35,296 nucleotides of DNA, from contig JAIRTP010000103.1 of NCBI GenBank assembly GCA_031254805.1, positions 1-35,296 on the forward strand. The letters run 5' to 3'. Positions 1 to 35,296 of this stretch are shown here, in pieces. A program made the position numbers and the translations under genes. Position 1 is the first letter of the stretch; each line of letters opens with the position of its first letter. Origin of the DNA: Bacteroidales bacterium (lineage in GTDB: Bacteria; Bacteroidota; Bacteroidia; Bacteroidales; WRLA01). Below the pieces are notes generated by a model that saw only the letters and a program-made list of their open reading frames with translations, made no database searches and had not been told where the DNA came from.

Positions 1-123
1 AAACGCGTTATCCAGCGGGAAGCTCTTAATGAACTTTCAAAAATGATCTTAGCGGAACAAGTGAATAGAGAACGTCCGATCATTCTTGATTATAAAGAAG
101 ATAAATTGATTTTTAGGAATTAA
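1..123 (+). CDS. clpB: Probable ClpB chaperone, C-terminal end only (partial)
   Basis: An open frame enters from the left edge and stops at TAA 121-123, giving 40 residues. The segment KRVIQREALNELSKMIL resembles the end of the second AAA+ module of Hsp100/ClpB disaggregases, where a conserved R-x-I-Q-R-x-x-x-N-x-L-[AS]-x-x-[IL]-L stretch is followed by a short strand. ClpB is an ATP-driven hexamer that works with DnaK to extract proteins from aggregates. Only the C-terminal subdomain is visible, so the nucleotide-binding motifs cannot be checked, and another Clp ATPase remains possible. The frame is followed at once by a strong hairpin at 133-180, as expected at a transcription-unit end. Confidence 0.7.
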   Translation, partial: KRVIQREALNELSKMILAEQVNRERPIILDYKEDKLIFRN

Positions 124-132
124 TAACTTCAT

Positions 133-180
133 ATAACAAAACAGCCTCAAGTCTTTTCTGAGTTGAGGCTGTTTTGTTAT
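133..180. terminator. Perfect 18-bp inverted repeat, bidirectional terminator
   Basis: Bases 133-150 are perfectly complementary to 163-180, with a 12-nt loop at 151-162. The GC-rich core is GCCTCAA/TTGAGGC and the outer arms are A-rich on the left and T-rich on the right, so each strand carries a U-tract after the stem. It lies between the convergent clpB-like gene (+, stop at 123) and the S8 peptidase gene (-, stop at 196) and probably ends both transcripts. Confidence 0.88.
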
Positions 181-195
181 TATACCTTGCGAGGG

Positions 196-2874
196 TTATT
201 TAGCAACTATAAATCGTCTATGAAATTTTTCTCCTGTTGCGGTTATTATTTCTAGAATATAGATATTTGATTTATAAGAAGATATATTAATAGCTATTTT
301 TCTCTCCTGTACTGATATTTGCTCTACTTTTTTACCAAATAAATCATAAATAGCAACCGTTTTAATTTTGTCTCCTTCAATATGCAAGATGGAGCTTGTG
401 GGATTAGGGTAAATGTTGATTTGCGATTCTAAAGCGTCTACTCCTTGAGGAGGAGCATAATAGCATTCAACATTAGATTTAGGCGACTCTATCCCCAAAG
501 GACAAATAGCGGTAACATAATAGCAATTGTCGATAGACGAATCGAAAGTATCATCGTCTACATAGGAAAACTGATAATTCGAAAGCAGTATTTCATCGTT
601 TCTATAGACATTATAGCGATAATCGCTTCCTGCATTTTCCCAAGAAACAAGTAATATTCGCTCCGAAACGACTTCGAGAGTTACTATGGGAATTTTTGTA
701 CACGAATGTCGATATTCAAACTCTAATACGGTTATTCGTCCATTTTCATCAGTCAAAATGAGTATTAGCGGAACGACGATATCTTCCAAATTGAAATCGG
801 CGCTTAACGATACGTTAAATGATCCTGAAATAACTTGATTATGTTCAAAATCGCCAAATTGAACGTCGGGATTATTAATAAGCAATCCCGACGAAGTCGG
901 CGTAGTGAGAGATCCCGTTATGCCGTGAGCAAATTCATTTCCGATATTTTTTATATAAATGATCATTTCTCCGGACTCGCCCGGATCCAGTTCGCCGTTA
1001 TCATTTCCATCTGTATCATTAATGGCAATATCCGTCTCAACCAATGCATAATCAAAAATGATAATATTGAAATAAGAGGTGGACACATTTTTTTCATCGG
1101 ATATTTCTAATGAAAAATAAATGCCTTTTCGGGGCGGCGCATCTTGGGAAACGATAAACTTGAAAGCTTCTTCTATGTTCGCAATATCTCCTGCTGGAAT
1201 AGTTCCAACATTCACGTTATCGGTAATCATAGAAATCCATGGGCTGTTTGATGATATTTTTGCAGTAACTCCTGAAATTTCTTCGGCTGATAGATTTTTT
1301 AAATTAATATAGAGATCAATTGTTTCGCCTGGATTTATTTTTCCATTATTATTTCCTTGGGCATCGTCAATCGTATAAGACTCTAAACTGATATCTCCTA
1401 TGGGAATTATCTCTAAAGCGGCTAATGCGTCGACGCGCCCTGAACCGTACATATTATTCTTGGATTCGGAGAGAGGTTTGGCCGTTACTTCAAGTATTTC
1501 GCTAATTTTAGCGGGCGACAAGTTAGGATTTTTTGAGAGCATTAAGGCCATAACGCCTGCGACGCCCGGAGTTGCCATCGAAGTTCCGCTCATGTAAACA
1601 TAACCGGTATTACTATCATATTGTAACGACTTAATACTGACTCCCGGAGCGCAAACATCGGGGCGAATGAGTCCCATACCGGGATCTAATTCATAATCAT
1701 TGAATCCGGTAATATGTTCCCAAGTTACCGGCCCTTCAGATGAAAAATAAGCGAGTACGTCTTTGTCGTCGGTTGCGCCTACGGCAACAACGGCGGTTAA
1801 TCCTCCTTGAAGAACTTGATCGGGGTGTAACCATGGCGGCGGACAATTTCCGGGAAGCCGTACATTGTATGGCGCGGGTAATTCATCGTTAAGGTATTCC
1901 CGCTCGTTTCCTGCGCCTACAGAAGCTATAACGCCGGCTTCTAATGTATTAATTAATGCGTTACGGAATAAGATCCTGTCGCTTTCTTGTCCTCCTGCCA
2001 GCACTCCGAATGACATGCTCAAAACATGCGCTCCATGTTCAACAGCAAATTCAATGCCTTCGCACATTACGCTGACCGATCCGCTGCCTTCATCGCTCAT
2101 GATCTTTATCGCCATGATCTTGGCATTAGGCGCTATTCCCGTTTGAGAACCCGAAGCTCCTTGTCCGGCGACTGTTCCGGCGCAATGCGTTCCATGACTG
2201 TGATCGTCCATGGGATCGTTGTCGCGATTGATAAAATCATATCCATGGTATGGATAATCGGGATGTTCCCACATATTGCCTTGTAAATCAGTATGATTAT
2301 AATTGACGCCAGTATCTAAAACAGCGACAATAATTCCTTCGCCCGTATAGCCAAGCTCCCATACCGCGTCTGCGTTGACTTGCGTAATATTATAGGTTAT
2401 TTCATTATTGTTCTTTGCGGGAGAAGGAATTTCTCCGTCAAACAAAGCGTTCTCTACTTTATTATAGCCGATAAGTAAGATATCAGGATGCAGAGAAATT
2501 TGCTCGATCGCTTCGGGCGTCGCATAGCAATTTATAGCATTTGCAAGCCACAACGTCTTGACTTCCATTATTTCTTCTTCTGGAGAAAAAGTTAACAAGT
2601 CGAGAACGCTCCGTTGGCTTTCTTCGGAAAAACGTTTGAGTTCATTGATCACAAAAGCTCGTTTAGCCTCTTTTGTTTGAAAAACATCGGACTTGCTCCG
2701 CATTTCAAACTGATCATATTGCTTATTCAGGATGATATTAATCCAAATTTTTTCGTTGCTTTTTGAAGCGGACATTTTTTGCTGAAGCGATTTTTCAATT
2801 TTGGAATAATCTTGCGCTTCTACAATGTGGCATGTGAGAATTGTAACAAGAATCAGTAAAATTAATTTTTTCAT
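196..2874 (-). CDS. Secreted subtilisin-like (S8) serine peptidase with T9SS C-terminal sorting domain
   Basis: 892 residues from ATG 2874; a longer frame to 2916 only adds residues before an evident signal peptide (MKKLILLILVTI, ending near residue 20). Residues ~25-160 look like a pro-region. The S8 catalytic domain (~175-490) has Asp187 (VAVLDTGV), His227 (HGTH), oxyanion Asn323 (AGN) and Ser432 (GTSMATP), so the triad is complete. Two Ig-like segments follow, each opening with a D-x-x-x-N-x-N-G-x-x-[ND]-P-G-E loop (~503-517 and ~620-633), then a fibronectin-like segment with Cys pairs (~725-805). The end (~815-892) is a type A T9SS sorting domain (IYPNPTSS, then an FG-type turn and RRFIVAK). 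It should be exported by Sec, passed through the T9SS and anchored at or released from the surface. It is a clear paralogue of the gene at 29712-32381. The substrate is unknown. Confidence 0.95.
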   Translation of the reverse strand: MKKLILLILVTILTCHIVEAQDYSKIEKSLQQKMSASKSNEKIWINIILNKQYDQFEMRSKSDVFQTKEAKRAFVINELKRFSEESQRSVLDLLTFSPEEEIMEVKTLWLANAINCYATPEAIEQISLHPDILLIGYNKVENALFDGEIPSPAKNNNEITYNITQVNADAVWELGYTGEGIIVAVLDTGVNYNHTDLQGNMWEHPDYPYHGYDFINRDNDPMDDHSHGTHCAGTVAGQGASGSQTGIAPNAKIMAIKIMSDEGSGSVSVMCEGIEFAVEHGAHVLSMSFGVLAGGQESDRILFRNALINTLEAGVIASVGAGNEREYLNDELPAPYNVRLPGNCPPPWLHPDQVLQGGLTAVVAVGATDDKDVLAYFSSEGPVTWEHITGFNDYELDPGMGLIRPDVCAPGVSIKSLQYDSNTGYVYMSGTSMATPGVAGVMALMLSKNPNLSPAKISEILEVTAKPLSESKNNMYGSGRVDALAALEIIPIGDISLESYTIDDAQGNNNGKINPGETIDLYINLKNLSAEEISGVTAKISSNSPWISMITDNVNVGTIPAGDIANIEEAFKFIVSQDAPPRKGIYFSLEISDEKNVSTSYFNIIIFDYALVETDIAINDTDGNDNGELDPGESGEMIIYIKNIGNEFAHGITGSLTTPTSSGLLINNPDVQFGDFEHNQVISGSFNVSLSADFNLEDIVVPLILILTDENGRITVLEFEYRHSCTKIPIVTLEVVSERILLVSWENAGSDYRYNVYRNDEILLSNYQFSYVDDDTFDSSIDNCYYVTAICPLGIESPKSNVECYYAPPQGVDALESQINIYPNPTSSILHIEGDKIKTVAIYDLFGKKVEQISVQERKIAINISSYKSNIYILEIITATGEKFHRRFIVAK

Positions 2875-2994
2875 ATACAAGCTTAAATTTAATAAATTAT
2901 TTTGAACTAAGAACAACGATAATGTAGTTTTATTATATATGATCGATTTTTTAACGGATATATGTAAAAAAATGCTGTAAATAAGCCAACTCGG

Positions 2995-4047
2995 TTATGA
3001 TATTTTTTCTTTATGGCATACCAACGGATGCTTTTTCTCCCCATGCCAATTATGGAACCCATTTCCTTGGCAATCTTTGAAGTCGGAACAATGCGCGCAT
3101 TTTCCGGTTTTTGTCCATTTTCTGTTGCGAAATACATGAAATTTATTCTCCCACACTTCCATGAGATTATCTTGATATATATTTCCCTGCACAAAAGAAC
3201 GGTCTATATTTGGACAAGCGGAGATAGAGCCGTCAATCAAAATGGATCCGATATTAATTCCCGCCCTGCAAAAATAGTAACTGTCGCGCACTTTTGCTTC
3301 ATATTTACCCACATATCCTTCGCAACTGAACATAATATCGATTTCCGGATTTTGTCTTGTATGAACAATAAAATCCATTAATCCGACAAATTGACTATCG
3401 GTCAAAAAAAGCTCCGGGTGTTGTGTTGAACGTCCAATCGGAATGATAGTAAACAGCCTCCATGCTTTTACTTTTTTTTGGATAAGATAATCTCTTATTT
3501 GAGGGAGTTCGTCTATGTTTTTTTGATGGACGCAAGTTACAACGTCGAAATTCAGGCGAGAATAACTTGCCGCCAAAGCAATAGCGTTGTCTACTTTTTC
3601 GAAATTAGTTGTTGAATTTCGCATCCAACTATGCGTCGTTTTATTGCCGTCAAGGCTGATCGTCAAAGCTCCCATGCCAGCGTTTAATAACGCTATATGT
3701 TTATCTCTATCATATAGTTGTCCGTTAGTTACCATTCCCCAGCGTTTCTCTCGTTTTCGGATCTCTCTTCCGCACATTTCCAAATCATTGCGCAAGAGCG
3801 GCTCGCCACCGGTAAGAACGACGATTACATTGCCGACAGAAGGTTGTTTCACAGTGTCAAGAGCGGATAAAAAATCCTCTAAAGGCATATCGGGATGAGA
3901 ACTATCTTTGGAACAGTCGCTTCCGCAATGAAGACAATTCAAATTACATCGCGTAGTACATTCCCAAAAGAGATAATTCAGTTCATGATGTTTCGTCTCA
4001 AATTTTTTAAATTGCCGAAACGCCGCCTTTTTTATGATCGAGAGCAT
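2995..4047 (-). CDS. Radical SAM/SPASM enzyme of the rSAM/lipoprotein system (TIGR04133-like)
   Basis: About 350 residues from ATG 4047 (a TTG lies one codon upstream). Near residue 34 the radical SAM [4Fe-4S] motif reads CNLNCLHC (C-x3-C-x2-C), and a glycine-rich LTGGEPLLR follows, typical of SAM binding. The C-terminal third has many cysteines (including ACPNID, CAHCSDFKDC and a final CH), the pattern of a SPASM domain holding auxiliary Fe-S clusters. Such enzymes usually modify peptides or proteins by radical chemistry. The start lies inside the upstream lipoprotein gene with a 41-nt overlap in another frame, so the two are probably translationally coupled. This pairing matches what I recall as the TIGR04133/TIGR04134 rSAM-lipoprotein system of Bacteroidetes, whose reaction is, to my knowledge, not established. 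That the neighbouring lipoprotein is the substrate is inference. Confidence 0.88.
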   Translation of the reverse strand: MLSIIKKAAFRQFKKFETKHHELNYLFWECTTRCNLNCLHCGSDCSKDSSHPDMPLEDFLSALDTVKQPSVGNVIVVLTGGEPLLRNDLEMCGREIRKREKRWGMVTNGQLYDRDKHIALLNAGMGALTISLDGNKTTHSWMRNSTTNFEKVDNAIALAASYSRLNFDVVTCVHQKNIDELPQIRDYLIQKKVKAWRLFTIIPIGRSTQHPELFLTDSQFVGLMDFIVHTRQNPEIDIMFSCEGYVGKYEAKVRDSYYFCRAGINIGSILIDGSISACPNIDRSFVQGNIYQDNLMEVWENKFHVFRNRKWTKTGKCAHCSDFKDCQGNGFHNWHGEKKHPLVCHKEKIS

Positions 4048-4429
4048 CAACCTCTTCTAATTCTATGTTTAATAATATCTTTGTTGTATATATATTGGTT
4101 AAAACAGTATCTTTTTGTAAAAAATGTCCGTATTCAAGAGGGTTTATATCCTCGAATCGAACAGCAATGTGATCGTTCAATACAGTAAAAAATGAAAAAT
4201 TGCCATCCTCGTCGGAGACGGCACACGGTAATGTACCATAATAATCAAGATTACTTACGAAGACATTAATCCCTTGAACAGGCTCTCCGTTTGTTTTAGA
4301 TACGATTTTTCCATAAAGATAAATATCCAGTCCGTCATCTTGGGGCGTTCCGTAACAAGCTTGAAAAGCAAATAAAAGCGTCGCGAAACTTAATCCTCCC
4401 AGAAATTTTCTTAATCTATTTTTCTTCAT
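4007..4429 (-). CDS. Putative lipoprotein partner of a radical SAM enzyme (TIGR04134-like)
   Basis: 140 residues from ATG 4429, chosen because MKKNRLRK begins a normal signal peptide; an ATG at 4453 would add eight residues. The hydrophobic core ends in a lipobox (FQAC, Cys25), followed at once by YGTPQDD. The mature part reads like a carboxypeptidase-regulatory-type beta-sandwich: GKIVSKTNGEPVQGINVFV, then a turn SDEDGNFSF and the segment VRFEDINPLEYGHF. The YG-x-P motif after the lipid-bearing Cys and the V-x-F-x-D-I segment are what I recognise in the lipoprotein family that pairs with radical SAM enzymes in Bacteroidetes. It should sit in a membrane facing the periplasm or cell surface. 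Its frame overlaps the start of the radical SAM gene by 41 nt. A -7 element lies at 4451-4458. Its function is unknown. Confidence 0.85.
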   Translation of the reverse strand: MKKNRLRKFLGGLSFATLLFAFQACYGTPQDDGLDIYLYGKIVSKTNGEPVQGINVFVSNLDYYGTLPCAVSDEDGNFSFFTVLNDHIAVRFEDINPLEYGHFLQKDTVLTNIYTTKILLNIELEEVDALDHKKGGVSAI

Positions 4430-4450
4430 CGCTTTAATTTTAATGTTTAG

Positions 4451-4458
4451 CAAAAATA
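4451..4458 (-). promoter_or_regulatory. Bacteroidetes -7 promoter element for the lipoprotein/rSAM pair
   Basis: The minus strand reads TATTTTTG, matching TAnnTTTG, 21 nt before the lipoprotein ATG at 4429. I see no clear -33 TTTG partner. The short leader suggests that the lipoprotein and radical SAM genes form their own transcription unit. Confidence 0.5.
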
Positions 4459-4592
4459 ATATTTTTTTTGATATAAGCGTTTAGACCGCTAAAATCAGGT
4501 ACGTTAGCCCTTGGGTGGCGGATATTAAATTCTTTCTGTTTAGATTGGCCAATTTTATGCATAAACACATACTTTCGCAGGTGATCCACGAA

Positions 4593-5444
4593 TTAGCTTG
4601 TTTCCTCAATTTCCTCCAGCTTCATCATCTTATCCGCTAAAATTCCTTTGGGCGTTTGATGTAGAGAACAGCATTCGATAAAAGGATCATGTTCAAAAAT
4701 GAGATAATAATCATTTTCAAGAGCTTCGTGTAGAAATCGTTCCTTTTCTTCCATAGTTATAAGCGGACGAATATCGTAAGCCGGTATATATGGAAGAGGA
4801 AGATGCGCCGCAGTTGCAATAAAATCTGCCACATAAGCGAATTTTTTTCCGGCGCATTCAATGATGGGAATGATCTGTCCGTCGGTGTGGCCATGAAACA
4901 TTTTAAAGTAAATACCTTCCGTAAAAAATCCTTCATCTTCGATAAAATGCAATTTTCCGCTCTCAAAAACCGGGTTTTGATTTTCGGGGATGAATGAAGC
5001 CGCTTCTCTCGGATTGGGATGCGTTGCCCATTCCCATTGCCGGCGCGAGAGCCAATATTGCGCGTTTGAAAAAACGGCGACCGCTTTACTCCCTGTTTCA
5101 TCCCATCGAAAAGCGCCTCCGACATGATCGTAATGCAAATGCGTAAATACCACGTCGGTCACATCTTCAAAGCAATATCCCGCTTTTTTAAACCCTTTTT
5201 CCAAAGATTCATCCCCGTGAAGATACCGAAATCCGTAAAATTTATCATCTTGCTTATTTCCCATGCCGGCGTCGAACAGAATCACTTTCTTTCCCGTGTC
5301 GACCAATAAGCAGCGGTTACATGTCGGAACGTTATTCAGTGCGTCCGGTCGATATATTTTGCTCCATATGCTTTTTGGAACGACGCCAAAAACAGTTCCT
5401 CCGTCGGCCATCCATCGTTCTGCTATGATTGGAAAAATCTTCAT
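4593..5444 (-). CDS. MBL-fold metallohydrolase, N-acyl homoserine lactonase-like subgroup
   Basis: 283 residues. The metallo-beta-lactamase signature HLHYDH is at residues 102-107, with further likely metal ligands at His184 (FHGHTDG), Asp207 (YVADF) and His252 (EHD), giving the full dinuclear zinc set. N-terminal LFDAGMGN and the overall length fit the lactonase-like group of the fold. There is no signal peptide, so it should be cytoplasmic. This group includes quorum-quenching lactonases, but many members act on other esters or thioesters, and nothing here fixes the substrate. It starts 32 nt after the holB stop and is the last gene of the long minus-strand run. Confidence 0.85.
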   Translation of the reverse strand: MKIFPIIAERWMADGGTVFGVVPKSIWSKIYRPDALNNVPTCNRCLLVDTGKKVILFDAGMGNKQDDKFYGFRYLHGDESLEKGFKKAGYCFEDVTDVVFTHLHYDHVGGAFRWDETGSKAVAVFSNAQYWLSRRQWEWATHPNPREAASFIPENQNPVFESGKLHFIEDEGFFTEGIYFKMFHGHTDGQIIPIIECAGKKFAYVADFIATAAHLPLPYIPAYDIRPLITMEEKERFLHEALENDYYLIFEHDPFIECCSLHQTPKGILADKMMKLEEIEETS

Positions 5445-5476
5445 AAAAATTGTAAACAGGCAGTTTCGTTAGAGTA

Positions 5477-6616
5477 TTATTTTCCCCGTTTTTCTTTATG
5501 TATCCACGCCATAATCTTGGCGCTGATATCCGTAAAAAGTATGGTTGAATTAGCGTTGCGTTCCAAATGAAAGATTGCCTCTTCAAACGCCTCGGCGTAA
5601 ATAGCGACGTTTTGCAGATGAATGTAAGAGGAAAATTTTTCAATAAAAGAGAGTTCCTCCTCTTCTGTTTTTACGGATGACGCGCCTTGTGAATGAAATT
5701 GAACAAAAAAATGCAGCAATTGCAAAGCATAACTGAAAAAGTCTTTTTGTTGTTCTCTCCCCATTTTTGAAAAGTCTTCGGACAGAGTTATGGCTTTTTG
5801 AAAATCGGCAAGATAACAGATCCGCATCCATTTCACAAACATGTTAAAATAGTCTTTCTCTTCTTCGTCATATTCTATCAACTTGTAGGCTTTGCTTCGA
5901 CTTCCCTCGGAAAGATTAACAATACGCGCAATTTTATCATTCGGCAAATCTCCAAAATTTGATTTTATATCCGCTGTCAACGACTCCATATCTATCGGAG
6001 GAAGCCGGAAGCCTTGCGTTCGAGATTTGATGGTCGAAAGAATTTCCTCCTGAGATTGAGTAATAAGCAAAAACAGAGTTTTTTCAGGAGGTTCTTCTAA
6101 TATTTTCAACAATTTCGGAGCGGCCTGATGTTGCATTTTTTCTACAAGCCAAATAATCACAATTTTATATTCAGACTCATAGCTTTTATAATTCATTGTT
6201 TTAAGAATATGATCGGCCTCTTCGACATAGATCATGGTTTGTTTGTTGTTGGTATTCAATTTTTCAACCCAATCGGCCAAATTACAATAACAATCGCTCT
6301 CTTCCAGCAAAGCGAGCCAATCCTTGAAATAATCCTTACTAATACGTTTATCTTCCGCTTTAACCGTCGGATAGACAAAATAAAGATCGGGATGCATATA
6401 TTTTTTGAACTTTACGCATGAAGGGCAAACGCCGCAAGCGTCTTCTTCGGTACGATTGGGGCAGTTGATATAAGCGGCATAGGCAATAGCCAGCGCCAAT
6501 GCGCCATAACCTTCATTTTCCGAGAAAAGTTGCGCATGGCTCACCCTTTGCTCTTTTACGGAATTACGCAAACGATTTTTTATCTCTTCCTGACCGACAA
6601 CATCTTTAAAAAACAT
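5477..6616 (-). CDS. holB: DNA polymerase III subunit delta' (clamp loader)
   Basis: 379 residues. The start, FFKDVVGQEEIKNRL with SHAQLF, is typical of the AAA+ clamp-loader subunits. The usual P-loop is replaced by SENEGYGALALA with no GK[ST], as expected for delta', which does not hydrolyse ATP. A zinc module follows: Cys52, Cys61, Cys64 and Cys67. LKILEEPPEKTLFLL is the conserved central motif and SRTQGFRL the following segment (the SRC region of other clamp loaders, here without the Cys). The protein is the stator of the complex that loads the sliding clamp during replication. It lies between rfbB (54-nt gap) and the MBL hydrolase gene (32-nt gap) with no obvious promoter of its own. Confidence 0.92.
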   Translation of the reverse strand: MFFKDVVGQEEIKNRLRNSVKEQRVSHAQLFSENEGYGALALAIAYAAYINCPNRTEEDACGVCPSCVKFKKYMHPDLYFVYPTVKAEDKRISKDYFKDWLALLEESDCYCNLADWVEKLNTNNKQTMIYVEEADHILKTMNYKSYESEYKIVIIWLVEKMQHQAAPKLLKILEEPPEKTLFLLITQSQEEILSTIKSRTQGFRLPPIDMESLTADIKSNFGDLPNDKIARIVNLSEGSRSKAYKLIEYDEEEKDYFNMFVKWMRICYLADFQKAITLSEDFSKMGREQQKDFFSYALQLLHFFVQFHSQGASSVKTEEEELSFIEKFSSYIHLQNVAIYAEAFEEAIFHLERNANSTILFTDISAKIMAWIHKEKRGK

Positions 6617-6670
6617 GAGATATAATTAAAATTTTTAGATGAACTTTTACGACATCTTTAGAAAAATGTT

Positions 6671-7726
6671 TTATCTGTTTTTGTACTGTTCTTCATAATA
6701 TTTCAAATAATCTCCGGAAACGATACGATCAAGCCACTCTTGATTATGAAGATACCAGTCGACGGTTTTTTCCAACCCTTCTTCAAATTGTAAAGAAGGT
6801 TTCCAACGCAATTCGTTTTGTAATTTTGAAGAATCAATAGCATAGCGCAAATCGTGTCCGGCGCGATCTTTTACAAAAGTAATCAACTTTTCACTTTCAC
6901 CGTCGGGGCGATGCAATTTCTTATCCATTATTTTGCAAAGCAGACGAATTAAATCAATATTTTTCCATTCATTATTGCCTCCTATATTGTAAGTTTCCCC
7001 AACTTTTCCATGCAATAAGATCGTTTCTATAGCGCGCGCATGATCGCCAACCCATAGCCAATCTCGAATATTTTCGCCTTTTCCATAAACAGGAAGCGGC
7101 TTGTTCTGACGAATATTGTTGATAAATAACGGAATGAGTTTTTCCGGAAATTGATACGAACCATAATTATTCGAACAATTAGAAAGTACGACGGGCATGT
7201 TGAACGTATGAAAATAAGCTTTCACCAAATGATCGGATCCGGCTTTTGAGGCGGAATAAGGACTGCGAGGATCGTATTTTGTCTCTTCAGTAAAATAACC
7301 GGTCGTTCCCAAAGAACCATAAACTTCATCGGTAGAAACATGATAAAATCTTTTTTCCTCCATATTATCTTTCCAAATATTACGCGCCGCATTCAGAAGA
7401 TTAATCGTGCCGACAATATTGGTGATAACAAATGAATTGGGATTGGAAATGGAGCGATCGACATGCGATTCGGCCGCTAAATGTATAACATAGTCAAATT
7501 GATACTGTTCGAAAATCCGAAACATGGTCTGCTCCTCCACAATATCGTTTTTTATAAAGGTATAATTGGGACAATTTTCAACATCTCTCAAGTTTTCCAG
7601 ATTGCCGGCGTATGTCAATTTATCTAAATTGATAATGTGCGCATCGGGATATTTTTCTACAAAATAACGCACAATGTGCGAACCGATAAATCCGGCTCCT
7701 CCGGTAATTAAAATGCTTTTTGTCAT
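6671..7726 (-). CDS. rfbB: dTDP-glucose 4,6-dehydratase
   Basis: 351 residues, the usual length. An extended short-chain dehydrogenase/reductase fold opens with the NAD+ motif TGGAGFIGSH (residues 8-17). The dehydratase signature STDEVYG gives Thr132-Asp133-Glu134, and the Tyr157-x3-Lys161 pair (SPYSASK) completes the active site. It converts dTDP-glucose to dTDP-4-keto-6-deoxyglucose, the branch point to dTDP-rhamnose and amino-deoxy sugars. The usual partners rfbA, rfbC and rfbD are not in the window. It lies 89 nt after galE on the same strand, in a nucleotide-sugar gene group. Confidence 0.96.
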   Translation of the reverse strand: MTKSILITGGAGFIGSHIVRYFVEKYPDAHIINLDKLTYAGNLENLRDVENCPNYTFIKNDIVEEQTMFRIFEQYQFDYVIHLAAESHVDRSISNPNSFVITNIVGTINLLNAARNIWKDNMEEKRFYHVSTDEVYGSLGTTGYFTEETKYDPRSPYSASKAGSDHLVKAYFHTFNMPVVLSNCSNNYGSYQFPEKLIPLFINNIRQNKPLPVYGKGENIRDWLWVGDHARAIETILLHGKVGETYNIGGNNEWKNIDLIRLLCKIMDKKLHRPDGESEKLITFVKDRAGHDLRYAIDSSKLQNELRWKPSLQFEEGLEKTVDWYLHNQEWLDRIVSGDYLKYYEEQYKNR

Positions 7727-7815
7727 TTATATTTATTTTTTTGTCGCTGGTTTTATTTTCTGTAAAAATCGCAGAATTTGAAAAAGAGTGAAAATTTCAT
7801 GTAACGCGCAACTTA

Positions 7816-8832
7816 TTATTCTCCTTTTAAGGCGATCTCCCAATTCCATGCCGACAACATCATTTCGTCGATGCCAAGAACTGCTTTCCATCCTAATTCT
7901 TTATTTGCAAATGTCGTATCCGCCCAAATTTTCTCAATGTCTCCCGAACGCCGTCCGACAATTTCGTAATCCAGTTTTCTTCCGGACACTTTTTCAAAAG
8001 ATTGAATAACTTCTAAAACAGAATACCCTTGTCCGGTTCCGATATTAAAAATTTCAAGATTTTTCTTGTTCTTTTTGTTGAAGAGACGTTCCAATGCGAC
8101 TACGTGCGATTTTGCTAGATCGACCACATGGATATAATCGCGAACAGCCGTTCCGTCGGGCGTGTTATAATTGTCCCCAAAAACTTTCAATGCGGGACGT
8201 TTTCCGATAGCTGTTTGCGTAATGCAGGGAACCAAATTATTAGGAGCGCCCAAAGGCAATTCTCCGATCAATGCCGACGGATGAGCGCCGACAGGATTGA
8301 AATAACGCAAAAGTACGCCGTTCAATTCCGATACGGATAACGTATTGGCAATAATCTCTTCGCATATTTGCTTTGTGTGTCCGTATGGCGAACACGCCGG
8401 TTGTATGGGCGATAATTCCGTTACGGGAAGTTTTTCAGGTTGTCCGTAAACCGTGCATGAAGATGAAAAAACGATAGTTTTACTCCCGATCCTATTCATC
8501 GCATCCAAAATATTGATCAACGATTCAATATTATTATGATAATATCGTAAAGGCTGTTTCACCGATTCGCCGACCGCTTTTAACGCTGCAAAATGGATAA
8601 CAGAATGAATATCGCCGTGCTTATCGAACATTTGCTTCACCCCTTTTTCTACGGTCAAATCAATCTGTTCAAAACAAGGTTTTATTCCGGTAATTTTTTC
8701 TATTCTGTCGACTACGTCGCGATGCGAGTTTATTAAATTGTCCGCAATGACGACTTCATATCCTTTTTGTTGCAATTCTACGACGGTATGCGAACCGATA
8801 TATCCGGTTCCACCTGTAACTAATACTTTCAT
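7816..8832 (-). CDS. galE: UDP-glucose 4-epimerase
   Basis: 338 residues, standard for GalE. The NAD+ motif TGGTGYIGSH is at 6-15, the catalytic Ser lies in FSSSCTVYG (~124), and the Tyr150-x3-Lys154 pair is in SPYGHTK. The C-terminal NIGTGQGYSVLEV and the late RRSGD are typical of the family. It interconverts UDP-glucose and UDP-galactose, and some homologues also act on the N-acetyl forms. Here it probably supplies glycan precursors, as its neighbours are wbpB upstream (58-nt gap) and rfbB downstream. Confidence 0.95.
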   Translation of the reverse strand: MKVLVTGGTGYIGSHTVVELQQKGYEVVIADNLINSHRDVVDRIEKITGIKPCFEQIDLTVEKGVKQMFDKHGDIHSVIHFAALKAVGESVKQPLRYYHNNIESLINILDAMNRIGSKTIVFSSSCTVYGQPEKLPVTELSPIQPACSPYGHTKQICEEIIANTLSVSELNGVLLRYFNPVGAHPSALIGELPLGAPNNLVPCITQTAIGKRPALKVFGDNYNTPDGTAVRDYIHVVDLAKSHVVALERLFNKKNKKNLEIFNIGTGQGYSVLEVIQSFEKVSGRKLDYEIVGRRSGDIEKIWADTTFANKELGWKAVLGIDEMMLSAWNWEIALKGE

Positions 8833-8890
8833 ACGCGCGATATTCTTTAATATATTTACTGTTTAATAGCTGAATTATTAGAGTCAAACG

Positions 8891-9841
8891 TTAAACTTTC
8901 ATATTATGTATAAACGGATGATAATCTCCTTTTTTCCCAACCGGAACGGCATTACGAATAGCAAAAACGGTTTCAATAGCCGGTCGAGCCGCTTCTATTC
9001 CGAAGCCGCCGCCGTTGAGAATGTCTTGATAACTCTTTATATGTAAATTAGTGAATCCGTTGCTGAATTCGATCTCTTCATTGTGATTCATAGTAATAGA
9101 ACGGAAAGTTCGCTCTCCTTTGGCTTTGACGGCATCGGGGATATCGTTATAATCAATGCTGACAAACCAACGTACGCGCGCTTTTTTCAACATTAAAAAG
9201 CCGGCTGCTTTGTGCGGTTGGCTTAAATGAACGATATTTTTCCCTACGTCGCCAAAAAGAAATGAAAGCATATCGAAGAAATGGATCCCAATGTTTGTCG
9301 CTACGCCGCCCGATTTTTCAATGTTCCCTTTCCAAGAGCGATCGTACCATTTGCCGCGGCTTGCGATATAAGTCAAATCGACGTCGTAAATTTCGTTAGC
9401 GTCCTCGCCGTCAAGATATTCTTTCAACTTTAATATATTATCATGCAAGCGTAATTGTAAAATATTATATATCTTTTTACCTGTTTCCTGTTCGATAATC
9501 TTCAATGCGTCAATATTCCAAGGATTGAGTACTAACGGCTTTTCGCAAATGGCGTCCGCTTGATTCCGTAAAGAGAGCCTAATATGGCTGTCATGAAGAT
9601 AATTAGGAGAGCAAATGCTCACGTAATCAACTTTATTGCCGCTGCGCCGTTGCTTGTCTACATAACGATCGAAACGTTCCGGTTCGATAAAAAAATCAGC
9701 ATCCGGAAAATGTTTATCAATGATCCCGACCGAATCGGAGGGATCTAAGGCGGCAATCAAAGTGTTTCCCGTTTCATTGATCGCCTGTAAATGGCGTGGA
9801 GCTATATAGCCGCCCAAGCCGATTAATGCAAAATTTGCCAT
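8891..9841 (-). CDS. wbpB: WbpB/WlbA-like UDP-N-acetyl-D-glucosaminuronate 3-dehydrogenase (Gfo/Idh/MocA family)
   Basis: 316 residues, the length of WlbA/WbpB. The N-terminus FALIGLGGYIAPRHLQAI matches the unusual NAD-binding loop of WlbA-type enzymes (G-x-x-G-[YF]-[IV]-A-P-R-H). The Gfo/Idh/MocA signature CEKPLVLNPWN is near residue 119. It should oxidise the 3-hydroxyl of UDP-GlcNAcA to a 3-keto sugar, which the WbpE aminotransferase then aminates and WbpD acetylates. The wbpD-like gene ends only 2 nt before its ATG, so the two are translated together; the WbpE-like gene is farther upstream at 12049-13179. The match of all three enzymes makes the specific assignment stronger than the family call alone. 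Confidence 0.87.
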   Translation of the reverse strand: MANFALIGLGGYIAPRHLQAINETGNTLIAALDPSDSVGIIDKHFPDADFFIEPERFDRYVDKQRRSGNKVDYVSICSPNYLHDSHIRLSLRNQADAICEKPLVLNPWNIDALKIIEQETGKKIYNILQLRLHDNILKLKEYLDGEDANEIYDVDLTYIASRGKWYDRSWKGNIEKSGGVATNIGIHFFDMLSFLFGDVGKNIVHLSQPHKAAGFLMLKKARVRWFVSIDYNDIPDAVKAKGERTFRSITMNHNEEIEFSNGFTNLHIKSYQDILNGGGFGIEAARPAIETVFAIRNAVPVGKKGDYHPFIHNMKV

Positions 9842-9843
9842 GT

Positions 9844-10419
9844 TTATATCTTTGTAACTATATTATTTTTCAATTGATAACGCTCTTTACTTTCAGGACA
9901 TTCCGCTACTCCTGTTTCGTCGAAATGTAGACGATGCCCATATTCGCTCATCCAGCCGACTTGCTTTCCCGGATTACCGATAATCAATGCGTAATCGGGA
10001 ACGTCTTTTGTCACAACCGCTCCGGCGCCGATGAATGCGTATTTACCGATCGTATTACCGCAAACAATCGTTGCATTTGCTCCCACCGTCGCTCCCTTTC
10101 TTACTATTGTCCGCGCAAATTGATCTTTGCGGTTGATGCGGCTACGCGGATTTTTTACATTGGTGAAGACGGCAGAAGGACCAAGAAAAACATCGTCTTC
10201 GCAGATAACGCCGGTGTAAATAGAGACATTATTTTGTAACCGTACATTTTTCCCCAAAACAACGCCCGTAGCGACAAATACGTTCTGCCCAAGATTGCAA
10301 AAATCGCCGATTTCACATCCCGACATGATATGGCAAAAATGCCAAATTTTTACGCCGGCGCCTATTTTTGCGCCCGGATCGATAACCGCCGTTTCATGTG
10401 CAAAATATCCGATATTCAT
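9844..10419 (-). CDS. wbpD: WbpD/WlbB-like UDP-2-acetamido-3-amino-glucuronate N-acetyltransferase
   Basis: 191 residues, the family length. Hexapeptide repeats run from about residue 10 to 150 ([LIV]-G-x-x-x-x units such as IGAGVK, IGDFCN, VGANAT, IGKYAF), forming a left-handed beta-helix that works as a trimer with acetyl-CoA. The tail with GHRLHFD and CPESKERYQL is typical of WbpD/WlbB rather than of other hexapeptide acetyltransferases. It acetylates the 3-amino group made by WbpE. The gene ends 2 nt before wbpB. The 175-nt gap upstream separates it from vsr. Confidence 0.88.
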   Translation of the reverse strand: MNIGYFAHETAVIDPGAKIGAGVKIWHFCHIMSGCEIGDFCNLGQNVFVATGVVLGKNVRLQNNVSIYTGVICEDDVFLGPSAVFTNVKNPRSRINRKDQFARTIVRKGATVGANATIVCGNTIGKYAFIGAGAVVTKDVPDYALIIGNPGKQVGWMSEYGHRLHFDETGVAECPESKERYQLKNNIVTKI

Positions 10420-10448
10420 ACTTTAAATTAATGATCTATCTAAATTTA

Positions 10449-10532
10449 TTAATTGAAACTTTTTGCATGTTTTTTCATTAAGTCGGTAAAATATTCCCGG
10501 CAGAAATAAGCGTAATATTTTTTGTAATCCAT
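10449..10532 (-). CDS. Possible 27-residue small ORF (uncertain)
   Basis: An ATG at 10532 opens a 27-codon frame to TAA 10449-10451 in the gap between vsr and wbpD. The peptide is basic and rich in aromatic residues (five Tyr, three Phe) with one Cys. I do not recognise it. It could be a genuine micro-protein, a relic of a gene cut when vsr-dcm arrived, or chance. No promoter or ribosome-binding site supports it clearly. Confidence 0.22.
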   Translation of the reverse strand: MDYKKYYAYFCREYFTDLMKKHAKSFN

Positions 10533-10594
10533 GGTAATTGATATTGTAAATTAAATAAATTCTTATTTATATACGTTAAACTTTTAAACGATTC

Positions 10595-11011
10595 TTATAC
10601 GCGAAACATTTCGAAAAGGACTTGCAATTTCTCTTTTAACAACTCCTTTTTCTTGAGCTCGCATTCCCAAATGCGAATTACGTTCCATCCTTTTTCCTGA
10701 AGCTTTTGTGAAACTTCTTGGTCGCGCTTTTTATTGCGCTCTTTTTTCTTGTTCCAATATTCCGCATTATCTTTTGGCGTCGTATTCCGGCAGTTATGAC
10801 CGTGCCAAAAACATCCGTCTGCAAAGATCGCCAATCTTTTCGCTAAAAAAACAAAATCCGGGTTCCCGTATAATTTATAATTTCTACGCCACCCTTTTAT
10901 ATGGTTTTCTTTAAAAAACCCGATCAATTTGAGTTCCGTTGATTTGTTGCGACAACTTTTGACCTGTCGCATAATCTCGCTTCGATCTTCTTTTGAAAAA
11001 ACGTCGGCCAT
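10595..11011 (-). CDS. vsr: Very short patch repair endonuclease (Vsr)
   Basis: 138 residues, the usual length. It aligns by eye with E. coli Vsr: an N-terminal RSEIMRQVK segment, Glu26 (TELKL), catalytic Asp52 (GNPDFVF), the FADGCFWHGHNC block with His70 and zinc-binding residues, a later EYWNKK, and the closing GWNVIRIWECEL. Vsr nicks beside T:G mismatches that arise when 5-methylcytosine deaminates in a methylase target, and so starts repair. Its place 47 nt downstream of a cytosine-5 methyltransferase gene is the expected pairing. The E. coli His64 position is Asp65 here, which I believe also occurs in other homologues. Confidence 0.95.
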   Translation of the reverse strand: MADVFSKEDRSEIMRQVKSCRNKSTELKLIGFFKENHIKGWRRNYKLYGNPDFVFLAKRLAIFADGCFWHGHNCRNTTPKDNAEYWNKKKERNKKRDQEVSQKLQEKGWNVIRIWECELKKKELLKEKLQVLFEMFRV

Positions 11012-11058
11012 TTTTATTTATTTTCTAATTGCGCTATTTATATTTTAATTTTATAAAC

Positions 11059-11991
11059 TTAACTTTTCGAAGAACCGAGAACAAATGATAACAGTTTCAA
11101 AATAACTGCTTTAGCCAGATTGACTGGTACAGCGTTGCCGGCTTGTTTTCGCGCTTGATTATCATTTACCACAATTTTATGAGAATCGGGAAATCCTTGC
11201 AAACGGAACATTTCGCGAGGCGTCAATCTGCGTTCTCCGTTGACTAAAAGATAATTATAAGAAGCCCCTGCGCGCAAAGCGCAAGAATAAGGATAGGAAG
11301 ATATGTTTCCCGATTTATTTTCATGCCAAATAGAAAGCGGATAAATGGACGCATGCCGCTTTTTTCTTTTATTTCTGATATTTTCCGAAACATAATGCTT
11401 CCGGTCGACTTCCTTTTCCAAGATTTCCTCCAAAGGTTTAAAATATCGAGTAGGAGCGGGGAAAGAAAAATCGCTTGCCTGTCGTGTTCCGACGATAAAT
11501 ATTCGTTCTCGTTTTTGCGGAAGTCCGTAGTCGAGCGCGTTTAAAACAGAAAATTGCACATGATAACCTAAGTCTTTTAATGTTGTGAGGATCACTTTCA
11601 AAGTTTTTCCTTTATCATGGCCGACAAGTTGCTTTACATTCTCAAGAACAAACGCTTGAGGCTTTTTGCGTTTCAAAATTCGTGCGATATCGAAAAAAAG
11701 CGTGCCGCGAATATCGCTAAACCCTTCCATTTGTCCTATAATACTAAACGGCTGACAAGGAAATCCGGCAAATAAAACATCATGATCGGGGATTTCCTTT
11801 TCATCGATCTTGGTAATATCTCCCGCCGGGTTTTCTCCAAAATTTGCGTTATAACTGATTTGGCAAAAAGGGTCGATATCCGATGAAAAAACGCAATGAG
11901 GAATTAGTTCGTTCTCTCGGCACGCCTCCTCCATGGCTTGCCTGAAACCGCCAATTCCGCAAAAAAGATCTATAAATTTTACCGTTTTCAT
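11059..11991 (-). CDS. dcm: DNA (cytosine-5) methyltransferase, partner of Vsr
   Basis: 310 residues from ATG 11991, chosen because motif I (FIDLFCGIGG) then starts at residue 6; an ATG at 12027 would add twelve residues. Motif IV has the catalytic Cys79 (FAGFPCQPFS), motif VI is LENV (Glu117), motif VIII is QKRERIFIVG, and motif X near the end is QAGNAVPVNLA, so the enzyme looks intact. The region between motifs VIII and IX (~180-270) would set the target sequence, which I cannot infer. No restriction endonuclease gene is adjacent, so this looks like a solitary methylase with vsr. It sits between the wbpE-like gene (57 nt) and vsr (47 nt), inside a sugar-nucleotide gene set, suggesting later insertion. 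The symbol dcm means the family, not a CCWGG specificity. Confidence 0.93.
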   Translation of the reverse strand: MKTVKFIDLFCGIGGFRQAMEEACRENELIPHCVFSSDIDPFCQISYNANFGENPAGDITKIDEKEIPDHDVLFAGFPCQPFSIIGQMEGFSDIRGTLFFDIARILKRKKPQAFVLENVKQLVGHDKGKTLKVILTTLKDLGYHVQFSVLNALDYGLPQKRERIFIVGTRQASDFSFPAPTRYFKPLEEILEKEVDRKHYVSENIRNKRKKRHASIYPLSIWHENKSGNISSYPYSCALRAGASYNYLLVNGERRLTPREMFRLQGFPDSHKIVVNDNQARKQAGNAVPVNLAKAVILKLLSFVLGSSKS

Positions 11992-12048
11992 TGCGTTAAT
12001 ATTTGCCGGATAAACACAACTTTTCATTTATCGCAGCGAAATGAAAAT

Positions 12049-13179
12049 TTACATATTTGCAAATTTCAATACCGATTCGATGATGTAATCCTGTTGTTCC
12101 TGATCCAATTCGGTGTGCATGGGCAACGATATTACGGTGTCGCACAAAGCCTCCGTAACGGGAAAATCGCCCTCTTTGTAACGCGGATCTTGATAAGCTT
12201 TCTGTTTGTGCAACGAAACCGGATAATAGATCATGGCGGGAATATTCCTTTCTTGTAAGAACGTTTGCAAACTATTCCGGTTTAAGTCATTGGTAACAAG
12301 CGTATATTGATGAAAAACATGATCGGTAAAAGAAGCCGTTTCAGGCGTCTTTAGTTTCGGGCATTGTGCAAAACCCTTGCGATAATATTCCGCCGCCGCT
12401 TGACGCGCTGCATTATATTCGTCCAAATACTTCAATTTTATCTTCAAAACAGCGGCTTGAATAGAATCCAAACGGGAATTAACTCCTATATAATCATGAT
12501 AGTATCGCACTTTCATGCCATGATTGACAATGCAAAGCAACATCTCGTTCAGCGCGTCGTCGTTTGTGAAAATCGCTCCGCCGTCGCCGAAACATCCGAG
12601 ATTCTTCGATGGGAAAAAAGAGGTGCAACCGATATCTCCTATCGTTCCCGATTTTTTCTTTGTTCCATCTTTAAAGGTATATGTTGCGCCGATAGCTTGC
12701 GCGTTATCTTCAATTACAAATAAATTGTGTTTTTTTGCAATATTCATGATCTCTTCCATATCGGCGCATTGTCCGAAAAGATGAACGGGAACAATCGCTT
12801 TTGTTTTTGGAGTAATAGCTTTTTCGACAGCTTTGGGATCAATGCAAAACGTATCGGGCAATACGTCGACAACGACGGGGGTCAATCCCAACAAAGCAAT
12901 CACTTCAGCCGTAGCAATGAAGGTAAAAGAAGTAGTAATCACTTCGTCTCCTGATTTCAATCCCAAAGCCATCATAGCGCATTGCAAAGCGTCGGTGCCA
13001 TTAGCGCAGGGAATGACATGTTTAATATCCAGATATTGTTCTAAATCGGCTTGAAACTCTTTGACGGCAGGACCATTGATAAAAGCGGTATTATCAATCA
13101 CTTTTTGGATTTCTGCATCTACTTCTTGTTTGATCTTGAGATATTGGCCTTGCAGATCGACCATTCTTATTGGTTTCAT
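12049..13179 (-). CDS. wbpE: WbpE/WlbC-like PLP aminotransferase (DegT/DnrJ/EryC1 family)
   Basis: 376 residues, normal for the family. The fold shows MVDLQGQY at the N-terminus, GTDAL near 61-65 (phosphate contact), the cofactor Asp158 region (VIEDNAQAIGA) and the PLP lysine Lys192 in FFPSKNLGCFGDGGA. With the WbpB- and WbpD-like genes downstream, the likely reaction is transamination of UDP-3-keto-GlcNAcA using glutamate. The P. gingivalis homologue class includes PorR, needed for the anionic LPS that anchors T9SS cargo. Its -7 element at 13214-13221 may be the main promoter of the long minus-strand run. Other DegT sugar aminotransferases such as FdtB are similar in sequence, so the assignment rests partly on context. 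Confidence 0.88.
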   Translation of the reverse strand: MKPIRMVDLQGQYLKIKQEVDAEIQKVIDNTAFINGPAVKEFQADLEQYLDIKHVIPCANGTDALQCAMMALGLKSGDEVITTSFTFIATAEVIALLGLTPVVVDVLPDTFCIDPKAVEKAITPKTKAIVPVHLFGQCADMEEIMNIAKKHNLFVIEDNAQAIGATYTFKDGTKKKSGTIGDIGCTSFFPSKNLGCFGDGGAIFTNDDALNEMLLCIVNHGMKVRYYHDYIGVNSRLDSIQAAVLKIKLKYLDEYNAARQAAAEYYRKGFAQCPKLKTPETASFTDHVFHQYTLVTNDLNRNSLQTFLQERNIPAMIYYPVSLHKQKAYQDPRYKEGDFPVTEALCDTVISLPMHTELDQEQQDYIIESVLKFANM

Positions 13180-13213
13180 GAACGTATGATTTATTTTTTC
13201 TTATTTAATCTGG

Positions 13214-13221
13214 CAAAGTTA
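13214..13221 (-). promoter_or_regulatory. -7 promoter element upstream of wbpE
   Basis: The minus strand reads TAACTTTG, matching TAnnTTTG, 34 nt before the wbpE ATG. No convincing -33 TTTG is seen. It may drive the run of genes down to the MBL hydrolase. Confidence 0.5.
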
Positions 13222-13556
13222 GTAATTATTTGCAGAATAACATTTGGTTGTATATTCAATCTTACAGGAACCAGACGAAAAAGCAGAAATTTGATAAATA
13301 CAAATGGCAGATTAGCTTTGATGAACACATTAATCATCGAAAAAAACGGCTAATTTTCGATATAAATATAAATGCGATATTCCTCTGTAGATGATGTGTA
13401 GTTAGTTAATTGAATTCCGATAAAAAAGTTCTAATACCAAGCGTTAGAGACTCATTGATTATCAATCCATGTTTTTCTAATGATTCATCCGGATTTATTG
13501 AAATAAAAATTGTATTTTTATTTATTAATAAAAGTTATTTAATCCAAAGTAATTTA

Positions 13557-13564
13557 TATATTTG
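13557..13564 (+). promoter_or_regulatory. -7 promoter element of the nqr operon
   Basis: TATATTTG followed by CAG, 22 nt before the nqrA ATG at 13587. This supports the short NqrA start, as the longer open frame would begin upstream of the promoter. Confidence 0.6.
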
Positions 13565-13586
13565 CAGAAACTTTATCCATTGCGTT

Positions 13587-14936
13587 ATGGCTGAAATTAA
13601 AATAACTAAAGGCTTGGATATTCGGTTGGAAGGGAAGGCAGAATATGTTGTAAAACCGCTTTTCCCAACAAAGTATGCTATAAAACCTTCCGATTTTCAT
13701 GCTTTAATTCCTCGAATGTTAGTGGAACCCGGCGAAAAAGTTAAAGCGGGAACGCCGCTATTTTATAATAAAGATCAAGAACAGATATTAGTCGCTTCGC
13801 CTGTATCCGGAATAGTTACAGATATTATTCGCGGCGACAAACGTCGTATTTTGGAAGTTCGAATCGACGCCGATCAGGAAATAGATTATGAAACGTTCGA
13901 AAAAAGAGATCCCATTGCCTTGAAACGTGAGGATATTGTTGCTCAGTTGCTTAAAAGCGGCGTTTGGTCTATGTTGCGACAACGACCTTACGGGACTGTT
14001 GCATGTCTGAATCGTACGCCGAAAGCAATTTTTATCTCTTGTTTCGACACAGCCCCTTTAGCGCCTGATTTCAATCTTATGGTACATAGACAAGACGACG
14101 TTTTTCAAGCAGGATTGGACGCTTTGGCAAAATTGACTTCCGGAAAAGTGCATCTTAATTTGGCTTCCAGCGTCAACGTATCACAAGTGTTCCTTAAATC
14201 GAAAAATGTTCAAATTAACTTTTTTAAAGGCCCTCATCCTGCGGGGAATGTCGGGACGCAAATCAATAAATTAAATCCTGTCAATAAGGGAGAAATAGTT
14301 TGGTATTTGCGTCCGCAAGAAGTTTTGACGATAGGAAATCTTTTTCTTAACGGAAAATATGACGTCTCCCGTATTTTTGCTGTAACCGGCAGCGAGGTGC
14401 AACAACCAAAATATGTGAAAGCATTTTTAGGAGCCTCCATGAAGGAGTTGTTAGAACCGTTTACGCTAAATTCCGGAGAACTGCGCTATATAAGCGGCAA
14501 CGTATTAACCGGGACGAATGTTGGCATCGACGGATACGCCGGTTTTTATGACAACCAAATTATGGTGATTCCCGAAGGGGATCATTATGAATTGCTCGGT
14601 TGGATGATGCCCCGTTTTAAAAAATATTCTTTTTGGCATACTTATTTGAGTTGGTTGACGCCAAACAAATCGTATCGTTTGGATACCAATTTGAACGGCG
14701 GAAAACGCGCATTCGTTTTCAACGGAGATTATGAAAAAGTATTTCCATTGGATATTTATCCCGTACAATTAATGAAAGCGGCTATAACGCAAGATATTGA
14801 CAATATGGAAGCGTTGGGAATTTATGAAGTGGAAGAAGAAGACGTAGCTTTATGCGAATTTATTTGTCCTTCAAAAATTGCTTGGCAAGCAGAATTGCGG
14901 AAAGGATTGGATTTGATGCGTCAAGAGATGGAATAA
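13587..14936 (+). CDS. nqrA: Na+-translocating NADH:quinone reductase subunit A
   Basis: 449 residues from ATG 13587, the usual NqrA size. The open frame extends upstream to 13410, but those 59 codons do not look like NqrA and lie upstream of the -7 element. The start MAEIKITKGLDIRLEG is typical, followed by a biotinyl-lipoyl-like region (VEPGEKVKAGTPLF) and the Rnf/Nqr core (FKGPHPAGNVG). The tail has ECVEEED-like acidic residues and CEFICPSK. NqrA is the peripheral cytoplasmic subunit linked to quinone binding. It opens a six-gene operon in the standard order A-F. Confidence 0.97.
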   Translation: MAEIKITKGLDIRLEGKAEYVVKPLFPTKYAIKPSDFHALIPRMLVEPGEKVKAGTPLFYNKDQEQILVASPVSGIVTDIIRGDKRRILEVRIDADQEIDYETFEKRDPIALKREDIVAQLLKSGVWSMLRQRPYGTVACLNRTPKAIFISCFDTAPLAPDFNLMVHRQDDVFQAGLDALAKLTSGKVHLNLASSVNVSQVFLKSKNVQINFFKGPHPAGNVGTQINKLNPVNKGEIVWYLRPQEVLTIGNLFLNGKYDVSRIFAVTGSEVQQPKYVKAFLGASMKELLEPFTLNSGELRYISGNVLTGTNVGIDGYAGFYDNQIMVIPEGDHYELLGWMMPRFKKYSFWHTYLSWLTPNKSYRLDTNLNGGKRAFVFNGDYEKVFPLDIYPVQLMKAAITQDIDNMEALGIYEVEEEDVALCEFICPSKIAWQAELRKGLDLMRQEME

Positions 14937-15012
14937 ATAACAATTCTAAAATGAAAAATTAATACGTTTACCCTGAGGTTGCAGTTTTGCCGGTTTATGA
15001 ATTATTGAATAA

Positions 15013-16194
15013 ATGTATATGAAAGGGATTAGAAATTTTGTAGATAAGATAAAGCCTAATTTTGAGAAAGGTGGAAAATTTTCCTTTCTATGGTCGGTAT
15101 TTGACGGATTTGAAACGTTCTTATTTGTTCCGAATACCGTAACAAAATCGGGATGCCATATCCGCGATGCCATAGATATGAAACGCGGCATGATCACCGT
15201 TGTGATAGCTTTGATTCCCGCGCTTCTTTTCGGAATGTATAATGTTGGATATCAACATTTTTTAGCGATTGGCGAGATTGCCGATTTTTGGAAAACATTT
15301 TTTTACGGATTTTTAGCGGTTTTGCCATCCGTTATCATCTCTTATGTCGTCGGGCTGACCATTGAGTTTTATTTTGCTCAAAAGAGGCGACATGAAATCA
15401 GCGAGGGGTTTTTAGTGACCGGATTGTTGATACCGATGATCCTTCCGATCAATGTTCCGTTGTGGATGATTGCTTTGGCGACTGCATTTGCCGTATTTGT
15501 CGGTAAAGAAATTTTTGGCGGTACGGGAATGAATATTATTAATCCGGCTTTGTTGGCAAGAGCTTTCCTGTTTTTTGCATATCCTCTGAAAATGAGCGGA
15601 GACGACGTATGGGTTCGTATCGGAAAACATCATCAGGCGATTGATGGGTTCAGCGGAGCAACGCCGTTGGGAGAAGCTTTGAATGACAATATTGCCGCCA
15701 TTCATGACACATGGAGTATTTCCGATATGGTTCTCGGATTTATTCCCGGATCTGTCGGCGAAACATCTTTTGTCGCTATCCTGTTGGGAGCTATTTTTTT
15801 GCTGATAACGGGCATTGTAAGTTGGAAAATCATGTTATCTATATTTGCCGGAGGATATTTAATGGGGTTAATATTTAATTTGGTTGGAGCCAACGACGTT
15901 ATGTTAATTCCCGCTTGGGAACATTTTCTGATCGGCGGATTTGCTTTCGGGGCTGTTTTTATGGCGACCGACCCGGTCACTTCCGCGCAAACCGAAACGG
16001 GGAAATATATCTATGGAGCGCTTATCGGAATATTATGCGTATTGATGCGGGTGATAAATCCGGCTTATCCCGAAGGAATGATGTTGGCTATTTTATTAAT
16101 GAACGTATTTGCTCCTTTGATCGACTATTTGGTTGTTCAAAGCAATATCCGCAAAAGAGTCAAAAGAGCGAAAGACGTTATGGTAAAAATTTAA
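15013..16194 (+). CDS. nqrB: Na+-translocating NADH:quinone reductase subunit B
   Basis: 393 residues from ATG 15013; a second ATG at 15019 is equally plausible. The membrane subunit shows many hydrophobic helices from ~58 on, the RDAIDMKRGM segment after the soluble N-terminus, and the FMN attachment motif DGFSGATPL, with Thr217 as the residue that carries covalent FMN. The NIINPALLARAF and ATDPVTSAQTETGK motifs are family hallmarks. NqrB is part of the sodium-translocating path. It starts 76 nt after nqrA and 13 nt before nqrC. The covalent FMN requires an ApbE-type transferase, which is not encoded in the window. Confidence 0.97.
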   Translation: MYMKGIRNFVDKIKPNFEKGGKFSFLWSVFDGFETFLFVPNTVTKSGCHIRDAIDMKRGMITVVIALIPALLFGMYNVGYQHFLAIGEIADFWKTFFYGFLAVLPSVIISYVVGLTIEFYFAQKRRHEISEGFLVTGLLIPMILPINVPLWMIALATAFAVFVGKEIFGGTGMNIINPALLARAFLFFAYPLKMSGDDVWVRIGKHHQAIDGFSGATPLGEALNDNIAAIHDTWSISDMVLGFIPGSVGETSFVAILLGAIFLLITGIVSWKIMLSIFAGGYLMGLIFNLVGANDVMLIPAWEHFLIGGFAFGAVFMATDPVTSAQTETGKYIYGALIGILCVLMRVINPAYPEGMMLAILLMNVFAPLIDYLVVQSNIRKRVKRAKDVMVKI

Positions 16195-16207
16195 AAAATC
16201 AGTGGTT

Positions 16208-16984
16208 ATGGATATAAATAGTAATAAATATACCTTTGCATACGCTGTTATTTTGGTAGTCGTTGTCGCCGTGCTTCTTTCTGTTGCCGCCACATTACTT
16301 CAGCCAAAGCAGACAGAGAATGTTCGAATAGAAAAAATGCAAAATATTCTCAAAGCGGCTACTACGGGAAAAGATATTGAAATCAGTCAAGATAATGCAA
16401 CCGAACTTTATCAAAAATATATCGTAAAAGAGTTGGCAGTTGATACGCTTGGTAATATTATCAGCAATTACGACGTGAAAAAGGGAGCGTTTCTTACCAA
16501 AGAGCAAATTCGCGCATTTGATCTTGATCCGAAACAAGCCTTAGACAACATAAAAAATAAAAAAGAACCGATGTTTTCCATTTTTGTTTATGAAGATGAA
16601 GAGGAACAAAGATATGTGCTTCCCGTGCGGGGAACCGGACTTTGGGGCTCTATTTGGGGAAATATTGCTTTGGATCAAAATCTTGATTTTATTCAGGGAG
16701 TAACTTTTGATCATGCGGGAGAAACGCCCGGTTTGGGAGCAAATATAACATTACCTCAATTTACGTCGCAATTTATCGGAAAGCAAGTCGTCGATGATAA
16801 AAATCAGTTGCTCAACTTTTTGGTCATAAAAGGAGGAATTCAAAAATTACCGGAACAAGATCGTAAACATGCTGTCGATGCGCTTAGCGGAGCGACTATT
16901 ACTTCAAATGGCGTGCAATATATGCTGAATGATTTTTTTCATTATTATAAAAATTGGATATTAAACCAACAAGTTCAAGATTGA
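16208..16984 (+). CDS. nqrC: Na+-translocating NADH:quinone reductase subunit C
   Basis: 258 residues from ATG 16208; a GTG at 16202 is in frame but adds only two residues. One N-terminal membrane helix (~9-31) anchors a periplasmic FMN-binding domain. The motif DALSGATITSNGV gives Thr230 as the covalent FMN site, and GTGLWG-IWG and GETPGLGA are typical. NqrC passes electrons between cofactors on the outer face of the membrane. Spacing is 13 nt from nqrB and 25 nt to nqrD. Confidence 0.97.
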   Translation: MDINSNKYTFAYAVILVVVVAVLLSVAATLLQPKQTENVRIEKMQNILKAATTGKDIEISQDNATELYQKYIVKELAVDTLGNIISNYDVKKGAFLTKEQIRAFDLDPKQALDNIKNKKEPMFSIFVYEDEEEQRYVLPVRGTGLWGSIWGNIALDQNLDFIQGVTFDHAGETPGLGANITLPQFTSQFIGKQVVDDKNQLLNFLVIKGGIQKLPEQDRKHAVDALSGATITSNGVQYMLNDFFHYYKNWILNQQVQD

Positions 16985-17009
16985 TCTTGAATTATGAATA
17001 TAAAGAATT

Positions 17010-17651
17010 ATGTCAAATAAAAAAATGCTATTAAGTCCAAAGACGAAGAAGATATTACTCGGTCCTCTGAGCGCCGATAACCCTATTATGGTGCAAGTGT
17101 TGGGAATTTGCTCGGCGCTTGCCGTAACGGTTGAAATGAAGCCTGCGTTGGTCATGGGGCTATCCGTAATGATTGTGACGGCTTTCAGCAACTTGGCGAT
17201 CTCGTTGTTGCGGAATACCATTCCGCAACGAATCCGTATTATTGTACAATTAGTCGTTATTGCCTCGTTGGTGATTTTGGTTGATCAGACGCTTAAAGCT
17301 TTTTCTTACGAAGTGAGCAAACAATTGAGCGTTTTTGTCGGATTGATCATTACCAACTGTATTCTTATGGGGCGTTTAGAAGCGTTTGCAATGTCTAATA
17401 AACCATGGGATTCGTTTGTCGACGGCATCGGAAACGGATTTGGTTACGCTTGGATATTGGCAGTCGTGGCTTTCTTCAGAGAGTTGCTCGGTTCGGGAAA
17501 ACTTTTGGGGTATACGATCATTCCCGAATCGTTCTATGAATTTGGTTATCAAAATAATGGATTAATGATTTTACCTCCGATGACGCTGGTTATGTTAGGC
17601 ATTATCATTTGGATCAATAATTCCAAGCAACAAGGTAAAGATATTAAATAG
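17010..17651 (+). CDS. nqrD: Na+-translocating NADH:quinone reductase subunit D
   Basis: 213 residues with about six hydrophobic helices. The N-terminus with [22 protein letters not shown] (read in two parts: [12 protein letters not shown] and [10 protein letters not shown]) carries the conserved Cys of the first helix, and [14 protein letters not shown] is the inverted-repeat counterpart in which a second Cys lies. NqrD and NqrE form a pseudo-symmetric pair in the membrane that holds an Fe-S centre between these cysteines. It is 8 nt from nqrE. Confidence 0.96.
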
Positions 17652-17659
17652 GAAGAGTT

Positions 17660-18274
17660 ATGGAAGCTGTTAATATATTCATTAAGTCGATTTTTGTAGA
17701 CAATATGATATTTGCCTATTTTTTAGGCATGTGTTCATATCTTGCCGTTTCGAAAACGGTAAAGACATCCGCGGGATTGGGAGTGGCCGTAATTTTCGTA
17801 TTGATTATTACGGTTCCTGTCAACTATTTATTGAATAGATATTTCCTCTCTCCGGGCGCAATGAGTTGGATATCTCCGGCAATGGCAAATGTAGATTTGG
17901 ATTTTCTCAGTTTTATCATTTTCATTGCGGTCATTGCCAGCATAACGCAATTGGTGGAGATGTTTGTAGAGAAATTTTCTCCGGCGTTATACTCTTCATT
18001 GGGAATTTTTCTTCCATTGATTGCCGTTAACTGCGCCATTATGGGCGGTTCGCTTTTTATGCAAGAACGCGATTACGCTAATATCGGCGAAGCGACGGCG
18101 TTTGCTTTTGGATCGGGAATTGGTTGGTTTATAGCTATTGTAGGCATTGCCGCCATTCGCGAAAAAATTAGATATTCCAATATCCCCAAATATTTGCAAG
18201 GGCTTGGCATTACGTTTATTATTGCCGGACTTATGGGAATTGCGTTTATGTGTTTTATGGGAATAAAATTGTAA
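17660..18274 (+). CDS. nqrE: Na+-translocating NADH:quinone reductase subunit E
   Basis: 204 residues with about six hydrophobic helices. The first helix contains FAYFLGMCSYLAVS with the conserved Cys, and the middle contains AVNCAIMGGSLFM with the second. It pairs with NqrD. An SD-like GGAAGAG lies just before the ATG, and the next gene starts 4 nt after the stop, so translation of nqrE and nqrF is probably coupled. Confidence 0.96.
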   Translation: MEAVNIFIKSIFVDNMIFAYFLGMCSYLAVSKTVKTSAGLGVAVIFVLIITVPVNYLLNRYFLSPGAMSWISPAMANVDLDFLSFIIFIAVIASITQLVEMFVEKFSPALYSSLGIFLPLIAVNCAIMGGSLFMQERDYANIGEATAFAFGSGIGWFIAIVGIAAIREKIRYSNIPKYLQGLGITFIIAGLMGIAFMCFMGIKL

Positions 18275-18278
18275 AAAA

Positions 18279-19532
18279 ATGGTAACTTCGAGTATAATAA
18301 CTATCGTATTAGCGGGAACTGCCGTTTTCTTAGGCATTATCTTATTGTTGATCATCCTGCTGCTTTATACTAAGAAAAAATTAACGCCGTCGGGATCAGT
18401 TGAAATATTGATCAATGATGAGAAAACAATTAATGTTCCGCAAGGGAATGCTTTATTAAGTACTTTAGCGAACCAAAAAATATTTTTGGCGTCGGCTTGC
18501 GGAGGCGGCGGAACATGCGGGATGTGCCGTTGCCGAGTTTTAGAAGGAGCTGGAACAATCTTACCGACCGAGATGGGCTTTTTTACGAGAAAAGAGCAAC
18601 AAAATCGTTGGAGATTAGCCTGTCAGGTAAAAGTGCGCGATAATTTGAAGATAGAGATATCTCCGGAAGTATTCGGTGTGAAAAAATGGGAATGTGAAGT
18701 TGTTTCTAACAGAAATGTCGCCACGTATATCAAAGAATTTGTTGTAAAACTTCCTGAAGGAGAAAATCTTAAGTTTCGGAGCGGCGGCTATATTCAAGTA
18801 GACGTTCCCATAACGGAGATCGATTATAAAGATATCGAAGTCGAAGAAAAATATCGTGAAGAATGGGGGATATTTCAGATGTGGGATTTGAAAATGCGCA
18901 ATCCGGAGCCTATTTTCAGAGCTTATTCTATGGCCAATGCGCCGTCGGAAGGGAACATTATTATGTTGAACGTGCGGATTGCTACGCCGCCGTTCGACAG
19001 AAATGCGGGCGGATTCATGAAAGTTAATCCGGGAATATGCTCCTCCTATATCTTTTCGCGTAAACCGGGCGACAAAATCACTATTTCAGGGCCTTATGGC
19101 GAGTTTTTTATTAAAGAGACTCAAAATGAAATGATGTTCATCGGCGGCGGAGCAGGAATGGCTCCCATGCGATCTCATATTTTTGACCAATTTCTGACAA
19201 AAAGAACAACGCGTAAAGCTTCTTTCTGGTATGGAGGACGTTCGTTGAGAGAGTTGTTTTATATTGATCAATTCCATGCTATTGAGAAAGAATTTACTAA
19301 TTTCAATTTTCATGTGGCGTTGTCGGCTCCTTTGCCGGAAGATAATTGGACGGGACCGACGGGATTTATCCATCAAGTAATTTTCGATCAATACTTAAAA
19401 GACCATCCTGCTCCGGAAGATATCGAATATTATATTTGCGGTCCTGCCGCCATGACTAATGCCATTATTGATATGCTTGATAATCTTGGCGTTCCGAAGG
19501 AAAATATTATGTTCGATGATTTTGGAAATTAA
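18279..19532 (+). CDS. nqrF: Na+-translocating NADH:quinone reductase subunit F (NADH-oxidising subunit)
   Basis: 417 residues. One N-terminal membrane helix (~5-30) precedes a ferredoxin-like domain with the [2Fe-2S] ligands Cys74, Cys80, Cys83 and Cys115. A ferredoxin-reductase module follows: FAD motif RAYSMAN (214-220), NADH motif GGGAGMAP, and the C-terminal YYICGPAAM and MFDDFGN ending. It takes electrons from NADH into the complex. It is the last gene of the operon and faces the nucleoside kinase gene, with only 9 nt between the stops and no clear terminator. Confidence 0.98.
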   Translation: MVTSSIITIVLAGTAVFLGIILLLIILLLYTKKKLTPSGSVEILINDEKTINVPQGNALLSTLANQKIFLASACGGGGTCGMCRCRVLEGAGTILPTEMGFFTRKEQQNRWRLACQVKVRDNLKIEISPEVFGVKKWECEVVSNRNVATYIKEFVVKLPEGENLKFRSGGYIQVDVPITEIDYKDIEVEEKYREEWGIFQMWDLKMRNPEPIFRAYSMANAPSEGNIIMLNVRIATPPFDRNAGGFMKVNPGICSSYIFSRKPGDKITISGPYGEFFIKETQNEMMFIGGGAGMAPMRSHIFDQFLTKRTTRKASFWYGGRSLRELFYIDQFHAIEKEFTNFNFHVALSAPLPEDNWTGPTGFIHQVIFDQYLKDHPAPEDIEYYICGPAAMTNAIIDMLDNLGVPKENIMFDDFGN

Positions 19533-19541
19533 TAAAATGTA

Positions 19542-21206
19542 TTAATATCTGAAGCTACTTCCCGTTAAAAATTCTCTTAAAATAGAAGTCGGCGGAATTT
19601 CTCGGATTCCAATTGGTTTGAAGTACGAGAGGATTCGCAATAACCGTTGCGCGTCGTTATATGCGGGCTCATTTTCGGGGACTTCGTTCAACAGCGGAAC
19701 GGCGTCGTATTTCAAAACGCCCAATTCATAGATCAATGCCGAGTTAAACATGATATTTGCATTCTCTTGAAATGGAAAAATATTCTTTTCTTCGCCGATT
19801 CTGACGCTTGGCCAGCGATTGATCGTTTCCAAAGCGGAATAATCGCGATATTTTGCATCGCGAACCATTCTACGAATCAATCTGTTGTCGGAAGTGGAGA
19901 TATAATCCTGACGATCGATTGCAATTTGCGTCAAGGCCGAGATAAATATTAAATATTTCATCTCTCTCGGGATCCTTTCGGTAAGACGCGGATTCAGTCC
20001 GTGGATTCCTTCAATGATGACGATATCCGAAGGGTTTATTTTCATTCTTGTTCCTTCTGGCGCACGGCATCCTGTTTTAAAGTCGAATTTTGGGATGATC
20101 GTCTCTTCTCCCCGGGCAAGAGTCGCCAAATCTTCGTTAAATTTTTGCAAGTCTAAAGCCTCGATACTTTCAAAGTCATAGTTGCCGTTTTCGTCGAGCG
20201 GCGTATCTTCTCTATTGATAAAATAATCGTCTAAGGAGATGGCATAAGGATGAATACCGGAAGCGCCTAATTGTACCGCCAATCGTTTGCTGAATGTTGT
20301 TTTTCCTGAAGAAGAAGGCCCTGCAATCAGGACAAAACGAATTTTATCGCTTTGCAAATGAATCATATCGGCAATTTGCGCAATTTTTTTCTCCTGCAAA
20401 GCTTCCGCAATTTTGATCAACATAGAAGCGTGATCCTCCTCTACATGCATATTGACGTCGGGAATATTCTTTGCCTGCACTAATTTTGCCCACTCTTTAT
20501 GTTCTTTAAAAATCTCTGCCAATTTAGGATGATCTTCTTTTTTTTCTACTATCGTAGGATTTGCAGGATTGGGAACGCGAAGCAGAACGCCTCCCTGATA
20601 AAGGTCTATATCAAAGATGCTCAAACATTTGGTCGACGGCGCCAGATAACCGTGTAAATAATTAACGGAGTCGTCCAAGCGGTTAATGATCGTATATAAT
20701 CTATTTAACGATTTAAAAAGGCGCGCTTTTTCCGTCAATTTTCCCTCTTTGAATAACGCCAAAGCATCCTTTGTAGGTATTTTTTGCGTAATAAAAGGTA
20801 AATCGGCTCGAATGATCTCTTGCATTCGTTTCTTTAGAACGGCGATGAATTTTTCATCTAACGTAACCGGCAATTGCTTGAAAGAGAAGTAATAACCATG
20901 AGGGACTGAATTTTCCAATGTAACCGATGTTTGCCGATAGAGATCTTGCATAGCTTTGTACAGAACAAATGTTATACTGCGAAAATAGATACGCCTTCCG
21001 GCGGCATCGGTATAATCAAAGAAACGAACGTTAATCGGCTTATAGATAGGATAATTCAAATCTTGAACCAAATTATTCACATAAACGCCCAAAATGGGAT
21101 AAGCCAATTTTATCTTTTGATCGTCGCAAATCTCTTTCAAAGTTGTTCCCAACAGATACCTTTTGTATGCGCCGGTATTCTCGCAATAAACTTCAATATG
21201 CCTCAT
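19542..21206 (-). CDS. Nucleoside kinase with N-terminal TGS/ThrRS-like region (uridine kinase-related)
   Basis: 554 residues. Residues ~1-65 resemble a TGS domain and ~70-250 a threonyl-tRNA-synthetase-like second domain. The kinase domain begins near 285 with the P-loop GPSSSGKTT (296-304), then SLDDYFINREDTPLD, typical of uridine kinase/phosphoribulokinase folds, and IIEGIHGLNPRL. Such fusion proteins are common in Bacteroidetes and Firmicutes and are annotated as nucleoside kinases. The exact substrate is uncertain; uridine or cytidine phosphorylation in salvage is the usual guess. A hairpin at 21235-21258 lies 28 nt before the ATG. Confidence 0.88.
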   Translation of the reverse strand: MRHIEVYCENTGAYKRYLLGTTLKEICDDQKIKLAYPILGVYVNNLVQDLNYPIYKPINVRFFDYTDAAGRRIYFRSITFVLYKAMQDLYRQTSVTLENSVPHGYYFSFKQLPVTLDEKFIAVLKKRMQEIIRADLPFITQKIPTKDALALFKEGKLTEKARLFKSLNRLYTIINRLDDSVNYLHGYLAPSTKCLSIFDIDLYQGGVLLRVPNPANPTIVEKKEDHPKLAEIFKEHKEWAKLVQAKNIPDVNMHVEEDHASMLIKIAEALQEKKIAQIADMIHLQSDKIRFVLIAGPSSSGKTTFSKRLAVQLGASGIHPYAISLDDYFINREDTPLDENGNYDFESIEALDLQKFNEDLATLARGEETIIPKFDFKTGCRAPEGTRMKINPSDIVIIEGIHGLNPRLTERIPREMKYLIFISALTQIAIDRQDYISTSDNRLIRRMVRDAKYRDYSALETINRWPSVRIGEEKNIFPFQENANIMFNSALIYELGVLKYDAVPLLNEVPENEPAYNDAQRLLRILSYFKPIGIREIPPTSILREFLTGSSFRY

Positions 21207-21234
21207 AAAAAAAACAAAAATTATTATTTAAATA

Positions 21235-21258
21235 ACGGGGTAACCAATGCTACCCCGT
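21235..21258 (-). terminator. 8-bp hairpin between the M16 peptidase and nucleoside kinase genes
   Basis: Bases 21235-21242 (ACGGGGTA) pair with 21251-21258 (TACCCCGT) around an 8-nt loop. On the minus strand an A/T-rich run with many Ts follows and leads to the kinase ATG. It may end transcripts from the M16 peptidase gene or act in the kinase leader; the sequence does not decide between these. Confidence 0.45.
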
Positions 21259-21300
21259 AAATTTAATTATTTCCAATATTTATGCCGAAAACGGCCATTG

Positions 21301-24207
21301 TTAATATCCAAAAATCTCCTCCAATGTTAATTTTTGAATCGGTCCGTATTTTTGCAACTCTTCAAAAGGAGTTTCCACTTCTTTCGAAAGAATAAAATAG
21401 GTTTTATGTTGATTCTTTATATATTCCTGATTGAATTTTTTAACATCGGCGAGCGTAAATTTCGGAATAGCATCATAAAGATCTTTACGCATATCGTGAT
21501 TGGCGCCTAATTTTTGGTTCGCCATATAGCGCCAAATAATATTCATTTTTGTAATACGTTCGGTCGCTATCTGCGTTTTAAGTCCTTCTTTTGCATTTGC
21601 GAAAGCTACTTCCGACTCAGGCATTTCGTTAAACAGTTCGTTGAAAGCGTCCAAAGCATCGATGATCTTGTCGTTTTGAGTGGCAATAAGCGCATAATTC
21701 TCATAATATTCATCTTTTTTAAGAGGAACGTTATATCTGGAGCGCGCCATATAAGCCAAAGAGCGTTTTTCCCTCATCTCTTGGAAAACAATCGCATTCA
21801 TTCCTCCGCCAAAATAAGAGTTATACATAGAGACGACAGGATATAACGAAGCATCATAAGGAACGCTGCGGGAGTAAGTTTGCAAACGTGATTGATTGGC
21901 GTCGTAATGCGCCCAATATACCTTATTGCTCGTCGTTTCTAATTGCGGAAACTCTTTTGTCGCAGGCGGATCAAGTAATTCGTCTCCGATTTTATGATAT
22001 TTTTCGAGGATATTGGCTAACCCGTTCGCCGTCTCTGTTCCGTAATATAATATTTGATGTTTATATTTCGTGAGATTTTTAATAATATCCAACAATTCTG
22101 TCGACGTTAAGGCATGAAGTTCCGTTTCGCTAAGCTTATAATTGACATAATCTTTCCCTTTTTCGCCGTAATTGACCAATGCGTTCAACGTTTGATTTTG
22201 ATTGGCTTTGGCGTCGTCTCTTGATTTCAAAATATCTGTGATGACATTTTTCAACGCTTCATCGTTGGGTTGCGGATCGGAAAGCAATGCCTCAACCAAA
22301 GTTAACGCTTTTTCCATGTTGTCGCTCAATCCCGATACATAGATTCTCGACTCTTCTTGTCCGGCATAAATTCCGTAAGAACAAGCCAATTTATAAAATT
22401 CTTGTTGGATCTCCTCGGGCGAATATTTTGAAGTTCCCAAATATTCCAAATAATCGATTGCAATAGGCAGTTTCAAATTGTTAAAAGTTCCCATCGGAAA
22501 ATGAAAATAGAGAGAAAAAGTTTTATTCTCTTTATTTTGAATGGATAATATTTCAGAACCTTTAAACGGGACTTTTGTGATTTCCTTATCGAAATCGATA
22601 AAAACAGGTTCGATGCTCGCTGTTTTGGAAGCTTTTATCTCTTTTAAAAAATCCGATTCCACGTCGCGATTGACATGAATCGGCGTAATATCAGGTTTCG
22701 CTATTTTGGATATTTCAGGCGGAGTCCCTTGCAATTTATAAACGGCTACATAGTTGTTGTTCAAATATTTATTGGCAAAGTCCACGATCTGTTGTTTGGT
22801 GATTTTGCTATACGTTTCAATCAATTTACACGCTTCATTCCATGGAATATTGTTCATAAAAGAACTTGAGAGCCACATAGCGCGTCCGGAATTGCTTTCA
22901 AGGCGTCTCATTCCGTGTAATTTCATATTGTCGATGGCGGCTTGCAACATCCAATCTTCAAATTGACCTTGTTTTAGCAACTCTATTTGTTCAATGATCA
23001 AATCTTTAACTTCGTCGAGCGTTTGTCCGGTTTTAGGAGCTCCACCGAAAATCAATGAAGAATTATCGCATAATTCATAAGTCGTCGCATAAGCGTAATA
23101 TACTTTCTGTTTCTGAACAAGATTTATATCGATCAAGCCGGCTTTTCCGTTATACATCATTTCGGACAACATATTGGCGATATAAATATCGGGATGATTG
23201 GCGGGCAGATCCAATCTGTAACCAAAACGAATATTTTCCGCTTCCAATCCGACGACTTCTTTTTTAATCGGCTCGGCAATCGGCGATTCCGGTTTTACTT
23301 TCAATTCAGGCGCGTCGCCCGACGGCAAAACGCTGAAATATTTATCGATCAATCGGATGGCTTCGTCATAATCAAAATCTCCCGACATAACGACCGCCAT
23401 ATTGTTTGCAACATAATAAGTAGAATAAAATTCACGAATATTTTTCATCGAAGGATTTCTTAAATGTTCCTGAGATCCTAACGTTGTTTGTTGGCCGTAA
23501 GGATGGTTTGGATAAAGTCCTTCAAAAAGCGCTTCGGTCACTTTGCGATTGTCCTGCGTGAGCGACATGTTTTTCTCTTCGTAGATTGTTTCCAATTCAG
23601 AATGGAAAAGCCTTAAAACAGGGTTTAAAAAGCGGTCGGCCTGAATTTTTGCCCAATTTTCGAGTTGATTGGAAGGAATATTTTCTATATAAATGGTATA
23701 ATCGTTCGATGTTCCCGCATTTGTTCCCTTTGCGCCGATAGCTTGCATCAATTTGTCGTATTCATTCGGAATGGCCAATTTGGAAGCCTCAAAAGAGATG
23801 CTGTCGATCACTCGATATAGTTGCGCGCGCTCTTCTTCTTCGGTCAGCGTTCGATATATTTCAAACAGCGAATCGATCTGCGCGATCATTCCTTTTTCCG
23901 TTTCCCAATCTAACGTTCCGAAATTAGGACTTCCTTTAAACATCATATGCTCAAAATAGTGCGCCAAACCTGTCGTTTCCGACGGATCGTTTTTACTCCC
24001 CGCTTTTACCGGAATATAAGTTTGAATACGCGGTTCGTCTTTATAAACCGTTAGAAATACTTTTAATCCATTATTCAATGTATAAATGCGCGTATTCATC
24101 GGGTCGTCCGGGACCGTTTCATATTTATACTTTTTCGTTTCTCCGCAACTGCTTAATAAAATGATTAAGGACGCCAATAATAGGGGGATAAATTTCAATG
24201 TCTTCAT
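21301..24207 (-). CDS. M16 (insulinase/pitrilysin) family zinc metallopeptidase, lipoprotein
   Basis: 968 residues, the length of a full two-half M16 peptidase. The signal peptide ends in a lipobox (LLSSC, Cys21), so it should be lipid-anchored in the cell envelope. The inverted zinc motif HYFEH gives His83, Glu86 and His87, and the third ligand is expected in SELETIYEEK (~203-212). The second half (~550-968) is the non-catalytic M16C-like partner, with a late GGMNAIVFQEMREKRSLAY motif typical of such halves. M16 enzymes degrade peptides in a closed chamber, and envelope members probably digest small peptides for import. It has its own -7 element at 24251-24258. Confidence 0.94.
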   Translation of the reverse strand: MKTLKFIPLLLASLIILLSSCGETKKYKYETVPDDPMNTRIYTLNNGLKVFLTVYKDEPRIQTYIPVKAGSKNDPSETTGLAHYFEHMMFKGSPNFGTLDWETEKGMIAQIDSLFEIYRTLTEEEERAQLYRVIDSISFEASKLAIPNEYDKLMQAIGAKGTNAGTSNDYTIYIENIPSNQLENWAKIQADRFLNPVLRLFHSELETIYEEKNMSLTQDNRKVTEALFEGLYPNHPYGQQTTLGSQEHLRNPSMKNIREFYSTYYVANNMAVVMSGDFDYDEAIRLIDKYFSVLPSGDAPELKVKPESPIAEPIKKEVVGLEAENIRFGYRLDLPANHPDIYIANMLSEMMYNGKAGLIDINLVQKQKVYYAYATTYELCDNSSLIFGGAPKTGQTLDEVKDLIIEQIELLKQGQFEDWMLQAAIDNMKLHGMRRLESNSGRAMWLSSSFMNNIPWNEACKLIETYSKITKQQIVDFANKYLNNNYVAVYKLQGTPPEISKIAKPDITPIHVNRDVESDFLKEIKASKTASIEPVFIDFDKEITKVPFKGSEILSIQNKENKTFSLYFHFPMGTFNNLKLPIAIDYLEYLGTSKYSPEEIQQEFYKLACSYGIYAGQEESRIYVSGLSDNMEKALTLVEALLSDPQPNDEALKNVITDILKSRDDAKANQNQTLNALVNYGEKGKDYVNYKLSETELHALTSTELLDIIKNLTKYKHQILYYGTETANGLANILEKYHKIGDELLDPPATKEFPQLETTSNKVYWAHYDANQSRLQTYSRSVPYDASLYPVVSMYNSYFGGGMNAIVFQEMREKRSLAYMARSRYNVPLKKDEYYENYALIATQNDKIIDALDAFNELFNEMPESEVAFANAKEGLKTQIATERITKMNIIWRYMANQKLGANHDMRKDLYDAIPKFTLADVKKFNQEYIKNQHKTYFILSKEVETPFEELQKYGPIQKLTLEEIFGY

Positions 24208-24250
24208 AATTCGTTATTTTAATTAATAAATACAAAAATCAGATTGATTG

Positions 24251-24258
24251 CAAAGGTA
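24251..24258 (-). promoter_or_regulatory. -7 promoter element of the M16 peptidase gene
   Basis: The minus strand reads TACCTTTG (TAnnTTTG), 43 nt before the ATG at 24207. A -33 partner is not obvious. Confidence 0.5.
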
Positions 24259-24372
24259 GGGAAGTTTATCAAAAAAGAGCTATTTGCAGGTATTTCTTTT
24301 TGAATGATTTTAAATTTTTATTTCAGGTAACATTCGCTCAAACGACAAAATTTTACATAGCCGTTATTTTTG

Positions 24373-24380
24373 TAATTTTG
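24373..24380 (+). promoter_or_regulatory. -7 promoter element for the TrmH-family/PMI gene pair
   Basis: TAATTTTG followed by CA, 24 nt before ATG 24405. It supports the short start of the methyltransferase, since the open frame reaches back to 24300, upstream of this element. Confidence 0.55.
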
Positions 24381-24404
24381 CATTTTCAAAAAAGACACGT
24401 AAAA

Positions 24405-24932
24405 ATGGCGCTAAAACTCAAAATGGATGAATTGGGAAGAATGACGCCCGATGAATTTCATAAAGCGGAAAAATTTCCTATCGTAGTTGTGCTTGATAAC
24501 ATCCGAAGCATGAATAATATTGGATCGTTTTTCAGAACTGCCGACGCTTTTCTTTTGCAAGAATTGATTTTGTGCGGCATTACGGCGACGCCTCCGCATC
24601 GCGACATCCATAAAACAGCTTTAGGCGCCGCTGAAACCGTCGCATGGCGTTATTTCAAAACCACTTTGGAAGCTATTGACGCATTAAAAAAGGAAGGTTA
24701 TCAGATTGTTTCCGTGGAACAAGTCGCCGACAGTACAAAATTGAATGGAAAATTTGAGATCAATCCGCCTGTTGCGCTTGTTTTTGGAAATGAGGTGGAG
24801 GGCGTCGAGCAAGAAGTTGTCGATTGTTCAGATTTTTGCGTAGAGATTCCGCAATACGGCACTAAACATTCGTTAAATGTAACCGTTTGCGCAGGTATTG
24901 TTATTTGGGAATTTTTCAAGAAGTTACAATAA
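24405..24932 (+). CDS. TrmH/SpoU-family RNA 2'-O-methyltransferase
   Basis: 175 residues from ATG 24405. The three SPOUT motifs are present: motif 1 NIRSMNNIGSFFRTAD, motif 2 LVFGNEVEGV, and motif 3 IPQYGTKHSLNVTVCAGI with the trefoil-knot SAM site. There is no N-terminal substrate-binding domain, so it is a compact SpoU-type enzyme acting on tRNA or rRNA; the target nucleotide is unknown. The frame remains open 35 codons upstream, but that part is hydrophobic and lies before the -7 element, so it was excluded. The mannose-6-phosphate isomerase gene starts 6 nt after its stop. Confidence 0.93.
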   Translation: MALKLKMDELGRMTPDEFHKAEKFPIVVVLDNIRSMNNIGSFFRTADAFLLQELILCGITATPPHRDIHKTALGAAETVAWRYFKTTLEAIDALKKEGYQIVSVEQVADSTKLNGKFEINPPVALVFGNEVEGVEQEVVDCSDFCVEIPQYGTKHSLNVTVCAGIVIWEFFKKLQ

Positions 24933-24938
24933 AATTCT

Positions 24939-25919
24939 ATGATGAATAAACTATATCCGATGAAATTTCAACCTTTGTTGAAAGAAAAAATATGGGGAGG
25001 AACTCATCTTCATGCGCTTTCCGAAGAAGCTATTCCGGACGCTTTTTATGGCGAAGCATGGTTGCTTTCCGGTATTGAAGGAGAAGAAACGGTAGTCCTT
25101 AACGGATGGCTTGCCGAGAATAATATCAGCGAATTGATCGAGATATTTATGGGAGATTTGGTTGGCGATAAGGTTTTTGAACAATACGAAGAGGATTTTC
25201 CGCTTCTTTTTAAATTGATCGACGCTGCCGACGATCTCTCTATTCAAGTTCATCCGAACGATGAATTGGCGCAAAAAAGAAACCTTGAAAGAGGAAAAAC
25301 GGAAATGTGGTACGTCATGGAAGCGGAAGAAGGAGCGGAATTGATTTCCGGATTCGATAAACAGATCGACAAAGAATCTTTCCAAAAACTTATTACGCAA
25401 CAACGCTTGGAAAGCGTTCTGAACAGAGAAAAAGTGCATGCGGGCGATGTCTTTTTTATGCCGGCCGGCCGCGTTCACTCCATTGGAAAAGGAATTTTAT
25501 TGGCGGAAATACAACAAAGTTCGGACACGACCTATCGTATTTATGATTGGGGCCGAAAGGATGCGCAAGAAAATGAACGGGAACTGCATGTCGAAGAAGC
25601 TTTAGACGCCATTGATTTTAAGGTAGAAAAGAATTATCGAACAAATTATCAATCCATTAATAACGCTACTATTCCCGTCGTCGCATCTTCTTTCTTCAAT
25701 ACCAATATCCTCTCCGCGACAGACCCCATTCGCAAAGATTTCTCTGAATTAGACTCTTTTGTCGTATATCTTTGCGTAGAAGGCGCGTTGGATTTGAAAT
25801 ATAGCGAGGGGAAAATTGCACTGCAAAGAGGCGAGATTATTTTAATTCCTAACGCTGTCAATGAAATTATGCTTATTCCTAAACAAGCGGCAAAAGTTTT
25901 GGAAGTTTATGTTCCATGA
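24939..25919 (+). CDS. manA: Mannose-6-phosphate isomerase, class I
   Basis: 326 residues from ATG 24939, with a second ATG directly after. KFQPLLKEKIWGG is the typical start. Zinc ligands are visible at Gln103 and His105 (SIQVHPND), Glu122 (GKTEMWYV) and His180 (PAGRVHSIGKG). It interconverts mannose-6-phosphate and fructose-6-phosphate, feeding GDP-mannose synthesis or mannose use. It is the short Bacteroidetes/Firmicutes type. It is only 6 nt from the RNA methyltransferase gene and shares its promoter. Confidence 0.95.
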   Translation: MMNKLYPMKFQPLLKEKIWGGTHLHALSEEAIPDAFYGEAWLLSGIEGEETVVLNGWLAENNISELIEIFMGDLVGDKVFEQYEEDFPLLFKLIDAADDLSIQVHPNDELAQKRNLERGKTEMWYVMEAEEGAELISGFDKQIDKESFQKLITQQRLESVLNREKVHAGDVFFMPAGRVHSIGKGILLAEIQQSSDTTYRIYDWGRKDAQENERELHVEEALDAIDFKVEKNYRTNYQSINNATIPVVASSFFNTNILSATDPIRKDFSELDSFVVYLCVEGALDLKYSEGKIALQRGEIILIPNAVNEIMLIPKQAAKVLEVYVP

Positions 25920-25986
25920 AATAAATCTTAAATCTAAAAAATTGAATTTACCAAGTAGTTAAATTTAATATATGAATTATTATTTT

Positions 25987-25994
25987 TATCTTTG
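25987..25994 (+). promoter_or_regulatory. -7 promoter element upstream of the zinc-ribbon/CD225 gene
   Basis: TATCTTTG followed by CAG, 25 nt before ATG 26020, matching TAnnTTTG. This sets the CD225 and DUF2752 genes apart from the isomerase gene upstream. Confidence 0.6.
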
Positions 25995-26019
25995 CAGCGA
26001 TAATAAATAATAAAACATC

Positions 26020-26466
26020 ATGAAACATTGTACTCAATGCGGAGAGCAGAATTTAGATAATGCATCTTTTTGTTCGAAATGCGGAGCTTCTTTGTATGTA
26101 AAAGATCCCTCTTATAAAGCTCCTGGCCAATATGTCGAGGTGGCGCCACAGAATCCGAATTATCATTATGATAATCCGCAACAACCTTCAAAACCGCCGA
26201 TGTCGCCCACATATCTTTGGCAATCGATTGTAGTGACTATCATATGTTGCATGCCGCTTGGCATTCCGGCGATTGTGAATGCTTCACAAGTTGAAACACG
26301 TTATTTACAAGGCAATTACGAAGGTTCGCTAAGGGCTTCCAGAAATGCAAAAAGCTTTTGTATGTGGGGACTTATAGCCGGAATTGTCGGAACAATCGCT
26401 TATATTTTATTGATGATTTTTGGAATAGCTGGAGGCTCTTTATTAGATTCGCTGAATTATTATTAG
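26020..26466 (+). CDS. Zinc-ribbon CD225/dispanin-family membrane protein
   Basis: 148 residues. An N-terminal zinc ribbon has Cys4, Cys7, Cys18 and Cys21, then a Pro/Gln/Asn-rich linker (~30-65). The C-terminal part matches the CD225/dispanin pattern: PPMSPTYLWQSI, a first hydrophobic segment with CCMPLGIPAIVNAS, a polar loop with QGNYEGSLRASRNAKSF, and a second hydrophobic helix. The bacterial role of CD225 proteins is not known. The DUF2752 gene follows in another frame, and the two appear to overlap or abut, as they often occur together in Bacteroidetes as far as I recall. Confidence 0.88.
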   Translation: MKHCTQCGEQNLDNASFCSKCGASLYVKDPSYKAPGQYVEVAPQNPNYHYDNPQQPSKPPMSPTYLWQSIVVTIICCMPLGIPAIVNASQVETRYLQGNYEGSLRASRNAKSFCMWGLIAGIVGTIAYILLMIFGIAGGSLLDSLNYY

Positions 26467-26515
26467 ACTCACAAGAAAAAGACTTGCCATTCTTGCAGCC
26501 CTCTTAATTGCGGGC

Positions 26516-26842
26516 TTGATTGTCGTTTATTTCTCTTTTGATCCTGAAGGGAACGATTATTTTTTGCCATGTATTTTCTATAAATTAACGGGATGGCAAT
26601 GTCCCGGTTGCGGAACGCAACGCGCGATTCATAGCGTATTACATTTGGATTTTAAGCAAGCATTTTTCTATAATCCTGGGTTCTTTTTTGCTGTTCCTTT
26701 AATCCTTATTTTAGTCTATCTTGAACATTTTGAAGGGAAAAAACGGTTTCCCAAACTCCATCGTTTCCTATCGGGAACAAAATTTATTCTTTTTCTTTTA
26801 ATCGTTATAATCCTATATTGGATCGGAAGAAATATTGTGTAA
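26516..26842 (+). CDS. DUF2752 family membrane protein, start uncertain
   Basis: 108 residues from TTG 26516, the only standard start codon in frame, but probably longer. The family motif is clear: CIFYKLTGWQCPGCGTQRAIHSVLHLDF, quoted here in two parts as CIFYKLTGWQC and PGCGTQRAIHSVLHLDF. Two hydrophobic helices follow. Upstream of the TTG the frame stays open to a stop at 26453-26455 and encodes a basic stretch (RLTRKRL) and a hydrophobic run, a natural first membrane helix. No ATG or GTG lies there; candidates are ATT codons at 26456, 26459 and 26462, which overlap the end of the CD225 gene. The function of the family is unknown. Confidence 0.82.
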   Translation: MIVVYFSFDPEGNDYFLPCIFYKLTGWQCPGCGTQRAIHSVLHLDFKQAFFYNPGFFFAVPLILILVYLEHFEGKKRFPKLHRFLSGTKFILFLLIVIILYWIGRNIV

Positions 26843-26856
26843 CGTCTTCTTAGGGG

Positions 26857-28830
26857 CTACCTTTCTTTAATTACCCCTACTTGATAGGCTTTAAGCAGCT
26901 TTTTGAGATCGTCTACTTGTCGGCGTAACTCCACGCCGATATCGGTATCTCCTACGCAAATGATATTCGGCGAAACTTCGATGGTTTTACGTGAAGAAAT
27001 AATATCTATTTCCTCTTTGATTGCAATGTTTTTGGAACAAAAAGGTTGGTGTTCAACGAGGATTAAACTTGTTGAATTATGAATCAAGGTATATCCTGAA
27101 ATTCCCGTCTCTTTGCGGTACGGTTTTGACATACCGCCGTCAATCACGAATAGTTTCCCGTTTGCTTTGACCGGGTTTTCTCCTTTTGTAGCTTTCACCG
27201 GCATGTGTCCGTTGATAATATGCGATTTAGCTGGATTTAATCCGAATTCTTCTAAAATAAAATTGCATGTTTCTACTTTATCTCGAAATTTATAGTAGGC
27301 GTTTTGCTCCTCTATATGCAATTTCGGAACGTCGGTTAAATAACGTTCAAAAGTTGCCATTTTTTTCTTACCAAACAGAGGCGAACACGGGCCGCACCAT
27401 AGATACCAGCAATAGTCAAAATCTTGTTGAGGAGATTCGCTATTTTCTCTGTTTACCCAACAGCGTCGGACTACGCGGTCAAATTTATCGCAAAGCTCTT
27501 TTCCGCCGACAATCTCGCCGTTAAAATTAAACATTTCAAATTCTGTAACGTCTTGCATGGGAATGCACCCGTGAAATAGCACATTACTATTATATTTCAA
27601 ATACATACTTCCATTGCTAATCAATACGTTGATATGACGTTGAAGTTTTTCAGAATTCAAGAAATTAAAACGAAGGCGTTCCATCACGTCTTCCTCTTCA
27701 GGCGTCAATTCATAAGGATTTTCAGGATCGACTGTTGGGAAATGCGTATCTTTTATTGGATAATCTTCTCCGTTGATTTTAATGACTGCATTTTGATAAT
27801 CGATTTTATCCAGCAACAGACGATGTTCCAGATTGAAACTCGGATTGCGTTTGATAACTTTGCCTTCCAATTTCCAACCGATCACGCTGATCGCTTTATG
27901 CATCATGGTGGCAATACGCGTGCTGGTATCTCTGTTTTTTTCGATCGCCTTTGATTTTGGAATAAAACATTCGCAAGGGTCGTCGTTATAATGGGTGATG
28001 GCAAAGGTCAATAATGGTAATAAGTTGATCCCGTAAGCGTCTTCAAGAGTATCTAAATTTTCATAACGAGCGGAAAAACGAATGACTTCCGCAATATGGG
28101 CGTCGATGCCGCTTGCTGCTCCAATCCAGATAATGTCGTGATTTCCCCATTGAATATCGTAAGAATGATATTTAGAAATCGTCTCCATCACTTTCGAGGC
28201 GTCGGGGCCGCGATCAAAAATATCTCCGATTATATGCAATCTGTCGATCAATAACCGTTGTATAAACCTGCTTATTGCGACAATAAAATGATATGCCCTG
28301 TCAATAGCAATGATAGATTGTAAAATGCTGTCGACATACTCTTTCTTTCTGTGATTGGTTTCATTGATCAATTCGTCGATAATGTAAGCAAAATCGCTCG
28401 GCATGGCTTTTCTTACTTTCGAGCGGGTATATTTCTGCGACGCTTCGCGTGCGACCTCAACCAATCGAAACAACGTCACATAATACCATTCTGCTGTTGT
28501 AATATCTTCTTTACGAAGTTCTTCTAATTTTTCTTCGGGATAATAAATCAACGTAGACAGTTGATTTTTCTCCTTTTCGGTAATACTTTTCCCGAAAATA
28601 TCGTCAATTCTTCTGCGCACAACGCCCGAAGCATTTCTTAAAATATGATTGAACGTTTCAAACTCACCGTGAATATCGGTCAAAAAATGCTCTGTCCCTT
28701 TTGGAAGATGCATGATTGCCTCCAAATTAATGATCTCCGTACTTGCCGCCTGAGCGCTCGGAAAACGCTGTGCAAGTAGATTGAGAAATTTTATCTCTTC
28801 CAACGTAAAAAGTGGTTGCGAACTTATCAT
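26857..28830 (-). CDS. fbp: Fructose-1,6-bisphosphatase, class III
   Basis: 657 residues from ATG 28830 (a TTG lies two codons upstream), the length of the large class III enzyme. It carries calcineurin-like metallophosphoesterase motifs: TDIHGE (Asp52, His54), IGDIFDRGPD (~205) and WGNHD (~230), with later GHMPVK and IDGGM contributing the remaining metal ligands. It hydrolyses fructose-1,6-bisphosphate in gluconeogenesis. Its stop is 14 nt from that of the convergent DUF2752 gene. The -7 element at 28875-28882 suggests its own promoter. Confidence 0.97.
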   Translation of the reverse strand: MISSQPLFTLEEIKFLNLLAQRFPSAQAASTEIINLEAIMHLPKGTEHFLTDIHGEFETFNHILRNASGVVRRRIDDIFGKSITEKEKNQLSTLIYYPEEKLEELRKEDITTAEWYYVTLFRLVEVAREASQKYTRSKVRKAMPSDFAYIIDELINETNHRKKEYVDSILQSIIAIDRAYHFIVAISRFIQRLLIDRLHIIGDIFDRGPDASKVMETISKYHSYDIQWGNHDIIWIGAASGIDAHIAEVIRFSARYENLDTLEDAYGINLLPLLTFAITHYNDDPCECFIPKSKAIEKNRDTSTRIATMMHKAISVIGWKLEGKVIKRNPSFNLEHRLLLDKIDYQNAVIKINGEDYPIKDTHFPTVDPENPYELTPEEEDVMERLRFNFLNSEKLQRHINVLISNGSMYLKYNSNVLFHGCIPMQDVTEFEMFNFNGEIVGGKELCDKFDRVVRRCWVNRENSESPQQDFDYCWYLWCGPCSPLFGKKKMATFERYLTDVPKLHIEEQNAYYKFRDKVETCNFILEEFGLNPAKSHIINGHMPVKATKGENPVKANGKLFVIDGGMSKPYRKETGISGYTLIHNSTSLILVEHQPFCSKNIAIKEEIDIISSRKTIEVSPNIICVGDTDIGVELRRQVDDLKKLLKAYQVGVIKER

Positions 28831-28874
28831 TATCAAAAAATTTAATCATTGACGCTAATAATATCAAATTATAG

Positions 28875-28882
28875 CAAAGATA
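28875..28882 (-). promoter_or_regulatory. -7 promoter element of fbp
   Basis: The minus strand reads TATCTTTG (TAnnTTTG), 44 nt before ATG 28830. Confidence 0.5.
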
Positions 28883-28982
28883 GATAATATTCTCGTAACA
28901 AGAATCAGTCGGGGATAAATCCGAAAAACACTTATAGCATTTTAACTTACTTTGGGTGCATTTACTAAATTGAACTTACGCG

Positions 28983-29546
28983 TTATTTATTATTATATCG
29001 GCTCATCGTTAGATTGATTCCGGCCATCACAAAACTTTTGACCATCTCAACCGCGATATTTTTTTTTGTCGCGATGATATTTTTTTCCTCTTCCGTCCAA
29101 TGCCCCAATACATAATCTACCTGTTCTCCTCTTTCAAAATCATGGCCAATACCAAAACGTAACCTTGGAAATTGAGAAGTTCCCAGCTCTTCAATAATAT
29201 TGTTAAGTCCGTTATGCGAACCGCCGCTTCCCTTCGATTTCATGCGTAATATTCCCATGTTTAGATCAATATCATCCGTGATAACGAGAAGATTATCGAG
29301 GGGAATATTTTCTTTATTTAGCCAATATTTTACCGCTTTACCGCTCAAATTCATATAAGTAGAAGGTTTCAATATTTTAAGAATACGTCCTCTGAATCTC
29401 ATGTCGGCCATTGCCCCGTATCGCGCCGAAGAAAAAGCAACCGCTCCCGACTCCGCTAATGCATCGACCATTAAAAAACCTACATTATGGCGCGTATTTC
29501 GATATTCTTCTCCTATATTTCCTAATCCCGCTATTAAATATTTCAT
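28983..29546 (-). CDS. pth: Peptidyl-tRNA hydrolase
   Basis: 187 residues, standard length. The start YLIAGLGNIGEEYRNTRHNVG gives the catalytic His20 and substrate-binding Asn10; KPSTYMNLSGKAV and the ITDDIDL segment (Asp ~93) follow, then SGGSHNGLNNI and RLRFGIG. It releases tRNA from peptidyl-tRNA that drops off the ribosome. It lies upstream of fbp with a 152-nt gap that contains the fbp -7 element, so the two are probably separate units. Confidence 0.97.
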   Translation of the reverse strand: MKYLIAGLGNIGEEYRNTRHNVGFLMVDALAESGAVAFSSARYGAMADMRFRGRILKILKPSTYMNLSGKAVKYWLNKENIPLDNLLVITDDIDLNMGILRMKSKGSGGSHNGLNNIIEELGTSQFPRLRFGIGHDFERGEQVDYVLGHWTEEEKNIIATKKNIAVEMVKSFVMAGINLTMSRYNNK

Positions 29547-29563
29547 GGCTTTTTTATCTATGG

Positions 29564-29571
29564 CAAAGTTA
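29564..29571 (-). promoter_or_regulatory. -7 promoter element of pth
   Basis: The minus strand reads TAACTTTG (TAnnTTTG), 17 nt before ATG 29546, implying a very short leader. Confidence 0.5.
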
Positions 29572-29665
29572 GGATAAATTCATCAATTTGATTGCAGTTA
29601 ATAGAGACATAAAATATTTTTTAAGTTTTTTCTTAAAATGTCTGTCTTTATCTTTGAAAAAAGAC

Positions 29666-29673
29666 TATTTTTG
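29666..29673 (+). promoter_or_regulatory. -7 promoter element of the second S8 peptidase gene
   Basis: TATTTTTG followed by CAG, 38 nt before ATG 29712. A TTTG at 29653-29656 is too close to be the usual -33 element. Confidence 0.55.
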
Positions 29674-29711
29674 CAGTTCTTATAATTAAAATAAATTAAA
29701 TTCAGATTGAT

Positions 29712-32381
29712 ATGAAACGATTTCTCTTATTTATTTGCTTATCAGCATGCTTATCTTTATCTCAAATGAGCATGGCGCAACAATTATTAAAGATTGAGCC
29801 TGAACTTCAACAACAAATATCATTGAACAGTGATGATATGATTAGGGTCAATATTATATTAAACGACCAATATGATCAAATTGAAATGCGGCAAAAAACA
29901 ACGCCTATTTTTAATAAGGAAGCAAAGCGCAAATTTGTTATTAATGAATTGAAAAATTTTACTAAGGAGAAGCAATTCAATGTAATGCAAGTTTTAGAAC
30001 AATATTCGAAAAATTCTATGGTTGCCGATATTGAAGCTTTTTGGGTGGTAAATGCGATTAGTTGTTTGGCTACCCCTGAAGCCATTGAAGCTCTTGCACA
30101 ACGTTCGGATGTTTATATGATAGGATATGATAAATTTGAAAATTTAATTCCTGAAGAAGGCAAGGGACAAGTTGCTCCAAAATCGACTAATGAATTAGCT
30201 TGGAATGTTGAAAAAGTAAAAGCAGACGAAGTGTGGGATCTTGGTTATACGGGAAAGGGAGTTATTGTTGCTGTTTTGGATACCGGCGTAAATTACGACC
30301 ATAACGATATAAAAAGCAATATGTGGATACACCCTAATTATCCAAAACACGGCTATAATTTTATTAGTAATAATAATGAAACGATGGATGACGAAGGCCA
30401 TGGAACGCATTGTGCTGGAACAGTTGCCGGAACAGGGGCTTCAGGAACTCAAACCGGTATTGCTCCCGATGCTACAATCATGGCGGTAAAAGTGCTGGGA
30501 GGCAGCGGCGGCGGCGGGCAGCAGGCTTTGATAGACGGAATTCAATTTGCTGTTAATAATGGAGCTGATATTATAAGTATGTCGCTCGGTTTTGATGGCG
30601 GAGGATCCATGGCGCAACGTAAAGTTTTTAGAGATGTATTAAAAAATGTATTAGAGTCCGGCGTTATTGCTTCTGTAGCGGCTGGGAACGACGGAGATAA
30701 ATTAGATGAATTTCCCATCCCTAATAATGTCGGATTGCCCGGTACATGTCCTCCGCCATGGCTGCATCCTGATCAAACAATCAGAGGCGGGCTTACGGCT
30801 GTTGTATGTGTAGGAGCTACAAATAGAAATGACGGCGTTGCATATTTTTCATCTCCGGGTCCAGTAACATGGCAAGGTGTAAGTTCATATGACGATTATC
30901 AATATAATCCGGGAAGCGGTTTAATTCGTCCCGATATAGGAGCTCCGGGCGTGGGAATTAAATCTTTAGACAACGCCACAAATAATGGTTATAAAATTAG
31001 CGACGGCACTTCTATGGCGACTCCTTGCGTTGCCGGCGTTATGGCCTTGATGCTCTCCAAAAATCCAAATCTTTCGCCTGCACAAATTTGCGAAATAATT
31101 GAAGTAACGGCCGATCCATTGTCGCCGACGAAAAACAATTATTCAGGTTCGGGAAGAGTAAATGCGTTAGCGGCTATTCAAATGGTGCCGACGGGTCCGC
31201 TCCATCTTGATTCTTATGCTATCGATGATTCACAAGGAAATAATGACGGAAAACTTAATCCGGGAGAAACTGTTAAAATTTCTATCACTCTAAAAAATAC
31301 TTCGTCCGGTAAGGTTGATAACATTAATGCTACAATGACATCCTCTAATGAATGGGTTACTATTTCTACCGGCGCGACTACAGGAACTGCTATCAATCCG
31401 GGAGAAACTGCTACTATCAATAATGCATTTGAATTTACATTATCGGAAAAGGCCATACCAAAGGAAGGTATCTATTTTAAATTGAATATTACAAGTAGCG
31501 GCGAAACTTCCGATCCTTATTTTAGTATTCCTGTATTTGGTACTTTTCCTCAAATTTCTTTAATTACTATTCAGGATTCTGATGGAGGATTAGACCCCGG
31601 AGAAACGGCGGATATGACTATTTTTGTTACTAATTTCGGAAATGAAGAGATCCTCTCAACTGTAGGAAAATTATCTTCGACTTCTCCTTATATAACCATA
31701 AATGGGAGTCTTGAGAGTCAGTATGGCGATCTTATTCCGGATGTCGCCAAATCAGGAACTTTTAATGTAACTTTAAGCCCGGATTTGGATGTTAAAGATG
31801 TTGATATTCCGATGAATATGTTGATAGTAGATAAAGAAGGAAACATTTTTAGAATTCCTTTCTCTTATCAACATCCTTGCGTAGCTTCGCCTGTGGCGAC
31901 AATAGATAATTCCAATCCATCCGTAGCCGTAGTATCATGGACAAATATGGGGGAAGGTTTTCGTTATACTGTATATAGAAACGATGAAATACTGCTTTCG
32001 GATTATCAATTTTCCTATGTAGACGATGATACGATTGATCCCGATATAAATAATTGTTACGTAATTACTTCAACATGTCCGCAGGGATTAGTGTCCAAAC
32101 CGTCCAATCAAGTTTGTACTCAAGGTGTTGGTATAGAGAATACAATCGACGACAAAGTTAAAATTTATCCTAATCCTGCAACCTCCATGTTATATGTCGA
32201 AGGGGAGGGCTTAGAAACGATATCAATCTATAATTTGTTGGGACAACAATTTACGGAGATTAGAATTAAAGATCATAAGACGACTATTGATCTCTCCAAT
32301 TATCCGGAAAATGTTTATATTTTGAGAATTTTTACTGAAAAGGGAGAAAGTATTAATAAAAGAGTGATTGTAACAAAATAG
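29712..32381 (+). CDS. Secreted subtilisin-like (S8) serine peptidase with T9SS C-terminal sorting domain (second copy)
   Basis: 889 residues. A signal peptide ends near residue 22 (MSMAQQ), a pro-region covers ~25-165, and the S8 domain (~175-490) has Asp190 (VAVLDTGV), His230 (HGTH), Asn326 (AGN) and Ser434 (GTSMATP). Two Ig-like segments follow. The first opens with an intact D-x-x-x-N-x-D-G-x-x-N-P-G-E loop (~506-519), while the second (~622-631, DSDGGLDPGE) lacks the middle of that loop compared with the first copy. A fibronectin-like segment with Cys residues (~723-803) precedes a type A T9SS sorting domain (~815-889, IYPNPATS to KRVIVTK). It is collinear with the peptidase at 196-2874 and shares a 59-nt nearly identical block with it. 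The substrate is unknown. The gene ends in the hairpin at 32404-32437. Confidence 0.95.
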   Translation: MKRFLLFICLSACLSLSQMSMAQQLLKIEPELQQQISLNSDDMIRVNIILNDQYDQIEMRQKTTPIFNKEAKRKFVINELKNFTKEKQFNVMQVLEQYSKNSMVADIEAFWVVNAISCLATPEAIEALAQRSDVYMIGYDKFENLIPEEGKGQVAPKSTNELAWNVEKVKADEVWDLGYTGKGVIVAVLDTGVNYDHNDIKSNMWIHPNYPKHGYNFISNNNETMDDEGHGTHCAGTVAGTGASGTQTGIAPDATIMAVKVLGGSGGGGQQALIDGIQFAVNNGADIISMSLGFDGGGSMAQRKVFRDVLKNVLESGVIASVAAGNDGDKLDEFPIPNNVGLPGTCPPPWLHPDQTIRGGLTAVVCVGATNRNDGVAYFSSPGPVTWQGVSSYDDYQYNPGSGLIRPDIGAPGVGIKSLDNATNNGYKISDGTSMATPCVAGVMALMLSKNPNLSPAQICEIIEVTADPLSPTKNNYSGSGRVNALAAIQMVPTGPLHLDSYAIDDSQGNNDGKLNPGETVKISITLKNTSSGKVDNINATMTSSNEWVTISTGATTGTAINPGETATINNAFEFTLSEKAIPKEGIYFKLNITSSGETSDPYFSIPVFGTFPQISLITIQDSDGGLDPGETADMTIFVTNFGNEEILSTVGKLSSTSPYITINGSLESQYGDLIPDVAKSGTFNVTLSPDLDVKDVDIPMNMLIVDKEGNIFRIPFSYQHPCVASPVATIDNSNPSVAVVSWTNMGEGFRYTVYRNDEILLSDYQFSYVDDDTIDPDINNCYVITSTCPQGLVSKPSNQVCTQGVGIENTIDDKVKIYPNPATSMLYVEGEGLETISIYNLLGQQFTEIRIKDHKTTIDLSNYPENVYILRIFTEKGESINKRVIVTK

Positions 32382-32403
32382 TTTTTGTTCTCATAATTTG
32401 GTG

Positions 32404-32437
32404 AAAACAGGTTGTTTCAAAGGAAGCGACCTGTTTT
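32404..32437 (+). terminator. Terminator of the S8 gene, overlapping the 3' end of ispH
   Basis: AAAACAGGT at 32404-32412 pairs with ACCTGTTTT at 32429-32437, with further weak pairing inside, and is followed by more Ts on the plus strand. The right arm and part of the loop lie inside the last codons of the convergent ispH gene (stop at 32417-32419). Confidence 0.75.
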
Positions 32438-33304
32438 TTTTGCTATACGACGAATTGTGGTTGCAATATCTTGCATTAACCATTGCGGCGTAGAAGTGGC
32501 TCCGGTTATTCCTACCGATTGCGTATTGATAAACCATGTCTTTTGCAATTCATCAATAGAGGAGATAAAAAAACTGTTCGGATTATTTTCTTTGCATATT
32601 TCAAACAAATAGCGGCCGTTGGAACTTTTTCGCCCGCTAACAAAGATGATGGCGTCATACTTTTTCGCAAAATCTTTTAAATTTTTAGAGCGCCGCGAAA
32701 CTGATGTGCAAGTAGTGTTATAAACGATTAAGTCGTGGTTGTGGCATTCGAAACTTCTCTTCCGAATTATTTCAGACAATCTTTTGAAATCTTCAACGCT
32801 TTTTGTCGTTTGTGAGAAAAGACGGACCGGTTTTGAAAAATCGATTTGCTCAATGTCTGAAAATGTTTCAACGATAATTGCTCTGTTATCCATTTGTCCG
32901 TTCAGTCCAATGATTTCAGCATGATTCTTTTTCCCAAAGAGGACGATTTGCCCATTCTCTTTTTCCATCTCTTTCCAAGCTGTTTTAATCTTTTGTTGCA
33001 ATTGTAATACAATTGGGCAAGTGGCGTCGATTAATTCTATTTGATTCTCCCGAGCAAAAAAATATCGCTCAGGAGGCTCGCCATGAGCGCGGATCAATAC
33101 TTTTTTATGGTTTTTTTGATGAAGTTCTTCGAGAGATATTGTTTTCAGTCCTTTCTTTTGTAAACGCGCTATCTCTTCTTCATTATGTACGATATCTCCG
33201 AGGCAAACCAATGCCTCGTTGTTTTGTAGGGATTCTTCTGCTTGTTTAATTGCACGGACTACGCCAAAACAAAAACCCGCATTAGTATCTATTTCAATCT
33301 TCAT
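32417..33304 (-). CDS. ispH: 4-hydroxy-3-methylbut-2-enyl diphosphate reductase
   Basis: 295 residues, the usual length of the short form. The [4Fe-4S] cysteines are Cys12 (NAGFCFGVVRAI), Cys96 (DATCP) and Cys199 (NTTCTSVSRR). Substrate-binding His40 (DIVHN) and His74 (RAHGEPP), the catalytic Glu130 (NHAEIIGL) and the SQTT motif are also present. It makes isopentenyl and dimethylallyl diphosphate in the last step of the MEP pathway. It begins inside the last codons of porQ (11-nt overlap), so the two are translationally coupled. Confidence 0.97.
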   Translation of the reverse strand: MKIEIDTNAGFCFGVVRAIKQAEESLQNNEALVCLGDIVHNEEEIARLQKKGLKTISLEELHQKNHKKVLIRAHGEPPERYFFARENQIELIDATCPIVLQLQQKIKTAWKEMEKENGQIVLFGKKNHAEIIGLNGQMDNRAIIVETFSDIEQIDFSKPVRLFSQTTKSVEDFKRLSEIIRKRSFECHNHDLIVYNTTCTSVSRRSKNLKDFAKKYDAIIFVSGRKSSNGRYLFEICKENNPNSFFISSIDELQKTWFINTQSVGITGATSTPQWLMQDIATTIRRIAKKTGRFL

Positions 33305-34388
33305 CGGCTGATCTTGGCATGCGCGAAGTTCGTTTTGCGATAAGCCTGTCTATATTGGCAGAAAAAGTAAAATAATTAGGAGAAGCTGCAAGATGGCTTA
33401 CAGTGCGCGCATAATCTATTGAAAATCTCTTGAAACTCAATCCTACGCCCCAACTGAACCCAACCATGCCTTTTTTTGTCTCAGTCATCAACTCCTGTCT
33501 TTTTCCGTAATTATAACTTGCACGAAGATTGACGACTTTTGCAATGGTCAATTCTGCTCCAAACGTTAAATGTCGCATCAAATTATCGGCAAATTTCTTT
33601 TCACCTTTCATCATCGTCGTATCTCCTAAAATGGGATCGACGGTCATTGTCGGTTTACTGTTCCCTCTCAAGTTCCATTTTTCGATATGGTTGTAAACAA
33701 TGATATATCGGAACGGAATGTGCTTCAACTTTTGAGACATTCCGAAAGAGAGCGAAAAAGGAAACGGGCCGTCTTTACCGGAAGAATAGGGAGCAAACAC
33801 GTATCCGATGTTATTGGCGACTAAAGAGAGCGTCATATTCTCATCAGGGATATAATAACTTCCAGCTACATCGACGCCAATTCCGGCGGCGTTATAATCA
33901 GGATACATGCTCGAATAGGCAAGTTTCACATTAGCTCCGATCGACCATCTAGGCGTCAAGACGCGTCCCCATCCTATATTTAACGCCAGTTCATTAGCTG
34001 AAAAATCGCCGTGTATTTCTCCTGTTTCATTAGCCTCGCGCATGGTTCCGTAATTTATAAATTGAAATGCGCCGGTGAAACTTCCCGCTTTTTCAAAAGT
34101 ATGCGAATAGACCGCATAACCGTAATTGATACCGCCTGCGCCGTTTATGTAATTTAATCCGAAAGATTTATGAATATCTTTAGATATTAAGGAAGGGTTC
34201 ATCAATGCGACGTTAATGTCGCCGTCTTTTATAGGCAACCAATTGCTTCCTAAAGCGGCCGTACGAGCCGAACCAATTAGTGTAAGGAAGTCAAAATCAG
34301 TTTTTCCCCCCGTTTGTGCTTTACTCCATGACGGAAACAGTAAGCAGAACAAAATCAATATATTGCGTAATAATTTTACTATTCTCAT
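33294..34388 (-). CDS. porQ: Type IX secretion system protein PorQ
   Basis: 364 residues. A signal peptide ends near residue 25 (SWSKAQ). The rest is an outer-membrane beta-barrel-like protein of the PorV/PorQ group: FDFLTLIGSARTAALGSNW and VALMNPSLIS near the start are typical of PorQ, followed by alternating strands with glycine and aromatic residues and an ending SFKRFSIDYARTVSHLA. In P. gingivalis PorQ is part of the outer-membrane attachment complex with PorU, PorV and PorZ that cleaves sorting domains and links cargo to A-LPS. It has a promoter at 34421-34428 and overlaps ispH by 11 nt. Confidence 0.9.
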   Translation of the reverse strand: MRIVKLLRNILILFCLLFPSWSKAQTGGKTDFDFLTLIGSARTAALGSNWLPIKDGDINVALMNPSLISKDIHKSFGLNYINGAGGINYGYAVYSHTFEKAGSFTGAFQFINYGTMREANETGEIHGDFSANELALNIGWGRVLTPRWSIGANVKLAYSSMYPDYNAAGIGVDVAGSYYIPDENMTLSLVANNIGYVFAPYSSGKDGPFPFSLSFGMSQKLKHIPFRYIIVYNHIEKWNLRGNSKPTMTVDPILGDTTMMKGEKKFADNLMRHLTFGAELTIAKVVNLRASYNYGKRQELMTETKKGMVGFSWGVGLSFKRFSIDYARTVSHLAASPNYFTFSANIDRLIAKRTSRMPRSADED

Positions 34389-34405
34389 TCAACCGTTTAA
34401 TATTG

Positions 34406-34429
34406 TTATTTTTGCGTATGCAAATATAA
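34406..34429. promoter_or_regulatory. Dyad symmetry with opposed -7 elements at the porQ promoter
   Basis: Bases 34406-34415 and 34420-34429 form a 10-bp inverted repeat with one mismatch around GTAT. The minus strand carries TATATTTG (34421-34428), 32 nt before the porQ ATG, and the plus strand carries TATTTTTG (34407-34414). The symmetry may just reflect two opposed -7 elements, or may be an operator. Confidence 0.5.
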
Positions 34430-34718
34430 CGTTATCTGTAAATAATTTATTATAAAAAATACAGATTCTGGGACAAACGCGCGAAATTTTTTAAGCGTCT
34501 CTAAATACTTTAAGACCGGATTTGTTTTTTTGAATGTTGAATAAAAATATTTGTATAACCATTTAGAAATACTTAAGATATACATTCAAAAATTTTATGT
34601 GCTTGCCTTAAGACTTTTCGGGTTAAAGCAAAACCGTATTAAGATTTCATTATTTTTTAGGTTCTCTTTAGCCCAACAGGATTTAATCTTTATCTTGATT
34701 TCTTTTCACAATTCATCC

Positions 34719-34753
34719 AAAAAAGACCGCATATTTTTCATAGCGGCCTTTTT
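34719..34753. terminator. Terminator of the right-edge T9SS cargo gene
   Basis: AAAAAAGACCGC (34719-34730) pairs with GCGGCCTTTTT (34743-34753), with one G-U pair and a 12-nt loop. The minus strand ends in a T-run, as needed for the gene at 34775-35296; the plus strand also has a T-run. Confidence 0.75.
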
Positions 34754-34774
34754 CTTTATTCTGTATATGTTATA

Positions 34775-35296
34775 TTATTGCTTCACAATCTCCCGCGTAA
34801 CGATATCATTGTTTTCCAGACAGATTTTTATGATATAAACGCCCTGCGGCAAATGTCCGATGCCGAATGTCGTCTCCGTCGTCTCAAATACCTTGACGCC
34901 GAAAATATCAAACATCTCCGCCTTTTCAATTTTCCACTTTCCACTTTCAATTTTCAACCGTCCATCTGTGGGATTGGGATGAACAGTCAAATCATACCGT
35001 TCGCTTCCTGACGACGCTTCTTCTATCTCCGCCGCCGCGATTTTAGAATCGGCGGTTTCTTCTTGTTGACATTCTTCATATTCTTTGCAAATGTCGTAGA
35101 AGAAACACAGCACGCCGCGCGCCATGCCGGCGGAACGTCCGCAAGTCGTTTGGGCGATGGTTTTTAACTCTTCGATTTCCTTGTCGGACAGTTTTGTCCA
35201 GTTTCGCTCTTCTTGCGTCATCGTTTTCTTGAGATTGAAAAACTTGAGATAGTTTTCATGCTCTTCGATTTCGGCTTTTCTGAATTGGAACATTTC
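34775..35296 (-). CDS. T9SS cargo protein, C-terminal part only (partial)
   Basis: The frame continues through the right edge; an in-frame ATG at 35293 is probably internal. The visible 173 residues start with a charged, helix-prone region (~1-75, with TCGRSAGMARGVLCFFYDIC and further Cys), then a Glu/Ala/Ser-rich linker. The end (~100-172) is a type A T9SS sorting domain: TVHPNPTDGRLKIESG, then MFDIFGVKVFE and GVYIIKI up to TREIVKQ. The full protein should be exported by the T9SS. The upstream domains are outside the window, so its activity is unknown. Confidence 0.82.
   Translation of the reverse strand, partial: EMFQFRKAEIEEHENYLKFFNLKKTMTQEERNWTKLSDKEIEELKTIAQTTCGRSAGMARGVLCFFYDICKEYEECQQEETADSKIAAAEIEEASSGSERYDLTVHPNPTDGRLKIESGKWKIEKAEMFDIFGVKVFETTETTFGIGHLPQGVYIIKICLENNDIVTREIVKQ

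Follow-up and report, generated by a model that had tools for sequence, protein, structure and literature searches.

Comparison of related loci suggests a Tyr-Gly-x-Pro tag on lipoproteins encoded beside TIGR04133 radical SAM enzymes of Bacteroidales

Two overlapping genes on the reverse strand of the 35,296-nt stretch of Bacteroidales DNA analysed here (the window) raise the question of what a SPASM-type radical SAM enzyme does with the lipoprotein encoded directly upstream of it. The lipoprotein precursor gene occupies 4007..4429 (-) (ATG at 4429, stop codon at 4009-4007, 140 aa) and the enzyme gene 2995..4047 (-) (ATG at 4047, stop codon ending at 2995, 350 aa). Both open reading frames are present and share the 41 nt at 4007..4047 (-), as described in the original prediction, which had drawn attention to the CYG-x-P motif of the lipoprotein. 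Judged from the lipoprotein alignment, the overlap is a peculiarity of the window genome. The proteins of relatives end in EEK followed by the stop, and the window protein is 14 codons longer, so that the overlap is explained by a window-specific C-terminal extension. In the relatives, the median gap between the two genes is -1 nt. A TAnnTTTG sequence (TATTTTTG), possibly a Bacteroidota -7 promoter element, is located at 4451..4458 (-), 22 nt upstream of the lipoprotein start. The predicted -7 element is thus in place, but as evidence for a promoter of the pair's own it is weak, since the window holds 54 such copies against 39.8 expected by chance. The host assembly, 2.2 Mb in 127 contigs, contains one enzyme copy that exceeds the TIGR04133 cut-off (458 bits).

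The enzyme is a member of TIGR04133, with 458.4 bits against a curated cut-off of 425, and it also exceeds the Pfam cut-offs for Radical_SAM (68.0 bits) and SPASM (33.1 bits). Based on the alignment, the SAM [4Fe-4S] cluster would be bound by the CxxxCxxC motif (C34, C38 and C41; 3925..3948 (-)), which continues as G42-S43-D44-C45. In the SPASM domain (3016..3270 (-)), C260, C278, C317, C320, C326 and C344 are invariant. The full seven-cysteine SPASM pattern is incomplete, as the last cysteine of CX2CX5CX3C is replaced (CQGN) in TIGR04133 enzymes. These enzymes carry three extra cysteines, C45, C172 and C242, which are invariant or nearly invariant. C242 precedes a G244-Y-x-G247 segment (3307..3318 (-)) that, in the alignment, is common to the splicease-type clade discussed below.

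The lipoprotein scores 24.0 bits against TIGR04134 (E 3.2e-5), below the curated cut-off of 39.8, and was assigned to a related clade by its position and motif. Of the TIGR04133/TIGR04134 search proposed earlier, the enzyme half therefore gave a family match and the lipoprotein half did not. A genome search with the TIGR04134 model returned mostly unrelated CarboxypepD_reg domains and missed the window's own lipoprotein, whose CarboxypepD_reg score of 24.5 bits is below the Pfam cut-off of 32.2. The N-terminus, MKKN..LLFAFQAC25, reads as a lipobox by eye and by pattern. The protein is laid out as a predicted signal helix (residues 3-26) with the lipobox FQAC25, YGTP at 26-29, a domain at about 34-127 and a 14-residue run-on at the C-terminus. 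The structural model (mean pLDDT 85) contains the signal helix, a YGTP loop and a transthyretin-like domain, which matches the transthyretin-like domain of carboxypeptidase D (5aq0_A; Z 11.8, rmsd 1.9, 80 residues) and, in a SusC transporter, the NTE (9hfj; Z 10.9, rmsd 2.3, 80 residues). According to this layout, YGTP would lie in the linker between the anchor and the domain. The lipoprotein stretch at the proposed Tyr26 site reads AFQACYGTPQDDG; the codons of Tyr26-Gly27-Thr28-Pro29 (4343..4354 (-)) are, from conservation, the proposed site of both recognition and modification, where the X of X-Tyr-Gly is the lipidated Cys25. The search for invariant residues suggested in the original prediction gave a short list, as only A24-C25-Y26-G27, V56 and G76 are unchanged in the 21 aligned lipoproteins. 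Three more Tyr-Gly dipeptides occur in the window lipoprotein (residues 39-40, 64-65 and 100-101), mostly absent in the aligned relatives; they may be chance occurrences or additional sites.

Of the small genes neighbouring the enzyme in 88 related loci, only that of the YG lipoprotein is widely conserved, an adjacency that is therefore far above chance. The pair is a real co-conserved system, and the recurrence of TIGR04133-type pairs in relatives confirms the rSAM/lipoprotein system with a CYGxP element that had been put forward. An RRE (PlpY-like) gene was not found in the pair's neighbourhood among these 88 loci, where the lipoprotein is the only conserved small ORF, nor was any further gene, small or large, found to recur widely beside the pair in the related loci. 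The T9SS peptidase reported to adjoin the pair does exist, profile matches identifying an S8 subtilase with a T9SS type A sorting tail at 196-2916 (-), but it does not recur beside relatives and was rejected as a component of the system. The same applies to the MBL-fold hydrolase at 4593-5444 (-), which resembles a YtnP-type lactonase (163 bits, cut-off 425).

The conserved motif was examined in 82 radical SAM genes with an adjacent lipoprotein ORF, picked regardless of YG. The dipeptide is present in 77 of the 82 lipoproteins and the full YGxP in 70, in comparison with 23 and 1, respectively, of 192 background lipoprotein-like ORFs elsewhere in the same loci. A few adjacent lipoproteins are without YG (loci L102, L114 and L117). 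A DNA pattern coding for ACYGTP gave 37 matches in 393 genomes, while the same pattern reversed, used as a control, gave 24. A comparison of positions by hand placed 23 of the 37 at a distance of ~1 kb or less from a TIGR04133 gene, an excess over chance; the remaining 14 are no more than the 24 of the control. A second set, of 80 named loci, shares some members with the first; 65 of its loci have a YGxP lipoprotein, and several of the others are contig ends or carry variants such as CYGTM. The proline at +3 is sometimes replaced (CYGTD, CYGTL, KYGDI), and the x position is dominated by the beta-branched residues Thr and Val. Across about 170 related loci, this comparison suggests that the enzyme recognises a Tyr-Gly-x-Pro tag.

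Lipoprotein export signals lie at +1 to +4 after the lipidated cysteine, which is where YGxP is found in the window clade, with the cysteine directly before YGTP. The motif might on this account be a sorting signal for surface lipoproteins, unrelated to the enzyme. We consider this highly improbable, since the motif is nearly absent from lipoproteins away from the enzyme, lies anywhere from several to about 20 residues beyond the lipidated cysteine in classic-clade proteins, and is placed in C-terminal tails elsewhere. Because the cysteine is displaced in the classic clade, the constant element is YGxP and not CYG.

The motif is also independent of the fold that carries it, which makes it look like a substrate site. 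In lipoproteins without a transthyretin domain, YGxP occurs one to three times, in mid-chain or in a C-terminal tail (L063, L061, L122, L059, L119, L121). It is repeated in low-complexity or coiled stretches in L063 (KYGVP..KYGVP..KYGIP), L061, L122 and L220, and forms the tail in L059, L119 and L121, the last of which reads EIIALYGVP. The L198 lipoprotein has two transthyretin-like domains, with one YGxP ahead of each. In MAGs labelled Fibrobacter (L195, L199, L202), Ser-rich lipoproteins carry several YGVP, YGCP or YGPP motifs near a TIGR04133-like enzyme, with AIALYGVP within or after the Ser-rich stretches. The strict coupling of the genes would equally fit a lipoprotein acting as partner or chaperone to the enzyme, or one merely co-regulated with it, the substrate lying elsewhere and YGxP being a docking element. 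Such an arrangement appears unlikely, because the motif is tandem-repeated and shifted to tails in unrelated lipoproteins, two or three lipoproteins may serve one enzyme (L041, L042, L062, L195, L220) and no other conserved gene is found nearby. This is the pattern of substrates rather than of a fixed partner.

With the lipoprotein as the probable substrate, YG is very probably the target of the enzyme. Tyr, Asp and Cys side chains had all been named as candidates, and Tyr is the one favoured by the comparison, although as part of Tyr-Gly-x-Pro. Asp finds no support. Cys was rejected as a target of general validity, since classic-clade proteins have it at a distance from YG, and L116 (AQYGAP) and L157 (HAAYGM) have lost the lipobox cysteine but kept YG. 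The YYGTLPC segment (residues 63-69), also named, contains a five-residue insertion present only in the window protein among the 21 aligned. The L116 protein (L116:4152-4976 (-)), encoded directly downstream of a TIGR04133 enzyme, has a signal peptide, no lipobox cysteine and a mature start near QYGAP.

Which reaction might take place at this motif was approached through the relatives of the enzyme. The NCBIfam ranking of the window enzyme alone (NirJ2 119, TIGR04053 118, AhbD 114 and TIGR04103 98.9 bits) did not separate the families, and outgroup trees were therefore built. The second tree, which gained AhbD-like and NirJ2-like rows that score below the cut-offs of their own families and from which two long-branch rows were omitted, contains a branch with 100/100 support that parts 15 other SPASM rows, among them AhbD-like, NirJ2-like, NirJ and MftC, from the TIGR04133 and splicease-type rows, the splicease-type references being assigned by family and motif. 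The same branch has a support of 93/90 in the first tree. In a tblastn search with a classic TIGR04133 query, the next-best plasmid-borne proteins are of splicease type (149-122 bits), followed by NirJ at 95. In the reverse direction, a TIGR03913/TIGR04103-type enzyme of a Bacteroidota genome has TIGR04133 in third place among its best-scoring families, ahead of all the rest. Eleven alignment columns are common only to TIGR04133 and splicease-type enzymes, including G42, W196, G244-Y-x-G247 and R254, compared with four common only to TIGR04133 and the other SPASM rows. The TIGR03913 and TIGR04103 maturases are thus the nearest families outside TIGR04133 (tblastn, tree), and their precursors have YG as well. 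The window enzyme is nevertheless far below their cut-offs (725 for TIGR04103), and those precursors are small peptides, Nif11-like or DUF1843. At a Nostoc TIGR04103 locus, the Nif11-like precursor ends in SIALYGLPPELF, which is close to the NAIALYGVP of Fibrobacter and the EIIALYGVP of L121.

The enzyme of an Agathobacter rectalis plasmid (L127) groups with TIGR04133 in the second tree (84/78) and with the splicease-type rows in the first. It has the equivalents of C45 and C242 plus a complete CX2CX5CX3C. Just upstream of its gene (3031-4185) lies a small unannotated ORF (2743-2949) ending in VMYGTGVRM, likely an unrecognised precursor, and an MFS transporter is encoded downstream. A TIGR04103-like enzyme (L124; 353 aa, 245 bits) of a Bacteroidota genome (G205) has no evident YG precursor nearby.

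PlpXY of Pleurocapsa is a splicease that cuts tyramine (C8H9NO) out of X-Tyr-Gly and links the two ends, so that a ketoamide results (PMC10533398). Its natural sites are MYG and LYG, and one splice tag is GPIRPLYGLPI; a ten-residue tag is enough, the leader is not needed, and internal or terminal sites work (PMC10533398). PlpX belongs to the IPR026482 subclass of SPASM enzymes (PMC11002830). The present system resembles PlpXY in having a SPASM radical SAM enzyme and an X-Tyr-Gly with Pro at +3 (LYGLP there, C25-Y26-G27-T-P here), and in a short tag, independent of leader and position, with multiple sites per substrate (PMC10533398, PMC11002830). It differs in that lipoproteins, of which many contain a globular domain, are the proposed substrates instead of Nif11 or NHLP peptides, that the RRE partner (PlpY) is absent and that the auxiliary-cluster cysteines are altered. 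The IPR026482 subclass presumably corresponds to TIGR04103. The window enzyme falls outside the PlpX family as defined, and what is proposed is that it would work like PlpX.

We estimate at roughly 0.6 the probability that the enzyme acts on the lipoprotein at Cys-Tyr26-Gly27 as a protein splicease that needs no leader, or as an enzyme of very closely related chemistry. The chemistry, announced as unknown in the original prediction, is indeed unassigned for the family, but the YG motif and the phylogeny together point to tyramine excision of the splicease type, to which we give the same odds. The SPASM enzyme would bind Tyr-Gly-x-Pro just past the lipobox of the unexported lipoprotein, in the cytoplasm and before Sec export, and would generate a 5'-deoxyadenosyl radical. 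A tyramine unit (C8H9NO) would be removed from Tyr26, and the leftover tyrosine carbonyl would be joined to the preceding residue, Cys25, which would leave an alpha-keto-beta-amino (ketoamide) residue next to the lipid anchor. After export, the lipoprotein would receive its lipid and be anchored, displaying the transthyretin-like domain. As the site abuts the lipidated cysteine in the window clade, the modified precursor would still need to serve Lgt and LspA. A cytosolic SPASM enzyme that acts on a short motif of an export-bound protein is already exemplified by anSME, whose fold is similar to that of the window enzyme (Z 25) and whose mode of action resembles the one proposed here. It differs by its own motif, C/SxPxR, and by its product, formylglycine.

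The structural comparison leaves room for another radical SAM reaction at Tyr-Gly-x-Pro, such as a Tyr-to-x or Tyr-to-Pro C-C cross-link (cyclophane type), epimerisation, or hydroxylation or desaturation of Tyr. The enzyme model (mean pLDDT 88.9) matches ChlB, SuiB, CteB and anSME equally well (tied, Z 25-26, ~310 residues), and these fold neighbours, together with SkfB and PqqE, are peptide or protein maturases of several chemistries. No splicease structure appeared among the solved-structure matches, which counts neither for nor against splicing. The Fe-S ligand set, with one SPASM cysteine lost and C45 and C242 gained, is unlike that of splicease-type enzymes, and the chemistry could differ accordingly. 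The absence of Gly at x from the first 102 motifs would suit a Cbeta cross-link, but Gly was found there twice in the second set, and the dominance of beta-branched Thr and Val is awkward for such a bond. The invariant Gly, the match to XYG splice sites and the place of the enzyme in the tree also argue against a different reaction, which we regard as rather unlikely. Tyramine excision, the preferred reading, narrows a generic modification to one motif and one likely reaction.

NCBIfam types TIGR04133 and TIGR04134 as hypothetical equivalogs, and the descriptions shown give no chemistry. The window shares with this pair an enzyme over the cut-off, an adjacent transthyretin-like lipoprotein and the conserved gene pairing; it differs by a lipoprotein below the cut-off, from a distinct clade, with the lipidated cysteine directly before YGTP. 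In the literature searched, no paper names TIGR04133 or TIGR04134, and no paper linking TIGR04133 to spliceases was found within a scope that left out the main splicease survey (Scott 2022). A survey of Bacteroidales RiPPs mentions neither lipoproteins nor spliceotides (PMC10352776).

Among 393 genomes sampled from the window's order, 96 have the enzyme, which in 86 of them is over the TIGR04133 cut-off. It forms a classic clade, the window's clade (support 99/98 in the first tree) and a third, lower-scoring one. Named relatives with 65-70% identity to the window enzyme come from Prolixibacteraceae, Paludibacter and other Bacteroidales MAGs, and others are found in MAGs labelled Spirochaetaceae and Fibrobacter. 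The Treponema saccharophilum plasmid pTS1 carries a pair, with a lipoprotein reading SCYGMPEN. Two other genomes belong to the genus of the window; a classic member is present in the first of them and no member in the second. This patchy presence indicates an accessory system.

It is about an even chance that the splicease clade includes a large, previously unlinked branch whose substrates are membrane lipoproteins of Bacteroidota, Fibrobacterota and Spirochaetota, and which forms ketoamide beta-residues at YGxP without leader or RRE and with a rewired set of auxiliary Fe-S clusters. Roughly one in four genomes sampled from the window's order has an enzyme of this proposed branch. As TIGR04133/TIGR04134 are common in Bacteroidales, YG splicing, if true, would place an electrophilic beta-amino acid on many membrane lipoproteins, adjoining the lipid anchor in the window clade. 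Since the ketoamides of spliceotides act as protease inhibitors (PMC11117315, PMC10373908), the electrophilic ketoamide may serve as a covalent protease inhibitor held at the membrane by its lipid anchor, or otherwise as a reactive tag. The branch may also be a source of RRE-free splicing enzymes for protein labelling.

A more distant TIGR04133-like clade (L108, L109 and L110; about 220-247 bits) has no YGxP lipoprotein nearby in any of its three loci, and two of the three enzymes are without the full SPASM cysteine set. Two rSAM/lipoprotein pairs are arranged in tandem at L065:4545-7539 and L075:2760-5755, where the first lipoprotein reads CAKYGDIY, with no Pro. On the Treponema saccharophilum plasmid (L125:2797-3441), a serine invertase of the Mpi family adjoins the lipoprotein/rSAM pair, which might indicate phase variation.
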